From: Flammeovirga sp. SJP92
Lineage (GTDB): Bacteria; Bacteroidota; Bacteroidia; Cytophagales; Flammeovirgaceae
Assembly: GCF_001583495.1 (NCBI RefSeq)
Contig: NZ_LQAQ01000018.1
Location: forward strand, 248,001 to 312,000
Reading direction: 5' to 3'
Length of the DNA stretch: 64,000 bases
Both the position numbers and the translations under genes were made by a program. This document shows positions 1 through 64,000 of this stretch, piece by piece (within the stretch, counting starts at the first letter, position 1; each line of letters starts with the position of its first letter). Below the pieces are notes generated by a model. That model ran no database searches. It worked only from the letters and a program-made list of their open reading frames with translations, and was not told the DNA's origin.

Positions 1-619
1 TCATAAAAAACCATGACAATACGGTAGCATATGCAGCGCCACTGATACCATACTCTGGAAAACCAAATTCACCAAAAATTAGAGCGTAGTCAAAAAACAA
101 ATTAACCACTCCTGCCAACGCCATGATCACTTCCGGCATCACTACATTTCCTGTAGATCTTAGAATACTTCCTGCCATAATTCCAGTGGTTAGAAATGCA
201 ATTCCTGTTAGCAATGGCAATATGTATTGGTCTATCAAAGGTAAAATTTCTTGAGGTGCACCCAACATTAAGAAAATGGGGTTAGAAAAATAATACACTA
301 TTGAAGCCACTCCTACGGTCAGGATAAAACACATCAATAAACCAATTAAGGCATACTGTTCTTTTGCAGTGTCGTTCTTTTCTCCAACAGCTTTTCCTAC
401 TAATGTGGAAACTCCTACTGCTAGCCCCATAAATAAACCTACAATGATAAAATAGAGTACAGATGAAAAGCTTAACGCGGCCAAAGCTTCCCCGCCTAAT
501 TTTCCTACGAAGTAGGTATCAATAACTTGAAATAAAAACGTTGAGAGCATTCCGATACTGATAGGAAAGCTCATTTTGAGTAATACTTTACTGGTTTTAT
601 CTTTTAATATATCTGCCAT
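1..619 (-). CDS. MATE family multidrug efflux transporter, C-terminus beyond window
   Basis: The frame opens with ATG at 619 and stays open to base 1, so the first 206 residues are present and the rest lies outside the window. The product is an inner-membrane Na+ or H+ coupled drug/metabolite exporter of the MATE family. The visible part has the MATE N-terminal pattern: MADILKDKTSKVLLKMSFPI, then a helix with a short D-TYFVGKLGG motif, then further hydrophobic helices separated by short polar loops (KAVGEKNDTAKEQ). It lies 53 bases after the pirin gene on the same strand and is probably the last gene of the marR operon. A pump downstream of a MarR regulator, reductase and pirins fits detoxification of aromatic or electrophilic compounds; that role is inferred. 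The substrate cannot be read from sequence. Confidence 0.85.
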   Translation of the reverse strand, partial: MADILKDKTSKVLLKMSFPISIGMLSTFLFQVIDTYFVGKLGGEALAALSFSSVLYFIIVGLFMGLAVGVSTLVGKAVGEKNDTAKEQYALIGLLMCFILTVGVASIVYYFSNPIFLMLGAPQEILPLIDQYILPLLTGIAFLTTGIMAGSILRSTGNVVMPEVIMALAGVVNLFFDYALIFGEFGFPEYGISGAAYATVLSWFFM

Positions 620-672
620 GAGTGAAAGTAGATGAAGTGTTTTTTAAAAGTGGATGAGATAATAAAAATGAA

Positions 673-1551
673 TTAGAAAGTAGTAATGGCACCGAATAAT
701 CCTTTTTGGTAATCGATATTGGCCTGGGTGATTTCATTTTGAGAGCTCATTACAAAAGGTCCCCCATAAACTACGGGTTCTTGCAATGGTAAACCTCCTA
801 AGATTAGAACTTGAGCACCTTTTTCTGTTTCAATTGCTAGTTGATTTCCCTCTTCAGAGAGCGTTGCGGTTTGGAACTCAAATAACGTTTCTCCATTGAT
901 TTTCACTTTTCCTTCTAAAACATAAACCATAAAATGGTAACCTTCTTTCAAGCCTGTGATCAGCATATGACTGTTAGGTTGTCCGATCCAATGTGCAATT
1001 TGTGTTTTGGATTTGGTAGAAATTTTCCCTTCTATTTCATTCAATGTACCAGTGATGATCCTCAAAGTACTTTTTCCTTGTTCCAAAACAGGAATTTCGT
1101 TTGTGGAAAGATTTTGAATTCCAGGAGCAGAAAGCTTCTCATTTTTTGGATTATTGATCCAAAGCTGTACTTCATGAAACCTCCCTGTATTAGGATCACT
1201 GAACATGTCTCCTCCATGAATAATTCCCGATCCAGCATTCATCAATTGTACTCCTCCTGATTTCAAAATGGCTCTGTTACCCAATGAATCCCTATGGTTC
1301 ATTCTTCCTTCAAGCATAAAAGTGATCGTTTCAAAACCTCTATGTGGATGATCATGTCCATCTCCATTTAATACAAAATCCTTTCCCACAAACTCAGGAC
1401 CTATGTGATCCAGCATTAAAAAAGGATCGGTAGTTCTCATGGCATTCGTTGGAAATGCCCTTTGTCCTCTGACGCCAGGGATAAGGCCGTCTATATTGGC
1501 ATATCCCTGGACTGATTTAATTTCTTTACTTAACATACAACTATTGTACAT
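673..1551 (-). CDS. Pirin family protein (first of two)
   Basis: A cupin-fold pirin of about 290 residues, the usual family length. Pirins bind a metal, and some bacterial members are quercetin dioxygenases or redox sensors. The metal motif is seen as HPHRGFE near residue 68, followed by a second motif GSGIIHGGD. Canonical pirins use His, His, His and Glu; here the three histidines are present but the position of the Glu (usually H-x-E) reads H-G-G, so the site may be altered. The ATG at 1551 lies inside a palindromic operator candidate (1545-1559), and an alternative ATG at 1536 (MLSKEIKSVQ) is equally plausible. It follows the second pirin by 23 bases, and the gap contains that operator-like motif, so it may also have its own promoter. 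Confidence 0.88.
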   Translation of the reverse strand: MYNSCMLSKEIKSVQGYANIDGLIPGVRGQRAFPTNAMRTTDPFLMLDHIGPEFVGKDFVLNGDGHDHPHRGFETITFMLEGRMNHRDSLGNRAILKSGGVQLMNAGSGIIHGGDMFSDPNTGRFHEVQLWINNPKNEKLSAPGIQNLSTNEIPVLEQGKSTLRIITGTLNEIEGKISTKSKTQIAHWIGQPNSHMLITGLKEGYHFMVYVLEGKVKINGETLFEFQTATLSEEGNQLAIETEKGAQVLILGGLPLQEPVVYGGPFVMSSQNEITQANIDYQKGLFGAITTF

Positions 1552-1559
1552 ACAATTGT
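1545..1559. promoter_or_regulatory. Second copy of candidate MarR operator, before pirin
   Basis: An exact 15-base copy of TGTACATACAATTGT, also found before marR. It overlaps the possible pirin start at 1551, which favours the alternative pirin start at 1536. TTGTA-CA-TACAA within it is also an inverted repeat. Confidence 0.5.
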
Positions 1560-1574
1560 TATGATAAAAAAAGG

Positions 1575-2390
1575 CTAAGCTAATTCCATTGCTATTTTTT
1601 GGATACGTTTTTTTGAATTATTCAAAGCCTGTATAGAAGAGTGAATGGAACCCGCTCCAACTACAATGTGCTGTTCTGATGGAACTGTCAAGCCTACCAC
1701 AAATTGTGCATCTTGTTCTGCTTTGAAATGCAATTCGCCTTCATTTTCTTCCAAAATACTAAGGTATCCCAAAGAGATTTCCTCGTTATGTAATGTAACT
1801 TTTCCTTCTCTTGGAAAAACAAAACCTCTTGACTGGCCTTTTGGTGTTGGAATACTAATTTCTTCCCCCGCTTTCAATGTTACATCAAGATAGGTTAAAT
1901 CATAAGGTACTTTTAATGTTGCTTTATGACCTTGGTATTCACCTGCAATGATTTTCACATTATCCACCACTTTCATCTCTTCTGGCTGAACATTTTGATA
2001 ACCTGTTTTCCCTTCTTCAAGATGTTCAGGTAACTGCAACCAAAGTTGGTGAATGGCTAAACTCCACTCTTCATTTTCTTCCTCCAATGGTTTTCTGTAG
2101 CCTTCTGCATGGAAAATTCCCCCTCCAGCATTGATCCACTGTACTCCACCACTTCTAATAATATTATCATTTTTACTAGAATCTTGATGGACTAAATCTC
2201 CTCCTTCAAAATAAGTGATAATTCCAATTCCAGAGTGAGGGTGCATTCCAAAGAACATGCCCTCATCTCTTCTTTTATTTTTTCCAGCATCGAAAAAAAC
2301 GAAAGGTTGTAATTCTCTTCTAGTACTTGGATTTAGAATGAATTGAAAACCGTTCCTTCCCGGTTGCTTACGCTTCAATTGACGTTTCAT
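1575..2390 (-). CDS. Pirin family protein (second of two)
   Basis: A second pirin, only distantly similar to its neighbour. The metal-binding motif MHPHSGIGIITY and the partner motif GGGIFHAEG are both present, giving the full His-His-His-Glu set, so this copy looks metal-competent. The start was set at 2390 (MKRQLKRKQPG), which overlaps the end of the reductase gene by 23 bases; a longer reading begins at 2426 but overlaps by 59 bases. Tight packing with the upstream reductase and downstream pirin indicates one transcript. In such operons pirins may act on flavonoids or sense redox state; this is inferred from context, not shown. Confidence 0.86.
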   Translation of the reverse strand: MKRQLKRKQPGRNGFQFILNPSTRRELQPFVFFDAGKNKRRDEGMFFGMHPHSGIGIITYFEGGDLVHQDSSKNDNIIRSGGVQWINAGGGIFHAEGYRKPLEEENEEWSLAIHQLWLQLPEHLEEGKTGYQNVQPEEMKVVDNVKIIAGEYQGHKATLKVPYDLTYLDVTLKAGEEISIPTPKGQSRGFVFPREGKVTLHNEEISLGYLSILEENEGELHFKAEQDAQFVVGLTVPSEQHIVVGAGSIHSSIQALNNSKKRIQKIAMELA

Positions 2391-2922
2391 AAACTGCTTC
2401 TTTAAAGTTTGAAAATTCAGCATCAAATTTTGCTTTCAACTCCTCTTCTACAATTCCTTCTGCTTCTGCGAAATTTTGTCCGAATGACGGTAAAGAAAAA
2501 CTTCCTTTTACGTCTGCTCCAGCATAAGGTAAAGAGCCTTTGGCAATATTAATTACGCTTCCTGCACCTCCTGGACCTGGCGAAGTTGACATTACAAAAG
2601 TTGGCTTATTTTTATAAACAGAACGGTCTGCTCTTGAAGCCCAATCAAAGATGTTTTTATAAGCCGCTGAGTAATTTCCATTGTGCTCTGCAAAACTGAT
2701 CACCAAGGCGTCGGCCTCTTCAATAGCGTTTAAGAACTGTGTTGCTTCTGCAGGAATTCCTGAGGCTAATTCTTTATCAATACCATAAATCGGCATTTCA
2801 TAATCATTCAAATCTAAAACCTTTACTTGAGCACCTTCTAATTGTTGCCCTGCCCATTGTGCTAATTGCTGGTTGATTGAATTTCGGCTGTTTGAAGCTC
2901 CAAATACTACAATGTTTTTCAT
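2368..2922 (-). CDS. NADPH-dependent FMN reductase / NAD(P)H oxidoreductase
   Basis: 184 residues with a flavodoxin-like fold. The N-terminal FMN phosphate loop reads VFGASNSRNSINQQLA, and a middle segment FAEHNGNYSAAYKNIFDWAS matches the flavin isoalloxazine-binding region of the NADPH-dependent FMN reductase family (azoreductase/quinone reductase relatives). STSPGPGGAGSV resembles the family's P-G-x-x-G-G loop. A cytoplasmic enzyme that probably reduces quinones, azo compounds or flavins with NADPH. It begins two bases after the marR stop codon, so the two are certainly co-transcribed. The pairing MarR + FMN reductase + pirin is a common bacterial detoxification arrangement. Confidence 0.88.
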   Translation of the reverse strand: MKNIVVFGASNSRNSINQQLAQWAGQQLEGAQVKVLDLNDYEMPIYGIDKELASGIPAEATQFLNAIEEADALVISFAEHNGNYSAAYKNIFDWASRADRSVYKNKPTFVMSTSPGPGGAGSVINIAKGSLPYAGADVKGSFSLPSFGQNFAEAEGIVEEELKAKFDAEFSNFKEAVYETSIEA

Positions 2923-2924
2923 AA

Positions 2925-3350
2925 TTATTCTCCTTTTAATTTTTTGATTAATGTTGCTAATGTTTCTAATTCTTCTTCAGATAAATTGCCTTGGAACTGC
3001 TCATGGAATTGTCCCACTTTGGTATCCAACTTTTGTAACTCCTCCAACCCTTTCTCTGTAATGGTAATGTCCATTTTTCTTCTATTTGTAGGGCATTCTT
3101 TACGAAGTACAAGTTGTTTATCCAAAAGCTTATCGACAATCCTTGTAACATTACTTGATCGTTGAACCATTCTTTCTTGTATCTCTTGAACAGTAATAGG
3201 ATCTCCTTTTTGTCCTTTTAATATTCTCAACACATTAAATTGTGGTTCTGTAATACCATATTCTTTCAGGTCCTTTCCTACTTGATCAGTAATCCAATGT
3301 CCTGTTACAATGATCTGATGAATTGCTTTATAATATTTTTTTGAATGCAT
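2925..3350 (-). CDS. MarR family transcriptional regulator
   Basis: 141 residues, the normal size for a dimeric MarR winged-helix repressor. The DNA-binding part reads ITVQEIQERMVQRSSNVTRI (recognition helix), and the wing contains PTNRRKMDITITEKG, matching the family D-x-R-x wing pattern. A single cysteine precedes the wing (RKECPTN), so redox sensing is possible but unproven. It is the first gene of the operon marR-FMN reductase-pirin-pirin-MATE. A 10-base perfect palindrome (TACAATTGTA, 3377-3386) lies 27 bases upstream and recurs almost exactly in front of the last pirin, so the protein probably represses its own operon at these sites. Confidence 0.93.
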   Translation of the reverse strand: MHSKKYYKAIHQIIVTGHWITDQVGKDLKEYGITEPQFNVLRILKGQKGDPITVQEIQERMVQRSSNVTRIVDKLLDKQLVLRKECPTNRRKMDITITEKGLEELQKLDTKVGQFHEQFQGNLSEEELETLATLIKKLKGE

Positions 3351-3370
3351 TTATTTGTTTAAACGATTAA

Positions 3371-3386
3371 TGTACATACAATTGTA
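3371..3386. promoter_or_regulatory. Candidate MarR operator upstream of marR
   Basis: The sequence TGTACATACAATTGTA contains the perfect palindrome TACAATTGTA (3377-3386) and sits about 20-35 bases before the marR start codon. The first 15 bases are repeated exactly at 1545-1559 in front of the pirin gene. MarR-family operators are typically AT-rich palindromes of this size. Confidence 0.55.
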
Positions 3387-3443
3387 TAAACGTTTTTTTG
3401 TAATTGCAAATATTTTTTAATTATTTTTTGCTGAACATAAAAA

Positions 3444-3472
3444 AAAGCTCATTTCTGAATGAAATGAGCTTT
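3444..3472 (-). terminator. Rho-independent terminator of the cytochrome c peroxidase gene
   Basis: A 12-bp perfect stem (3444-3455 with 3461-3472) and a 5-base loop. Read on the minus strand it is followed by a run of seven T. It lies 25 bases past the stop codon. Confidence 0.85.
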
Positions 3473-3497
3473 AAAAACCTAATAACTCGTCGTGAAA

Positions 3498-5291
3498 TTA
3501 GTAATTCACCTGATCCGTTAAACTTTCCATAAAAGCCACTAAATCGTTTAGCTCTTTTTCAGATAAGTTTAATTGATCTGGCGGTAAAGTTTGATTTTCG
3601 AGGTGAATACCGATTCCTTCACCCCCGCCTTGATTATAGAATTTCAAGACTTCGTCTAATGTTTCATAAACGCCGTTGTGCATGTAAGGTGCAGTTTTGC
3701 TTATATTTCGGATGGTTGGTGTTTTAAAGGCAAACATTTTGAGAGGTGCTTTTGAAATCTCGTAGCGCCCTTTATCAGGATCAACTTCAGCACTTTCCCA
3801 TTCTTTTTTAGATGGAACACCCAAAACCTCCAATTCACTATGATTGAATAAAGGTGGAACTGTACCATTAAAAATTGGGGCAAAATGACAAGTACCGCAT
3901 TTTGCTTTTCCCATAAATAAATTGAAACCGTTGATTACAGCTGTACTCAATTCCACTTGGTTTGATGTAATCCCTTGATCAAATTTTGAATTAAACGGAC
4001 TCAAACTTCTCACATACATAGCAATTGAATTACGAATGCTTTTAGAATCTGTATTTTCATAATGCTTTTGTAATACTTTTGTGTATTCTTCATTCTTTTG
4101 CACCACATCTACCACCTTTTCCATATTGGAGTGAAACTCATCTTTATTTTTTACTACATCCATGATTTGATTCTCCAACAATGATTTTCTTGAATCATAA
4201 AACTGTGCAGCCTGTAAACCAGCATACATTAATGTAGGTGAATTTCTTTTGTTGGATGCTCCAGTATTTGTAATAGATTTTGGCAGTCCGTCTGTAAATG
4301 CTTTCTGAGGATCATGGCAAGTAGCACAGCTCATTTTTCCATTGGATGATAGTTTTTGATCATGAAAAAGCTGTTTTCCCAATGCAACTACTTCTTCATT
4401 ATAAGCTATACTATACCTTGATGAAAACTTGTTGATATTGAAGGTATTTTTATCAAATAAAGAAGTTGCATAATAGTTTATTTTCTGTTCAAAAGGGAAT
4501 TCTACTTCCCAATCCTTGATTGTCTTCACCCACAACCCAAGCATAGGATGCACAGATTCTTTGATAAAGGTGAAACGGTCAAATTGATCAAAACTCTTTG
4601 CAGTAGATAACTTGTTTTTAGCCAACACAATACTTTCGTTCCACTCCTCTAATAACTTTTTGTCTTTAAAATAATCCTTACTTATTGACAAAAGGAAGGC
4701 AATGCCGTCATAAGCATGTTGATTTTCCTCTAAGCTGTTTAAATAAACAGGAGAATCGAAACCGCTAATTCCAAGAGAAGTGATTCTTACTAATTCATTT
4801 CTCACCATCCATAATAGATGATAAGGCTTCAATACTAATATCTTATTATTGTTCAATTCCAAGTTTAAAGTATTGATCATCAAGCCTGCTTGTCTGTGTA
4901 CTTCATTGACATCCAAAGAGTCTGAAGCGTACATTAATTCTTCTATTACCTGAAAACCGATGGCTTTAATGACTTTATCAGAATTATCAAATTCATCGAC
5001 GTGTGGTAAATTAGGTTGATTGAGGGTTTTATAGTCTTTAGCAGCATAAAAAGACATGATCGGCTCCATTCTTTTAAATGAAACTCTTGCCACATCAAAT
5101 TCCTTTTTCAACATTTCTGGATCTTCTAACTTTTTAATCGTCTCCAGAGAAGTAAGGCAGTTATTTAAATTTTCTTGATAATATTGGATTAGTTGCTCTT
5201 TCTGTTTCTTGATAATCTGCTCCCTGTTAATTGTTGAATTACATCCCCAAATAGTCATTGTGAAGATTGCTAGTATTATTACGTTTTTCAT
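3498..5291 (-). CDS. Di-heme cytochrome c peroxidase with imelysin-like N-terminal half
   Basis: 597 residues. The N-terminus (MKNVIILAIFTMTIWGC) is a lipoprotein signal, so the protein is anchored in the cell envelope. The C-terminal half is a MauG/CcpA-type peroxidase with two heme c sites, CATCHD near residue 321 and CGTCHF near residue 466, plus the C-terminal segment PTIRNISKTAPYMHNGVYET. Such enzymes reduce hydrogen peroxide with electrons from cytochromes. The first ~290 residues are helical and resemble the imelysin (iron-regulated peptidase M75) fold; the imelysin motif G-x-H-x-x-E appears as GFQVIEE, lacking the His. This double architecture is about twice the length of a normal CCP. 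The upstream lipoprotein gene is separated by a terminator, so co-transcription is uncertain. Confidence 0.85.
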   Translation of the reverse strand: MKNVIILAIFTMTIWGCNSTINREQIIKKQKEQLIQYYQENLNNCLTSLETIKKLEDPEMLKKEFDVARVSFKRMEPIMSFYAAKDYKTLNQPNLPHVDEFDNSDKVIKAIGFQVIEELMYASDSLDVNEVHRQAGLMINTLNLELNNNKILVLKPYHLLWMVRNELVRITSLGISGFDSPVYLNSLEENQHAYDGIAFLLSISKDYFKDKKLLEEWNESIVLAKNKLSTAKSFDQFDRFTFIKESVHPMLGLWVKTIKDWEVEFPFEQKINYYATSLFDKNTFNINKFSSRYSIAYNEEVVALGKQLFHDQKLSSNGKMSCATCHDPQKAFTDGLPKSITNTGASNKRNSPTLMYAGLQAAQFYDSRKSLLENQIMDVVKNKDEFHSNMEKVVDVVQKNEEYTKVLQKHYENTDSKSIRNSIAMYVRSLSPFNSKFDQGITSNQVELSTAVINGFNLFMGKAKCGTCHFAPIFNGTVPPLFNHSELEVLGVPSKKEWESAEVDPDKGRYEISKAPLKMFAFKTPTIRNISKTAPYMHNGVYETLDEVLKFYNQGGGEGIGIHLENQTLPPDQLNLSEKELNDLVAFMESLTDQVNY

Positions 5292-5321
5292 CAGAGTTCT
5301 TATTATAGCATTTGAAAAAAT

Positions 5322-5350
5322 GCTCGAGCAATAAAAACTATTGCTCGAGC
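5322..5350 (-). terminator. Terminator after the large lipoprotein gene
   Basis: An 11-bp stem GCTCGAGCAAT/ATTGCTCGAGC (5322-5332 with 5340-5350), followed on the minus strand by six T. A weaker 8-bp hairpin (5357-5364 with 5378-5385) lies just before it. Confidence 0.8.
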
Positions 5351-5404
5351 TAAGTGCTAGAACATATGTGATTTGGTTGTTCTAGAGCTTATTAGGTTTA
5401 TACA

Positions 5405-7081
5405 TTAACGCTCTAAACCTTTCACTACAGTTAAGATACTACCTTCCATAGCATCACCATGACCTGTAGGGTTTTTGAACGACTCATCATACCATGAGTG
5501 AGCTTGTTGAATCAAGATGAAAGTACCTTCCATTCCCAACTCATCAGAAACATCAATCATACCTGTCAACTCCCACTTACCCCAACGGTCAGCAGCCGAA
5601 GCATATCCGTTGTCTAATCCTGTAGAACCTCTGTGATCAGACTCTAATACTACTTTTAATAGACCAGTATTTAAGTTGTACTGGTATAAGTAAGCATCGT
5701 GCTCTTTTTCAGGAGCATCAGCATAACCATTTGGATCTTCTTGGATGTATAAGAAGTTTGATGTTGCTAAAATGTTGTCAGGGCTATGTAATCTTTTAGC
5801 CTTACCTGTAAGATCATCTCCGTTTAATACTACTGAGATTTTACCTTTCAATGGATCATTCTCATCTAATACGACTTTGTAAACTCTACCGTATTTAGTT
5901 CTTGTGTCATTGTAAGCTGTACGACCAGTAGCAGTGAAGTAGATTTCACGGTTAGCTGCTGCTGAACCTCTTCTGTAGTCAATGTCTTCCACACGGTTGA
6001 AAGCCATAATGTTTTTGCTGATTGCTTCTTCGTTTAATGCATCATAAGTTCTTTCTTCTAACTCTACGAAAGTTACGTCAAACTCACCTGCACCCTCAGC
6101 TACTAAATCATTGTCAGTTACAGTACCGTCACCTACTTTCAAGGCATACAATTTACCGTTGTCAAGGTCACCTACAGTTTCAGAAACATACATTACTAAC
6201 TGTCCACCTGCGTCACTGTGAGAGTCATCACCGATCATTACAACTGTTTTGTTAGGGAATGCATTTTTGTTTAATGGAACTGCATTTTCAATAGTCCACT
6301 GTCCCATTGACGTTAAAGTTCTAGCCGTACCTGCTTCTGAAGCATCTCTGAATGGATCTGTAGCATATACATATCTAGCAGAACCACCCCATTCTCCACC
6401 GCTAAGGTATAATGGACCAAATCCGTGTTCTTCAGGAGTAATCAAAGTACCTGAACATTGAGCTGTACTTGCAGTTGCTTCAGCATTCAAGATGATTTCA
6501 CCTTTTACAGGCTTGAAAGTTTTGTCAAATGAGATACGAGCCACTGAGTAGTGTGCTTCAATGTTATTGATCAAAGTGAAAGTACCGTCATCATTGCGTA
6601 AAAGACCAGCACCGTCAGCCATTGAACCATAGAAGAAGTCTGGGCTTTGCTCTAAAGCATCTTCTGAAGAAAGGATAGAATAGATTTCTAAATCTTCAAA
6701 ACCTGAGTGACGCTTTAATAAGTGAGGAGTCATTGAGTGATTTTTCAACTCAACTACTGGATCTGCTGCTACAATCGGGAAAGTAGAAACAGTACCATCT
6801 GTTAAAGTGATTGTTAGTGTTCCTGTTGCTTCATCAAAAGTGATAGATTGGATACCTACACCTTGCTCTCCTAATAAAGGCTCATCAAAAGTGATAGTTG
6901 ATCTTTGGCCATTTTCGAATTCTACAGTTACTGTTGTACCATCTTCAGATACTGTATAATCTACTACTTTACCTGTTCCGATGATCTCTTGTGGATCTTT
7001 AGTTTCTTCTTTTGTCTCACAAGAAGTTAAGCAAGAAAGTAGTGCTGTCACGTAGAACAAAGAGATAATAAGTTTTTTCAT
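5405..7081 (-). CDS. Large secreted lipoprotein of unknown function, possibly PhoX-like propeller
   Basis: 558 residues with a clear lipoprotein signal (MKKLIISLFYVTALLSCLTSC). Residues about 40-110 form two short beta repeats (VTVEFENGQRSTITF and LTITLTDGTVSTFPI), like the small N-terminal beta modules seen on other Bacteroidota lipoproteins. The remainder is rich in beta strands with segments such as PLYLSGGEWGGSARYVYATD and FILIQQAHSWYDESF. Its all-beta character and repeated 'data display' motifs resemble PhoX/DUF839-type propellers, but I could not identify the PhoX catalytic residues, so this is only a guess. A good -7 promoter element lies 41 bases upstream. The peroxidase gene follows on the same strand. 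Confidence 0.6.
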   Translation of the reverse strand: MKKLIISLFYVTALLSCLTSCETKEETKDPQEIIGTGKVVDYTVSEDGTTVTVEFENGQRSTITFDEPLLGEQGVGIQSITFDEATGTLTITLTDGTVSTFPIVAADPVVELKNHSMTPHLLKRHSGFEDLEIYSILSSEDALEQSPDFFYGSMADGAGLLRNDDGTFTLINNIEAHYSVARISFDKTFKPVKGEIILNAEATASTAQCSGTLITPEEHGFGPLYLSGGEWGGSARYVYATDPFRDASEAGTARTLTSMGQWTIENAVPLNKNAFPNKTVVMIGDDSHSDAGGQLVMYVSETVGDLDNGKLYALKVGDGTVTDNDLVAEGAGEFDVTFVELEERTYDALNEEAISKNIMAFNRVEDIDYRRGSAAANREIYFTATGRTAYNDTRTKYGRVYKVVLDENDPLKGKISVVLNGDDLTGKAKRLHSPDNILATSNFLYIQEDPNGYADAPEKEHDAYLYQYNLNTGLLKVVLESDHRGSTGLDNGYASAADRWGKWELTGMIDVSDELGMEGTFILIQQAHSWYDESFKNPTGHGDAMEGSILTVVKGLER

Positions 7082-7121
7082 TGTTACGATGATTGGATGA
7101 ATGATTAGTTTGTTATCACCG

Positions 7122-7129
7122 CAAAAGTA
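7122..7129 (-). promoter_or_regulatory. Bacteroidota-type -7 promoter element
   Basis: The minus strand reads TACTTTTG, an exact match to TAnnTTTG, 41 bases before the lipoprotein start. No clear -33 TTG was found at the expected spacing. Confidence 0.5.
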
Positions 7130-7343
7130 GAGAGAGTAAAATTGGATTTAGTTAAGCTAGATTTACATTATTTTAATGCATTCATGAATAAATAACAAAG
7201 CGCAACACCTTACATTTTACATAAAATTAACCTTTATTTTCTCAATGTAAACTAATATTCATGTCAACCACTTCATTTTAAGTAAATATTCATTCACTTA
7301 CTCAATTGTTTTGAAATTCAGTTCTCTATTATGTTAAAACAAA

Positions 7344-7385
7344 AAGCAGTACACATTACTTTCTTTAATTTAATGTGTACTGCTT
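7344..7385 (-). terminator. Terminator of the MuiA-type gene
   Basis: A perfect 15-bp stem (7344-7358 with 7371-7385) and 12-base loop, followed on the minus strand by five T. Confidence 0.85.
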
Positions 7386-7410
7386 ATCTAAATTTAATCT
7401 AAATTGTTAT

Positions 7411-9303
7411 TTACTCAAGAATTACTTTTTCCTTCTTCGGATACTTCACTGTATACTTAAATGACTTTTTACTATTCTTTCCTGGCTCAATTTTTTCTTT
7501 CCATTGAATAAAACCATTACTTTCATTCAAGTTACCTCCTGATTTTTTTTCTGTCTCCACTATAATTTGGCTATTGACAGATACAGGTACCTGATCGTAA
7601 AACTCAATTTTAATTGAAGACGACTTTTTGTTTCTGATTTCTAGTTCAAACTCTCTACTGTCCGTCTTCGTAGATCCTATTGATTTCTTCTTAGCCAGTT
7701 CATTTACTTTATTTCGATTAACGACGATAGATTTATCCCTGCCCAGTGATATATCCAAAGTATCTGATAAAGTATTGGCTTCAACTAATGTAGTACCTAC
7801 ATATCCACCTTCTAAAAATAAATTCGCTTCACCACTTAATAAATTGTATTGATCCCAAGATGGAATTTTTGCAATCAAGAAAGCAGATTGATCCAGTTTC
7901 GGAATTGAGAAGTATTGATAGTCTACAGGTATCTCGTATTCCTTCATATTCACAGCAATGCTTCCTGCACCAGACTTGATCGTATATTTTTTATCAATCT
8001 TAAAGTCTACTGTAGTTGTATTGACTTTCATCTCAGAAGTCATTTTTACAGCTTCTTTTTTCGGTTGAGGCTTTGAAGTATATGCTGCTGCCTTTGGTCT
8101 GTTTTTACCGCTATTTCTCCCAGTATTGCCATAACCTATCACCACCATTTCGTCTAATGTTTGAGTATCTGCTTCTAAATAGAGAATATAATTTGACCTA
8201 TCAATTGGTATTTTTTGAGTTATAAAACCTATGTACTGAACTGAAAAATGTGTTGCTTCTATGGGTTTGGTAATAGAAAATCGCCCATCAAAATCTGTTA
8301 CTGTACCAATAGTTGTTCCTTCAAAAACAATATTAACTCCTGGTAATGGTTCACCATTCTCATCATTCACTACACCTGTAATTTTATTTCCAACATAAGC
8401 CTGATACTTTTTATCTGCTGTCCTGGTATACCTAGCATAGTTTAGTTCCCATTTTTGCAACTGAGGTATCACACCAGATTGAGCAGGCTCACCGTTGGAT
8501 AATGTCAAATCCACGTTCTTCCATTCTATTCCTGTATTTTGATATACACCTGCCTTGTATTCTAATTTCAGTGGTTTTGTAATATCATCTGCTCTGATAT
8601 CATACTTTGGTATCCAACCGGCATCCCCAATAAAATAAGAAGCCTCCAAAGTGATTGTCTGTACCGCTTTAGATTCTATTTCAACTATAATTTCACCTGA
8701 TCTAAACTGTTCAACACCACCAGCCTGTTTAAAGTGATAATTTAAAGTAGCCTTTTCTTCTTCGAGTTGTTTCTGTTTTTTCTCCAACTCTAAATACTCA
8801 TTATTAATTTTTGTGATTTGAGTTTCATATAAATTCAACATCTGTGTCAAATCAGTAGAATTTACTCCCTTTTCTGCACTTCCTAGTTTATTATTGCTAG
8901 AGATTAAAACTTCTTTTTGACGAAGTAGATTTTCTCGTTTATTGATTTGCTTCAATTTAAAATCTATTTTCTCTATTTCTACCAACAAACTATCAGCAGA
9001 TAAATTATTGATAGGTTTTTCCGTCACATTAATATTAAACTTAGAAGAGAGAATCGTAAAATCTCCTTTGCCCTTTACCTGTAAACTGTTACCGTCTATA
9101 GAAGTAGATAGTTTATTGAGTGTCAGTCTGTATTTTCCTTTGGCCACTTTTATTGAACCTTTCCTAGAAAGTTCGGCTCCTTTCAGAAAAACTCTAGCTG
9201 ATTTAATGGTACTTTTCATTTTCTTTTCTTGAAAAGACTGCCCCATTACGTAAGTTTGAAAAAGAAGAAAAAAGAGAAGTGTGATTGTAGTTTTCATATC
9301 CAT
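7411..9303 (-). CDS. MuiA-type DUF4139 protein with inserted SusC-like carboxypeptidase-regulatory domain
   Basis: 630 residues with a signal peptide ending at VMGQ. The N-terminal ~100 residues (SARVFLKGAELSRKGSIKVA) match DUF4140; a coiled coil follows at about 100-190; DUF4139 starts near 205 (VEQFRSGEIIVEIESKA) and ends at the C-terminus (FKYTVKYPKKEKVILE). This is the layout of mucoidy-inhibitor MuiA family proteins, whose biochemical role is unknown. Between about residues 305 and 395 DUF4139 is interrupted by a carboxypeptidase-regulatory-like domain ending in LDEMVVIGYG, the hallmark that precedes the plug of SusC receptors. The same phrase GTVTDFDG occurs in the SusC of this window. 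Start at 9303 or two codons later at 9297. Probably periplasmic or surface exposed. Confidence 0.85.
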   Translation of the reverse strand: MDMKTTITLLFFLLFQTYVMGQSFQEKKMKSTIKSARVFLKGAELSRKGSIKVAKGKYRLTLNKLSTSIDGNSLQVKGKGDFTILSSKFNINVTEKPINNLSADSLLVEIEKIDFKLKQINKRENLLRQKEVLISSNNKLGSAEKGVNSTDLTQMLNLYETQITKINNEYLELEKKQKQLEEEKATLNYHFKQAGGVEQFRSGEIIVEIESKAVQTITLEASYFIGDAGWIPKYDIRADDITKPLKLEYKAGVYQNTGIEWKNVDLTLSNGEPAQSGVIPQLQKWELNYARYTRTADKKYQAYVGNKITGVVNDENGEPLPGVNIVFEGTTIGTVTDFDGRFSITKPIEATHFSVQYIGFITQKIPIDRSNYILYLEADTQTLDEMVVIGYGNTGRNSGKNRPKAAAYTSKPQPKKEAVKMTSEMKVNTTTVDFKIDKKYTIKSGAGSIAVNMKEYEIPVDYQYFSIPKLDQSAFLIAKIPSWDQYNLLSGEANLFLEGGYVGTTLVEANTLSDTLDISLGRDKSIVVNRNKVNELAKKKSIGSTKTDSREFELEIRNKKSSSIKIEFYDQVPVSVNSQIIVETEKKSGGNLNESNGFIQWKEKIEPGKNSKKSFKYTVKYPKKEKVILE

Positions 9304-9324
9304 TTATTTCAATAAGTACAACGT

Positions 9325-9332
9325 CAAAAATA
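9325..9332 (-). promoter_or_regulatory. -7 promoter element of the MuiA-type gene
   Basis: Minus strand TATTTTTG matches TAnnTTTG exactly, 22 bases before the start codon. Confidence 0.45.
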
Positions 9333-9564
9333 AATCATAGTTAATTCTAATTTATTTTTTGTGAGTACAACGCTAAAAAACGAATTAATAGTGGTTCTAT
9401 TGAAAGTTTTTTGAAGGAGGTAATCGCAAAACAATAAATAGAATTAGTATTAGATAATTTTGAATTTGTACTTAGTTTCTTAATTACATAAATGCACTGC
9501 GAGCTAAACCATAAACGTCTATCATTTATATTTACAGTGTATTCAAGATTCAATATACAAAAAA

Positions 9565-9587
9565 GCCTGACAGGAATCCCATCAGGC
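9565..9587 (-). terminator. Terminator of the unknown membrane protein gene
   Basis: Stem GCCTGA/TCAGGC (9565-9570 with 9582-9587) with further internal GG/CC pairing, followed on the minus strand by six T, 22 bases past the stop codon. Confidence 0.75.
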
Positions 9588-9609
9588 ATATTATTTTGTA
9601 TGTTTTATT

Positions 9610-11229
9610 TTATTTCAAATCAATGGTTAAATTCTCAAAGTCAACAATGTCCACTATTTCTGAATTACTATCATCATATCTTACCGTGATACTATCACCA
9701 ACTGCTGTAATCGGCAATTCACTTGAAATCATTGAAGATCCAATAAAGAGTTTTTCCTGCTTGTCTCTTACCATTAAATAGTAATTGGTATTACCATTTC
9801 TGATGTCTTTACTTATTCTGGTCACAACAGATGTGATTTCGAAAGTATTGGCGTAAGTGCTTGGTGACACTGAATTACCTTTACTGTTCAAGCTGTTTTT
9901 ATATGATCTTAATGCTTCCTTGATTGTATTTCCTACTCCAACAATTGTGTAATCTTCTACAGAAACCATAGCAATCATTTTAATCAAGCCCGCTCTGTCT
10001 TTTAAAGACATCACATAAGTTGGCATTCCATTGATATTATAAGTAATTGGGAAAGAAGCTACATATCCTTTCTCTTGCACCTTACCCATCGCTGATTGTC
10101 GAGCGGCTTGTTCAGTAGCACCAATCTGACGGTACCAAATTGTTTCTTTGGTTCTGGTGTCTACCAAGACAAAACCCACTGTTCCTTCATCACTTCCCAC
10201 AGAGGTTAATCCTGTATACCAATACGCTCTATTGTTGGCTCCATATACTAGAGAAATACCTTTAGTAGTGGTTAGCTTTCTTTCATTAGAGAAATTAAAA
10301 TAACCTAATACATACTCTCCCCAATCATCTAATTGCTTTACAATAAAGTCTTCCGGCTGAATTCTATCAATCCAAATTGGAGCCTTATCAATTTCATATT
10401 CTTTGATTTCGCCAGTAGTAACATCAACTGTTAAAACGCCTGTGGCATTTCTACCTGAAAATCCTACTTTCTTATCATATAAAGTCACAATCCAATACGG
10501 TTTTCCATCATCATCTATCTCAAAAGAAAAATCAGTAAACCCTTTTGTCATATAACCATTGAAATAAATATGTCTATGAAGATCAGTAGAGAAATAAGCA
10601 CCTGGCTGATATTTGATTTGTACACCTTTTCCTCCAACAGTTTGAACCAACTCAACATCTCTTTCGTTGGTAGCTGAAACCATCACATAGCCTGGCGTTC
10701 CTTCACGGTTGTTGTTCCATTTGAAAATACCAGAGTGTAACAATGGTGCGACCCAATACAACTTTCCATTGACTTTCTGAATACTAAACTCCCCCAATTC
10801 TGCCTGACTTCCTAAAGAAGGAATGGACCCTAACACTTTGTCTCCCAAACGGTGAGCCATTGCGTTATCCACAATTCTAATTTCATCTGTGGAAATTGGA
10901 GCTACATGATCTGTGAAGTTTTCACCTGCCTTTACCTCTCCAATCAAGTCTCTATAATCTTTACTTCTGAGCAAAGCCCAAGAAGTGGTAAAAGGCACCA
11001 CTGTCACGTATAGAAGTCCTAGAATAAGAATGGAAAGCGTTACTGTTTTTACAGGCGTAATTTTCCTACTTTGCTCCACAATTGATTCAATAGACAAGAT
11101 AGCACCTGCTACTGCTAGAATAGCAATGATCCAGCCCGTAAAATCAAATCTTACAGTAGGAAGAAATAAGTAATACAATAAAAGTAATAGGATAATCGAT
11201 ATTGAAGCATAAGTGATAGTTTTTTTCAT
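9610..11229 (-). CDS. Membrane protein of unknown function with large extracytoplasmic domain
   Basis: 539 residues. Three hydrophobic helices lie at about 7-26, 31-49 and 62-84, followed by a ~450-residue soluble domain. Two similar beta-rich units are visible: KLYWVAPLLHSGIFKW followed by PGYVMVSATNER, and RAYWYTGLTSVGSDEG followed by VGFVLVDTRTKETIWY. The phrase 'G-x-V-L-V-D-T-R-T-x-E' resembles PepSY-type propeptide domains, so the protein may contain degenerate PepSY repeats; this is a weak structural guess. The C-terminus has an OB-like beta segment (NYYLMVRDKQEKLFIG). The gene starts six bases after the DUF1697 gene ends, so the two are co-transcribed. I do not recognise a function. 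Confidence 0.7.
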   Translation of the reverse strand: MKKTITYASISIILLLLLYYLFLPTVRFDFTGWIIAILAVAGAILSIESIVEQSRKITPVKTVTLSILILGLLYVTVVPFTTSWALLRSKDYRDLIGEVKAGENFTDHVAPISTDEIRIVDNAMAHRLGDKVLGSIPSLGSQAELGEFSIQKVNGKLYWVAPLLHSGIFKWNNNREGTPGYVMVSATNERDVELVQTVGGKGVQIKYQPGAYFSTDLHRHIYFNGYMTKGFTDFSFEIDDDGKPYWIVTLYDKKVGFSGRNATGVLTVDVTTGEIKEYEIDKAPIWIDRIQPEDFIVKQLDDWGEYVLGYFNFSNERKLTTTKGISLVYGANNRAYWYTGLTSVGSDEGTVGFVLVDTRTKETIWYRQIGATEQAARQSAMGKVQEKGYVASFPITYNINGMPTYVMSLKDRAGLIKMIAMVSVEDYTIVGVGNTIKEALRSYKNSLNSKGNSVSPSTYANTFEITSVVTRISKDIRNGNTNYYLMVRDKQEKLFIGSSMISSELPITAVGDSITVRYDDSNSEIVDIVDFENLTIDLK

Positions 11230-11235
11230 TTGACG

Positions 11236-11784
11236 CTATGTGTTTTGTTGATCATCGTGTAAAGCAATCAACTTTTCTACTGTTTTCCAGTTTCTAGTGG
11301 TTGCTTCTACACCTAATTTCTTTTCAAAATACTGATTGGATAACTTGGATTGACTGTATTTTCCTTGACACTTGATGAAAACAAAGTTTTCATGGATCAA
11401 AAATTCATCTCCATTGACGGGAGAGACAATTTGCTCTAATTTATCTTTTTCAGGAATTGTAGAGAGCACCGTAAGGTGTAGACTATCTATTAATACGTTT
11501 CCCCTAAAATAGGGGTTGAGTTTTACAACATTTTTTAATATTTGTAAATCCACTGTAATTACAGGAACATCAAAGCCGTATTTTTCATGAATATCAGTTT
11601 TAATTTTCTCACTCAATTCTAGTAGATTCAAAGAGGACTCATATTCAAATAAAACGTTTCCAGATTGAATATAAGTTTGTAGTTTTTTTAATTGGTGTTG
11701 AGCATAAATATCTTTTAAATCAGCCATTAATATTTTCCTTCGGCCACCAACATTTATCCCCCTTAATAGACTTATGTATTTCAT
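11236..11784 (-). CDS. DUF1697 family protein
   Basis: 182 residues, the family's standard length. The diagnostic start MKYISLLRGINVGGRRKILM is followed by TYIQSGNVLFEYES and the C-terminal segment KLGVEATTRNWKTVEKLIAL, all characteristic of DUF1697. The family is a widespread cytoplasmic group without a known function. It heads a two-gene minus-strand unit with the membrane protein downstream. An inverted repeat of TAACATTA lies just upstream and could be an operator. Confidence 0.92.
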   Translation of the reverse strand: MKYISLLRGINVGGRRKILMADLKDIYAQHQLKKLQTYIQSGNVLFEYESSLNLLELSEKIKTDIHEKYGFDVPVITVDLQILKNVVKLNPYFRGNVLIDSLHLTVLSTIPEKDKLEQIVSPVNGDEFLIHENFVFIKCQGKYSQSKLSNQYFEKKLGVEATTRNWKTVEKLIALHDDQQNT

Positions 11785-11789
11785 TTTAT

Positions 11790-11837
11790 GTAATGTTATT
11801 TCAATTCTTGCTTAACATTACCTACAATAACATTATT
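11790..11837. repeat. TAACATTA inverted repeat cluster upstream of DUF1697 gene
   Basis: GTAATGTTA (11790-11798) and TAACATTAC (11813-11821) form a 9-bp hairpin with a 14-base loop; a further AATAACATTATT follows at about 11826-11837. Three copies of one 8-base word within 50 bases between two divergent genes suggest a regulator-binding site. Confidence 0.4.
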
Positions 11838-11971
11838 TTTTTTCAATATTCCATTTTTTATGTTTAGATTGAACCTAAGTAATATAAACAGCAGAATCAT
11901 TTAGAATTTTCAATCAAAAATTGATTTTTTTATAGATAAAACACTTTTTAAATCTACTACTACATTTTTTA

Positions 11972-14900
11972 ATGAAACAACTGAGCCTACTACTCTTTAC
12001 ATTAGTTGTATCTTTTCAGTTATATGCCAAAAATCCAATACCGAAAAGAGTACATTTTGTAACGTTAGACAAAAGCATAGCCTATAAGGATGTAAAAATA
12101 TCCAAGGTTAAAGCAATACTGCAAGACGAAAAAGATTTTCTTTGGATAGGAACACAAGAAGGTCTCCTCAAATTCAATGGTGAAAAATTTGATGTGTTCA
12201 CCAGAGAAAATACAGATCATGCTATTCCAAATAATGACATCGCCTCACTAATTCAATTAAGCAATGGTGAAGTTTGGATAGGCACTTATGGTGGTTTATC
12301 CTATTATAACCCAGTTTTAGAACAGTTCAATACGTATTTTCAGAAAGATATTGATTTTAATGAACTATTAGTTTCTGATTTTCTGGAGGATAAAAAGAAA
12401 AACCTTTGGATGGCAACTTCAGAAGGTGTTTTCGTCAAGAAAAGTAGTAGTTCTTCTTTTGAAAAAATTAAAACTGATATTGATATAGGAGAAGCTACTT
12501 CAGTGATTGAAGATGAATACAATACCTTATGGATCGGCTCTTCCAAAGGGTTATTCTATATTGATAAGAAAGGAAATGTAGAAAAAGTCGGTGCATTTGA
12601 CAACGTTAATGTATTATCGTTAGCACTTTCTATAGATAAAAAAGAAATTTATGTAGGCTCATTTCAAGGGTTGCATGCAATCAATGCCTACAATAAGAAA
12701 AAAGTTGAGATTAAATTATCTCAAGAAATAAAGGAAGACGTTATATGGAGTCTTTACACTGATATGAACTCAGGTATAGTATGGGCTGGCGGTCAAAAAG
12801 GATTAATTAAAATTTCAGGAGAAAGAATTGAAAGAATTCATTCCTACACGAATGGTGTACAAAAGAAATACAGAATCTATGACCTTTTTGTGGATAAAGC
12901 GGGAACATTATGGATTGGTACCGTATTCAATGAAATTTTAAAATATGAAACAGCAGAGAACAGATTTGAAACTTTCCGTAAGGTAGAAGGAGATGATAAA
13001 TCCCTTTCGTCCAATGTTATTCTGTCTTTTCTGGAGCTAAGAAATGGAGATTTTTGGATCGGTACTGACGGTGGTTCAATTAACGTGCTGAAGAATGATA
13101 AAGACGCCAATTTGTATTTTGAACCTCTTCTAAAAAATGATCCTTTAGAAAACAGTGTCATTTTAAGTATGGTGGAACATCCCACAAAACCATTGGTTTA
13201 TATTGCTACTTACACTTCGGGTATTCAGGTTTTTGATTTGAAAAAGAAGAAATTTCTAAAGCCTTTCAATCAGCAAACGACCAATGGAAAAATGTTATCT
13301 GATGAGATAAGACATCTTTCTTTTGATACTAAAGGACTATTATGGGGAGCCACAAAAGGCGGTCTTGTACTTGTCAATACAGACACAAGACATATTGATG
13401 TTTTTACACATGATAAAAATACAGAAACTTCCATGAGCAATGATGCTGTTCTGGAGGTGAAACATGACAATTCTGGGAATCATTATATTACCACATTTAG
13501 AGGGGTAAATATCAACAATGACCAAAACCTAGCTCATTTTGAACATATAGAAATACCTGGTAAAGACCAGAAAACGGCCACTTCTTTTATTGATAAAAAT
13601 GGAAAACTATGGATAGGCTCTTTCAATGAAGGACTTTTTGTGTATGATCTTTCTACAAAAGAATTTATCAAAAGCATAGCAAAACCTGAAATCCCTTCTA
13701 ATAGCATTTTCAAAATAGAAGAAGACAGTCAAGGCGACTTCTGGATCAGTTCTTCCAACGGTCTGATCAAAATGGATGTTGACACTTATGAGAGTAAAGT
13801 TTTTGGTAGAATTGATGGTTTGCAAGATGACCAATTTGCATATGGTTCCTCTTATACTACAAAAGAAGGATTGATGCTTTTTGGTGGAGTCAATGGTTTT
13901 AGTGCTTTTTATCCTGAAGATATCATCAGCAATCAATACAAACCGAAGCTTGCAATACAGAGCTTGTTTATCAACAATAAAGAATTAAAGCCAAGCAGTA
14001 AAGAATCACTTATTGAGAAGAGTATTCTTTTTACGAATAGAATTCATCTGCCTCACCATAAAAACAATATTAAGATAAGTTTTGTAGCCTTAAATTATAC
14101 CTACTCTGGTTTTAATCAATATAAATATCAACTGGAAGGCCTTAATGACGAATGGGTTGATAATGGAAATTCTAATGTGGCTCAATTCTCTAATTTGTCT
14201 CCAGGGAAATATACTTTTAAAGTTATTGGCAGTAATAATGACGGCATCTGGAATGATGAGCCGGTTACACTGGATATCATTATTACACCTCCTTTCTGGC
14301 AAACATGGATTTTCAGGGTTTTAATAGCCATTGGAGGAATATTGATTGTCGTTTTGATCATTAATTATAGAACAAGGCAATTAGAAATTCAGAAAAACAT
14401 CCTCGAAGCTGAGGTGAAACATAGAACCAACGAATTGGCAGAATCCAATTATACATTACAGGTTCAACAACAAGATTTGCAAGCAAAGCACGAGGAATTA
14501 TTAATTCAAGCAGAAGAAATTTCTAAACAAAGAAAATTCCTCACCGAAAGAAATGAAGAGCTGCAAACCGCCAACTCAACTATCAATCATCAAATGCAAA
14601 CTATACAGGATAGTATTCGTTATGCTCAGAATATCCAATCCGCTATTCTCCCTTCCAAACAGGAGTTACAAATTGGAAATGATGTTGAGGTAATTTATAA
14701 ACCAAAAGACGTAGTATCTGGCGATTATTATTGGGCTTTCAATCACCATGGCTACCAATATAGAGCTGTAGTAGATTGTACGGGACACGGTGTTCCTGGA
14801 GCATTTATGTCGATGCTTGGCTACTCCATTTTGAATAAAGCCATTAATCAGATCAATACATCAGACCCTGCCAAAATCTTAGAGATTTTACGTAAAGAAA

Positions 14901-15343
14901 TCTACATCTCATTACGCCAAGAAGTCTCTAATAATAGTGATGGCATGGATATCATCTTAATGGCAAGATCACTAGAACAGAAAGAAAAAGTTCTATTTGC
15001 TGGTGCAAAAATTCCTCTTGTTATTTGGAGAAAAAACAAAGGTGAAGTGGAGGTGTTGCCGACAGATAAATCCAGAATTGGTGGTACTCACCGCTCTACT
15101 AAAAAGGAGTTCAATATTTATTCTACAACAATTCAGGAAGGCGATTGCCTCTATCTATTTACTGATGGTATTGTGGATCAAGCCAATCTAGATAAGAAAA
15201 AGGTAGGTTCTAAACAGTTGTATAAATTAATTGAAACAATTGGTGATAAGGAATTGGACCGTCAGAAGTTTGCTTTTGAGCAATTATTAGAAAAATATAC
15301 TCTACAAAGGGATGATGTTACCATGATCATTTTCAAGGTATAG
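11972..15343 (+). CDS. Beta-propeller sensor protein with SpoIIE-type phosphatase output
   Basis: 1123 residues. Signal peptide (MKQLSLLLFTLVVSFQLYA), then about 14 propeller repeats of the 'two-component regulator propeller' type (repeated D-x-x-x-x-L-W-I-G-T), a Y_Y_Y domain at about 660-765 (YSGFNQYKYQLEGLNDEW), one membrane helix at about 772-795, a cytoplasmic coiled coil (about 800-880) and a PP2C-like SpoIIE phosphatase domain to the end. Phosphatase motifs are visible: DVVSGDYYWAF, DCTGHGVPGAFMSMLG, LYLFTDGIVDQ and DDVTMIIFKV, so metal-binding aspartates are present. The receptor half is that of hybrid two-component PUL sensors, but the kinase has been replaced by a serine phosphatase, which in other bacteria acts on anti-sigma-factor antagonists. 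It stands alone; its partner is not adjacent. Confidence 0.92.
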   Translation: MKQLSLLLFTLVVSFQLYAKNPIPKRVHFVTLDKSIAYKDVKISKVKAILQDEKDFLWIGTQEGLLKFNGEKFDVFTRENTDHAIPNNDIASLIQLSNGEVWIGTYGGLSYYNPVLEQFNTYFQKDIDFNELLVSDFLEDKKKNLWMATSEGVFVKKSSSSSFEKIKTDIDIGEATSVIEDEYNTLWIGSSKGLFYIDKKGNVEKVGAFDNVNVLSLALSIDKKEIYVGSFQGLHAINAYNKKKVEIKLSQEIKEDVIWSLYTDMNSGIVWAGGQKGLIKISGERIERIHSYTNGVQKKYRIYDLFVDKAGTLWIGTVFNEILKYETAENRFETFRKVEGDDKSLSSNVILSFLELRNGDFWIGTDGGSINVLKNDKDANLYFEPLLKNDPLENSVILSMVEHPTKPLVYIATYTSGIQVFDLKKKKFLKPFNQQTTNGKMLSDEIRHLSFDTKGLLWGATKGGLVLVNTDTRHIDVFTHDKNTETSMSNDAVLEVKHDNSGNHYITTFRGVNINNDQNLAHFEHIEIPGKDQKTATSFIDKNGKLWIGSFNEGLFVYDLSTKEFIKSIAKPEIPSNSIFKIEEDSQGDFWISSSNGLIKMDVDTYESKVFGRIDGLQDDQFAYGSSYTTKEGLMLFGGVNGFSAFYPEDIISNQYKPKLAIQSLFINNKELKPSSKESLIEKSILFTNRIHLPHHKNNIKISFVALNYTYSGFNQYKYQLEGLNDEWVDNGNSNVAQFSNLSPGKYTFKVIGSNNDGIWNDEPVTLDIIITPPFWQTWIFRVLIAIGGILIVVLIINYRTRQLEIQKNILEAEVKHRTNELAESNYTLQVQQQDLQAKHEELLIQAEEISKQRKFLTERNEELQTANSTINHQMQTIQDSIRYAQNIQSAILPSKQELQIGNDVEVIYKPKDVVSGDYYWAFNHHGYQYRAVVDCTGHGVPGAFMSMLGYSILNKAINQINTSDPAKILEILRKEIYISLRQEVSNNSDGMDIILMARSLEQKEKVLFAGAKIPLVIWRKNKGEVEVLPTDKSRIGGTHRSTKKEFNIYSTTIQEGDCLYLFTDGIVDQANLDKKKVGSKQLYKLIETIGDKELDRQKFAFEQLLEKYTLQRDDVTMIIFKV

Positions 15344-15377
15344 TACATGGAAAACTAAGTCTTAAACTATTAAATAA

Positions 15378-15413
15378 TTCCATCAGCTTAGAAAAAATTC
15401 TGAGCTGATGGAA
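15378..15413. terminator. Bidirectional terminator between convergent genes
   Basis: A 16-bp stem with one G-U pair (15378-15393 with 15398-15413) closed by an AAAA tetraloop, between the sensor gene (+) and the acetyltransferase operon (-). Flanks are AT-rich but without a long T run. Confidence 0.7.
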
Positions 15414-15426
15414 ACTTATTGTCGTT

Positions 15427-15942
15427 TTAATACTCTGACTTTAAGATTGACATTATAATTTTGTCATGAAACTGATCATCTCTCAGCGCGGCATTTCTTA
15501 AAACTCCTTCTTTTTTAAAGCCTGCTTTCTGATAAGCTAGCACTCCTCCTTTATTGGGTACAGACACTGTCAGCATCAATCTTTCCAAATTCTTTTCTTC
15601 AAAAGCTATCTGAATAATTTGCTTTGTTACTTCAGTTCCTACGCCTTTTCCCCAATAAGATTTGTCTCCTATAAAAATATAATACTCTCCCGACTTATTC
15701 ACGCTTGATAAATTGGATATTCCTGCATAGCCCACAAACTTACCGTCTGTGTAAATTCCCAAGGAAAGTGTTTTTGTATCTCTCAATACTCCTTTAAACC
15801 AAAAATCTATCTCCTCTTCAGTATTTAATTTCTGAAAAAGAGATAGAGAATATCGGATTACTTCAGGATCATTGAGCCACTGATAAAAAGGAATAACATT
15901 CTCTTTCAATAGTGGTTTCAATTCTATTACTCTACGTCCCAA
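15427..15942 (-). CDS. GNAT acetyltransferase, RimJ/RimL type
   Basis: 171 residues. The family pattern is visible: early WLNDPEVIRYS (substrate side), the central YAGISNLSSVNKSGEYYIFI strand, the acetyl-CoA loop YWGKGVGTEVTKQIIQIAF and the tail LTVSVPNKGGVLAYQKAGFKKEG. Members acetylate alpha-amino groups of proteins, amino sugars or polyamines with acetyl-CoA; the substrate here is unknown. It overlaps the upstream acetyltransferase gene by 16 bases and is the last gene of a five-gene operon that ends at the 15378 terminator. Confidence 0.9.
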   Translation of the reverse strand: MGRRVIELKPLLKENVIPFYQWLNDPEVIRYSLSLFQKLNTEEEIDFWFKGVLRDTKTLSLGIYTDGKFVGYAGISNLSSVNKSGEYYIFIGDKSYWGKGVGTEVTKQIIQIAFEEKNLERLMLTVSVPNKGGVLAYQKAGFKKEGVLRNAALRDDQFHDKIIMSILKSEY

Positions 15943-16370
15943 TAGTAAAAATTATGTTCTGTGTCTAATTTAAAATCTACAGCTGGATACAATTGATTTC
16001 CTACTGTATTTGTTTTTTCTGTTTCAAGAATCAAACCTGCAGCCTCCGACATTTTCGCCAGATTTTTAGCCTCTCCCATCAGGAGTTTTGAAGCTCCTTT
16101 TCCTCTGTGAGAAGGTGAAACAAATAAGTCATTGAGTAACCAAAGCCTTTTCATTCTTGTAGATGAAAAAATAGGATAAAGCTGTACAAACCCCACTAGC
16201 TGACCATCATCTTCTACTACATAAATGGTACTTTCTCCTCTTTCGGTTCTATCCTGTAAAAATTGTTTTGCTCCTTCAAGATCGCTCTCCTGCTTATAAA
16301 AAACTCTATAGGCATCAAACAATGCCGCTAGTTGATCAAAATCTGTAAAATTTGCTTTTCTAACTTTCAT
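15927..16370 (-). CDS. GNAT family N-acetyltransferase
   Basis: 147 residues. The acetyl-CoA binding region reads LNDLFVSPSHRGKGASKLLM (motif A, R-x-x-G-x-G/A). The C-terminal segment GNQLYPAVDFKLDTEHNFYYW has the expected beta strands. The substrate is not predictable. It overlaps both its neighbours (by 11 and 16 bases), so translation is probably coupled along this operon. Confidence 0.9.
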   Translation of the reverse strand: MKVRKANFTDFDQLAALFDAYRVFYKQESDLEGAKQFLQDRTERGESTIYVVEDDGQLVGFVQLYPIFSSTRMKRLWLLNDLFVSPSHRGKGASKLLMGEAKNLAKMSEAAGLILETEKTNTVGNQLYPAVDFKLDTEHNFYYWDVE

Positions 16371-16830
16371 AGGACGGAGATTTTAATTCTTTTCTAAAAC
16401 AAACACTATCTTCATTGCCTACATATTGGCCATAATTTGGTGTTTTATCAAAGCCATATTTCTCATATAAACCAATAGCTTCTGGCAACATCAAACCTGT
16501 TTCTAAAACCAGCGCCTTCAGATTCATAGCAACACCCCAATCTTCCAATTCTTGAAGGACTTTTGTAGCCACTCCCTTACCTCTTTGATCTTGAAGAACA
16601 TACATTCTTTTCACTTCAAAAACTCTCTCTTCAAACTCTTTCATGGCACCACAACCCACTACTTTTCCTTCACTGTACGCCAATACCACATGGTCAATAT
16701 CCTCTAAACCATTGTACTGCATATAAAATTCATGATCATCGCCATTTCTAACGGCAAGGTCTTGATTCAGCAAATTTACCAAATGTAAAAAATCACGGTG
16801 CTTTGCGTCTGTTTTGATCAGAGTAATCAT
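16360..16830 (-). CDS. GNAT family N-acetyltransferase
   Basis: 156 residues. Motif A is EVKRMYVLQDQRGKGVATKVL and the C-terminal motif LETGLMLPEAIGLYEKYGF is typical of small GNAT enzymes. It is unlike the two other acetyltransferases of this operon, so the three are not a recent tandem duplication. It begins four bases after the DinB/YfiT gene. Substrate unknown. Confidence 0.91.
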   Translation of the reverse strand: MITLIKTDAKHRDFLHLVNLLNQDLAVRNGDDHEFYMQYNGLEDIDHVVLAYSEGKVVGCGAMKEFEERVFEVKRMYVLQDQRGKGVATKVLQELEDWGVAMNLKALVLETGLMLPEAIGLYEKYGFDKTPNYGQYVGNEDSVCFRKELKSPSYES

Positions 16831-16834
16831 AATC

Positions 16835-17416
16835 TCATTTTGCTTCTAGGTTTTCAACTATTTCAGGGAAAACATTACGGTATTTTAGAGCTTGTTTGAT
16901 ATGGCCCAAATGATGATTGCAATGCCACGCATAAATGCCAATATTCTCTTTTAAAGCCGTTTGCTCTCCAGATTCTGGATGAAAAAAAGTTCGATCTAAC
17001 TCTTCCTCACTCAGCCTCTCCAACAAATATGTCCATTTTTTATGAAGAAATTCAATCAAATGTAAAGTATCTGATAAATCCTCCTCCTGGCTATCAACCA
17101 ACTCTGCCCATCGGTCTTCAAAGTATGGTCTGATGGATGGATTTTCTTCTGTTAAAGCCAACTTAAAGCGGATATAACTATTCATATGACTATCCGCACA
17201 ATGATGCACTACTTGTTTTATCGACCAACCTTCAGGCCTGTAAACTAAATTCAGCTCGTCTTTAGTAAGGTCTTTGACCAGTTCTTTCACCCTTTTGGGA
17301 AATAAACGAATTTCATGAATCCATAAATTAATTTGATTCTCTTGGATGTATGAAGGAACTTCAAATTGTCCAAAAGGGTATTTTAATGCTTCGAGTGTAG
17401 TGTGGGAGTTGTTCAT
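16835..17416 (-). CDS. DinB superfamily, YfiT-type metal-dependent protein
   Basis: 193 residues forming a four-helix DinB fold. The YfiT/BstA signature is seen as GWSIKQVVHHCADSHMNSYI near residue 60, PYFEDRWAEL, and the second ligand region YAWHCNHHLGHIKQAL near residue 165; the three histidines probably bind a metal. YfiT-type proteins are thiol-transferases or hydrolases; the best studied relatives move bacillithiol or mycothiol. Which thiol this organism would use cannot be told from here. Second gene of the operon, four bases after the thioredoxin-like gene. A thioredoxin next to a thiol-S-transferase-type gene is consistent with a detoxification or redox role, by inference. Confidence 0.87.
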   Translation of the reverse strand: MNNSHTTLEALKYPFGQFEVPSYIQENQINLWIHEIRLFPKRVKELVKDLTKDELNLVYRPEGWSIKQVVHHCADSHMNSYIRFKLALTEENPSIRPYFEDRWAELVDSQEEDLSDTLHLIEFLHKKWTYLLERLSEEELDRTFFHPESGEQTALKENIGIYAWHCNHHLGHIKQALKYRNVFPEIVENLEAK

Positions 17417-17420
17417 AAGA

Positions 17421-18617
17421 TCAGTGTACTTTTATATTGCTTAATAACTGAGAGATTGCCTTGGTATCTCGCCCAGTTTCTTGATAATGTTTTTGCACCA
17501 TTCGTGCCACATTTTCCGAATCCTGATATCGGCCTAATTTATAATACAAGTGGGCTTGAGTGTCTAGATAGCTAAATGACTTTTGCTTGGAAATACTAAA
17601 TGTCACCCACTTCAACGCCTCTTCCAGCTGTTCGGTTTTATCAGAATGCTGATAATAATACCAAGCCCAATCGTTGCATTTATTCAGTTCAGACGGGTTG
17701 GGTTTTGATTGTATATACCTGAAGTTATTCTGAATAGAGAGAAACGCCTTTTCATCATTCCCCATCGACAGGAAAAAACGTGGCTCATAACTGAATGCCA
17801 TTCGAAGAGCAATGGTATTGGGAAGCACCTTTTTCAATTGTTCCATTTTCTCTTCAAAGGACTGAATATCTTTAACCTTCATGGAAGAGGAAAGTGTATT
17901 TTTGGCCAGTCCTCTATAGATTTTATTCATTTTTTGAGGTGAATAAATATCCGCAAATAATGGCTTGTATTGCACAAAAAAGCGGAATGCTTCTGAGTTG
18001 ACATCGGAATTATACAAAATCTGGCTCACTGCCGATTTCACCTTTTTATTATTTAAATCTTCTGGTTTTAGTAATGTGAAAAGCTTGTCATTGGTGGAAT
18101 GATCCATCACGCCTGTCTCATAAGAAGCAAGGGTATAATTCAAGTATTCATTAAGAGACAGGTCTTCTCCATCATCGACTTTCTGCCTTAAAGTATAAAG
18201 CTGTGTACTTGGAGAAAGTGCTTCTTCTCCCTTCTCTAAAAATACGTTAACCGGTATTTTTCCTTTTGCCTGATGCAAAATTTTTCCGTTTGAAGAAAAG
18301 TACAAGTGGGCTGGAAACGACCTGATATTATAATTGGAAACGATGAAACTTCCCAAATCAGAATGAACACTCACTTTATAGCTTATAAAATGTTCATTAT
18401 AAAATAGGGCTACTTCCTTGTCTCCGTAGACATGTCGGTCCATTTCCTTACACGATTCACAATGTGGAGTAAAGACTCCCACGTAAACTTGTAAATTTTT
18501 CTGTTTTGCCTCTTTTAATAATTCTTCCCATTCTCCTTCATAAAAATCAACCTTTTGAGCAATAAGAGGGTGTATCATGAAAAACCCTATTAATAGTAAT
18601 AATTGTTGTTTGATCAT
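17421..18617 (-). CDS. Secreted thioredoxin-like protein with helical C-terminal repeats
   Basis: 398 residues. A signal peptide (MIKQQLLLLIGFFMIHPLIAQ) is followed by a thioredoxin-like domain at about 25-135 with the active-site motif HCESCKEMDRHVYGD and FPAHLYFSSNGKILHQAKG. The C-terminal ~250 residues are helical and look like degenerate TPR units (CNDWAWYYYQHSDKTEQLEEAL, TQAHLYYKLGRYQDSENVAR). It is therefore probably a periplasmic disulfide-handling protein. First gene of the minus-strand operon with DinB/YfiT and three acetyltransferases. Confident for the fold, less for the role. Confidence 0.85.
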   Translation of the reverse strand: MIKQQLLLLIGFFMIHPLIAQKVDFYEGEWEELLKEAKQKNLQVYVGVFTPHCESCKEMDRHVYGDKEVALFYNEHFISYKVSVHSDLGSFIVSNYNIRSFPAHLYFSSNGKILHQAKGKIPVNVFLEKGEEALSPSTQLYTLRQKVDDGEDLSLNEYLNYTLASYETGVMDHSTNDKLFTLLKPEDLNNKKVKSAVSQILYNSDVNSEAFRFFVQYKPLFADIYSPQKMNKIYRGLAKNTLSSSMKVKDIQSFEEKMEQLKKVLPNTIALRMAFSYEPRFFLSMGNDEKAFLSIQNNFRYIQSKPNPSELNKCNDWAWYYYQHSDKTEQLEEALKWVTFSISKQKSFSYLDTQAHLYYKLGRYQDSENVARMVQKHYQETGRDTKAISQLLSNIKVH

Positions 18618-18930
18618 TGGTAATGGCTTGCTAGAGATTCCCGATATAAATACTACAAATTGATTATCAGTACATTTATAAAGCTAATTCCTCATTCGTT
18701 TTAATTGGACATTAAAATAAAAATCAAAAAACGTACGACGTAAATTACATGTTGTAAGAGATTGAAAAGATCAATATGAAATAACTGACAATCTATTTAA
18801 AAGTGTAAATGTTTATCAACACAAGATACATTTTTAGACCATGCGTGTCAATGAGTGTTATAAATCTTCTTTATTTTCTGACTTTATTCCACTTAGAATG
18901 TAACTTTGTAGAAACATAAATTTTGAGAAA
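18618..18930. other. Divergent intergenic region
   Basis: Separates the thioredoxin-led operon (-) from the helicase gene (+). The only clear element is the -7 box at 18901. No gene or long repeat was seen. Confidence 0.65.
18901..18908 (+). promoter_or_regulatory. -7 promoter element of the helicase gene
   Basis: TAACTTTG matches TAnnTTTG exactly and lies 22 bases before the GTG start codon. The -33 region (TTTTCTG) is a poor match to TTTG. Confidence 0.6.
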
Positions 18931-20274
18931 GTGACATTTGACGAATTAAAGCTAAATAAGTTTATTCTAAACGCGATTAATGATTTAGAATTTATCAACG
19001 TGACTCCAATTCAGGAGCAAGCCTTTCCGGTGATTGGAGCAGGGAAAGATATGATTGGTATTGCTCAAACAGGTACGGGTAAGACCCTGGCCTATCTTCT
19101 TCCGATTCTTCAAAATTTAAATTTCTCTAAGCAATATGAACCTAGAGTTTTGATTATTGTACCAACCAGAGAACTTGTAGCTCAGGTTGTAGAAGAGGCC
19201 AAATCCCTTTCTAAATATCAGTCTTTGAGAATATTGGGAGTGTACGGCGGTGCTAATATCAACACTCAAAAACAATATGTCAATGAAGGCGTAGATATTT
19301 TGGTAGGTACTCCTGGTCGAGTATATGATTTAGCGTTGTCAGGTGTCTTGAAACTCAAAGCAATTCATAAGTTTGTGATTGACGAAGTGGATGAAATGTT
19401 GGACCTTGGTTTCAGACCTCAGCTTACCCGCTTGATGGATTTGCTACCTCCACGCCGTCAAAACATCATGCTTTCAGCTACTATCACAGACGATGTAGAA
19501 GAAATCATTAAAACTTTCTTCAGAAAACCAACAAAAGTTGAAATTGCAAAAACAGGTACGCCGGCGGATAAAGTAACACAACGTGCTTATCATGTACCTA
19601 ACTTCTTCACAAAAGTGAATTTACTCGAATACCTTTTAGCTCATGAGCCAGAAATGGAAAAGGTGCTAGTATTCGTTAGAAATAAAAAGCTTGCAGATCG
19701 TCTTTTTGAAATGATTGAAAAGCTTTTCCCTGAAAAGGTAGGTGTGATTCATTCCAACAAATCTCAAAATTACCGTTTCAGAATGGTAGACGAATTTGAT
19801 GAAGGAAAATTGAAAATCCTTGTTGCTACAGATATTATTGCCAGAGGTCTTGATATTAAAGGCATCACGCATATCATCAATTTTGACACACCTGAAATAC
19901 CAGAAGAATACATTCACAGAATTGGCAGAACAGGTAGAGCGGATGAAAAAGGTTTAGCCATAACATTCATCAATGAAGTAGAGCAAGAATACCAGATGAT
20001 GATTGAGGAATTGATGAAAAAGCCAATTCCACTGGAGCCAATGCCTGAGGAAGTGAAAGTATCAGACATCTTCACTGAAGAAGAAAAGCCTAAACTTTCT
20101 ACTAAAAATTACTTTGTCACTAAGAAAACGAACTCTCCTTCTGGTGGCGGTGCTTTCCATGAAAAAGTAGGCATTAATAATCCTGAAAACCAAACCAAGA
20201 AAGTACATAGAGGTCCAAAGAAAACCAAGCCGGTCAACAGAGGAAGATTGAAGAAGAAATTCAGAAAAAAATAA
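18931..20274 (+). CDS. DEAD-box family ATP-dependent RNA helicase with DEVD motif
   Basis: 447 residues, RhlE-like size. Conserved motifs in order: Q motif FINVTPIQEQAFP, Walker A AQTGTGKT, motif Ib TPGR, motif II DEVD (near residue 150, instead of DEAD), motif III SAT, then VATDIIARGLDIKG and HRIGRTGR. The C-terminus is a basic tail (VHRGPKKTKPVNRGRLKKKF) that likely binds RNA. The start codon is GTG at 18931; it fits the promoter position and the conserved N-terminus TFDELKLN. Helicases of this kind remodel ribosome assembly intermediates or mRNA structure, often in the cold. The gene is monocistronic with its own terminator. Confidence 0.95.
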   Translation: MTFDELKLNKFILNAINDLEFINVTPIQEQAFPVIGAGKDMIGIAQTGTGKTLAYLLPILQNLNFSKQYEPRVLIIVPTRELVAQVVEEAKSLSKYQSLRILGVYGGANINTQKQYVNEGVDILVGTPGRVYDLALSGVLKLKAIHKFVIDEVDEMLDLGFRPQLTRLMDLLPPRRQNIMLSATITDDVEEIIKTFFRKPTKVEIAKTGTPADKVTQRAYHVPNFFTKVNLLEYLLAHEPEMEKVLVFVRNKKLADRLFEMIEKLFPEKVGVIHSNKSQNYRFRMVDEFDEGKLKILVATDIIARGLDIKGITHIINFDTPEIPEEYIHRIGRTGRADEKGLAITFINEVEQEYQMMIEELMKKPIPLEPMPEEVKVSDIFTEEEKPKLSTKNYFVTKKTNSPSGGGAFHEKVGINNPENQTKKVHRGPKKTKPVNRGRLKKKFRKK

Positions 20275-20282
20275 TTAAAGTG

Positions 20283-20307
20283 AGGGTAGACTAAAATTGT
20301 CTACCCT
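20283..20307 (+). terminator. Terminator of the helicase gene
   Basis: Stem AGGGTAGAC/GTCTACCCT (20283-20291 with 20299-20307), 7-base loop, followed by TATTTATTTAG. Confidence 0.75.
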
Positions 20308-20357
20308 TATTTATTTAGTTATGAGTGAGAAAGAATAATGTTTTTTACTGTACCTCA

Positions 20358-21545
20358 TTAACTATTCACCTCAAAAGTAATTTCATGACGTACACCATCC
20401 CTTTCAATCAATAAAACCTTAGTATTACTATTCCCTGCATTGATTAAATATTCACACCATTTTTTTTCATCAATTCTCTCGAAATTCACACCGTCAATAG
20501 CTATGATTTTATCTTGAAGTTGGAGTCCTTTCTTCATGGCTATTGAGTTTTCATAGACGTTTCTGATATACACTGCTCCATCTCTATATCCTAAGGCATA
20601 ACCCAGCTCATTTTTTATCTTTTTAGGGATATTATTTCTTTTAAATAGAATTTCTTTATTGTTCCAATCCAAAATGATATGATGGTATTTGAAAATTCCC
20701 GTGCCCAATGTATTACTGTATTTGCCTTCAAAAGTAATTTTTTGGTTTTCAAAATCCAGTCCATTTCCTAATGAAAATGACTTGATCGTTCCGCTATAAG
20801 ATAGCTTAGGCACTTCTTCACCATAAAGGCCAACACTCGTCACACCATAACCTTTATGTACTTTTTCAGACTCTACTTTTTTTACGTGTTTTTCATCCAA
20901 CTGTACTTCTCCCCCAAACCCATAATCAATAACCGTATTAAGGACTTTATTTTCATTAATATAAGTGGTAAGAGAAGGTACTCCACCAAATCCTTCAAAG
21001 AATTTGACAGAAGTAAAACCCTCAGTAGATTTTTTTAGTTGTGAACGATCATTCGCTATCACAATTTCTTTTCTCTCATAGTCAATAAACCAAGTGGCGT
21101 GACGGAACAAGTTACTACCAATTAACCCGTCCACTCCAAAGCATTTGACAGTAGGTATTGCATTCAAGTCCATTACGATAGCACCAATATCCGAAAATGA
21201 AGTATTACCGATTTCAAAATGCTCCACTTTTGTAAATTCCTGTTCGATATAGTTATTATCAACATCGTATATCTTTTCTGTCATGAGAGTTTCCAAACCA
21301 AGCCTGTTTTTCATTTCTGGAGAAATGATGGATGCCATAGCCCCTGTATCAAATATAAATTGATAAGGTTTTCCCTTTACTTTAGCTTCAATAATGATGA
21401 GCCCCATTTTGGTTTCAAATGGAATAACAGTTCGGAAATTATCGTCAGTCTTTCCTGAATTAATAATGGATGCCAATTTAGGGTTGCACCCAAAAAAAGA
21501 GAGTAATAGAAGTAAGAATAGAATTGTTTTTTTGTTGTATAGCAT
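20358..21545 (-). CDS. Retropepsin-like aspartyl protease with PDZ domain, lipoprotein
   Basis: 395 residues. Lipoprotein signal MLYNKKTILFLLLLLSFFGC. Two aspartyl-protease-like units follow: the first contains FIFDTGAMASIIS (catalytic D-T-G) and a flap-like LIGSNLFRHATWFIDYE; the second begins TVIDYGFGGEVQL, where D-Y-G replaces D-T/S-G. A PDZ domain closes the protein (GAVYIRNVYENSIAMKKGLQ, IIAIDGVNF). The family is common in Bacteroidota and probably cleaves peptides in the periplasm. It may act on unknown substrates since one half has an atypical motif. Neighbours on both sides have their own terminators, so it is monocistronic. Confidence 0.87.
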   Translation of the reverse strand: MLYNKKTILFLLLLLSFFGCNPKLASIINSGKTDDNFRTVIPFETKMGLIIIEAKVKGKPYQFIFDTGAMASIISPEMKNRLGLETLMTEKIYDVDNNYIEQEFTKVEHFEIGNTSFSDIGAIVMDLNAIPTVKCFGVDGLIGSNLFRHATWFIDYERKEIVIANDRSQLKKSTEGFTSVKFFEGFGGVPSLTTYINENKVLNTVIDYGFGGEVQLDEKHVKKVESEKVHKGYGVTSVGLYGEEVPKLSYSGTIKSFSLGNGLDFENQKITFEGKYSNTLGTGIFKYHHIILDWNNKEILFKRNNIPKKIKNELGYALGYRDGAVYIRNVYENSIAMKKGLQLQDKIIAIDGVNFERIDEKKWCEYLINAGNSNTKVLLIERDGVRHEITFEVNS

Positions 21546-21647
21546 AATAATAGTTTGTTTACATCATCTTGACACCAGTCATTAAAAATTGGTTGAAGAA
21601 TAAAACTTTATTCAAAAAGCTTGAAAGAATTCCTTCTCCTAAAAAAG

Positions 21648-21682
21648 GATGAGGTTTTAAACAAAAAGTCTAAAACCTCATC
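21648..21682 (-). terminator. Terminator of the aldo/keto reductase gene
   Basis: Perfect 12-bp stem GATGAGGTTTTA/TAAAACCTCATC (21648-21659 with 21671-21682), 11-base loop, six T following on the minus strand. Confidence 0.85.
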
Positions 21683-21710
21683 TTCAACATTATATATTTT
21701 TCATTTCAAT

Positions 21711-22670
21711 TCAACTCTTTCCCCAAAGGAATTCAAGAGTATAAGGACTTCCTCCTGATGTAAAAATCGAACCATCAACAAATCTATATTTCTCATTGAG
21801 ATCTGCTATTTCTCTCAAATCCCAAGGCGTTAATTTAATCTCAGGTGAAACAAGGTTCTGACGCAACCTATCTTCATGAACAGACTTTGGAATAGCAACT
21901 GTTTCTCTGCGGTTTGCCCATGCCAACATAATTTGTGCAGGGCTTGCGTCATGCTTCTCTGCTATTTCTTTTAGTAATTCATTTTCCAACAAAACAGGAG
22001 GATTGGCCCCATCTTCAAATGATAAACTGTCCCTTGTTCCTAGTGGAGAATAAGCCGTTAAAATAATATCGTAAGCATCCGCATATTCCATCATTTTGCG
22101 TTGTTGGTTTAAAGGATGCATTTCAATTTGATTCACAACTGGAGCAATCGTAGCATTGGTCAAAATGTGTTCTAACTTTTCAATACTGAAATTGGACACA
22201 CCAATAGAATACGTTTTTCCTGCTGCAACCAAAGCTTCCATTGCCTTCCAAGTCTCCAGAATTGGTGCTTCTTCCGCCGTAAGAAACTCTTCTCTTTTTT
22301 GAGTAAACTGTACCCCTGGTTTATAAGCAATGGGCCAATGGATCAAATAAAGATCCAAATACTCCAGTTTCAGGTCTTTTAATGTCTTATCTATTGCTTT
22401 AGGAACATCTTCTTTTAAATGGGCATCATTCCATAGTTTAGATGTAATGAAAAGGTCTTCTCTTTTGACAATTCCTTTATCAATACACTCTTTGATGGCG
22501 TCTCCCACTTCTGGTTCATTACCATAAATAGATGCACAGTCAATGTGTTTATAACCTAATTCAATTGCTTTTTTGACAGCGTGAAATACTTCACCTGGTT
22601 CCGATTTCCAGGTGCCCAACCCAATGGCGGGAATTTCCCTTCCGTTGTTTAATTTAAAGGTTTTGCTCAT
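21711..22670 (-). CDS. Aldo/keto reductase
   Basis: 319 residues, the normal family size. The NADPH-dependent (alpha/beta)8 barrel is recognised by GLGTWKSEPGEVFHAVKKAI and by the catalytic tetrad: Asp and Tyr in HIDCASIYGNE, Lys in FITSKLWND and His in DLYLIHWPI. The cofactor region reads AIPKSVHEDRLRQNL, with the Lys-Ser that grips the NADPH 2'-phosphate. It reduces aldehydes or ketones to alcohols; the substrate range is unknown. Monocistronic, with a terminator 28 bases downstream. Confidence 0.94.
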   Translation of the reverse strand: MSKTFKLNNGREIPAIGLGTWKSEPGEVFHAVKKAIELGYKHIDCASIYGNEPEVGDAIKECIDKGIVKREDLFITSKLWNDAHLKEDVPKAIDKTLKDLKLEYLDLYLIHWPIAYKPGVQFTQKREEFLTAEEAPILETWKAMEALVAAGKTYSIGVSNFSIEKLEHILTNATIAPVVNQIEMHPLNQQRKMMEYADAYDIILTAYSPLGTRDSLSFEDGANPPVLLENELLKEIAEKHDASPAQIMLAWANRRETVAIPKSVHEDRLRQNLVSPEIKLTPWDLREIADLNEKYRFVDGSIFTSGGSPYTLEFLWGKS

Positions 22671-22986
22671 GTGTAATATAGTTTCCTGAGTAGTTTTTGC
22701 CCTATGAATATACGACTGAATCCGCTGATAAAAAAGGACAGTTTTTAATTTATCTCAATAAAAATTTCAAATGAGCAAGAAACAATTCAAGAAAACTTCT
22801 TAGCTTTGAGTGCTGAGTATCTGTAACTAACATTATTCTTCATAAAAAACTAAAAGGTTTAAACTATCAATTGAGTGTGTTGAACGCATACTTGAAGTGT
22901 CAAATTATCCATAATATCTTTTACTTTCGAATAATATCAGCATATACTCATTTTGTTCTTTTTTTAATCTAATATAACTCAAGAGA
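22671..22986. other. Divergent intergenic region
   Basis: Lies between the aldo/keto reductase (-) and the ABC ATPase gene (+). AT-rich; a near -7 box (TCATTTTG, 22948-22955) precedes the ABC gene, but nothing stronger was seen. Confidence 0.5.
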
Positions 22987-23871
22987 ATGGCTAGACTAAG
23001 CATTTCAAATCTCACAAAAACCTATAACAATGGCGTTAAGGCCTTAAATAATATCAGCATCGAAATAGAAAGCGGAATGTTTGGTTTGTTGGGCCCCAAT
23101 GGAGCCGGTAAATCTTCTTTAATGAGAACTATCGCTACCTTGCAAGTACCTGATGAAGGCAGTATCAATCTCAATGGCATTGATGTACTCAACGAACCGG
23201 AATCATTACGAAGAGTATTAGGCTATCTCCCTCAAGAATTTGGAGTATACCCTAAAATATCAGCGGAAGAGCTGTTAAACCATATTGCCGTACTGAAAGG
23301 GATCTCAAAAGCAAAGGAACGTAAAGAGCTTGTAGGTTATCTTTTACAGAAAGTCAATTTGTATGACAAAAGAAAGAAAGCAGTAAAAAGTTTCTCTGGA
23401 GGTATGAAACAACGTATCGGTATTGCTCAGGCGCTTATTGGAGATCCAAAATTGATTATCGTTGATGAACCGACTGCAGGTCTTGACCCTGGGGAAAGAA
23501 ACAGATTTCATAACTTGTTAGCTGATGTTGCAGAAAGTGTAATTGTGATTCTTTCTACACATATCGTTGATGATGTGAAAGAGCTTTGCTCCGATATGGC
23601 TATTATGAATGAAGGGGAAATTATGTATAAAGGGTCACCTCAAAATGTGTTAAGTGAATTGGATGGTCTTGTTTGGGAAAAAACAGTAGAGCGAAACACT
23701 ATTGATGCCTACCAGAAAAACCATAAAGTGATTTCGAATAAAATGAATTCTGGAAAGTCTGTGATTCATGTACTTCATCATGAACAGCCTGAAGAAGGGT
23801 TTGTTCAAGTGAAGCCCGATTTAGAAGATGTTTTCTTTGCTAAAACATCCGCTTCAATTATTGCAGACTAA
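22987..23871 (+). CDS. ABC transporter ATP-binding protein
   Basis: 294 residues. Walker A GLLGPNGAGKSSL, Q-loop GYLPQEFGVYP, signature SFSGGMKQRIGIAQ, Walker B LIIVDEPTAGLDP and the H-loop LSTHIVDDV are all present. It energises the permease encoded 13 bases downstream. The C-terminal part (about 215-290) is an extra domain typical of exporters of the ABC-2 type. With the M1-peptidase-fused permease it forms a Bacteroidota-type exporter of unknown cargo. Confidence 0.94.
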   Translation: MARLSISNLTKTYNNGVKALNNISIEIESGMFGLLGPNGAGKSSLMRTIATLQVPDEGSINLNGIDVLNEPESLRRVLGYLPQEFGVYPKISAEELLNHIAVLKGISKAKERKELVGYLLQKVNLYDKRKKAVKSFSGGMKQRIGIAQALIGDPKLIIVDEPTAGLDPGERNRFHNLLADVAESVIVILSTHIVDDVKELCSDMAIMNEGEIMYKGSPQNVLSELDGLVWEKTVERNTIDAYQKNHKVISNKMNSGKSVIHVLHHEQPEEGFVQVKPDLEDVFFAKTSASIIAD

Positions 23872-23884
23872 AACTTCCATCACA

Positions 23885-26800
23885 ATGTTTAAAGAATTTT
23901 ACAGCAGAGAAATTAAATCAGGCCTTCAGCAGCCTATGATTTACGTTTTCTCTATTCTATTAGGTTTATTAGCTTTTGGAGCCGTTTCAAATGATCAGAT
24001 TGTCATTGGTGGTTCCATTGGAAATATACAAAGAAACAGCCCGCACATCATCATGAAAATGGGATTGGTCTTTTCATTATTGGGTCTTTTTATCTCCACT
24101 GCCTTTTTTAATAATGCGGCTTTACGAGATTTCAACAATAATTTTGATGATATCTTATTCACTACCCCAATTAGAAAAAAGGATTATTTCATGGGTAGAT
24201 TTCTGGGTGCTTTCTCATTGGCTATTTTACCATTTTTAGGTATATATCTTGGTTTTATACTCGCTACATTTATAGCTCCAGCTATGGGGTGGGTAGATCC
24301 AGAAAAAATGGGGCCTGTGTCTATTGCAGGGTTTATGGCCAATTACTTTTTAACCATTATTCCCAATATCTTTATTTCTGGGGTTGTCATTTTCTCTGTA
24401 GCCTCTATTTTCAGGTCCACAGCCATTTCTTTTTCTGGAACGATGGTCTTGTTTTTAGGCTATAGTATTGCCCTTTCCTTTAGTTCTGATTTAGAAAATG
24501 AAATGTTAGCGGCCATGGTGGATCCTTTTGGGTTATCAGCTTATAATTTGGACAGTAAATACTTTACACCTCAAGAAAAAAATACACTAATACCGGGTTT
24601 CAACAGCTTTATTACATACAATAGGCTAGTGTGGTTAATCATTAGTTTTGCATTATTGAAGGTGCTTTACGGTTTCTTCTCTTTTGAAAAGAGATCAGGA
24701 AAAGTGAAGAAAGAAAAGGCAAATAAAAAGGACAATACAATCTTTACAAAACCCATTATTTATGGTCACTTTTCTCAATTCACGGATATTGCCCAATGTT
24801 ATAGTTTTACTAGAATCCACCTGAAAAGCATATTAAGCAGTAATACTTTCAAAATATTAATCCTCTTCAGTTTTGTACAACTCATTGCAATACTGATGGA
24901 AGGATATGAATATATGGGATTAAAGTCCTACCCTGTCACTTATATGGTGGTTGAAGATATTCAAAATAGTACTATGATTTTCTTACTGATCATTATGGTT
25001 TACTATGCAGGTGACTTGCTATGGGAAGATAGAGACAATCACTTAAATGAAGTCATTGATGCTAGTCCTCATAGTTCTTACGTTTCTCTATTCGCCAAGT
25101 ACTTTGCAATCAATGTAAGTATTCTAATTATCTATGCATCTCTTTCTGTTTTAGGTATTCTTTACCAATTAGGTTCTGGTTTTACATCTATTGATCTAGG
25201 TACTTATTTCCTTGCTTATGCATTGAACATCATGCCTATGATTGCTACATGGTCAGCAGTATTAATGCTTGTTCATATTCTGATAAATCATAAATTTATT
25301 GGTTTTGGTGTTTCTATTGTCTTAATGTTTGTATTGGAACTGATTTTGGATGGCTTAGATATCTCCTCTAGAATGCTTGATATTGCCAGTGCTCCAAGAA
25401 TTACATTCTCTGATATTAGTGATTATGGTCCTTCTGTTATTTCTTCCATTTGGTTTAATGCATACTGGATTGTATTTGGAATAATTGTATTGCTTATCAG
25501 CGGATTATTAAGCAATAGAGGAACAAGCCAAAGTCTACTGAAAAGAATCAAGATTATACCTCAAAAAATGGATCCTAATTTCATGGGAGGAATAGGTACT
25601 CTTTTTATTGTTTGGTTAAGTATAGCGAGCTTTATCTTCTACAATACTCAAATTCTTAATCCTTATAAAACGGACGATGAAACAGAACTTCTGCAAGTTC
25701 AGTATGAACAAAAATACAAGCAGTACGAAGGAATGCTCTCTCCTAAAATTGTGGACGTTGACTACAATGTGAATATCTATCCAGCTGAAAGAAATATTTA
25801 CACTGTTTCTCAATTAAAATTGGTCAATGAAAATAAGGAAAGTATTGATACTTTGATGTATACTTATAATGATGAATGGGAAATTAAATTTGAAATTCAA
25901 AATGCAGTTGAGGTATTGCATGACAAAGAGCTAAATGTAAAGCAGTTTGTTTTACAAAAACCTCTTAAACATAGAGACTCCTTAGAAATTGTTATTCATG
26001 CCAATTACATCACAAAAGGGTTCAAAAATAGTCAAGAAAATACCATGATTCTGGAAAATGGAACGTTCTTCAACAACCTTGTTTTTCTTCCTTATTTTGG
26101 TTATAACCCTTCTTTTGAATTAAGCGACCGTTTTAAAAGGAAAGAACATAACCTTCCAAAAAGAAAGCGTATGCCTACGCTTAATGAACCTTGTGGTGCT
26201 GAATGTGAACAGAATTACCTTTCCAACGGTCAGTCGGACTGGATTACTTTTGAAACGACAATCTCCACATCTTCAGATCAAATGGCCATTGCCCCTGGTT
26301 CGTTGATTAAACAATGGACTAAGAACAATAGAAATTTCTATCACTATAGAGTAGATCATAAATCACAGAATTTTGTTTCTTTTAATTCTGGTAAATTTGA
26401 AGTCGCAAAAAGACAGTGGAAAGATGTAAGTATGGAAGTCTACTATGATCAAAAACATGGTGTAAATATTGATAAAATGCTTGATGCTATTGAAAATTCA
26501 TTGGAGTACTATACAGAAAACTTTGGGCCATATTATTTGAAGCAGGCTCGAATCATTGAATTTCCAAGGTATGCTAATTTTGCTCAAGCATTCCCCGGCA
26601 CTATGCCTTACTCTGAATCTTTTGGTTTCATCGTAGACCTAGAAGACGAGGAAAAGAATAATGTGGTAGATGCTGTTATTGCTCATGAAATGGCACACCA
26701 ATGGTGGGCTCATCAAGAAGTAGGCGCCAATGTACAAGGAGGCACAATGCTGACAGAAAGCTTTGCTGAGTATTCTTCATTGATGGTTATGAAAAAGGCA

Positions 26801-27454
26801 TCTGACAATGATGATGTGAAAATGAGAAACTTCTTAAAATATGATTATGACAGATACCTGAAAGGTAGAAGTTATGAATTAGAAAAAGAATTACCGTTGA
26901 GAGAAGTGGAAAACCAAATGTATTTGCATTATGGTAAAGGCAGTGTTATTATGTACGCCCTGCAAGACTTTATTGGAGAAGATAGCGTAAATGCGGCGTT
27001 GAGAGATTTCTTAACAGAATACAAATACAAGGCACCTCCATACCCCACTTCCAATGATTTCTTAAGACATCTTCAACCAAGAGTACCAGATTCTCTTCAA
27101 TACCTTATCGTTGACTGGTTTGAAGACATTACGCTGTATGATTATAGAATCAAAGAAGCTAATCTTAATGAAATTGACGCTGAAAACTATGAAGTTTCAT
27201 TACAAGTAGAAGCCAAAAAGTTCAAATCAGATTCTATTGGGAATGAAATCAATATACCAGTCAAAGATTGGGTGGAAATTGGTTTTTATAAGGATAATGA
27301 TGAAAAGGAATTGTTTTATACTGAAAAAATATTCCTTGAAAAGGAATCCCAAACCATTCAGATTAAGTTAAATGAAAAACCTGCAAAAGCAATGATAGAC
27401 CCTAAAAGACTATATGTTGAAAGGGTGATTAATGACAATAGTAAAAAACTATAG
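23885..27454 (+). CDS. ABC-2 type permease fused to M1 family metallopeptidase
   Basis: 1189 residues from ATG at 23885 (MFKEFYSREIKSGLQQPM); a longer frame from 23828 would overlap the ATPase gene and is unlikely. About twelve membrane helices occupy the first ~600 residues, arranged as two ABC-2-like sets. The C-terminal half is an M1 aminopeptidase-type domain, with the zinc site HEMAHQWWAHQ near residue 935 and the third ligand Glu in TESFAEYSS about 18 residues later. The usual GAMEN substrate loop is seen only as GTMPYSESF, so the N-terminal-anchoring Glu differs. The peptidase presumably faces the periplasm and could process what the transporter exports. This architecture is known in Bacteroidota, but its substrate is not. 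Confidence 0.9.
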   Translation: MFKEFYSREIKSGLQQPMIYVFSILLGLLAFGAVSNDQIVIGGSIGNIQRNSPHIIMKMGLVFSLLGLFISTAFFNNAALRDFNNNFDDILFTTPIRKKDYFMGRFLGAFSLAILPFLGIYLGFILATFIAPAMGWVDPEKMGPVSIAGFMANYFLTIIPNIFISGVVIFSVASIFRSTAISFSGTMVLFLGYSIALSFSSDLENEMLAAMVDPFGLSAYNLDSKYFTPQEKNTLIPGFNSFITYNRLVWLIISFALLKVLYGFFSFEKRSGKVKKEKANKKDNTIFTKPIIYGHFSQFTDIAQCYSFTRIHLKSILSSNTFKILILFSFVQLIAILMEGYEYMGLKSYPVTYMVVEDIQNSTMIFLLIIMVYYAGDLLWEDRDNHLNEVIDASPHSSYVSLFAKYFAINVSILIIYASLSVLGILYQLGSGFTSIDLGTYFLAYALNIMPMIATWSAVLMLVHILINHKFIGFGVSIVLMFVLELILDGLDISSRMLDIASAPRITFSDISDYGPSVISSIWFNAYWIVFGIIVLLISGLLSNRGTSQSLLKRIKIIPQKMDPNFMGGIGTLFIVWLSIASFIFYNTQILNPYKTDDETELLQVQYEQKYKQYEGMLSPKIVDVDYNVNIYPAERNIYTVSQLKLVNENKESIDTLMYTYNDEWEIKFEIQNAVEVLHDKELNVKQFVLQKPLKHRDSLEIVIHANYITKGFKNSQENTMILENGTFFNNLVFLPYFGYNPSFELSDRFKRKEHNLPKRKRMPTLNEPCGAECEQNYLSNGQSDWITFETTISTSSDQMAIAPGSLIKQWTKNNRNFYHYRVDHKSQNFVSFNSGKFEVAKRQWKDVSMEVYYDQKHGVNIDKMLDAIENSLEYYTENFGPYYLKQARIIEFPRYANFAQAFPGTMPYSESFGFIVDLEDEEKNNVVDAVIAHEMAHQWWAHQEVGANVQGGTMLTESFAEYSSLMVMKKASDNDDVKMRNFLKYDYDRYLKGRSYELEKELPLREVENQMYLHYGKGSVIMYALQDFIGEDSVNAALRDFLTEYKYKAPPYPTSNDFLRHLQPRVPDSLQYLIVDWFEDITLYDYRIKEANLNEIDAENYEVSLQVEAKKFKSDSIGNEINIPVKDWVEIGFYKDNDEKELFYTEKIFLEKESQTIQIKLNEKPAKAMIDPKRLYVERVINDNSKKL

Positions 27455-27470
27455 TTTCAGTGGCGAAGTG

Positions 27471-27497
27471 CTCTTATTTAACTTCATAAAATAAGAG
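27471..27497 (+). terminator. Weak hairpin after the ABC/M1 gene
   Basis: 9-bp stem CTCTTATTT/AAATAAGAG with a 9-base loop. The following T run is poor, so it may only protect the 3' end. Confidence 0.4.
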
Positions 27498-27563
27498 GAA
27501 CTGCCCTATCATTTTTGTAAGAATTACTTGTATTAAGTTCCAATGAGTAATTAAAACGAGTTG

Positions 27564-27605
27564 AAAAGTGAATGTTTTCTTTAATTTAGAGAAGCATTCA
27601 CTTTT
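27564..27605 (+). terminator. Terminator ending 16 bases before the next start codon
   Basis: 11-bp stem AAAAGTGAATG/CATTCACTTTT (27564-27574 with 27595-27605), with an inner TTCT/AGAA pairing and a T run. It lies between the ABC/M1 gene and the secreted-protein gene at 27621. The loop contains TAATTTAG, one base off the -7 consensus, 18 bases after a TTG. Confidence 0.75.
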
Positions 27606-27620
27606 TATTTCTCAACACCT

Positions 27621-28193
27621 ATGAAATCAATTACTTTCTGTATTCTATTTTCTTTAATTATCTCCCTTACCTTTGCTCAAGAAACCCATGAAAAAATACA
27701 CGGAAGAGAAGAAGCACATGGTAAATTGAAACATCATAGAGTCGCTCTACTCTGGGGGCACAGTTATGTACCAAAAGGGTTTTCAGGAAATAATCAAACC
27801 AATACACTGATTGTACCTACCATTGGATTGGAATATGAATATTGGTTTTCCCACCATTTTGCCATTGGCATTTCTAATGACTTGGAACTTCAGAACTATG
27901 TTATCGAAACTCGACATGGAGAAGAACTGGAAAGAGAATATGTTTATATAGGAGCGCTAATGGGATTTATTGAATTCGCACACTTATGGGTTATTGGTAT
28001 TGGTCCAGGTATTGAAATAGAGCAACACAAAAACTTTGCTGTTTTCAAAACTTCAATTGAAAGAGAATTTCCTATTGCAGGGGAAGGTGGATGGGATGTT
28101 ACACCTATGCTGAGTTATGAATTAAAGTTCAGAGGAGAAAATGGTTCTTATGATGCCTTTACCTTTGGTTTGGCTATTGGAAAACGTTTTTAA
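27621..28193 (+). CDS. Secreted protein, probable outer-membrane beta-barrel
   Basis: 190 residues. Signal peptide MKSITFCILFSLIISLTFAQ. A histidine-rich segment (EKIHGREEAHGKLKHHRVAL) precedes alternating hydrophobic strands such as VALLWGHSYVPKG, LIVPTIGLEYEYWFSHHFAI and DAFTFGLAIGKRF. The C-terminal aromatic residue (Phe) fits a small outer-membrane barrel. I do not recognise a family. The His-rich stretch could bind metal; that is inference. The start codon lies 16 bases after a terminator. Confidence 0.65.
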   Translation: MKSITFCILFSLIISLTFAQETHEKIHGREEAHGKLKHHRVALLWGHSYVPKGFSGNNQTNTLIVPTIGLEYEYWFSHHFAIGISNDLELQNYVIETRHGEELEREYVYIGALMGFIEFAHLWVIGIGPGIEIEQHKNFAVFKTSIEREFPIAGEGGWDVTPMLSYELKFRGENGSYDAFTFGLAIGKRF

Positions 28194-28199
28194 TCCAAA

Positions 28200-28232
28200 A
28201 GAGTCACCTTTGAATAACTCAAAAATGACTCT
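28200..28232. terminator. Terminator between convergent genes
   Basis: 7-bp stem AGAGTCA/TGACTCT (28200-28206 with 28226-28232) and a 19-base loop, then CTTTTTAT on the plus strand. Serves the small barrel gene and possibly the porin on the other strand. Confidence 0.5.
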
Positions 28233-28257
28233 CTTTTTATATTAAAATTAATGCTTA

Positions 28258-29559
28258 TTAGAAGTTAATCTGCATTTGAATTCTCAATAAATTACCCGCC
28301 TGATCATTGACTGGAAGTTGAGAATCGATGTACGTTCTGTCTGCAATCACATACATTGCCACAATCTCATATGCTCTGTTAGGTTGCCACTCTACACCAA
28401 TTTCCAAATCATTTACTCTGTAGCTTCTTGCATCTAGCTCAAACTTCTTACCACCATGATAATACAGGTATCTTGAGAAAGGAAAGAATGTATGCTTGCC
28501 ATAATTGATTTTACCATACAACATTGCATAACCACCATGTAAGTTCTGTTCTTTCACTCTGTTAGATTCAGGATCATATTCTGGACCAATACCATAGTTA
28601 TATTCTGCTTGGAAACCAATCGGCTGAGGATACCACACAAAAGTACCTCCGACTCTTGCATCTTTAAAGTTGTGTCCAGCAGCATAGATCACTTCAGTTT
28701 CTCCATTGCTGTTTTCAATTTCAGCCTCTAAGCCTTGAGATGTATTAGGTAAAACATATTGACCAGCATAACCATGAACAGAAAGCTCCATGATTTGATT
28801 ATTATTAAATTGGAAAGGCCATGATACTCGACCTACCAAATGCAGGTTATCATTTTTATCAGGAACGTTAATTCCTTGTCCGTTAAATGCACCAAGTGCA
28901 AATGTACCATAGTTACCACTGTGCTTAAGGTTATTTTCTTTCATGTACTCATATACCTTTCTGACTTTACGAGGAGTATGGTATAAAACAGCCATTAGAT
29001 CACGCTCATTTGGCAAAGCGGAGTTGATTGGGTCTGAACGGTCCAAAGGAATACGAAATTGAGAAGATTGCATGTTTTCGAAGCCGAAAGGAACTTTACT
29101 TTGACCCACTCTTATCCAAGTCGATTTATGATGATCAAAATACAAATCCATGTAAGCATCTCTTAAGGTAGGCGAGCCTGCAAAATCAGCTTGCATATAA
29201 ACATAGACATTGTCTAATAACCAACCACTGACTTTCAAACGAACACGTCGTAATGAGATACCTTTATCAGCACCCCAGTTCTTGTCCATTTGAGGGACTG
29301 TCAAATTGGGGTTCGTCTCAAAAAGGCCGTTATATCTTGCTTGAATATAACCACTTACCTTAATTCTATCCGTCCAGTCTTTTGGTAAAGACTTTTGGAT
29401 TAATCCCTCACCATCTTGATCTGGGCTGAATAAAGAATCAACTTTCACTTCATCGTCAATTGAAGTGTCTTGTGCAGATAATAATGAGGCTGTGTTAAGA
29501 ATTAAAAGACATGATAAGATTAGTCTTTTAATTAATGATTGTTGTGATAACTGTTCCAT
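28258..29559 (-). CDS. Porin O/P family outer-membrane protein
   Basis: 433 residues. The signal peptide has a long polar N-terminus (MEQLSQQSLIKRLILSCLLI) ending near LLSAQD. The mature part shows the OprO/OprP pattern: VSGYIQARYNGLF, then alternating strands such as VRLKVSGWLLDNVYVYMQAD, RVGQSKVPFGFENMQSS and the C-terminal LLRIQMQINF with terminal Phe. These porins favour phosphate or other anions, but specificity cannot be read here. A long AT-rich region (694 bases) with a 22-base palindrome lies upstream, suggesting regulated expression. Confidence 0.86.
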   Translation of the reverse strand: MEQLSQQSLIKRLILSCLLILNTASLLSAQDTSIDDEVKVDSLFSPDQDGEGLIQKSLPKDWTDRIKVSGYIQARYNGLFETNPNLTVPQMDKNWGADKGISLRRVRLKVSGWLLDNVYVYMQADFAGSPTLRDAYMDLYFDHHKSTWIRVGQSKVPFGFENMQSSQFRIPLDRSDPINSALPNERDLMAVLYHTPRKVRKVYEYMKENNLKHSGNYGTFALGAFNGQGINVPDKNDNLHLVGRVSWPFQFNNNQIMELSVHGYAGQYVLPNTSQGLEAEIENSNGETEVIYAAGHNFKDARVGGTFVWYPQPIGFQAEYNYGIGPEYDPESNRVKEQNLHGGYAMLYGKINYGKHTFFPFSRYLYYHGGKKFELDARSYRVNDLEIGVEWQPNRAYEIVAMYVIADRTYIDSQLPVNDQAGNLLRIQMQINF

Positions 29560-29826
29560 CTAAAATCAAGTACTATGTGTTTGCGAGTGCAATGTTAAGG
29601 CGATTTATCTTACAATTTTCAATTTACTTAACAATTAATATACAGTTAACACTAGATACATTTTGAGGAAATATTTACAGATCTAATATGTACATTATGT
29701 TTCTACTTTTTTTAAATAGCCTAACCAAAAGAATATTAACATTCATTTAAAACTATATTTAACCCCTCAAAATCAGTATTTAAACGTCAACTAGACAATT
29801 AATTCTAAATTTAAACATTTACATAT

Positions 29827-29848
29827 GTTAAGTTAATTTTAACTTAAC
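29827..29848. promoter_or_regulatory. Perfect inverted repeat, possible operator
   Basis: GTTAAGTTAA and TTAACTTAAC (10 bp each, perfect) separated by TT. It lies 268 bases before the porin start, in sequence with no genes. Confidence 0.45.
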
Positions 29849-30200
29849 GAAAACAAATTCACATCTTAAATTACATCATGATTAACCCAATGTTTCATTT
29901 AGTTTATAATAGCAGGAATAAAAAAATTGAGTAACATTATGTTAATATCTCAAAAATAACAAAGTGTAGACATATATAAAATTTTAAGCAAATTATTGTT
30001 GAAGAATGATTAGTGAAGAAAATGGAGATTGATGAAAATTCCTTTATTAGAATCTGTACCATTAGTCACACACATTTAAGAAAATGAGAGAGGTAAAGTA
30101 TAAATAAACACAAGCCATGAAGTCAAAAGCTTGTTAGGTACAACAACATTTATATTCTTCTTATGAAGAAGATATTTATTACAATTTTTCAATAAAAAAA

Positions 30201-30223
30201 GCTGCTCCAAAACATGGAACAGC
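30201..30223 (-). terminator. Terminator of the ddl-PASTA operon
   Basis: 9-bp stem with one G-U pair on the minus strand (30201-30209 with 30215-30223), followed by seven T on that strand. Confidence 0.8.
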
Positions 30224-30253
30224 CTCTCTTAAGGTCTTATATATTAATATCAA

Positions 30254-31087
30254 TTATTTCTTATTTCCTGAAAACTCAGATACCCAAAGATCAATTGTTC
30301 TTCCTAATCTAATCTTAGGGTATCTACCTGTCTCTTCATTTACTTTTGAATGAGGAGATTGCCTTACTACTACACCAGGAATAGTATCATGTTGTACGTA
30401 TTGTACTCTACCTACACCCAAGCCTAAACCATACAAAGTAAACTCTGCATCTCCTTCAGTCATACCAATAAGGTTTGGAACTTTTGTCAGCGGGTTACCC
30501 ATTCCGTCACCTACTACTAAGTCCACTTCAGTACCTTTCAATACTTTAAAACCTCTGATCAATTCCTCTTTTGAAATAGACCTTCCTTTGTAACTTACAC
30601 CAATAACATTATTGACAAACTTATCTGGCTTTCTTTCAATTGAACCAATTTTCAATCCTAAGTTTTTAATTCTCACCACTGCATTTTTCAATGAACCATC
30701 AATCAAATCTGGTAATTTGATAGCAGCAGGTTTTGAAGGATTGACTGTTAAATAGATTTTCCTGTTGTCTTTTACCTTTTCACCTGAAACGGGTGTTTGA
30801 GATAAAACTGTTAGATAAGGAAGATCTGGATTATAGTTGACAGCTGAAGAATCAAAGATTTCATACCTTAACCCTGCCGACTCCAATCTTTTGGTAGCAT
30901 CTTCAATAGATAAACTATCAATATCAGGAACGGTTACAGTCTGACCGTGTTTTGTTGATGCAGGTAGATATAAATAGAAAAACATGATCGCCACTACAAA
31001 AGCGGCTACGACCATTAAAACTACATTAATCAATAATGCAGATGGAGTATCTCCAAAAATTAACTTTTTCAGTTTGTCTTTATCCAT
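30254..31087 (-). CDS. PASTA domain membrane protein without kinase domain
   Basis: 277 residues. One membrane helix at about 16-38 (ALLINVVLMVVAAFVVAIMF) is followed by three PASTA domains at roughly 45-112, 113-190 and 195-268. Each carries the pattern of 'V-P-x-L-x-G-x-x-x-x-x-A' (VPDIDSLSIEDATKRLESAG; LPDLIDGSLKNAVVRIKNLG; VPNLIGMTEGDAEFTLYGLG) and 'V-x-x-Q-x-P'. PASTA domains bind peptidoglycan or its precursors. Unlike the well-known PknB/PrkC sensors there is no kinase on the cytoplasmic side. It lies 11 bases after the D-Ala-D-Ala ligase gene, which fits a cell-wall role. Confidence 0.9.
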   Translation of the reverse strand: MDKDKLKKLIFGDTPSALLINVVLMVVAAFVVAIMFFYLYLPASTKHGQTVTVPDIDSLSIEDATKRLESAGLRYEIFDSSAVNYNPDLPYLTVLSQTPVSGEKVKDNRKIYLTVNPSKPAAIKLPDLIDGSLKNAVVRIKNLGLKIGSIERKPDKFVNNVIGVSYKGRSISKEELIRGFKVLKGTEVDLVVGDGMGNPLTKVPNLIGMTEGDAEFTLYGLGLGVGRVQYVQHDTIPGVVVRQSPHSKVNEETGRYPKIRLGRTIDLWVSEFSGNKK

Positions 31088-31098
31088 AATTAATTTAG

Positions 31099-33804
31099 CT
31101 ATGATTTAGCTTCAGTTCTTTTTATTCCGTAATCTAAAATACTATCAATAAAATCAAAAGGCTTATAGCCGTTAATTGCCGCTTGGTGGAAAATACAAGT
31201 AGCAGGTGTCATACCTGGTAGAGAGTTCACCTCAATGACAATAGTTTCTACTCTTTTCTCCGCTTTCCAAATTCTCACAAAAGCATCAATTCTACAGTAG
31301 CCTTGAACATTTAATTCTTTAGCTACATGTTCCAAGTCTTTTCTTACTGCATCAGAGATCCATTGCTGTTCTGCTGCATCTGGAGAAAAACGTGGAGGAG
31401 TGATATTCTGACCTTCGCCAGCCAAGAATTTTTCTTCTAATGAAAGAATCTCTCCACTTGCCAAAGCTTCTGAAGGTTCAAATACCTCATAAGTACGTGA
31501 TCCATCTTCATGCCATTTCGTAAGCATACCTCCTGTAATTTCCAAGAAATGATCAGAATCCAATGGACTGATCAATTCCTCAATCAGAATACATGTTTTA
31601 CTTGGAAACTCTTCGTTTTTATCTAAATCAAGCTTCAGTCTTAAGCTTTCTTCCACTTCTTCACTTTCTCTGAAAATAGCTTCTGCAAAGTGTTCCAACT
31701 GCATTCTTGACTTAATCATCATTACTGCAGAACTACAACCATCATCGGCAGGTTTTGCAATCAATGGGTATTTGAAATCCTTTTCTACTTGATCAATTGC
31801 ATCTGAAGCATTGGCCAACCAAGCCTCTTTCTGTAACAACATGTGTTCTGCTACAAAAACACCCGATTTACGAAGAATCTCTGTAGTCAGATATTTATCA
31901 ATAGTAATTTCTGAACTGTCAACATCAGAACCATTGTAAGGAATTCCTTTTACATTAAGGTGCTTCTGAACAGCTCCATCCTCACCTGGCCTTCCGTGCA
32001 ATGCAATAAATACCGCATCAACTCTTTCTTTCAGAAGATCATAATTCAAAGGTTTTGGATCAAAACAAGCATCCGCCGCGTACTTTTGAGTAATAGGTTT
32101 TGCTTTTTGAATGGCTTCCACCAATACGTCGTGCTTTTCTCCGTTCAGGGCCTGATTGATTTTCAACTTGATATCATCAGCATTGTCCTTCAACATAATA
32201 TTAATCGGCAACTCATACAATTCATGATGATCAGCAGAGCCTGTCAAGAAAATCGGGATAGCCTCATATTTATCTGATGAAGCTAATTTCTCAAAAATGT
32301 TTCTTCCACTTTCAACAGAGATGTGACGCTCTGAAGAATAACCTCCCATGATCACTCCTATCTTCTTAGTTTGTTGGTCTGCCACACTCAAAGCTTCAAT
32401 CTGATGATCCAAATTCTTCAACATAGGCTTCGACACTCTTGTATTTTTTCCTGATCGAATCCTACAAGCTAATGACGTACGGATAATGAAAGTCAAGAAT
32501 TGTGATGGATTTAAACCAATTTCTGCCGCCTGATGAAAAAAGAAAGACGAAGGCATCATACCAGAAGTAGTGTTCGGATCATTCAAATAGACCGTTCCTT
32601 CTTCTGTCACAAAACCATCAATACGAGCATAAACATCAAATTGTAATTTTTTATACAAGTTTTCACAATCTGCCTGAATTTCTCTTACCTTTTCAATCGG
32701 CAAGTCAATCGGTGTCACTTTACGGCTCATACCCGGAAGGTATTTCGATCTGTAATCAAAAACACCTTCATTTCCTCTTACAATTTCTGTTGGAGGCAAG
32801 GCCAAAGGGTTTCCATTTTCGTCTTCAATAACGATACATGAAAATTCTCTACCTTTTATATGTTCTTCAATCAGCAATGCTTCTTCCGCATCTAAAGATT
32901 GAAGGGCTACTTTCGCATTATTCTCTGTGATGAGTTGTTCGTTCAAGTACTCTAATAATGATTTTGGATCGTAAATCACCAAATCGTCATTACCTAGCAC
33001 ATAAACAGGCAAGCCAATTCCAAGACGTACATCCGTGAAATCATGGATGTAACGCACTTTTTCTTCCTCATCTAATTCTTTCCAGTACGATTGTTCAATC
33101 TCCTCAATAAAGAGGGACTTTTTCGCTGCCTTAAGAAATGCTTCTGAGTTGTCTTCTTTCACAATACTTACCCCCAAAGAAGAGCCTTGTCTTGGTGCTT
33201 TCACCACCAAAGGCATTCCTAATTTAGCTTTGAGGGCTTGGAATGTTGTATTGATTTTATCAGCAGTTAAATCCTCTTCAGTGATCACATCAAAAGAAGG
33301 GGTAGTCAACTGTAAATCTGTAAACAGTTTTTTCTGAGTGATTTTATCAATTCCGATGGCAGATGACAACACTCCTGCACCAGAATAAGGAATATTATAC
33401 CACTCTAGCAGTCCCTGTAAATTTCCATCTTCTCCATATGGACCATGTAACGCTAGAAACGCAAAATCAAAAAGCTGTGCGAATTCATTTGGATTTACTT
33501 TCTTTCCAACTTTAGAAGCCATATCACTAGCCTCTTCCTCAGAAAGTTTACCCAAAGATTCCACATACATTTGAAACCCCTGCAAATCGCTTGGAATACT
33601 GCTTACCGGTGGATAAAAATCTCTAACAGTACCTTTATATACATATGACCAGTCTAAATGAATAAAATGGCCTAAACTATCTACAAATATTGGAACAGGT
33701 TCGAAAAGTTGTTTGTTTAAGTTATCATAAACAGTTCTACCGCCTGCAAACGAGATTTCACGCTCTCGTGAAATACCTCCAAAAAATATCCCTACTTTGA
33801 TCAT
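31099..33804 (-). CDS. ddl: Tandem (double-length) D-alanine-D-alanine ligase
   Basis: 901 residues from ATG at 33804; a longer reading from 33876 is ruled out by the promoter at 33874. The protein is two fused Ddl units. N half (1-470): GGISREREISFAGG, HGPYGEDG, GIDKITQKKLF, KAPRQGSSLGVS, EEHIKGREFS, RIDGF, and a final motif DPNTTSGMMPSS. C half (480-901): GGYSSERHISVESG, HGRPGEDG, TIDKYLTTEIL, AKPADDGCSSAVM, EELISPLDSDHF, RIDAF, EVNSLPGMTPA. Typical Ddl is a 300-370-residue dimer that makes the D-Ala-D-Ala of peptidoglycan. The N half keeps the canonical glycine loop and E-x-x-I-x-G-R-E-F but not E-x-N-x-x-P-G; the C half has the reverse. Both retain the ATP lysines. The gene heads an operon with the PASTA gene. 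Confidence 0.93.
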   Translation of the reverse strand: MIKVGIFFGGISREREISFAGGRTVYDNLNKQLFEPVPIFVDSLGHFIHLDWSYVYKGTVRDFYPPVSSIPSDLQGFQMYVESLGKLSEEEASDMASKVGKKVNPNEFAQLFDFAFLALHGPYGEDGNLQGLLEWYNIPYSGAGVLSSAIGIDKITQKKLFTDLQLTTPSFDVITEEDLTADKINTTFQALKAKLGMPLVVKAPRQGSSLGVSIVKEDNSEAFLKAAKKSLFIEEIEQSYWKELDEEEKVRYIHDFTDVRLGIGLPVYVLGNDDLVIYDPKSLLEYLNEQLITENNAKVALQSLDAEEALLIEEHIKGREFSCIVIEDENGNPLALPPTEIVRGNEGVFDYRSKYLPGMSRKVTPIDLPIEKVREIQADCENLYKKLQFDVYARIDGFVTEEGTVYLNDPNTTSGMMPSSFFFHQAAEIGLNPSQFLTFIIRTSLACRIRSGKNTRVSKPMLKNLDHQIEALSVADQQTKKIGVIMGGYSSERHISVESGRNIFEKLASSDKYEAIPIFLTGSADHHELYELPINIMLKDNADDIKLKINQALNGEKHDVLVEAIQKAKPITQKYAADACFDPKPLNYDLLKERVDAVFIALHGRPGEDGAVQKHLNVKGIPYNGSDVDSSEITIDKYLTTEILRKSGVFVAEHMLLQKEAWLANASDAIDQVEKDFKYPLIAKPADDGCSSAVMMIKSRMQLEHFAEAIFRESEEVEESLRLKLDLDKNEEFPSKTCILIEELISPLDSDHFLEITGGMLTKWHEDGSRTYEVFEPSEALASGEILSLEEKFLAGEGQNITPPRFSPDAAEQQWISDAVRKDLEHVAKELNVQGYCRIDAFVRIWKAEKRVETIVIEVNSLPGMTPATCIFHQAAINGYKPFDFIDSILDYGIKRTEAKS

Positions 33805-33873
33805 GATATCAATTTTTCTGCTTCTAAAGAAAACCAAAGGCTCTTCCTCTGTTTTCTTTAGACAATTACGCCT

Positions 33874-33881
33874 CAAAAATA
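33874..33881 (-). promoter_or_regulatory. -7 promoter element of the ddl operon
   Basis: Minus strand TATTTTTG matches TAnnTTTG, 70 bases before the chosen start. It overlaps a possible upstream start codon (33876), so that start is rejected. Confidence 0.5.
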
Positions 33882-34038
33882 CAAGAAAAATTATTATCTA
33901 ATAGCACTATACTACACCTTCTCAGGGTTTGACTATAAAAATAGGATTCATTCATGATAATTCTTTCACTTTCAATTGGATTAAGGGAAAATTTATATGA
34001 TTTTGTAAATAATTATTTAAACTTTTTAAGGACTTACT

Positions 34039-35865
34039 ATGCGAAATTATTTCAAACTACTACTAACAGCTGTACTTTTCTCCTCAATTTTTTCGAGCTG
34101 TCAAAAAACAAATGAGGCCCAAGTCAGCAGAATAGAGCAGCAAAACACTAATCTTGATATCTTTTTTGACAGTGTTTTCAATGCTGATCTTGAACAAAAA
34201 CCCGAAGCACTCACTTATAGAGGAGACAAACGTTTCAATGACCAATGGAACGATTATTCTGAAAAACGCTTTTTTGAACAGCTCAAAAACAAAAAAAATG
34301 CACTTCGTCAAGTCAATGCTTTCAATCCTTCTGATTATTCCAAAGACAGAGCATTGAGCCTGGATTTATTTAAATACGAACTTAATCTTGATTTAGAAGG
34401 AGAGCGTTTTCATCACTACGATTATACGTTCAACCAGATGTATGGTGCTCAAAGCAACCCTGCTTCATTTTTAATCGGTTTTCATCAAATCAAATCTAAA
34501 AAAGACGCTGAGGATTATATCAGCAGAGTAGAAAGAGTACCTGAAATGATGGAACAGCAAATCCAAAACGCTATTCAAAGCGAAGAAGCTGGATTCCTTC
34601 TACCCAAATTTCTCTTTGCCAAAGTATTAAGCGACTGCAATAACCTTCTGGAAGGACAACCTATTTCAAAATCGGAGAAAACACACCCTATAGCACAAGA
34701 TTTCTACACTAAAATTGACGGTATTGAACTCACTGAAAAGGAGAAAAATGATTTAGTCAAAAAATTTGATCTTGCTATGAAACATAGCTTTGCTCCTACT
34801 TACAGAAAACTAGTTAAAACACTAGAAGAACAAGAACGCAGAGCAAATAATGACGCAGGAGTATGGCGTCTGAAAGATGGAGATGAGTTTTATGCCTATC
34901 GCTTGAAGAAAATTACTTCAACCAACTTCTCTGCAGAGCAAATTCATCAAATGGGACTAAGAGAAGTGGCTCGAATTCATGGTGAAATGAAAAAAATCAA
35001 AGAGAAAGTAGGCTTTAACGGAAACCTTCAAGAGTTTTTTGTTTTCATGAAAAAAGATCCTCAATTCTATTACCCTAACACGGAAGCAGGAAAAAAAGCC
35101 TACCTGGCAGATGCCACTTCTATCATTGATAATATGAGAAAACAATTGGATGGGCTATTTATCACTAAACCTAAGGCGCCTATTGAAGTAAAAAAGGTGG
35201 AAGCTTTCAGAGAAAAAACTGCAGGAAAAGCCTTTTATAATGATCCAGCAGTTGATGGATCACGTCCAGGATACTATTACGCTAACTTATACGATATGAA
35301 CCAGATGCCAAAGTATGAGATGGAAGCATTAGCCTATCACGAAGGTATTCCAGGGCATCATATGCAGATTGCTCTTACCAAAGAACTAAAGGGACTCCCT
35401 GAGTTTAGAAAAGAGGCACATTACACTGCATATATTGAAGGATGGGGATTATATGCCGAATTTATTCCGAAAGAGCTTGGATTTTATAGCGACCCTTATT
35501 CTGATTTTGGGCGCTTAGCCATGGAACTTTGGAGGTCTTGCCGATTGGTTGTAGACACTGGTATTCACGCCAAAAAATGGACTAGGGAAGAAGGAATTGC
35601 CTACTATGTCAATAACACTCCTGCCGCTTATGGCCAGTGTGAAAAAATGGTAGACAGACATATTGTGATGCCAGGGCAGGCTACAGCTTACAAAATAGGT
35701 ATGATGAAAATTCTGGAACTGAAAGACAAAGCCAAGCTTGAAATGGAAGAAAAGTTTGACATCAGAACTTTCCATGAAGTGGTTTTATGTAACGGTCCTC
35801 TTCCTTTATCAATCTTAGAGAAATTGGTGGACGAGTACATTCAAAAAAATACCGCTACTTTATAA
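34039..35865 (+). CDS. DUF885 family metallopeptidase-like lipoprotein
   Basis: 608 residues, standard for DUF885. The signal MRNYFKLLLTAVLFSSIFSSC ends in a lipobox cysteine. The central signature AYHEGIPGHHMQIALTKEL gives the H-E-x-x-P-G-H motif of DUF885 proteins, a zinc-peptidase-like site, with a downstream glutamate in YIEGWGLYAEFIPKE. Substrates are uncharacterised; it is probably a periplasmic peptidase. A possible promoter (TTG-N19-TGATTTTG) occurs at 33976-34005. A strong terminator follows at 35891. Confidence 0.88.
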   Translation: MRNYFKLLLTAVLFSSIFSSCQKTNEAQVSRIEQQNTNLDIFFDSVFNADLEQKPEALTYRGDKRFNDQWNDYSEKRFFEQLKNKKNALRQVNAFNPSDYSKDRALSLDLFKYELNLDLEGERFHHYDYTFNQMYGAQSNPASFLIGFHQIKSKKDAEDYISRVERVPEMMEQQIQNAIQSEEAGFLLPKFLFAKVLSDCNNLLEGQPISKSEKTHPIAQDFYTKIDGIELTEKEKNDLVKKFDLAMKHSFAPTYRKLVKTLEEQERRANNDAGVWRLKDGDEFYAYRLKKITSTNFSAEQIHQMGLREVARIHGEMKKIKEKVGFNGNLQEFFVFMKKDPQFYYPNTEAGKKAYLADATSIIDNMRKQLDGLFITKPKAPIEVKKVEAFREKTAGKAFYNDPAVDGSRPGYYYANLYDMNQMPKYEMEALAYHEGIPGHHMQIALTKELKGLPEFRKEAHYTAYIEGWGLYAEFIPKELGFYSDPYSDFGRLAMELWRSCRLVVDTGIHAKKWTREEGIAYYVNNTPAAYGQCEKMVDRHIVMPGQATAYKIGMMKILELKDKAKLEMEEKFDIRTFHEVVLCNGPLPLSILEKLVDEYIQKNTATL

Positions 35866-35890
35866 GAAATAATTTAGTAATTCCATTCAT

Positions 35891-35931
35891 ATCCATTACA
35901 TTAGAAATATTTTGAACCTAATGTAATGGAT
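35891..35931 (+). terminator. Terminator whose T run abuts the next start codon
   Basis: Perfect 14-bp stem ATCCATTACATTAG/CTAATGTAATGGAT (35891-35904 with 35918-35931), a 13-base loop and a T run to 35937. The next gene's ATG starts at 35938. The loop contains TATTTTG, close to the -7 consensus. Confidence 0.85.
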
Positions 35932-35937
35932 TTTTTT

Positions 35938-36654
35938 ATGCACTTTTCTTTTAAAACAGTACTAATATTCCTCTTTTTTTCAACGCTGAATTACCATTGT
36001 TCAGCTCAAAAATCAATGAAACTTATTTCCTCATTTGCACAGTTTTTAGAAGAAAAGTCAGATAAATCTATTTACCCTGAACAGTATCATTTTGATTTTG
36101 CTTTTACTGTAAAACAAATTTCACCAACAGAAAGTAAAGACTTTTATATTCTAGTTCCAAAACAAGAAAAATACTTTGCCATGACCTCCGCTTTAGATGC
36201 TCGTGACATTATTGTTTTTGATATTGAACTAGATCAAATGATTGTCATTTGTAATCTAGACAGCAGTCAATATGCGATTTGTGGCCCTTTGTCTTTTTTT
36301 GATACCAATAAAAACACAGACATCAAATATAACTTCATAGAACAGCAACCTAATGTATATAAAGATGATAATCATAATTTAGAAATTGTACTCACACAAG
36401 ACTCTGAATTCAATAATTATGGATTAAAGAAAGGTTTTTGGATGATAATTCAAGAATCTTCGACCTTAGATATTCCTTTATCAGAAAAAGGTATTATTTT
36501 AAAAGTAAAGAAGCTAGATAAAAAATCCGGTAAAAATACTAGCTATGACATTACTGAAAGAAATGATATAAATATCAACTATTCCATAAAAATGAGTAGA
36601 CTATTAGATTTTAGTATTCTAGCGGATTCCACTTTTATTAAGCAGAAAGATTAA
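35938..36654 (+). CDS. Secreted protein of unknown function
   Basis: 238 residues from ATG at 35938 (MHFSFKTVLIFLFFSTLNYH), giving a good signal peptide ending at CSAQ; an ATG at 35926 lies inside the terminator stem and is rejected. The mature part is beta-rich with aspartates (YPEQYHFDFAFTVKQ, ARDIIVFDIELDQMIVIC). No family was recognised. It is followed by the M28 peptidase gene after 29 bases, so they are probably co-transcribed. Confidence 0.6.
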   Translation: MHFSFKTVLIFLFFSTLNYHCSAQKSMKLISSFAQFLEEKSDKSIYPEQYHFDFAFTVKQISPTESKDFYILVPKQEKYFAMTSALDARDIIVFDIELDQMIVICNLDSSQYAICGPLSFFDTNKNTDIKYNFIEQQPNVYKDDNHNLEIVLTQDSEFNNYGLKKGFWMIIQESSTLDIPLSEKGIILKVKKLDKKSGKNTSYDITERNDININYSIKMSRLLDFSILADSTFIKQKD

Positions 36655-36683
36655 CCACTCACTTCACTTAAGTTATTAACCAA

Positions 36684-37658
36684 ATGCTCACACTTATCTA
36701 TATTTTAGGATTTATTGTTATTCTATTGCCAATTGTAGGAATTTACTTTTTGTATATGCCTACTCATTCTGTCTATTCCGACAAAACCGCCAATGATATA
36801 CAATCCAGTCCTTCAGAATTAGAAAAACACGTAAGAGCACTTTGTAATACAAGTGATTATAGAAACTATAAAAATAAAGAAGCTCAAAAAGAAGCCACCG
36901 ATTACATCTTTGAACAGTTGAAAAGCTTTGGCTATGCCCCCCATATTCAAACCTTTGAAGCTGCTAATGAAGAGTATAAAAACATTATTGCATTTTATGG
37001 AGATCCAAATCAAGAAAGAATTATTGTAGGTGCTCATTATGACACCTTTGGTGATCAGCAGGGTGCAGATGACAATGCCAGTGGGATAGCCGGTATGATC
37101 GAAATTGCTCGTTTACTAAAGCAACATCAACCAAAAGTGGACTTCTGCATAGAGTTAGTAGCCTACGCTAATGAGGAAAGGCCTTTTTTCACCACGAAAG
37201 GGATGGGAAGTTATGTACATGCAGAACGTAATTTAAACAATAACGTGAAAACGAAGTTAATGGTCTGTCTGGAAATGATTGGTTATTTTGATGATCGCTC
37301 TGGCAGTCAAAGTTATCCTATTAAGTTTCTAGATAAAATTTATCCCAAGGAAGCCAATTTTATTGCAATTGTTGGAAACCTTTCCAACCACTTTGTTGTA
37401 AAAGAATTGAAACACGCCATGAAAAAAACATCGAAGACACCTATATATTCCATTAATGCTCCTTCAAGTGTAAGAGGCTTGGCCAATTCTGACCATAGAA
37501 ATTATTGGCACTTTAATCAAAATGCTGTTATGATCACGGATACATCCTTTTTTAGAAATCCTAATTATCATACCAAAGGTGATACTCCAGAAAGTTTAGA
37601 TTTTAAAAAAATGAACGAAGTAATTAAAGGTACCTTTTACGCTATAACTCAAATTTAA
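36684..37658 (+). CDS. M28 family zinc metallopeptidase
   Basis: 324 residues. One N-terminal membrane helix (about 4-24, LIYILGFIVILLPIVGIYFL) anchors the protein with its catalytic domain outside. Zinc-site motifs: VGAHYDTFGD (His, Asp), DDNASGIAGM (bridging Asp), AYANEERPFF (Glu-Glu, catalytic base), SDHRNYW and the final YHTKGDTPESL (His). This is an aminopeptidase of the M28 clan that probably cleaves N-terminal residues from periplasmic peptides. The gene lies between a secreted unknown and a small unknown protein with short gaps (29 and 15 bases). Confidence 0.9.
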   Translation: MLTLIYILGFIVILLPIVGIYFLYMPTHSVYSDKTANDIQSSPSELEKHVRALCNTSDYRNYKNKEAQKEATDYIFEQLKSFGYAPHIQTFEAANEEYKNIIAFYGDPNQERIIVGAHYDTFGDQQGADDNASGIAGMIEIARLLKQHQPKVDFCIELVAYANEERPFFTTKGMGSYVHAERNLNNNVKTKLMVCLEMIGYFDDRSGSQSYPIKFLDKIYPKEANFIAIVGNLSNHFVVKELKHAMKKTSKTPIYSINAPSSVRGLANSDHRNYWHFNQNAVMITDTSFFRNPNYHTKGDTPESLDFKKMNEVIKGTFYAITQI

Positions 37659-37673
37659 TCTTAGAAAAATACT

Positions 37674-38096
37674 ATGAAATACTCCGAAAAGTACAAAAGT
37701 GATTTCCAAAAAATTGAATGGGATGATTCTTCTAAAATTCTAAAAACAACTTGGAATACTCCTATTAATATTTCTGAAGAATTATATAGAAATGAAGTAT
37801 TACAATACCTTAGAGTAACAGAAGAAATGGCTCCAAAATTACTTTTAGTAGATGCTATTAGAGCTTATTACAACGTCCGACCTGACACTCAAGATTGGAT
37901 AAATGAGCGTAGTGTAATCCTAAACAAGAAAATTGGTTTACAGAAAATGGCATTTATTGTTTCTTCAGATATTTTCTCTCAAATGTCCTTTGAAAAGATT
38001 CTTGATAAAACCACCAGCGAAATAGATCTTTTTAAATTACAATACTTCGACGACGAGCACAATGCAACCGATTGGCTTATAAACTCCTTGGATTAA
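37674..38096 (+). CDS. Small protein of unknown function, possible SpoIIAA/STAS-like fold
   Basis: 140 residues, no signal peptide. It has the strand-helix order of a STAS domain: ILKTTWNTPINIS, a central APKLLLVDAIRAYYNV (resembling the 'd-x-s' loop position of anti-sigma antagonists) and QKMAFIVSSDIFSQMS. This resemblance is weak. If correct it could be a substrate of a SpoIIE-type phosphatase such as the one at 11972, but no link is shown. Co-transcribed with the M28 peptidase (15-base gap). Confidence 0.5.
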   Translation: MKYSEKYKSDFQKIEWDDSSKILKTTWNTPINISEELYRNEVLQYLRVTEEMAPKLLLVDAIRAYYNVRPDTQDWINERSVILNKKIGLQKMAFIVSSDIFSQMSFEKILDKTTSEIDLFKLQYFDDEHNATDWLINSLD

Positions 38097-38178
38097 TTAT
38101 ATTTTATACATAAATTTACAATTATTATCAATGCTTATTACTAAACATTATTTGAACACTACTAAATCTATCAAACCT

Positions 38179-38769
38179 ATGAAACATATTTTTACGATAG
38201 CTCTGCTTGCTTGTTGTGTAGCCTTATTGGCATGTACAAAAGTTCATAAATCTAGTCCAGAATCTACTTCTTTTGATGATAGAAAAAGAGAATCTCAATT
38301 TTACAATTTCAAGTTGAAAAAATTAAATGGAGAATATCTTGACTTTCAAACGCTTAAGGGTAAAAAGATTTTAATTGTAAATACAGCCTCAAAATGTGGA
38401 TTTACACCACAATATGAAGCTTTACAAAAACTACATGAAAAGTATGGTGAAAAATTAGTGATCCTTGGCTTCCCTTGCAATCAATTTGGAGGACAAGAAC
38501 CTGGATCAAGTGAAGAAATTGCTTCCTTCTGTAAGCTGAATTATGGCGTTACTTTTACAATGATGGAAAAAGTAAACGTTAAAAAAGGTGATGATCAAAG
38601 TCCATTGTATAGATGGTTATCTGATCCTGAAGAAAATGGATGGAATGATGAAGCTCCATCATGGAACTTCTGTAAATATTTCATCAACGAAAAAGGCGAA
38701 CTAAAAGACTTTTTCAATAGCAATGTTAAGCCTACAGATACTGATTTAATTAACGCTATCTCAAAATAA
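38179..38769 (+). CDS. Glutathione peroxidase family lipoprotein (Cys type)
   Basis: 197 residues from ATG at 38179 (MKHIFTIALLACCVALLAC), which gives a lipoprotein signal; an upstream ATG at 38131 lacks one. The GPx signature NTASKCGFTPQYEALQKLHE has the active-site Cys in place of selenocysteine; further motifs are GFPCNQFGGQEPGSSEEI (with the second Cys) and SWNFCKYFINEKGEL, containing Trp-Asn-Phe. Bacterial Cys-type GPxs are usually thioredoxin peroxidases that remove peroxides. A terminator follows. Confidence 0.93.
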   Translation: MKHIFTIALLACCVALLACTKVHKSSPESTSFDDRKRESQFYNFKLKKLNGEYLDFQTLKGKKILIVNTASKCGFTPQYEALQKLHEKYGEKLVILGFPCNQFGGQEPGSSEEIASFCKLNYGVTFTMMEKVNVKKGDDQSPLYRWLSDPEENGWNDEAPSWNFCKYFINEKGELKDFFNSNVKPTDTDLINAISK

Positions 38770-38790
38770 TTTTTTAAATCATTGGAACAA

Positions 38791-38839
38791 AAACCTTTCA
38801 TCAGTAAGTTCAGTTCAAAGGCTTATTGATGAAAGGTTT
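38791..38839 (+). terminator. Terminator of the GPx gene, 8 bases before the next start
   Basis: Perfect 13-bp stem AAACCTTTCATCA/TGATGAAAGGTTT (38791-38803 with 38827-38839) with inner TAAG/CTTA pairing; downstream CTTAATTT is a modest T run. The next ATG is at 38848. Confidence 0.7.
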
Positions 38840-38847
38840 CTTAATTT

Positions 38848-39423
38848 ATGGACAAACAATACTGGACAGAAAAATACAAAACCAATAATACCGGCTGGGA
38901 CATTGGTTATGTGAGCACTCCTCTCAAAGAATACATTGATCAAATAGCAGACAAGGAATTAAAAATACTAATTCCTGGTGTGGGCAATGGCTATGAAATA
39001 GAATACCTATGGAAAAATGGGTTTAAAAACTGTTTCGCTCTGGACATTTCAGAAACCCCTCTTCAAAATGTCAAACTTAGGTGTCCTGATTTCCCTGAAG
39101 AACAATTGATCTGTAAAGATTTTTTTCAGCTAGAAATTGATAACTTTGATTTGATATTGGAGCAAACCTTTTTTTGTGCTTTGAATCCAAAGCTTAGGAA
39201 ACAATATGTGGAGCAAATGTATCGTTTACTGAAAAAAGGTGGTAAATTAAGTGGGTTGCTATTTGATTTTGAGCTAACAAAAAATGGCCCACCTTTTGGA
39301 GGTAGTAAAGAAGAGTATTTATCTCTTTTTGAATCAAAATTTGAGATAAAAACACTAGAAAGATGCTACAACAGCATTCCTCCAAGAAGCGGGAATGAAT
39401 TATTTTTTAGTATTGAGAAGTAG
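38848..39423 (+). CDS. TPMT superfamily methyltransferase
   Basis: 191 residues. The thiopurine methyltransferase signature YWTEKYKTNNTGWDIGYVST is at the N-terminus; the SAM-binding strand is LKILIPGVGNGYEIEYLW (G-x-G-x-G) and the acidic end of strand 2 is FALDISETPL. The rest follows the Rossmann pattern (FDLILEQTFFCALNP). TPMT-family enzymes use S-adenosylmethionine to methylate thiols, selenium or halide ions; the substrate here is unknown. A 27-base gap leads to the GAF gene. Confidence 0.9.
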   Translation: MDKQYWTEKYKTNNTGWDIGYVSTPLKEYIDQIADKELKILIPGVGNGYEIEYLWKNGFKNCFALDISETPLQNVKLRCPDFPEEQLICKDFFQLEIDNFDLILEQTFFCALNPKLRKQYVEQMYRLLKKGGKLSGLLFDFELTKNGPPFGGSKEEYLSLFESKFEIKTLERCYNSIPPRSGNELFFSIEK

Positions 39424-39450
39424 CTAAAAAGGTATAGAAATTTTCTAAAG

Positions 39451-40509
39451 ATGAATAAACAAATTGGTATTAAAGTTCTTTGGCTTGATCAATATGCCAG
39501 ATTAAAGGAAGAAAACAGCAGGTTGAGAGCAAATCTCGACAATGCTTTAGAGTATTGTAATGCCCTGCTTGAAGAGAAGGAGGATTATGAATTCAGTGAG
39601 AAAGAAGAGGAACCTTTATTGGAAGCAATCAACGCCTTGAGACTTCAAAGAAAGGCATTGAAAGTCATTGAAGAAGAAAGAGCATGGGTTTCTGAAGGAC
39701 TAACTAAATTTGTTGACATTCTTAGAACCTCACAAAGCAACCTTGAAGAACTTTGTGATCAAATTATCAATAATCTTGTTTCTTACCTTGGCGTTACACA
39801 AGGCGGTTTATTTATTGTAGATGACAACATAGATGACAGGAAAGAGTTGATGCTGATTTCTGCTTATGCTTATGAAAGAAAGAAGTATATCAATAGAAAT
39901 GTAAAACCAAGAGAAGGTTTAGTAGGACAAGTTTTTATTGAAAAACGCCCGATGTTCTTGAAAGAAATTCCTGAGCAATATGTCAATATTTCTAGTGGAT
40001 TAGGTCAAGCAAGACCTACCAACTTATTCATTGCACCAATGCTGATGAATGAAGAGGTTTATGGGGTGATTGAATTGGCTTCATTGAAGGAAATGCCTGA
40101 ATTCCAAAGAGAGTTTGTACTGAAGTTAGGTGAAACAATCGCTTCTACAATTGCAGCCACTCGTAACTCTGACAGAATGAAAACTTTATTGGAAGATTCT
40201 CAGGTACAAGCAGAGCAAATGAGAGCACAGGAAGAGGAAATGCGTCAGAACGTAGAAGAACTTCAAGCTACTCAAGAAGAGATGCACAGAAAGCAAAAAG
40301 AAATGGAAGCGGTTAATGTCAAAACCAAAAATAATGAAGAGGTTTTGAAAAAAGCTTTCGAGAAAATGAGTACTACTGAGGAAAATTACAAAGCCAAAAT
40401 TGAAAACCTTACAGGAGTTGTTACCGAAAAAGAGGATAAAATTGCTTCATTAGAAAGAGAAATCGAGCTAAAAAATGAAGAAATCCAAAAATTAAGGGGA
40501 CAACTTTAA
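39451..40509 (+). CDS. GAF domain protein with flanking coiled coils
   Basis: 352 residues. Helical coiled coil at about 10-100 (LKEENSRLRANLDNALEYCN), a GAF domain at about 95-235 (VSYLGVTQGGLFIVDD, LVGQVFIEKRPMFLKEIPEQ, FIAPMLMNEEVYGVIELASL) and a second long coiled coil to the end (QVQAEQMRAQEEEMRQNVEE). No kinase, cyclase or DNA-binding output is seen, so it may be a sensory adaptor. Similar stand-alone GAF/coiled-coil proteins are typical of Cytophagales (family knowledge). Ligand unknown. Confidence 0.85.
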   Translation: MNKQIGIKVLWLDQYARLKEENSRLRANLDNALEYCNALLEEKEDYEFSEKEEEPLLEAINALRLQRKALKVIEEERAWVSEGLTKFVDILRTSQSNLEELCDQIINNLVSYLGVTQGGLFIVDDNIDDRKELMLISAYAYERKKYINRNVKPREGLVGQVFIEKRPMFLKEIPEQYVNISSGLGQARPTNLFIAPMLMNEEVYGVIELASLKEMPEFQREFVLKLGETIASTIAATRNSDRMKTLLEDSQVQAEQMRAQEEEMRQNVEELQATQEEMHRKQKEMEAVNVKTKNNEEVLKKAFEKMSTTEENYKAKIENLTGVVTEKEDKIASLEREIELKNEEIQKLRGQL

Positions 40510-40530
40510 TATAAATTCTAAACAAAACAT

Positions 40531-40558
40531 AGGTTATTGCAAGAACTTGCAATAACCT
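40531..40558 (+). terminator. Terminator after the GAF gene
   Basis: 13-bp arms AGGTTATTGCAAG/CTTGCAATAACCT (40531-40543 with 40546-40558), so only a very small loop remains; then ATTATTTTT. Confidence 0.75.
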
Positions 40559-40560
40559 AT

Positions 40561-40589
40561 TATTTTTGCCGTGGAAAATTGTATTTTTG
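40561..40589 (+). promoter_or_regulatory. Two -7 elements upstream of pheT
   Basis: TATTTTTG occurs at 40561-40568 and again at 40582-40589, both exact TAnnTTTG matches. For the first, a TTG (40537-40539) lies 21 bases upstream, inside the terminator stem. Confidence 0.45.
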
Positions 40590-40665
40590 CAATTCCATAA
40601 TTTTTAGTGAAAGTAAACAAATAAAAAGGTGGCGTTTTTAACGCTTCCGGCAAAAATAGCGATAT

Positions 40666-43095
40666 ATGAAAATCTCCTTAAATTGGCTAAAAGGCCTAAT
40701 TGATATAGAAGACAAAACGCCACAGGAAATTGATGAGCTTTTAACCAGTTCTGGTTTAGAGGTAGAAGGAATCGGTGAAGTTGAAGAAGTGAAAGGTGGA
40801 CTGAAAGGTTTAGTTATTGGCGAGGTTTTAGAATGTGAACAACATTCAAACGCAGATAAATTAAGAGTTACAAAAGTTGATATCGGTGGGGAAGAACCTG
40901 TACAGATTGTATGTGGTGCTCCTAATGTCGCTAAGGGACAAAAAGTTGTAGTTGCTACTGTAGGCGCTGAGCTTTATCCTTCTCCAACAGAAAGTTTTAA
41001 AATTAAAAAAGGTAAGATCCGTGGTGAGGTTTCACTAGGTATGATCTGTGCTGAAGATGAAATCGGATTGGGTACTTCTCATGACGGTATCATGGTTTTA
41101 GATACTGATTTAGCCAACGGCACTCCTGCTGCTAAATATTTCGGTTTAGAAAATGATCAGGTTTTTGAGATCGGTCTTACTCCAAACCGTGTAGATGGTT
41201 CGTCGCATTATGGTGCTGCTCGTGATTTGAAAGTATTATTGGATCGTGAAATCAAGCAGGCTACTAAAGCAGAATTAATCGAAAACTTTAAAGTAGATAA
41301 TACTTCTACTCCTGTAAAAGTTAATGTTCAAGCAGAAGAGGCTTGTCCAAGATATACTGGTTTGACAATTTCTGGAATTACAATCAAAGAATCTCCGAAA
41401 TGGATCAAACAACGTTTAAATTCTATTGGTTTAGCTCCTATCAACAACGTAGTGGATATTACCAACTTCGTTTTACATGAATTAGGACAACCACTTCACG
41501 CTTTTGATCTAGCAAAAGTAACGGGCAACGAGGTGAACGTAAAGTTCGCTACTGAAGGTGCTAAGTTTACTACTTTAGACGAAGCAGAAAGAGAATTAAA
41601 AGGTAACGACTTGATGATTGCTAATACTTCTGAAGATATGTGTATCGCAGGTGTATTCGGTGGGTTAGATTCAGGTGTTACTGAAGGAACAACGAGCATC
41701 TTCTTAGAAAGTGCTTACTTCCACCCTGACTTTGTTCGTAAAACATCACAGCAACACAGTATCAAAACAGATTCTTCATTCCGTTTTGAGAGAGGTTGTG
41801 ATCCGAACATGTGTATCACTGCATTGAAATATGCGGCAATGTTGATCAAAGAGTACGCCGGTGGTGAAATCTCTTCTGAGATTGTAGACATCTACCCTAC
41901 TCCTATTGAGAATTTCATTATTGATGTGAAATTCAAAAATGTAGATCGTTTAATTGGTCAGCATATTCCACAAGACAGAATCATCTCAATTCTTGAAGGT
42001 TTAGAAATCTCTATTTTAGAGCGTACTGAAGAGACAATCAAAGTTTCAGTTCCTCCTTATAGAGTTGACGTTCAAAGAGAAGCAGATATCATTGAAGAGA
42101 TCTTAAGAATTTACGGTTTCAACAGTGTAGCATTAGACGAGTCATTATCAACTGATTTCTTAGCGAGTTTCCCTAAGAAAGACAAGCAAATTCTTCAGAC
42201 AAAAGTGACTGAAATGCTTGCAGGAAGCGGTTGTTTCGAAATCATGACTAACTCTTTGACTACAAGCAAGTATTCAACAAGTTTAGCGGATATCGATGAG
42301 TCAAAAGATGTAAAAATCTTGAACATCTTATCTGCAGATTTAGATGTAATGCGTCAGTCAATGTTATTCTCTGGCCTTGAAGTAATCGATAGAAATATCA
42401 GACGTCAGCAGAAGAATATCAAAGCATTTGAATTTGGTAAAACATACCATAAAGGAGAAGAAGGTTACACAGAAAAAGAACACCTAACATTATTTGTTTC
42501 TGGTACTTCTTCTGATGAATCTTGGATCAGAAAAGCTGTAAATGCTGATTTCCATACGATCTCTTCTATTGTAGAAAGAATCTTTGAAAGATTAAATATT
42601 CAAGGTATTTCTAAAGAATATGTGAAGAATGATACTTTCTCTTATGGCTTAACTTACACTGCTAGAAAGCAAGTAATTGCTACAGTGGGTATGGTCAACC
42701 CTAAGACAGCTAAATTAGCAGGTGTAAAAACGGAAGTATTCTTTGCGGATATCGACTGGTCAGCATTAGTGAAAATGTACAGTGCAGATTATAAATTCAA
42801 AGAATTGCCTAAATTCCCTGAAGTACGTAGAGATTTATCTTTAGTATTGAACAACAAAGCTACCTTTGCTTCAATTCAGGAAATTGCAAAGAAAACAGAA
42901 AGAAAATTATTGAAGGGTGTCAATGTATTTGATGTTTATGAAGGTAAGCACCTTGCTCAAGGTTTAAAATCTTACTCAGTGAGCTTCATCCTTCAAGATG
43001 AAAATAAAACTTTAAACGATAAGACTATTGATAAATGTATGACAGCATTAATCAAAGCTTTTGAAAATCAGCTTGGTGCTGTAATCCGTAAGTAG
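40666..43095 (+). CDS. pheT: Phenylalanine-tRNA ligase beta subunit
   Basis: 809 residues. Domain order: N-terminal start MKISLNWLKGLIDIE, an EMAP-type tRNA-binding domain at about 42-150 (VIGEVLECEQHSNADKLRVT), B3/B4 editing region (ARYTGLTISGITIKESPKWI-type), B5 domain, the central core and a C-terminal FDX-ACB domain (FPEVRRDLSLVLNN). With the alpha subunit it charges tRNA-Phe. pheS is not in the window. Its own promoter candidates and terminator suggest a separate transcript. Downstream lie a coiled-coil gene, zapA and rny, an arrangement conserved in Bacteroidota. Confidence 0.97.
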   Translation: MKISLNWLKGLIDIEDKTPQEIDELLTSSGLEVEGIGEVEEVKGGLKGLVIGEVLECEQHSNADKLRVTKVDIGGEEPVQIVCGAPNVAKGQKVVVATVGAELYPSPTESFKIKKGKIRGEVSLGMICAEDEIGLGTSHDGIMVLDTDLANGTPAAKYFGLENDQVFEIGLTPNRVDGSSHYGAARDLKVLLDREIKQATKAELIENFKVDNTSTPVKVNVQAEEACPRYTGLTISGITIKESPKWIKQRLNSIGLAPINNVVDITNFVLHELGQPLHAFDLAKVTGNEVNVKFATEGAKFTTLDEAERELKGNDLMIANTSEDMCIAGVFGGLDSGVTEGTTSIFLESAYFHPDFVRKTSQQHSIKTDSSFRFERGCDPNMCITALKYAAMLIKEYAGGEISSEIVDIYPTPIENFIIDVKFKNVDRLIGQHIPQDRIISILEGLEISILERTEETIKVSVPPYRVDVQREADIIEEILRIYGFNSVALDESLSTDFLASFPKKDKQILQTKVTEMLAGSGCFEIMTNSLTTSKYSTSLADIDESKDVKILNILSADLDVMRQSMLFSGLEVIDRNIRRQQKNIKAFEFGKTYHKGEEGYTEKEHLTLFVSGTSSDESWIRKAVNADFHTISSIVERIFERLNIQGISKEYVKNDTFSYGLTYTARKQVIATVGMVNPKTAKLAGVKTEVFFADIDWSALVKMYSADYKFKELPKFPEVRRDLSLVLNNKATFASIQEIAKKTERKLLKGVNVFDVYEGKHLAQGLKSYSVSFILQDENKTLNDKTIDKCMTALIKAFENQLGAVIRK

Positions 43096-43102
43096 TCCTA
43101 TC

Positions 43103-43139
43103 AAACCACTCTCTTTTTATGATGAAAAGGGAGTGGTTT
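43103..43139 (+). terminator. Terminator of pheT
   Basis: Stem AAACCACTC/GAGTGGTTT with an inner CTTTT/AAAAG (43103-43111, 43131-43139), then ATTTTTTAA. Confidence 0.8.
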
Positions 43140-43161
43140 CATTTTTTAATTCCGATCAATT

Positions 43162-43713
43162 ATGTCAACTGTCATCCCCAATTTAAGCGACGAACTTAAA
43201 CTATTAGTTGAAAAAATCAACACCCTGCAAGCACTTTATAGAGACGCACAAACTACGATTCATCAATTAAATGAAAATCGTATAAAAACTGAAAAACAGT
43301 TAGATGCTACAATAGATATACAAGAACATAGTGATCGTTTACAGGAATTGATCAACAAAGGAGATGAACAGATTGATCAATTAATGCATGAGAAAAATGT
43401 CTTGCAGCAAGAAAGAGATGAAGCACAACAGCTTTCTGAGGGGCAACAGAGTGTCATTCAATTTCTGAATCAGGACATTGATCAATTAAGGAAAGAGATC
43501 GAAGAAAAAAATGAAACAATTGATGTTTTTAATGAACAAAAAAGAGCATCGATTATGGAGGTTCAAAAATTGAAAATGGAAATCAGAGACCTTAAACCAA
43601 AGGCTGAGGCTCTTGAAAAACTTCAATTAGAAAATCAACAACTTTTAAAGGAACAAGAGGAAAATAAGACAGAAATTGAGCTATTGAATGAGGAAATCGA
43701 GAGACTTTCCTAA
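43162..43713 (+). CDS. Coiled-coil protein upstream of zapA
   Basis: 183 residues, almost wholly alpha-helical with heptad-like repeats (LVEKINTLQALYRDAQTTIH, LMHEKNVLQQERDEAQQLSE, IELLNEEIERLS). No enzyme motif, signal or membrane helix. Position beside zapA suggests a ZapA-partner or other cell-division coiled-coil protein, in the manner of ZapB, but sequence alone does not prove this. 176 bases separate it from zapA. Confidence 0.65.
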   Translation: MSTVIPNLSDELKLLVEKINTLQALYRDAQTTIHQLNENRIKTEKQLDATIDIQEHSDRLQELINKGDEQIDQLMHEKNVLQQERDEAQQLSEGQQSVIQFLNQDIDQLRKEIEEKNETIDVFNEQKRASIMEVQKLKMEIRDLKPKAEALEKLQLENQQLLKEQEENKTEIELLNEEIERLS

Positions 43714-43889
43714 GGCAGGCTACATTTTTGACTGAAAAGGATATAAAATTCCAATAATTAAAGTACATTTATTCTTTAAAAGGGAATTTTACTTAGATCG
43801 AAGAAAATTTCGGTTTAATATTCATATTCACATAGATTACAATAACTACCCTAATGGGGTGATAACCAAAAAAACTTGTAGTACTAAAC

Positions 43890-44177
43890 ATGGGATTAAG
43901 ATCCACCAAAGAGAGCATACAACTGAACATTTGTGGCAAATTATACAACGTTAAAGCCAGTAAATCTGAAGAGCATCTGCTAAAAAAAGCAGCAGAGCGT
44001 TTAAATCAGATTGTGGATGAAAAACGTCAAAATCTCTCTGGTGTAGATATGAAAGATCTACTTGTTATTACTGCATTTGATTTTGTTGTTGAAGCTTTGA
44101 AAGAACAAGAGGAGTTACAAAATATCGCTAGTCGTGTGAATGATATCAATAAACAATTAGACGAAATTTTACCTTAA
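43890..44177 (+). CDS. zapA: Cell division protein ZapA
   Basis: 95 residues, the standard length of ZapA. Pattern: IQLNICGKLYNVKASKSEEH at the start (beta-beta region) then the long C-terminal helix AAERLNQIVDEKRQNLSGVD and LLVITAFDFVVEALKEQEEL. ZapA forms tetramers that crosslink FtsZ filaments at the division ring. It lies upstream of rny, a conserved Bacteroidota pairing. The intergenic stretches before (43714-43889) and after (44178-44267) have small hairpins and might hold an RNA. Confidence 0.93.
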   Translation: MGLRSTKESIQLNICGKLYNVKASKSEEHLLKKAAERLNQIVDEKRQNLSGVDMKDLLVITAFDFVVEALKEQEELQNIASRVNDINKQLDEILP

Positions 44178-44198
44178 TATTTCTTCTTTTTTGATCTT

Positions 44199-44264
44199 GT
44201 AGTTCCTGAATATATATATTAATCAACTGTAGTCACCGAACTACGCACAGACATCTGTACGTAC
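44199..44264 (+). other. Structured leader between zapA and rny
   Basis: GTAGTTC (44199-44205) can pair with GAACTAC (44238-44244), with AATATATATATT in the loop; ACAGA/TCTGT and the palindrome GTACGTAC (44257-44264) follow just before the rny start codon at 44268. It may be a 5' leader structure of rny or a small RNA; the function is unknown. Confidence 0.35.
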
Positions 44265-44267
44265 AAC

Positions 44268-45866
44268 ATGGAACAAATAATTTTAGCTGCCGTTGTCAGT
44301 CTACTTATTGGAGTAGCAATTGGCAGATTTTTATTGGTGAAGGTCTTAAAAGGCATGGAAACAGCCGCTAAAGACAAAGCTCAAGACATTGTAAAAGATG
44401 CAAAGAAGGAAGCGGAGAGCATCAAAAGATCAAAACTTGTTGAGTCGAAAGAGAAATTCTTAAAAATGAAACAAGATTTTGATTCTGAAACGGCAAAAAG
44501 AAAGAATCAACTAAACGTCAACGAGAACAAGTTAAAACAGTTCGAAAACCGTTTAAAACAACAGGAAGCAAAGCACAAGCAGAAAGAAGCAGTTATTGCA
44601 AAGCAGATTGAATCTTTCAAAAAGAAAGATCAGGAAATGGAGCAACGCTTTGAAGAATTAGCACATCAAAAACAACTTACTTTTAAGGCAAAAGAAGAAG
44701 CAGAACAACTTCGTTTGAAGCAAGTAGAGCAACTTGAAAAAGTAGCGAACTTAAAAGCGGAAGAAGCTAGAGAGCAACTTGTGGAAGCATTAAAAGATGA
44801 GGCACGCACTAAGGCTTCTATGCATATCAAGAATATCATGGAAGAAGCGAAGATGACTGCAACTAAAGAGGCTCGTAAAACTGTTATCACTGCAATTCAA
44901 AGAACTGCTGCTGAACAGGCAATCGAGAACTGTGTCTCTATTTTCAACCTAGAAAGTGACGAACTGAAAGGTAAAATCATTGGTAGAGAAGGTAGAAACA
45001 TACGTGCTTTAGAAGCAAGTACTGGGGTTGAGATCATTGTTGATGACACTCCTGAAGCTATTATCATCTCAGGTTTCGATCCTGTAAGAAGAGAGATTGC
45101 AAGAGTTTCGTTACACCGATTGGTAGCTGATGGCCGTATTCACCCTGCTCGCATCGAAGAAGTTGTTTCTAAAACAAAGAAAAACATTGAAGACGAGATC
45201 GTAGAAATCGGTGAGCGTACTGTTATCGATTTGGGTATTCATGGTTTACACCCTGAATTGATCAAATTGGTTGGTAGAATGCGTTTCCGTTCTTCTTATG
45301 GTCAAAACTTATTACAGCACTCTAGAGAGGTTTCTAACTTAGCAAGCACAATGGCTTCTGAGCTTGGCTTAAACTCTAAAGTAGCAAAACGTGCCGGTCT
45401 TCTTCACGATATTGGTAAAGTTTGGCCAGAAGAGCCAGAACTACCTCACGCAATCTTAGGTATGAACCTAGCGAAGAAATATGGTGAAAGTCCTGAGGTT
45501 TGCAACGCAATTGGTGCTCACCACGACGAGATCGAAATGACTACGCTTATTTCTCCTATCGTTCAAGCATGTGATGCTGTAAGTGGTTCTAGACCTGGTG
45601 CTAGACGTGAAATGATGGAATCGTACATCCAACGTCTGAAAGAATTAGAAGGTTTAGCAATGAGCTTCAAAGGGGTTCACAAATGCTATGCAATCCAAGC
45701 AGGTAGAGAATTACGTGTAATGGTAGATGCAGATAAAGTTCCTGATCAAGATGCTGGACAATTATCATTTGATATTGCCAACAAGATCGAAACAGAAATG
45801 CAATACCCTGGACAGATCAAAGTAACTGTAATTCGTGAAACTCGTTCAGTACACTTTGCGAAGTAA
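44268..45866 (+). CDS. rny: Ribonuclease Y
   Basis: 532 residues. N-terminal membrane helix ([20 protein letters not shown]), long basic coiled coil to about residue 210, KH domain ([20 protein letters not shown]) and HD domain with [19 protein letters not shown], then the conserved C-terminus [20 protein letters not shown]. RNase Y is a membrane-bound endoribonuclease that starts mRNA decay. The HD motif keeps H-D; the next metal ligands are in GAHHDEIEM. Strong terminator downstream. Confidence 0.97.
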
Positions 45867-45889
45867 TTACAGATAAAATTATATTTTTG

Positions 45890-45917
45890 AAGGTCGGTTT
45901 TTTATTAAGCCGACCTT
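45890..45917 (+). terminator. Terminator of rny
   Basis: 8-bp stem AAGGTCGG/CCGACCTT (45890-45897 with 45910-45917) followed by a long T run. A TATTTTTG box (45882-45889) sits directly before it and could belong to tag. Confidence 0.85.
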
Positions 45918-46041
45918 TTTTTATTTTTCAAACCTAAAAAACAAGAAGTGTCAAAGTATGAAAAGTTAGAATATAATGGATCTCACCATGAACCTATCTT
46001 TTCAAAAAAGTACTATTAACTCTTCTCTAAAAGATTTATAT

Positions 46042-46635
46042 ATGAGTGATAACAAAACTAGATGTGAATGGTCTAAACAGCATCAAATAGACCAAGACTA
46101 TCATGATACAGAATGGGGAGTTCCTGTATATGATGATCGTAAACTTTTTGAAATGCTATGTCTTGAGGGGCAACAGTCCGGCATGAGTTGGCATATTATA
46201 TTACTCAAAAGGAAAAACTACCAAGAACTTTTTGAGAATTTTGAAGCTGAAGCCATCGTTGAATTTAGTGATGACTATTTGGAAGCCTTAATGCAAGAGA
46301 AAGGGATTATCAGAAATAAGCTGAAAATTAAAGCGATTGTCACGAATGCAAAAGCTTATTTAAAAGTGAAGGAAGAGTTCGGGACTTTTAAAGATTATAT
46401 CTGGCAGTTTACAGACCATAAAGTCATTCAAAACAACTGGAAAACGATGGAAGAGGTTCCTACGAAAACGGAAATCAGCGATAGAATGAGTAAAGATCTA
46501 AAGAAAAGAGGTTTTAAGTTTGTGGGAAGCATTACATGCTATGCTTACATGCAAGGTGTCGGGATGGTCAATGACCATACAGTGGATTGTTTTAGACACA
46601 AAGAAGTGCAACAACTCGCAAGACCTAGAGCTTAA
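46042..46635 (+). CDS. tag: DNA-3-methyladenine glycosylase I
   Basis: 197 residues from ATG at 46042 (MSDNKTRCEW), which matches the family start; a longer frame from 45976 adds 22 unlike residues. The family pattern is clear: YHDTEWGVPVYDDRKLFEML, LEGQQSGMSWHIILLKRKNY, and the C-terminal zinc site NDHTVDCFRH together with the N-terminal Cys and YHD. Tag removes 3-methyladenine from alkylated DNA in base-excision repair. It ends one base before the convergent TonB-like gene, with no terminator between. Confidence 0.95.
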   Translation: MSDNKTRCEWSKQHQIDQDYHDTEWGVPVYDDRKLFEMLCLEGQQSGMSWHIILLKRKNYQELFENFEAEAIVEFSDDYLEALMQEKGIIRNKLKIKAIVTNAKAYLKVKEEFGTFKDYIWQFTDHKVIQNNWKTMEEVPTKTEISDRMSKDLKKRGFKFVGSITCYAYMQGVGMVNDHTVDCFRHKEVQQLARPRA

Positions 46636-46636
46636 A

Positions 46637-47302
46637 TCAATATTCTACCGTAAAAGGTAAAACCATTTTCTGTTGTACAGGTTTACCATTCTGCTGAGCA
46701 ATCATCCATTTTGGTGAACTTTGTAAAACAGTGATAACCTGTCTATCAATCTCAGACTCTATACCTTTGAGAATTTTTATTCCTTCTAACTTACCATACT
46801 TATTCACTATAAACTCTACAAATACTTTCCCTTTTTGGTTGGCGTCATTGGCTTCAAAGGTAGCGTGAAACCAGCTGTAAAACTCTCCCATACCTCCAGG
46901 ATAAGATGCAGAAGTCTCTGGCATAGAATAAATAATATCTGAATCTTCAGCAGAAGCTGTTTTCATTTCATGATCCAGCAACATAGATAACTCATTGGCG
47001 TGCATCCTCAACTCTTCTGTCATGGGATAATTGTACATTTCCATCACTTCATTCTTTGCTATGTCATTTAAATTTAAATGATGGTGTGCCAAAGATCTGA
47101 TGTATTGGATCTCGGAAGTAGTTCTTGGTAAAAGAGCTATAATTTCGTCAGTTTTAATTAATGCCTTGTCAAATTCTTCTTGTTCTAATAACTCATATGC
47201 ATAGCGAATATAGTCTTTAGATATTTCTTCAGGTGTTAATTGAGCCGAAGCATTGAACGGCATATTAATGACGATCAGTAGTAATAGTAGTAGAAATTTC
47301 AT
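46637..47302 (-). CDS. TonB C-terminal domain protein
   Basis: 221 residues from ATG at 47302 (MKFLLLLLLIVINMPFNASA), which provides a signal peptide; a longer start at 47374 is less likely. Helical part (TPEEISKDYIRYAYELLEQE, TPR-like) is followed by a TonB C-terminal domain: KVFVEFIVNKYGKLEGIKIL and QQKMVLPFTVEY. No proline-rich spacer and no membrane anchor other than the signal, so it is more likely a periplasmic or lipid-free relative than a true energy transducer. Function unknown. Confidence 0.8.
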   Translation of the reverse strand: MKFLLLLLLIVINMPFNASAQLTPEEISKDYIRYAYELLEQEEFDKALIKTDEIIALLPRTTSEIQYIRSLAHHHLNLNDIAKNEVMEMYNYPMTEELRMHANELSMLLDHEMKTASAEDSDIIYSMPETSASYPGGMGEFYSWFHATFEANDANQKGKVFVEFIVNKYGKLEGIKILKGIESEIDRQVITVLQSSPKWMIAQQNGKPVQQKMVLPFTVEY

Positions 47303-47536
47303 ATTAACGAGTGTCTTTGTACGGCTTGTAGATATATAACGTATTGTTTGTAGTTTTATTATTTGTAGGTACACATACGTATATATAAGCTCAGTGAAAA
47401 TATATTATATTTCTGGCGAAGACTTTAAATTAAAGCCACTACTCCTAGTTTTAAACGAAATAACATTCAAAATGTTAGCAATGAGCTGATAGAGTAGTTA
47501 TTGTAAATTAAGGAAGAAGATATGCATTTTGCAAAT

Positions 47537-48301
47537 TTAATCTTCTCTCCATTTAATTCTATAAGACAATCCCCCTTCCATAAACCATGTCTTTTCTCCA
47601 AAACCTCCATAAAGGTCCAGCATAAAATCATCGGTCACTAAAAAAGAGAATCCTCCATCCACATTAGGTTCAAAGTCATTCAAATTACCATAGAGTTCTA
47701 TAAAAGCACCCCATTTATTACTGATTGATGCTGAGAAATTAAAAGTAGCTGGAATGATATATTTAGAGATACCTCTCCTTGGAAAAGTTACTCCTACATT
47801 CATATTGTAAGCAAGCCAACTATTAATTTGATTTTGCGTGGCAACGTTCATCAACATACCTGCTGACGATCTTTCATAATCGTTATCTACTAACCTTGTC
47901 AGTACTCTCCCTTGAAATGCCAGACTTGGAATCCAACCGTCATTCTCTAGTACACTATACTTAAAACCCAATTCAGTGTCACTAATACCATTCCCTACCA
48001 CAGTAGTTTCTCCTTGGCTAGTTACTTTATCATTGGTGTAGTTTACTAATGCTTCTATGTCAAATCTTTCACTTATAGCGAACCTCAAGAAAGTATTACT
48101 CTTGATCGTTTTCATTTCAGTGTCACCGCTATTTTCAGCATAATTGACTCCTGTTTGTATCTGAATTACATGTTTGCCCAAAGTGGTGGAACTGTAAGTC
48201 TGTCCAGGCCTATCGGAAGATATTGTCTCACTGAATTGACCAAAAGTGAAGTTTGATATAAAAAATAGAGTAATAGTAAAAAGTAATAATTTGTATTTCA
48301 T
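47537..48301 (-). CDS. Outer-membrane beta-barrel, MetA-pathway-like transporter family
   Basis: 254 residues. Signal peptide (MKYKLLLFTITLFFISNFTF). The start of the mature part ISSDRPGQTYSSTTLGKHVI and the following strand ending GVNYAENSG match a large Bacteroidota family annotated as 'transporter' (phenol-degradation-type barrel). Strands LAFQGRVLTRLVDNDY, NMNVGVTFPRRGISK and the final SYRIKW support a barrel. Substrate unknown. Monocistronic. Confidence 0.75.
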   Translation of the reverse strand: MKYKLLLFTITLFFISNFTFGQFSETISSDRPGQTYSSTTLGKHVIQIQTGVNYAENSGDTEMKTIKSNTFLRFAISERFDIEALVNYTNDKVTSQGETTVVGNGISDTELGFKYSVLENDGWIPSLAFQGRVLTRLVDNDYERSSAGMLMNVATQNQINSWLAYNMNVGVTFPRRGISKYIIPATFNFSASISNKWGAFIELYGNLNDFEPNVDGGFSFLVTDDFMLDLYGGFGEKTWFMEGGLSYRIKWRED

Positions 48302-48660
48302 AATAGATCAAAGTAAATATTCGAGCCAAATTAAATAAAAACAAAATACTCTTTTAACAAGATCACAGTAAAGTCTAATAAAATAAAGAGATATTTATAC
48401 CTTATCAGCCCTTGTATTACAAACTCAATATTCATCTAGTTTCTATTGTCATTAGTAATATCAAAAAAACTTGATGATAAATTAATTTACAACCGGACTA
48501 TTAATACAAGAGGCTACCCAAAATGAGCAGCCTCTAGACTATACTGAATTAAAAGAAAACAAACTTTTGATCTAGTATTTATACTTCGCTTACCAAAGTA
48601 CAATTTCAAAATTCATAAAAGATTTCTCCTTCAGTGTTTTTGCAGGAAGTGAAAACCGTT
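48302..48660. other. Intergenic region
   Basis: No gene. Contains a weak hairpin (48509-48535) that may end the SGBP operon and otherwise AT-rich sequence. Confidence 0.55.
48509..48535 (-). terminator. Weak terminator of the susCD operon
   Basis: 7-bp stem AGAGGCT/AGCCTCT with a 13-base loop, 126 bases past the last stop; no strong T run on the minus strand. Confidence 0.4.
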
Positions 48661-49875
48661 TTATTTGATTTTCACAATACGTATATTATCATATTTGATA
48701 TCTAAAACTGGAATCTCCTCACCTTCTGGTGCATCAGCATTTTGAAGTGCAAAACGGATAGCCTGACCATCAATCTCAGATACAGAACTGATTGGTGTGC
48801 CACTACCTCCATTAGAACGGAATAAGTCTAATGGTATAACCACTGTTTCCCATCCATCTGTTTGATAAGGCTCTCGGTCTCCTGTAAATTCCCAATAACG
48901 AGTCATGTCTTTGTTCACCTCCCAAGGTTTCCATAAGAAATGGGGACCACTGTCACTGATAAATTGCATTTGAATTCGCCCACTGTTTAGCGGTACTCCA
49001 ACATTGACTTCAAACTTCAGAGCATAATCACTACTTGATCCTTGAAGCCCTTGTGCTCCATATCCATTGAGTGCGATCACCCAATTGTTATTCCACCAAG
49101 AACTTGGAGTGATAGGACTATCCTGATAAGTGTGTACATAAACACCATCAATACCGTTTTCAGTCTTGAAAGCATCAGGGCCAACACCCCATGAGAAAAT
49201 ATTGAGATCATCAAAGTTACAAACCATACCTTCTGTATCATTGAATCGATGTCTTGGTGCAGCAGAAGATGTACCAGAAGCTGTAACCACTTCTACAGTG
49301 CCCGCTTCAGTGATTCCTCCAGGAACTGTTATGGTCAAAGAAGTTGCATCATCATTCACATCAAACCCTTCAGTAACTTCTACACCGCCTGGGAAAATCA
49401 CTTTCTCAATGAAATAGAAATATTTTCCTGATAGTGTAAAAGAGTCTCCTCCTTTTGCAAACTCATTACTTATTCCTTCAATTGAAGGTGCCGGAGGCAA
49501 TACAATTAAATCTCTCTCCACTACTCCCATATCAGTAGTCATGATCAATTTATTAGAAACCGTAGCGTCTGTTGCCACTGTTGGCACATCATCAGGAACT
49601 GTGATAATAACGCTTGCATCCGTCACATAAACGGGATTTAAGAACAGCTCCATACCATTCAATGTCACTTTGAAAGTAGAACCTAACCCTTTTCCCATTA
49701 TAGCTATCACTTCACCGAGTCCCACTTCTGATAGATCCTGCTCTGCATTGTCTGGATTTGTATATCGGACCATTGAGATGGCTGGAGCATCCTCTGTTTC
49801 TTCTGTACAAGAGGTGAATAATCCTTGCATTACCAATGCAACAATTATATATATTGGAAGAAATAATCTTCTCAT
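48661..49875 (-). CDS. Surface glycan-binding lipoprotein with IPT/TIG domains
   Basis: 404 residues from ATG at 49875, giving the lipoprotein signal MRRLFLPIYIIVALVMQGLF; a longer start at 49917 overlaps susD. Two IPT/TIG beta domains (about 35-125 and 128-215) precede a C-terminal carbohydrate-binding domain with aromatic residues (FSWGVGPDAFKTENGIDGVY, SSWWNNNWVIALNG) like SGBP-B proteins of xyloglucan-type loci. It lies 13 bases after susD and is probably exported to the cell surface to capture glycan for the SusCD complex. The glycan cannot be named from sequence. Confidence 0.85.
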   Translation of the reverse strand: MRRLFLPIYIIVALVMQGLFTSCTEETEDAPAISMVRYTNPDNAEQDLSEVGLGEVIAIMGKGLGSTFKVTLNGMELFLNPVYVTDASVIITVPDDVPTVATDATVSNKLIMTTDMGVVERDLIVLPPAPSIEGISNEFAKGGDSFTLSGKYFYFIEKVIFPGGVEVTEGFDVNDDATSLTITVPGGITEAGTVEVVTASGTSSAAPRHRFNDTEGMVCNFDDLNIFSWGVGPDAFKTENGIDGVYVHTYQDSPITPSSWWNNNWVIALNGYGAQGLQGSSSDYALKFEVNVGVPLNSGRIQMQFISDSGPHFLWKPWEVNKDMTRYWEFTGDREPYQTDGWETVVIPLDLFRSNGGSGTPISSVSEIDGQAIRFALQNADAPEGEEIPVLDIKYDNIRIVKIK

Positions 49876-49888
49876 GATTTTCTTAAAT

Positions 49889-51460
49889 TTAATTATCGAA
49901 ATTATACTCAACTGCATCCTCTTTTAATAAAGGATTATTCACTACATCAGCTTCAGGGTAAGGTAAGATCAAGTCTGATTCAACCACTGTATATGTTCTT
50001 GAATCCAAAACAGGAGTACCATCTTCCCAAGTATAAGAACCACGGTCTTGTGTTGACAAATAGCTTACCACTGCCGATGCATCAAAGAAGCTCCAACGTA
50101 CTAAATCGTACCAGAAATGTCCCTCCATCGCAAATTCTACCCTTCTCTCATTAAAAATATCCATCCAAGTCATTACAGATTTTGCTTCAAGTCCTGCTCT
50201 CTGTCTAACCGCATTGTAATACTGTAAAGCATCCGCATCTGATGTAGAAGTATTATTTCCCATTGCAGCTTCAGCGTATGTTAAGTAAACTTCTGAAAGT
50301 CTAAGCATGTAGGTATTCAAACTTGTACGCATGAATGCTACTTCTCCATCGTTGTCATCTGGAGTACCAATCACATATTTCTTTACAGAAGATGCTGCAG
50401 GTGCTGTTTCCAGATCATAAAGATATCCTCCTTCACTTTGTAATAACTCTGGATAAAAATCACCTTTGTACATAAAAGTGGCTTGTCTCCTTTGGTCACC
50501 AGCCTCATAAAGTGCTTGCATACTTGGAGAGGCGCCACCGCCTGCACCCCAACCATCACCTACACCGGTAAGTTTCCCTTCAGGAGCAAGATAAGCTTGG
50601 TGTGTGTTTTGCGTACCCCAACCTCCATTGACTACCCACTGGAAAGCAAATAAACTTTCTGGACTATTGTTGTTTTCTAACTTGTAGAGGTCGTTATAAT
50701 TTTCCATTAATACCAGACCACTCTGTCTGATAACTTCACCTGCATGTAATTTGGCCATATCCAAGTCCGCCTGATTACGGCTTCCATTTTGACCCAAGCC
50801 AGACCTGTACAAATACGCTTTAGCTAGCATTCCTTTAGCAGACCATTTTGTTACCCTACCTGGATCATCTGTTTCTGGTAAATTTTCTGAAGCAAATGTC
50901 AAATCATTGATAACAAATTGAAATACACTACTTGCCGTGTTTTTAGGAATAATTGGATCTTCAATTAAGGATACATTGTCTTCAATAATAGGCACTTCTC
51001 TCCACAATAAGCCAAGTTGCATATAAGCAACACCTCTCATAAAACGAGCCTCAGCAATTGCTTGGTTTTTAGCTTCAACAGGAATACTTTCAGCTGCATT
51101 ATTATTGATATTACGAATCACACTATTGGATTGTCCAATTACTACAAAAAGTGATCTCCAAGCCTCTACCAACGTTGGTGTTGTACCTGTTACTGCAAAT
51201 CTCCAGAATGCATCATAACCCGCATCATTTGTTGCAAAATTACCTCCTCCACCATCACCGATTGCAAAGTTTGCCTTATCGTTATAATCAAACCAAACAA
51301 TGTTGTATAGTGCTGCTGTCGCCATTTTTAATTCTTTCTCTGATTGATAGAAAGAATCCTGTGTAATAGCATCTTCAGGTGGACGGTTTAGAAACTCTTC
51401 ACTACAGGCTCCTAATACTACAGCTGTAATGAATAACAATATATTTCTTTTCAAATTCAT
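49889..51460 (-). CDS. SusD/RagB family nutrient-binding lipoprotein
   Basis: 523 residues from ATG at 51460 (MNLKRNILLFITAVVLGAC, lipobox cysteine); a longer start at 51487 would overlap susC. Typical features: FLNRPPEDAITQDSFYQSEK, helical TPR-like segments (MRGVAYMQLGLLWREVPIIE), and the C-terminal RRVEFAMEGHFWYDLVRWSF. SusD caps the SusC channel and binds glycan or peptide. Partner of the SusC encoded 13 bases upstream in the operon. Confidence 0.94.
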   Translation of the reverse strand: MNLKRNILLFITAVVLGACSEEFLNRPPEDAITQDSFYQSEKELKMATAALYNIVWFDYNDKANFAIGDGGGGNFATNDAGYDAFWRFAVTGTTPTLVEAWRSLFVVIGQSNSVIRNINNNAAESIPVEAKNQAIAEARFMRGVAYMQLGLLWREVPIIEDNVSLIEDPIIPKNTASSVFQFVINDLTFASENLPETDDPGRVTKWSAKGMLAKAYLYRSGLGQNGSRNQADLDMAKLHAGEVIRQSGLVLMENYNDLYKLENNNSPESLFAFQWVVNGGWGTQNTHQAYLAPEGKLTGVGDGWGAGGGASPSMQALYEAGDQRRQATFMYKGDFYPELLQSEGGYLYDLETAPAASSVKKYVIGTPDDNDGEVAFMRTSLNTYMLRLSEVYLTYAEAAMGNNTSTSDADALQYYNAVRQRAGLEAKSVMTWMDIFNERRVEFAMEGHFWYDLVRWSFFDASAVVSYLSTQDRGSYTWEDGTPVLDSRTYTVVESDLILPYPEADVVNNPLLKEDAVEYNFDN

Positions 51461-51473
51461 TTTTCTAGATCGT

Positions 51474-54400
51474 TTAGAAGTTGACATTCAATCCCATTGT
51501 GTAGATTCTTGGAGAAGGATAGTTACCGTTGTCTACGTTAGGAAGAAGAGGGTTTTGGTTATAGTTACCAATCTCAGGGTCATACCCAGAATAGTTTGTG
51601 AAAGTATACAAGTTTTGGAAATTGACATACACTCTTAATTTTGTCAAGTGCATTCTGCTTGTCAATCTTCTTGGAAGATTGTAACCAATTGATAAATTCT
51701 GGATACGTAAATAAGTACCATCTTCAATGTATCGATCACTGATACGGTTATTGGCATTGGGATCACCTAACGCTGCTCTTGGTAAAGATGCATCAGGATT
51801 TACAAGTGTCACTCCTTCAATTGAATTATCATTACTTGATAAGATTGCTCTATTCTTAATTGCTGCCGATTGGTTTGTACCACCTTTCATCTCTTCTGTC
51901 ATCATTCTAGTATAGTTGAAGATTTCTCCTCCTACACTACCTGTCAGCATTAAATTCAGGTCGAAGTTTTTCCAGCTTAAAGTGTTGTTGATACCAAAAG
52001 TAAAATCAGGATTTGGATCGCCAATGTAAGTAATATCTTCTTCATTGATTACACCATCATTATTTTGATCTTTAAACTTAAGATCTCCTACCCATGTGCC
52101 ACTATATCTGTCAATTTTATCTGATTGTTGAGCGTGGTTCTGAACATCTGCTGCATCTTGGAAAATACCTTCTACTTCGTAACCATAGAATAAACCAACA
52201 GGCTGTCCTTCACCAGATCTTGTAATGTGATCTCTGTCATACTGCACTTTTCCATCTAAATATTGTCCACTTGCTTTTACAATCTCATTTCTATTGACTG
52301 TTAAGGTAATACCTGTGTTCCATTTCAAGGCTCCAGTTGTATTGACAGTATTTAATGTCACTTCCACCCCTTTGTTAGAAATCTCTCCAATGTTTGTATA
52401 TGGCGATGTAATTGAACCAAAACCTTGTGACCCCATATACATTGGAAGTGGCAACTGCATTAGCAGGTCTGATGTATTTTTCTGATAAAGTTCAGTGATC
52501 AATTCCAATCTATTTTCAAACATCGCTAAGTCTACACCAATGTTGTAAGATCTTGATGTTTCCCATTGTAAATTAGGGTTTGCATAATTAGTTGGCAGTA
52601 AACCAATCCCCCATTTTGTAGCATAATTTGTCAAACCAACTCCATACTTATATCCACCTCCAGTATCTTGATTACCCACTTCACCGTATCCAACTCTCAA
52701 CTTCAAGTCACTGATTTTGCTTACACTTTGCATGAAGTTTTCATTTTTCACTTTCCATGCAAACGCAAATGACGGGAAGAAACCCCATTTTTTACCACTA
52801 TCGAAGTTAGATGACCCATCATAACGGAATGTTGCTGTCAGCATATAACGATCTAAGATATCGATATGACCACGACCAAAGTAAGATGCTAGAGCGTGGC
52901 TTCCACTATAACCAGAGTTTTGAGCTGTTTCTGCATCACCTGCATTAATTTCAGTAATATCATTAGATACAAAATCACTTCTGAAAGCCATCACGCCTTC
53001 CCAAGAACTTTCTTGTGCTTCCTGTCCCAACATTGCTGTCAGTTTGAACTTATCATTAAAGTTTTTAGAATAAGTCAAGAAGTTAGTTAGAATCCAATAT
53101 TTACTTTGATCTACTTGTTTTCTACCCTTGTTTACATTATTTACAACGCTTCCAATCTCATAAGTAGGATCAAAGCCATAGTTGTTCGTAATACCAAAGT
53201 CATAACCTAATTTTGTACTGAACTTAAGATTCTTATGAAGGTTTACTTCTGCATTTACGTTACCAAAAAGCTTCATTCGCTCTAAACTCATATCTCTTAG
53301 TTGCGCTTGAGCCACAGGATTAAGGAAATTGATGCCATCTTCTGGTCTTGGGCCACCCCAAGAACCGTCAATATTTTTCACTGGAATATCAGGGCGCTGT
53401 CTCAATGACAATGAAATAACACCATCAATATCATCGTTCAATGTAATTTGCTCTGTAGTGTTACCATAGTTTACAGAAGCTCCAATTTTAAACCAATCCG
53501 TCGCTTTGTGATTCAAATTCACTCTACCAGTCAGCTTTTGAAAACCAGAACCAATGATAATACCTTCTTGATCCAAGTAACTCAATGAAGTAGCAAAAGT
53601 AGTTTTATCATTTCCACCTGTTAAACTCAAATTATGACTATGCATAGGAGCTACTCTAAAAATTTCATCTTGCCAGTTTGTTCCTTCTCCTAAAATAGAA
53701 GGATCCATTAAGTAAGGATCAGTATCTCTATTGTATTCCGCATCGATTTCTTTGTTGTACTCTGCAAAATCTCTCAGGTTCAATACATCCAATTTTTTAG
53801 GCACTTCTTGTAATGCAAAAAAGGCGTCGTAAGAAATGTTTGTCTTTCCGGATTTACCCGATTTTGTTGTTACTAGGATTACGCCATTAGCTGCTCTTGA
53901 TCCATAAATTGCAGTTGCTGAAGCATCTTTTAATACTTCAATTGATTCAATATCATTATTATTAATGGCTGACAAAGCGTTTACCGCTGTCTGACCATCT
54001 CCACCGCCAGCCCAGCCAAATCCTGAGCTTGTCCCTTGTGCATTACCAGAAATAGGCACACCGTCAATAATATACAACGGTTCATTGCTACCAAAAGAAC
54101 TTGAACCACGTATTTTAATCGATACGCCACCACCAGGCTGTCCTGAGTTTTGTGTAACCACTACACCCGCTGCTCTACCTGCCAATGCCTGATCCATGGA
54201 TGTTGAGACTGTATTCTGTAAAGCTTCTCCTTCAACTGAAACTAAAGATCCTGTAAGGTCAGACTTTTTCATTTGGCCATAACCAACAACCACTACTTCT
54301 TCAAGCTGTTCCAAATCAGCCTCTAGGCTTACATTAATGACACCGGAAGTGCCCACCGATTTGATGAGGTCTTTATAACCTACATATGTGAAGATTAATT

Positions 54401-54674
54401 CTGTGATGGGATTATCTGATACTAGTTTGTAATTACCGTCAAAATCAGTCACTGTTCCCAGCGTAGTTCCTTTGACCACTACGTTTACACCTGGAATAGG
54501 TGATTGGTCTGCACCATCTAGTACTTGCCCTGTGATGACTCTTTCCTGTGCATATAGTTGAAGAGAGCACAGCAGAGATATTAGAAACATTAATAATTTA
54601 ATATTTCTATTAGAGTTATAATACTGCATGTTTGTTTTCTTTGATAAGCGATAGTTTTTCATTTCAAAAGACAT
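51474..54674 (-). CDS. SusC/RagA family TonB-linked outer-membrane receptor
   Basis: 1066 residues. Start is uncertain: ATGs at 54674, 54662 and 54629 all precede the signal (LLMFLISLLCSLQLYAQ). Domains: carboxypeptidase-regulatory-like (ITGQVLDGADQSPIPGVNVV, GTVTDFDG), the SusC signature LEEVVVVGYG, plug domain (KKSDLTGSLVSVEGEALQNT, IKIRGSSSFGSNEPLYIIDG) and a large barrel ending in YTMGLNVNF. It imports glycan oligomers using TonB energy. It heads the operon susC-susD-SGBP. No glycoside hydrolase, sulfatase or hybrid sensor lies beside it in this window. Confidence 0.95.
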   Translation of the reverse strand: MSFEMKNYRLSKKTNMQYYNSNRNIKLLMFLISLLCSLQLYAQERVITGQVLDGADQSPIPGVNVVVKGTTLGTVTDFDGNYKLVSDNPITELIFTYVGYKDLIKSVGTSGVINVSLEADLEQLEEVVVVGYGQMKKSDLTGSLVSVEGEALQNTVSTSMDQALAGRAAGVVVTQNSGQPGGGVSIKIRGSSSFGSNEPLYIIDGVPISGNAQGTSSGFGWAGGGDGQTAVNALSAINNNDIESIEVLKDASATAIYGSRAANGVILVTTKSGKSGKTNISYDAFFALQEVPKKLDVLNLRDFAEYNKEIDAEYNRDTDPYLMDPSILGEGTNWQDEIFRVAPMHSHNLSLTGGNDKTTFATSLSYLDQEGIIIGSGFQKLTGRVNLNHKATDWFKIGASVNYGNTTEQITLNDDIDGVISLSLRQRPDIPVKNIDGSWGGPRPEDGINFLNPVAQAQLRDMSLERMKLFGNVNAEVNLHKNLKFSTKLGYDFGITNNYGFDPTYEIGSVVNNVNKGRKQVDQSKYWILTNFLTYSKNFNDKFKLTAMLGQEAQESSWEGVMAFRSDFVSNDITEINAGDAETAQNSGYSGSHALASYFGRGHIDILDRYMLTATFRYDGSSNFDSGKKWGFFPSFAFAWKVKNENFMQSVSKISDLKLRVGYGEVGNQDTGGGYKYGVGLTNYATKWGIGLLPTNYANPNLQWETSRSYNIGVDLAMFENRLELITELYQKNTSDLLMQLPLPMYMGSQGFGSITSPYTNIGEISNKGVEVTLNTVNTTGALKWNTGITLTVNRNEIVKASGQYLDGKVQYDRDHITRSGEGQPVGLFYGYEVEGIFQDAADVQNHAQQSDKIDRYSGTWVGDLKFKDQNNDGVINEEDITYIGDPNPDFTFGINNTLSWKNFDLNLMLTGSVGGEIFNYTRMMTEEMKGGTNQSAAIKNRAILSSNDNSIEGVTLVNPDASLPRAALGDPNANNRISDRYIEDGTYLRIQNLSIGYNLPRRLTSRMHLTKLRVYVNFQNLYTFTNYSGYDPEIGNYNQNPLLPNVDNGNYPSPRIYTMGLNVNF

Positions 54675-55335
54675 GTAATAAATAGAATCGATTAATTTGC
54701 TTTATTTATCGTACCACGTCCTACCTTGATAAGAAATACTTATAAAGGGTTTTCATTTCAATAGAGAACTAGCTATATAGAGATACTATAGTATTTTTAA
54801 TCTTATTTTATCATTTGTAGTAATAGATTTATAAAAAAGAAAAACTTGTAGTCATAAAAAATTACTTACTTATGAAAGTAACATATGGTGTTTTCTAGTA
54901 GCTCTTTATAGTGTCGAATTTCAATCATTTCATACTTAAACAAATTTTCATGATGTAAAGTGTAGATATAACAGCTGTTAAAATTTCTATAGCAATGTTA
55001 AGAATATTATAATTAGGTCATCAAATAATACATAATTCAATTTTACGATATTTATACTACATTATTACTACCATTGAACAATAAAAAACTGAATAACAAC
55101 ATCTTAACTCTTCATTACCTATTACTACATTATTTATGAAATGAGAACATTAAACACATTCAACTAGAATAACACGTACTTGAAACACTTATCTATAAAG
55201 AATTCAAATTTAAAGGCAAATGAAATGGGATTACATTTATCATTTAAAAAAATCAATCTTACACATAAAAAAAGCAGTACTTCAATATTTTGAAGCACTG
55301 CTTTTTTATTTAAGTTAAAAACCTGTCGTTGCTTT
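54675..55335. other. Intergenic region upstream of susC
   Basis: 661 bases without a gene. It includes the ndk terminator at the right and presumably the susC promoter at the left; no exact -7 box was seen. No anti-sigma/sigma or regulator gene is present. Confidence 0.6.
55271..55304 (-). terminator. Terminator of ndk
   Basis: Stem of 8 plus 6 bp with one A-C mismatch (55271-55285 with 55290-55304), TATT loop, flanked by A and T runs on both sides so it could work in both directions. Confidence 0.8.
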
Positions 55336-55815
55336 TTATTTTCCCCAACCGAAGAAACAATGACCGTCTTTATTATATCTTTCACTAAATGAGAAGAAGA
55401 ATGAAGCCTCTTCTGCCGCATTGTCATCAGAGTCTGAACCATGTACAACGTTTCTATCTGTTGATTTAGCAAATCGTTTACGGATTGTACCTTCCTCTGC
55501 TTTTGTAGGGTCAGTTGCACCAATTAGTTTACGGTAATCAAGAACAGCATTCTCTTTTTCAAGTACTGCCGCAATAACAGGCCCTGATGTCATGTATTTT
55601 ACTACATCTTGATAAAAAGGCTGATCTGATAAGTGACGGTAAAACATTTCTGCTTGTTTTGTTCTTAGCCTAACCATTTTCATGGCCTGGATTCTGAAGC
55701 CTGCTTCATGGATCATTGTAAGGATCTCTCCAACGTAGTCTTGGTTTTCTTCACCGGGTTTGATCATTGTGAAGGTAAAGGTTCCTTTTTGTGGAGCATA
55801 GTTATCTTGAAACAT
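55336..55815 (-). CDS. ndk: Nucleoside diphosphate kinase
   Basis: 159 residues, slightly longer than the usual ~140-150. Active-site segment RNVVHGSDSDDNAAEEASFF carries the catalytic His; the ATP-site run LIGATDPTKAEEGTIRKRFA and the helix FYRHLSDQPFYQ are intact. The first motif reads TMIKPG rather than the usual I-K-P-D, and is followed by a short insertion (EENQDY). NDK transfers phosphate from NTPs to NDPs to balance nucleotide pools. Monocistronic with a good terminator. Confidence 0.94.
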   Translation of the reverse strand: MFQDNYAPQKGTFTFTMIKPGEENQDYVGEILTMIHEAGFRIQAMKMVRLRTKQAEMFYRHLSDQPFYQDVVKYMTSGPVIAAVLEKENAVLDYRKLIGATDPTKAEEGTIRKRFAKSTDRNVVHGSDSDDNAAEEASFFFSFSERYNKDGHCFFGWGK

Positions 55816-55938
55816 ATGTTTTTTTGTTTAGTGTTTAATTTATTTTTGGCCATTAATTAAATTTCAGCCTAACGTAATAGGGATCAATTCAATTGTACTA
55901 AACAAACTTATATTAAAGTTCCTTTTTACACAAGAAAA

Positions 55939-55978
55939 AAAAGCTAGAAACAAGGAGTTGTCCTCATTTCTAGCTTTT
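55939..55978 (-). terminator. Terminator of the MsbA-like gene
   Basis: 12-bp stem AAAAGCTAGAAA/TTTCTAGCTTTT (55939-55950 with 55967-55978) with inner AGGA/TCCT pairing; T run on the minus strand. Confidence 0.8.
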
Positions 55979-56011
55979 GTATTTTGAATTACAGATATTC
56001 TTAAGGTAATT

Positions 56012-57814
56012 TTAATACTCTTGCATCTGAATCAACTTGGCATATGCACCATCTGATTCACTGATTAAATCATTATGATTTCCAATTTCTGCAATTTTCC
56101 CTCCTTCCAATACGGCAATCTTGTGAGCATTGCGTATAGTAGAAAGTCTGTGTGCTATAATCAAACTTGTTCTGCCTTCCATCAGTGTTTCCAACGCTTC
56201 TTGTACCAACTTCTCCGATTCAATATCTAAAGCAGATGTTGCTTCATCTAGAATCAAAATTGAGGGATCTTTCAGAATTGCTCTTGCAATGGCAATTCTT
56301 TGACGCTGACCTCCAGAAAGCTTCACTCCTCTTTCTCCAACTAAAGTTTGCATACCTTCAGGGAAAGATTTGATGAATTCAAGGGCATTTGCTTTTCGAG
56401 CTGCTTCAATAATTTCCGCTTCCGAAGCTTCTGGGTTACCATAAGCAATATTTTCTGCAATTGAACCACCGAATAATAATACTTCCTGAGGTACTACACC
56501 TACATGCTTTCTGAAGCCAATCAAATTATAATCTTTTGAAGACTTTCCATCAATCAACAAATCTCCGCTGTCAATCTCATAAAAACGCTGTAGTAAATGC
56601 GCTATTGTAGATTTACCTCCACCTGATTTACCCACTAAAGCTACCTTCTCACCTTTTTCTATTTCTAAATCAACGCCTTTAAGGACTTCAATTTCCTTAC
56701 GCGTAGGGTAAGAGAATTTTACATTCTTGAAACTAATCTTACCTTCTAATTTTGGAATATTCTCTTTGTCAATCTCGTGCTCTGAATCAGCCGCTAAAAT
56801 TTCCTCAACTCTATCCGTTGCTCCAACAGCTTTTTGGAGTGTACCATAAATATCTCCCAAGCCTGCCAAAGAACCACCAATAAACATTGTATAAAGTACA
56901 AAAGTAGTCAAACTGCCAATTGAAATTTCATCCACTGAAACCATATATGTACCGTACCAAAGTACTCCTAAAATACCACCCATCAATACGAAAATGATGA
57001 ATGAAATAAAAGTACCTTTATAAGTAGCTGATTTTAAAGCAATATCTACCACTTTTGATAAATTATTACCGTATCTTTTGATTTCGAATTCCTCGTTGGC
57101 AAATGTTTTTACAGTACCAATAGATTGGATCGTTTCTTCTACTACAATATTAGCGTTTGCTAACTCATCTTGTGTACTTTTTGACAGCTTACGGATAAAC
57201 TTTCCGAAAATAATAGCAAAAATAATCAAGACTGGAAAGCTGAGAATCATAATAGACGACAACTTAGGATTTTCATAAAATAAAATGGAAACACCAAATA
57301 CCAATGTAGCAATTTGTCTAAACAACTCTGCTAATGTTGTAGAAAATGTGTCTTGTAAAACCGATACATCTGATGTAATTCTACTGAATAGTTCACCCGA
57401 ACGATTTTTATCATAAAATGACATTGGAAGAGACATGAACTTTTGATAAAGTGCCTTCCTAATATCTGCAATTGCATTTTCATTTACTTTTGCAAAAAAG
57501 TATACTCTTAGAAATGAAAATATACTTTGAAACAATAAAACAGCCATTAAAGCCAGTCCTACAGATGTTAGATCCGGCAACCATGGAATTGTCACCTTTC
57601 CTTGTGCAGTATCCATCAGCACACCAATCAATTTAGGCAGTGCCAATAAAATTGTACTTGAAAAGAAAAGACTGATTAAACCCAATGTAAAAACACCTTT
57701 GTAAGGCATCATAAATCGGAAAATGCCTCTCAGTTTTTTTATACTTCCTTTGTCTAAACGCTGTTTTTTCTTCTCTCCAGAATCTTTACGCGCCATGTTT
57801 CTAAATATTCCCAA
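56012..57814 (-). CDS. ABC transporter, fused permease and ATPase (MsbA type)
   Basis: 600 residues. Six membrane helices in the first ~330 residues (FTLGLISLFFSSTILLALPK, FISFIIFVLMGGILGVLWYG) followed by the ATPase: Walker A GKSGGGKST, signature LSGGQRQRIAIARAI, Walker B ILILDEATSAL and the H-loop IIAHRLST. A half-transporter homodimer that probably exports lipid or drugs. Start at 57814 or 57796 (MARKDSG). It has the best promoter of the window: TTTG-N21-TACTTTTG on the minus strand at 57840-57872. Confidence 0.94.
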   Translation of the reverse strand: MGIFRNMARKDSGEKKKQRLDKGSIKKLRGIFRFMMPYKGVFTLGLISLFFSSTILLALPKLIGVLMDTAQGKVTIPWLPDLTSVGLALMAVLLFQSIFSFLRVYFFAKVNENAIADIRKALYQKFMSLPMSFYDKNRSGELFSRITSDVSVLQDTFSTTLAELFRQIATLVFGVSILFYENPKLSSIMILSFPVLIIFAIIFGKFIRKLSKSTQDELANANIVVEETIQSIGTVKTFANEEFEIKRYGNNLSKVVDIALKSATYKGTFISFIIFVLMGGILGVLWYGTYMVSVDEISIGSLTTFVLYTMFIGGSLAGLGDIYGTLQKAVGATDRVEEILAADSEHEIDKENIPKLEGKISFKNVKFSYPTRKEIEVLKGVDLEIEKGEKVALVGKSGGGKSTIAHLLQRFYEIDSGDLLIDGKSSKDYNLIGFRKHVGVVPQEVLLFGGSIAENIAYGNPEASEAEIIEAARKANALEFIKSFPEGMQTLVGERGVKLSGGQRQRIAIARAILKDPSILILDEATSALDIESEKLVQEALETLMEGRTSLIIAHRLSTIRNAHKIAVLEGGKIAEIGNHNDLISESDGAYAKLIQMQEY

Positions 57815-57839
57815 AACATTCTTTACTTAATACCGTCTG

Positions 57840-57872
57840 CAAAAGTAATTTAAATCACCAATAAAATACAAA
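57840..57872 (-). promoter_or_regulatory. Full Bacteroidota-type promoter of the ABC exporter
   Basis: Minus strand TTTG (57869-57872), 21 bases, TACTTTTG (57840-57847). Both elements match the consensus exactly at a standard spacing, 26 bases before the gene. Confidence 0.7.
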
Positions 57873-57891
57873 ATGACCTATTATTAATACC

Positions 57892-57926
57892 AAAAAAGCT
57901 TCATTTTTTAAGTATGAAGCTTTTTT
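57892..57926. terminator. Terminator after spoVR, likely bidirectional
   Basis: 13-bp stem AAAAAAGCTTCAT/ATGAAGCTTTTTT (57892-57904 with 57914-57926), 9-base loop. Confidence 0.8.
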
Positions 57927-57974
57927 AGGGATCTAAATCATTATTATTTCGGTGACGAATGTATCTATAATTTA

Positions 57975-59360
57975 CTATTCAGAATCAGTTTCTACCGTAA
58001 ATTCACCTTTTTGATAAGTACATATTACTTTGTTTCCTTCCACATTTGTTTCCAATTTCACGGGAAAGTCAGACCAAAGTGTCCCAATGTGCTGCATGGT
58101 TTTATGCACGTAACCTAATTCCAATTCTCTGCCGTCAAATTCATGCACCAATTGTAACGTGTTGTTCAAAGGTGCAATGCCTTTCACTTTAATAATTGGA
58201 ATACTTCCAGTACCTGTCTGAGCAATCAAAGTATCACGTACCTCTTTCCAGCCTTTCATATCATCTGAAATATTACTGACTGATATTCTACCGTTATTTC
58301 TTTGGTATTCAAAAAGACCCAATTCCTCCATGAGTTCCCGCGTCAGAAAACGTCTTAAGAAAGATACATCTCTGTCTACTTCTCTCACATCAAAAATCTG
58401 AGGATTAATTTCATATTCAAACATGTCCTTTTTCCCTGCCAAATGTGCCATAATGTTGAAACCAATATGATAAGGATTTAAGCCTCCTACATGTGGACGA
58501 ATCACTTGATTATGAGAACGAATAAAATCCACATGCATGGCAGGAGGCAACTTTAGTTTATGTAAAATGGTATAATGCCAGAAACTTGCCCAGCCTTCGT
58601 TCATAATTTTGGTTTCCATTTGAGGAAGAAAATAAAGTGTTTCTTCCCTTACAATATTGAGAATATCTTTTTCCCAATCTTCCAGGAATCGACTGTTCTC
58701 AATCAAAAACAGAATCAAATCTTCTGATAAAGAAGGAATAAATTCTTCATCCTCTTCCTTAATTTTCAGCTCATCCCAATACGTTTTATCTTTATTCAAA
58801 GCACCATAATAATGGCTTCTCTGTTCTTGCTCTGACAAACGAACAATTCTTTGATTTCGATCTACATGAAAACTTATGGCGTGTGCTGCATCCAAAATCC
58901 TCTCCACTCCTTTGTAACCAATGCTTGGTGTTTCTATATAAGAGCGGATTCTATCGGCATGAAGTTTAAAGTTTTCAAGAACAAATTCTGGTCGAGTATG
59001 AGAGAAATTAATATTATTCTTAAAAAAGTCATTGTGGCCATAAACATGGGCCATTACTAATATTTGCATTGACAGTGGATTGTCAATCATCAAGTAAGCT
59101 AGACAAGGATCTGAGTTAATTACCATTTCGTAGGCCAATCCTTGGGCTCCCATTTTATAAAGGGTGTTTTGTTTTTCGAATGATTTCCCAAAACTCCAAT
59201 GTGGATATCTTGAAGGCATTCCCACATAAGATTGATAACCAATCATGTCATGGTAGTCACACACCTCAAATTCCTGTGGATAATAATCCAAGCCACATTC
59301 TTGTGCAATTTCTTCTATTTTATCATTCCAACGAGCTAAATCATCTAAGGACCAATCCAT
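57975..59360 (-). CDS. spoVR: SpoVR family protein (YcgB-like)
   Basis: 461 residues, typical length. SpoVR features: MDWSLDDLARWNDKIEEIAQ, CDYHDMIGYQSYVGMPSRYP, the histidine-rich AHVYGHNDFFKNNINFSHTR, NEGWASFWHYTILHKL and PHVGGLNPYHIGFNIM. Function is unsettled; in proteobacteria SpoVR/YcgB acts with the PrkA kinase and YeaH in stationary-phase and stress signalling. It is the last gene of the prkA-yeaH-spoVR operon, 45 bases after yeaH. Confidence 0.93.
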   Translation of the reverse strand: MDWSLDDLARWNDKIEEIAQECGLDYYPQEFEVCDYHDMIGYQSYVGMPSRYPHWSFGKSFEKQNTLYKMGAQGLAYEMVINSDPCLAYLMIDNPLSMQILVMAHVYGHNDFFKNNINFSHTRPEFVLENFKLHADRIRSYIETPSIGYKGVERILDAAHAISFHVDRNQRIVRLSEQEQRSHYYGALNKDKTYWDELKIKEEDEEFIPSLSEDLILFLIENSRFLEDWEKDILNIVREETLYFLPQMETKIMNEGWASFWHYTILHKLKLPPAMHVDFIRSHNQVIRPHVGGLNPYHIGFNIMAHLAGKKDMFEYEINPQIFDVREVDRDVSFLRRFLTRELMEELGLFEYQRNNGRISVSNISDDMKGWKEVRDTLIAQTGTGSIPIIKVKGIAPLNNTLQLVHEFDGRELELGYVHKTMQHIGTLWSDFPVKLETNVEGNKVICTYQKGEFTVETDSE

Positions 59361-59405
59361 ATTATTTATATTTTTAGAATTAATGATTGATCATTGGTCT
59401 GTTCA

Positions 59406-60587
59406 TTAATCCATCATTGTATTACTTCTGTCTTTGTTCAAGAATTTCTTTAAAGCGGGCCAAACAGACTCTTTTGACCTCATTCTCAAGCAAACAAAGT
59501 TTTCTTCTTCTATTTTTTTGAATTCATCAAGCATCGTAGACCATGAATAACCCATATCAGGCTTGATCTCACCATAACCAAACAAGTTGCATACTTGAGT
59601 GAGTTTCTCCGCTGACTCAATGGCCAATTTGTTGTCCGATGCGAAATTATCTCCATCGGAACAATGAAATGCATAAATGTTCCAAAGAGCGGGATTATAC
59701 CGATCTTCTATTATGTCTAATGCCTTTATATAAGCCGATGAAATTTTAGTACCACCGGATTCTCCTTTATGGAAAAACTCATCTTCGGTTACTTCCTTGG
59801 CTTCTGTATGATGGGCAATAAATACAATTTCAGTATTTTCATAACGGGACTGCAGGAAGGTATAAAGCATAAAATAAAAGCTCCGTGCTAGATACTTTTT
59901 GGTCTGATCCATGGAACCTGAAGTATCCATCAAACATAAGATCACTGCATTAGAATGCTCTTCAATATCTACCTGAAGTCTTCTATAAACAAGATCATCA
60001 TTATGGAATGGAAACGTTTCTTCAGATTGTTTTAACTCTGTACTGTCAATACCTTTTGCCTTCATCCTCTTGATACGATTCATCATCGTTTTCCTTTTAG
60101 ACAAACGTGCTCGGATCCCTTTTTTCTGATAACCTACTAATTTCCGCAACACTTCAGTTTCAGATTGGAAGTACTTTTTCTGATCCATGTCAGGCAGTTC
60201 CAGATCTTCAAACATCAACTCCACTGCTTCTTCTAAGGAAATTTCTGTTTCGTATATATCTTCTCCGGCATCTTCCCCGGCCTCTCCTTTTCCTTTCCCT
60301 TTTTGGGGCTGTCCAGATTGATCTTGAATTACCTGTCCTTTCTGTTCTTTGCCAGTACCCTGTGCAACGCCTTTTCCTTTATTGGAACCATACACAAATC
60401 GATACTCTTTCAAACCTCTAATGGGTACTTTGATCTTTTTGTCCTTAGATTGTCCAATAATGGATTCATTTGCTATAACATCTGAGATTCCTTTCTTGAT
60501 TTTGTCTTTGACTAATTCTTTATGGCGTTGTCGGTCAGCCACAGACCTATCTCTCTTCTGTTTACTAAATTCTTTAAAAATAGCCAT
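59406..60587 (-). CDS. yeaH: DUF444 / YeaH-YhbH family protein with von Willebrand A domain
   Basis: 393 residues. A basic N-terminus (MAIFKEFSKQKRDRSVADRQ) and a G/Q-rich linker are followed by a von Willebrand A-like domain with the metal-binding MIDAS motif near residue 217 (ILCLMDTSGSMDQTKKYLAR) and the DUF444 segments KGESGGTKISSAYIKALDII and AFHCSDGDNFASDN. Always found next to PrkA-type kinases. Probably a cytoplasmic partner of PrkA and SpoVR. Confidence 0.93.
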   Translation of the reverse strand: MAIFKEFSKQKRDRSVADRQRHKELVKDKIKKGISDVIANESIIGQSKDKKIKVPIRGLKEYRFVYGSNKGKGVAQGTGKEQKGQVIQDQSGQPQKGKGKGEAGEDAGEDIYETEISLEEAVELMFEDLELPDMDQKKYFQSETEVLRKLVGYQKKGIRARLSKRKTMMNRIKRMKAKGIDSTELKQSEETFPFHNDDLVYRRLQVDIEEHSNAVILCLMDTSGSMDQTKKYLARSFYFMLYTFLQSRYENTEIVFIAHHTEAKEVTEDEFFHKGESGGTKISSAYIKALDIIEDRYNPALWNIYAFHCSDGDNFASDNKLAIESAEKLTQVCNLFGYGEIKPDMGYSWSTMLDEFKKIEEENFVCLRMRSKESVWPALKKFLNKDRSNTMMD

Positions 60588-60624
60588 GCTTTACTAAGTT
60601 AAATTCTAAATTCTCAATAATATT

Positions 60625-60649
60625 AAGAGCATGCTTTTCACATGCTCTT
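60625..60649. other. Hairpin between prkA and yeaH
   Basis: 9-bp stem AAGAGCATG/CATGCTCTT with a 7-base loop. On the operon strand it lacks a strong T run, so it is more likely an mRNA processing or partial termination element than a full terminator. Confidence 0.45.
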
Positions 60650-60662
60650 TTTATTAGAATCC

Positions 60663-62603
60663 TTAGTCTTTCCAAAGGTTATTGGATGCAAATGACAATA
60701 CTGCCTCTACACTTTCCTCATTATACCCCATGGCAATCATCTGTTCTACCATGGCATTGTATTTTTTCATTTGACCGTCATCTCTTGTCTTCGCTTTGAG
60801 AATAATTCGAGTGATATCTTTGACAGATGCCATTAATTTCTTCTCAATAGCCTCTTTCAATGGCTCATAACTAGTGTAATGTAAAGCACCATTTCGTCTT
60901 AAAATATGCGTTACATAACTCATTACATCCTGTCTGAAACCATCCGCAGCAGTTCCTGCTATTCCTATTTGCTGTTCGATTGAACCTAAGAATTTTAAAT
61001 CCGGCTCCATTTCCTCATTATTTTGACCTTGGACTTTACGCTTCAATACATACGCTTCTACATGATCAAGGTAATTCTGGAACAATGACTCCGCCTGTTC
61101 ATCATAAGCATGCACAAAGGCTTTTGTAATATCGCTTTCCAGCATTTTCAGGTATTCCTTATAAAGGATATCTTTCAGAATATCCATATAATGACTCTTC
61201 ACATCTCCTGCCAAAGGTTCTTCCTTCAACTTTGTCTGTAAAGCATCCAAAACAGCAATTGGATGAATAGTATTTGTCTCTGTATCAGAAAGTGCGTTAT
61301 CCAACGCTTTCATGATAAAACGAGTTGAAATACCACTCATTCCCTCGTCCTCATGTTCTTCTTTCAGTTCCAGTACATTGATTCTTTTCGACTGACCATT
61401 TTCTGTCACTTCATCGCCATTGTATAATTTCAACTTGGTTAGAAGGTCACATTTATTGGTTGGTTTCAGTCTTGTAAGAATAGCAAACATGGAAGCAATC
61501 TCTAATGAGTGAGGAGCGATGTGCGCGTTAAAATCCGACTTATTGATGATTTTCTGATAGATTTTTATCTCCTCTGAAATCTCAAGTACATAAGGCACCT
61601 CAATTTTTACAATTCTATCTAAAATAGCTTCATTGGTATGATCGGCCTTGAACCTGTTCCACTCTGCTTCATTGGAGTGTGCTAGAATCACACCATCAAA
61701 ATAAATCATACCATGCTTACCAGGTGCAGGAATTCTTTTTTCTTGAGTGGCGGTCAACATTACATGCAGGTATTCGATTTCATTTTTAAACACCTCAATA
61801 AACTCTACTAAACCTCTGTTACCTACATTGAAAGCACCATTCAGTGTCAATACTCTTGGGTCGTCTTCACTGTAACGGTCTAGTTTTGAAATATCTTCAG
61901 AACCGATTAAAACTGATGTATCTTGGTTATTAGGATCTACAGGAGGTACCATGCCCACACCATGTCTTTTACGGATACTAAAATCGCGTTTAATGACATT
62001 GAACTTTGTAAAATCTCCTTTTAATTCATGATCCAGTTTGAATTGTGTTACCGGGTCCAATTCTCCTTCAATTTCCACACCTAATCGGCTTTCCATTTCT
62101 GGACGCAATTCAGGAGGTATGGCACATAGTGGATTGGTATTCATTGGTGAACCTTCAAGGAAATAAAAAGGACTCAATTTTTCCAGTCCTGATTTTAATT
62201 TTTCAATCAATGAAGATTTACCTGCACCTACAGGCCCTACTAAAAATAGTACTTGTCGGCTTTCCTCCCCCTTCAATGAAGCGGAATGAAAATATCTAAC
62301 GATTTTCTGTAATACCTTCTCAATTCCGAAAAACTCATCTTCAAAAAACTTGTAGCTTTTCAACTTGGTATGGGCACCAAATATTCTCCGAAGTCTTACG
62401 TCCTTGTCGGTATCAAGGTGAGAAACACCATCTTTTGTGATGGCCTTATACATTCTTTTGTGTGCGAGATCGGCCAAATCATTTTTGTTTTGTACAATCT
62501 CTAGATAATCCAAAAATGTGATTTTCTCTTCCGCTTTACCTTTTTCTTTACGGAAAGAGTCAAAAAGCTTTTTGAATTCATTTTGATCATTTGCGGCATT
62601 CAT
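60663..62603 (-). CDS. prkA: PrkA family serine protein kinase
   Basis: 646 residues. AAA+-type domain with Walker A LFLVGPVGAGKSSLIEKL (G123-S130), followed by PMNTNPLCAIPPELRP and RHGVGMVPPVDPNNQDTSVL, all typical of PrkA. The C-terminal ~250 residues resemble the PrkA C-terminal domain (QQIGIAGTAADGFRQDVMSY). PrkA phosphorylates unknown targets in stress and stationary phase; it acts with YeaH and SpoVR encoded downstream. First gene of the operon. Confidence 0.94.
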   Translation of the reverse strand: MNAANDQNEFKKLFDSFRKEKGKAEEKITFLDYLEIVQNKNDLADLAHKRMYKAITKDGVSHLDTDKDVRLRRIFGAHTKLKSYKFFEDEFFGIEKVLQKIVRYFHSASLKGEESRQVLFLVGPVGAGKSSLIEKLKSGLEKLSPFYFLEGSPMNTNPLCAIPPELRPEMESRLGVEIEGELDPVTQFKLDHELKGDFTKFNVIKRDFSIRKRHGVGMVPPVDPNNQDTSVLIGSEDISKLDRYSEDDPRVLTLNGAFNVGNRGLVEFIEVFKNEIEYLHVMLTATQEKRIPAPGKHGMIYFDGVILAHSNEAEWNRFKADHTNEAILDRIVKIEVPYVLEISEEIKIYQKIINKSDFNAHIAPHSLEIASMFAILTRLKPTNKCDLLTKLKLYNGDEVTENGQSKRINVLELKEEHEDEGMSGISTRFIMKALDNALSDTETNTIHPIAVLDALQTKLKEEPLAGDVKSHYMDILKDILYKEYLKMLESDITKAFVHAYDEQAESLFQNYLDHVEAYVLKRKVQGQNNEEMEPDLKFLGSIEQQIGIAGTAADGFRQDVMSYVTHILRRNGALHYTSYEPLKEAIEKKLMASVKDITRIILKAKTRDDGQMKKYNAMVEQMIAMGYNEESVEAVLSFASNNLWKD

Positions 62604-62805
62604 AGTTGTTTCTTTTTGGTTTCATTATGTAACGATGTTTCTAATTTTTGTACAATTGAGAAACATTACTGTCAAAATGTAGTATGGGTTAAAATAATAG
62701 TATCGTTAAATCTGTTTTTAATTGGATACAATAAGAGTAAAATGAGTACTTGTATTTTAATATACGAAGTAACTAACGCATTAACAACTAATAATGTGTT
62801 AAATA

Positions 62806-64000
62806 TCAAGGTTTTACAATGTACCTTTCATCTTTATTATTGACGAAAAACTTATTTCCATCCAAATCTTCAACGGGTGCAATTCCATCTTGCATCGCTC
62901 CTACTGTAGAATATTTGCCCAATGGAATCACTATTTTACCATTAACATCAATAATTCCCTCATTAAATTCAAAATCTGTTACTCTCAAATATGGATTATT
63001 CGGACCTCCAAATTCTATAGTAGCATATTTTAGAGGGATCTGACTATTAAAATTCTGGTCTAAAAAACCTATCGCAACCTTTCCTCCTCCTTGATCTTGA
63101 AGAAAATAATAAGCATAATTATCAGGGGCAAACTCACTTAACTCATAATCAAGATTGGTTTCCCATCCATTATTATTATTACTGTAATGAACAGATCCTT
63201 TTTCCTTTCTCTTGATTATATTATATCCATCTATCTTCCTTCCAGTTAGTTTTTTTTCATTCAATGAATAAATGTCCAATACCCTTTCAGATTCTCCATT
63301 TCCTCCCGTTCTTTCTAAAAACAAATAACCTTGATCTATACATTCCATAGAGATGTTTGCATCGTATTTCATATCGGTCACTTGCTTTTGAAGGTGTATA
63401 TCATAAAAAGCAAACTGATCTTCTGAATGTCCAACTAATGCTAGCCCATAACTTTCTACAAAAGGGATAAAAAGCTGTTCATATTTCAGGGGAACGACAA
63501 ACTTTTGTGTAGTCAGGTCAAAAATGCCTTGTTTCTCTTCACCGTTCATCAAAATGACCCATTCCCTTGTAGAATCATCTGTATTAGGTATATAATTGAC
63601 AATGGATTCAAAATCCTCCACAGCAGGTCTAATTTTCTTTTGACTGTTATCTGCCACTGGCAATAGGGCAATGTTTCTCTCATCACCGGCATACGATATA
63701 CCTTGTACGAAATCATTATTGAAAGCCATGATGGAATCGTATTCGTAAGATATTTTATCACCTTCTCTATACAATGCATATTTCCGTGAATTCGGAACAT
63801 GCTTAATTAAAATCTCATCATCCTCTTTTTTTTCTTTTACCAGATATTCATCTAATCTGTGTTCTTCTACTTTGTGATTGGAGGTTTCTAAGTAAACAAC
63901 ATCTCCGGCAATAAATTTTGCATTATAAGGAAGCTTAAAACCATGAGAGTTATAATATTCTGAGTTTATCTTTTTGATTACTTTATCAGTATGTTCTGTT
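62806..64000 (-). CDS. WG-repeat-like protein, N-terminus beyond window
   Basis: The frame is open from 62806 to the right edge, 398 visible residues, so the start codon lies outside. A TTG at 63774 could be misread as a start, but coding sequence continues above it (EHTDKVIKKINSEYYNSHGF and on). Repeats of WG/KWG type: GEEKQGIFDLTTQKFVVPLK, DQFAFYDIHLQKQVTDMKYD and EGIIDVNGKIVIPLGKYSTV. Such beta repeats probably mediate binding; no enzyme motif seen. No clear terminator follows the stop. Confidence 0.7.
   Translation of the reverse strand, partial: TEHTDKVIKKINSEYYNSHGFKLPYNAKFIAGDVVYLETSNHKVEEHRLDEYLVKEKKEDDEILIKHVPNSRKYALYREGDKISYEYDSIMAFNNDFVQGISYAGDERNIALLPVADNSQKKIRPAVEDFESIVNYIPNTDDSTREWVILMNGEEKQGIFDLTTQKFVVPLKYEQLFIPFVESYGLALVGHSEDQFAFYDIHLQKQVTDMKYDANISMECIDQGYLFLERTGGNGESERVLDIYSLNEKKLTGRKIDGYNIIKRKEKGSVHYSNNNNGWETNLDYELSEFAPDNYAYYFLQDQGGGKVAIGFLDQNFNSQIPLKYATIEFGGPNNPYLRVTDFEFNEGIIDVNGKIVIPLGKYSTVGAMQDGIAPVEDLDGNKFFVNNKDERYIVKP

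Follow-up and report, generated by a model that had tools for sequence, protein, structure and literature searches.

The question raised by this locus is why a single reading frame should hold two D-Ala-D-Ala ligase (Ddl) units with different changes in their active sites. The gene lies in a 64,000-nucleotide stretch of the genome of the marine bacterium Flammeovirga sp. SJP92 (hereafter the window), at 31099..33804 on the minus strand, as do all features described below, and encodes 901 amino acids plus a stop from an ATG at 33804; a TTG further upstream in the same frame, at 33876, is an alternative start that would add 24 residues. Pfam matches Ddl_N in two stretches of the product and Ddl_C in four, and both domains exceed the gathering score in each half. 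The protein is thus two complete Ddl units fused end to end, as the original prediction had proposed. Half 1 comprises residues 1-456 (32437..33804) and half 2 residues 478-901 (31102..32373), with a linker helix at about residues 455-474 (32383..32442) in the secondary structure of the AlphaFold2 model. The source genome (8.49 Mb, rated 100% complete) contains only two Ddl_N matches, which are these two halves; no other Ddl_N protein was found, while a second Ddl_C-type ATP-grasp protein of 355 amino acids is present without Ddl_N. Among the matches listed, the nearest named relatives belong to Flammeovirga (94% identity over the protein). Sequence searches of the PDB returned no tandem chain, all matched chains being single-unit ligases of 306-386 residues.

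To describe the two active sites we use the numbering of E. coli DdlB, in which E15, S150 and Y216 form the hydrogen-bond triad of the enzyme. In PMC6899670, Tyr221, Arg260, Gly281 and Ser286 contact D-Ala-D-Ala, and Asp262 and Glu275 are Mg ligands; we took these residues as DdlB 216, 255, 276 and 281, and 257 and 270, respectively. Conservation was assessed in 147 distinct tandems, left from 159 loci of at least 800 amino acids after near-identical ones had been dropped (loci L001-L010 and the short-flanked L197-L254 were excluded).

The triad of half 1 is canonical, E14-S208-Y355, and remains so in 147/147 tandems. By alignment to DdlB, Ser150 is S208 of the loop GSSLG (33172..33186), and K215 and Y216 are K354 and Y355 of the omega loop FDYRSKYLPG (32731..32760). 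The change is found in the metal and acceptor motif DPNTTSG (32560..32580), which the original prediction had singled out: E270 and P275 are indeed replaced, by D and S, but N272 and G276 remain, the same in every tandem. S150, Y216, D257, D270, N272, S275 and G276 are all invariant in this half, S281 is found in 146 tandems and K144 in 145 (R in the other two), and E68 is lost in one. We count E270D as conservative because it exchanges E for D at a metal ligand, so the metal set of half 1 reads D257, D270 and N272 throughout. The whole triad, the ATP residues and the D-Ala2-binding residues are retained, and half 1 is also the closer of the two to known Ddls, with a best phmmer E-value of 3.6e-39 against 1.1e-23 for half 2.

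Half 2 differs elsewhere. In its loop GCSSAV (31723..31740), Ser150 has become Cys690 in all tandems and G153 is Ala in 139 of the 147. In the omega loop EEKFLAGEGQN (31405..31437), K215 is kept and Y216 is replaced by Phe793, both without exception. The motif EVNSLPGMTPAT (31198..31233) keeps E270, N272, P275 and G276 and changes S281 to Thr869, these five residues being likewise the same in every tandem. C150, F216, D257, E270, N272, P275, G276 and T281 are therefore fixed, as are K97, K144, E180, K215 and R255; the metal ligand set D257/E270/N272 is complete in 147/147, and the triad positions read E-C-F in 147/147. As this triad is non-canonical, half 2 on its own was not filed as a dipeptide-type Ddl. 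The replacement of Ser150 had been noticed at the outset, whereas Y216F and S281T had been overlooked. It had also been remarked that half 2 lacks GREF, and these letters are indeed absent; however, MAFFT puts Glu755 (31540..31542), invariant in all 147 tandems, opposite DdlB E187, with some six extra residues inserted ahead of it, and E755 is probably the displaced equivalent of E187. The remaining motifs quoted in the prediction (GSSLGV and GREF in half 1, EVNSLPGMT in half 2, and HG..GEDG, the N-terminal Glu and the ATP lysines in both) are all present. Alignment to E. coli DdlB further showed that the full set of catalytic residues is not kept in both halves.

Five markers thus distinguish the tandem: E270D and P275S in half 1, and S150C, Y216F and S281T in half 2. 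All five are invariant in 147/147 tandems, although the representatives reach as low as 39% identity to the window protein, and all five positions are canonical in 45/45 single-unit Ddls, none of which carries a marker change (DdlB together with 7 sequences of the order, 24 of the class and 13 of the phylum, part of a larger set of single loci). When every position at least 80% conserved in single Ddls was surveyed, only these five separated tandem from single completely, and positions 6, 22, 252 and 284 did so partially; the fully separating columns all lie at the metal or D-Ala side, and none at an ATP lysine. One simple explanation of an altered second copy would be that half 2 is decaying, as a pseudogene does. 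We rejected this for full-length tandems on account of the invariance of its residues and the constraint upon it: mean pairwise identity among 66 representatives is 52.6% for half 1 and 54.6% for half 2, and dN, compared because dS was saturated in many pairs, is lower in half 2 than in half 1 in 33 of 36 pairs within a genus. The half-specific changes look like fixed specialisations rather than decay, and such different but fixed active sites suggest that the two copies do different jobs. The idea of complementary, conserved differences with each half specialised is supported.

Structure prediction led to a Ddl fold for both halves. AlphaFold2 models of 66 tandems have a mean pLDDT of 91.7 and a pTM of 0.91, and the weakest stretches include both omega loops. 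In VIA-align, half 1 best matched DdlA 3i12 (Z 39.2, rmsd 2.7 over 334 residues) and half 2 the Thermus Ddl 6u1d (Z 38.8), with the Leuconostoc D-Ala:D-Lac ligase 1ehi at Z 38.4. 1ehi, VanA 1e4e and the ancestral VanA 3se7 fit half 2 best and the D-Ser ligase VanG fits half 1, but these are comparisons of the best alignment per entry, and Z gaps under 1 are ties, so any preference for one half is small. Each half thus has the domains and fold of Ddl (E. coli DdlB, Salmonella DdlA; EC 6.3.2.4), from which the tandem differs in its two fused units, its five marker changes and the displaced E187 of half 2.

The search for other tandem Ddl proteins, suggested by the original prediction, showed that the arrangement is widespread. 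Among 58 genomes, the source genome included, 38 have the tandem in one reading frame, each with exactly two Ddl_N matches; two further tandems are cut by contig ends (one showing half 1 only), eight are truncated, two genomes carry the halves as separate genes, seven have a single Ddl, and one, 89% complete, has none. In a sample of the class Bacteroidia, 122 of 295 genomes show an unbroken match of 800 residues or more; in another 14 the match is a fragment or comes in several pieces. Outside Bacteroidia, in the 223 of 296 genomes of the phylum sample, no match listed spans both halves; the best one listed scores 93.7 bits and covers one unit, and the long frame in one of the sampled genomes (G452, locus L275) holds a single unit only. 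The best 80 of 399 relatives from named genomes bear no label outside Bacteroidota except for one contig labelled Bifidobacterium (L048), which is probably mis-binned. A pattern scan of IMG/VR found no tandem pattern in viral sequences, and of the 50,697 records in a phage collection 20 matched, the 10 listed at 23-31% identity.

How the two halves arose can be approached from a tree built by a quick method and midpoint-rooted for drawing, in which 91 units out of 141 prepared were placed. Three clades stand out: half 2 together with its split form (support 100), half 1 along with its truncated, split and fragmentary forms (99), and the single Ddls (98). That each half is one clade fits a single origin, in which one duplication and fusion preceded the spread of the tandem in the class. 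Transfer of the tandem within the class may also have occurred, and single-unit Ddls replace it in several lineages.

In a careful half 1 tree of 61 rows, from which columns 270 and 275 were removed, the truncated forms make up one clade (100/99) nested with three tandems of the window's family (98/93). Their genomes (G018, G020, G027, G037, G039, G045, G052 and G054) each have a single Ddl_N match, and in G027 there is a short Ddl_C-type match similar to the 355-aa protein of the source genome. In this nested Cytophagales clade half 1 is intact and the ATP-grasp domain of half 2 is gone; E15, HG..GEDG and the entire ATP-grasp are lost from the remnant, yet its N-domain is still modelled with a pLDDT of mostly 86-94. 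D270 is kept, and position 275 is Pro, in 7/7 tabulated of the eight. A half 1 with D270 in the sole Ddl_N protein of eight genomes is presumably competent for D-Ala-D-Ala there. The suggestion that one half is catalytic and the other structural is not favoured for full-length tandems, whereas half 2 of the truncated clade has indeed turned into a non-catalytic remnant. Nor is it supported that the changes are losses, given the presumed competence of D270 and the invariance of the ATP and Mg residues of half 2.

The split form belongs to a reduced-genome family that keeps both halves as separate genes, lying far apart in G053. There, residue 275 of half 1 is Val and H63 is replaced by N or Y, while residue 276 of half 2 is Ala. 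Across the forms, position 275 in half 1 is Ser in 43/43 rows with half 2 present in the chain, Pro in 7/7 truncated and Val in 2/2 split forms. A coupling of position 275 to the state of half 2 is possible, but the tree shows a single change to Pro and a single one to Val, so that the association rests on two events.

The plausible assumption is that half 1 is an ordinary ligase. It most likely makes D-Ala-D-Ala at a conventional Tyr-type site, where Asp would stand in for Glu270 in the binding of ATP and Mg, and its product would pass to MurF and on to peptidoglycan precursors. One might argue the reverse, that half 2 is the working ligase, since the canonical E-x-N-x-x-P-G is found there and is absent from half 1. 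We regard this as improbable: half 1 has the whole triad, the D-Ala-binding residues and the stronger phmmer matches, and with D270 it is what the sole Ddl_N protein of the eight truncated genomes retains.

As to half 2, we are inclined to see in it a second ligase site with a changed acceptor, though we hold this proposal to be evenly balanced. Its ATP-grasp site is conserved, and S150C, Y216F and S281T would have rebuilt the D-Ala2 (acceptor) side; half 2 would then most likely activate D-Ala and couple it to a different acceptor, or act under different conditions. Phe at the active-site Tyr position gives a D-Ala-D-lactate ligase in lactic acid bacteria, as outlined in PMC5996685, and Phe216 is common to half 2 and such Phe-type depsipeptide ligases (Leuconostoc LmDdl2 1ehi, L. 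curvatus Ddl). However, the L. curvatus enzyme, the one such ligase compared here, keeps S150 and S281 where half 2 has C150 and T281, so that half 2 is not simply Phe-type. Family profiles do not point to D-lactate either: no NCBIfam model passes its cut-off with either half alone, the D-Ala-(R)-lactate ligase model reaches 96.6 bits on half 2 against a cut-off of 550, and for either half the D-lactate models give lower scores than the dipeptide models, without singling out half 2; D-lactate specificity was thus rejected as a profile-based assignment. The difference from L. curvatus and these profiles are the reasons why we do not rate the changed acceptor higher. Also against it is the Cytophagales clade that lives without the catalytic domain of half 2, and a genome may contain a Ddl without recognisable Ddl_N, candidates being the 355-aa Ddl_C-type ATP-grasp protein of the source genome and the similar short match in G027.

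The main rival to a changed acceptor is that half 2 is a regulatory pseudo-ligase, which would bind ATP/Mg and D-Ala (or the product), turn over inefficiently at most, and control or stabilise half 1 as its obligate pseudo-dimer partner. The absence of both triad hydroxyls from half 2 in 147/147 tandems would be expected of such a protein; the well-modelled N-domain remnant of the truncated clade suggests a structural contact, and even the split, reduced-genome family retains both halves. On the other hand, invariant D257/E270/N272 and three ATP lysines exceed what binding alone would need. E. coli Ddl Y216F is moreover said to be active in solution. According to the title of entry 1iow, crystals of the enzyme with this change alone still contain the complex with phosphorylated inhibitor. 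Mutants of the E15-S150-Y216 triad were not found in the open-licence literature. On balance a pseudo-ligase seems to us a real but lesser possibility. Should half 2 be a second ligase with a changed acceptor, the covalent link would hold the two sites at a fixed ratio and perhaps replace the Ddl homodimer. The architecture, the sole Ddl_N copy, the invariance and constraint, a tree in keeping with one origin and the record of losses and changes are observed; catalysis by either half, the acceptor of half 2 and the pseudo-dimer arrangement are what we infer.

The large chain of carbamoyl phosphate synthetase is a tandem ATP-grasp protein, with two diverged units per chain as here, and the halves of the Ddl tandem might likewise act in sequence on one reaction, both ATP sites being conserved within one chain. 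The reaction is a different one, though, and the tandem gives no sign of a shared intermediate. Half 1 alone is apparently enough in the truncated clade, the halves persist as separate, distant genes in G053, and neither half is missing the residues for a whole half-reaction, which together make sequential action improbable in our view. Domain-swapped composite sites also seem unlikely by inspection: pairing the C domain of either half with the N and central domains of its partner yields no canonical site either, whereas the S150C/Y216F pair sits within one half.

The neighbouring gene might be expected to give a further hint. A PASTA-domain protein, in which a single hydrophobic segment at the N terminus was recognised by eye, is encoded at 30254..31087 (Pfam PASTA, 9.6e-26), 11 bases downstream of the tandem gene on the same strand. 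Among the best 80 of 399 relatives, 65 tandem loci have a PASTA gene immediately downstream in the same orientation and 74 have a PASTA match somewhere in the locus; one of the six without it has only 598 bases downstream. Beside the truncated genes it was seen in 0/8 (two with under 600 bases downstream), and all eight of these genomes have a 266-307-aa PASTA frame elsewhere. A PASTA gene is also found just downstream of nine single-Ddl loci (L137-L140, L227, L258, L260, L262 and L263), many others being short-flanked. The adjacency remarked upon in the original prediction is therefore conserved, but we take it as neutral for the tandem, since some single Ddls have such a neighbour too. In one genome (G492), tandem and PASTA domains share a single chain of 1184 aa and are separated by a hydrophobic stretch, which suggests a Ddl linked to the membrane. 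Separately, a MurF-alanine racemase fusion model is over its cut-off in 53 of the 58 genomes, which makes the D-Ala branch in this order rich in fusions.

Among the open-licence papers listed on fused or tandem Ddl and on D-Ala-D-Lac in Bacteroidetes, none described a bacterial tandem Ddl. A known parallel is found in plants; the first half of a plant DDL may contain a D-x-N-x-x-S-G-M stretch, which we note as a lead. PMC9954125 describes the DDL of Arabidopsis and Physcomitrella as a two-unit fusion present throughout the plant lineage, with the activity of the Arabidopsis protein still unproven. In PMC9434261, the P. patens Ddl is reported as nearest to Fibrobacteres-Chlorobi-Bacteroidetes homologs, and horizontal transfer is proposed. 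Plant DDL shares with the Bacteroidia tandem its two Ddl units per chain; it differs in being eukaryotic, the moss enzyme serving plastid peptidoglycan. Taken together, these facts could be read as follows: in the tandem, carried by much of the Gram-negative class Bacteroidia, the Tyr half 1 would make D-Ala-D-Ala and the Phe/Cys/Thr half 2 would join D-Ala to an acceptor other than alanine, for example a D-hydroxy acid, so that the peptidoglycan stems would end in two different ways, and the plant fused DDL would descend from the tandem with the same division of labour. We consider this combined reading unlikely as a whole.

Ddl is a drug target, being inhibited by D-cycloserine. One Tyr/Phe position of Ddl decides vancomycin resistance in lactic acid bacteria, according to PMC5996685. 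Tyr and Phe versions fixed in one chain, and widespread in one class, represent a natural experiment on Ddl specificity. The tandem is a bacterial counterpart of the plant fused DDL, open to purification and to separate assays of its two halves, and the truncated, split and single-unit lineages offer ready-made controls.

The start of the tandem Ddl gene, which encodes two fused D-Ala-D-Ala ligase units, was taken as the ATG at position 33804. An in-frame TTG lies upstream at 33876 (minus strand), and the protein would gain 24 residues if translation began there.

Elsewhere in the same genome, outside the window, we found a MurF-alanine racemase fusion (G000:C60:109690-112083) and a 355-aa ATP-grasp protein bearing Ddl_C without Ddl_N (L002, G000:C90:143344-143946). 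Of 58 genomes, 53 have a match to the MurF-alanine racemase fusion that exceeds the NCBIfam cut-off. Genome G009 contains a fragment of about 106 aa matching residues 789-894 of the second half (G009:C1:1323829-1324140); it lies about 10 kb from the intact tandem Ddl and is probably a partial duplicate. A Cytophagales-type tandem Ddl was also seen on a contig labelled as a Bifidobacterium breve MAG (L048), which is probably mis-binned.

The two halves occur as distinct genes in G038 and G053 (loci L129-L132), genomes of 1.1-1.2 Mb, and in G053 they lie far apart. At these split loci the PASTA gene is situated behind the second-half gene, and the first half is missing H63, the histidine of the HG motif (E. 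coli DdlB numbering).

At locus L290 of G492, a single 1184-aa ORF carries the tandem Ddl followed at its C-terminus by a hydrophobic segment, which probably spans the membrane, and then by PASTA domains. This single chain is the counterpart of the adjoining tandem Ddl and PASTA genes of the window.
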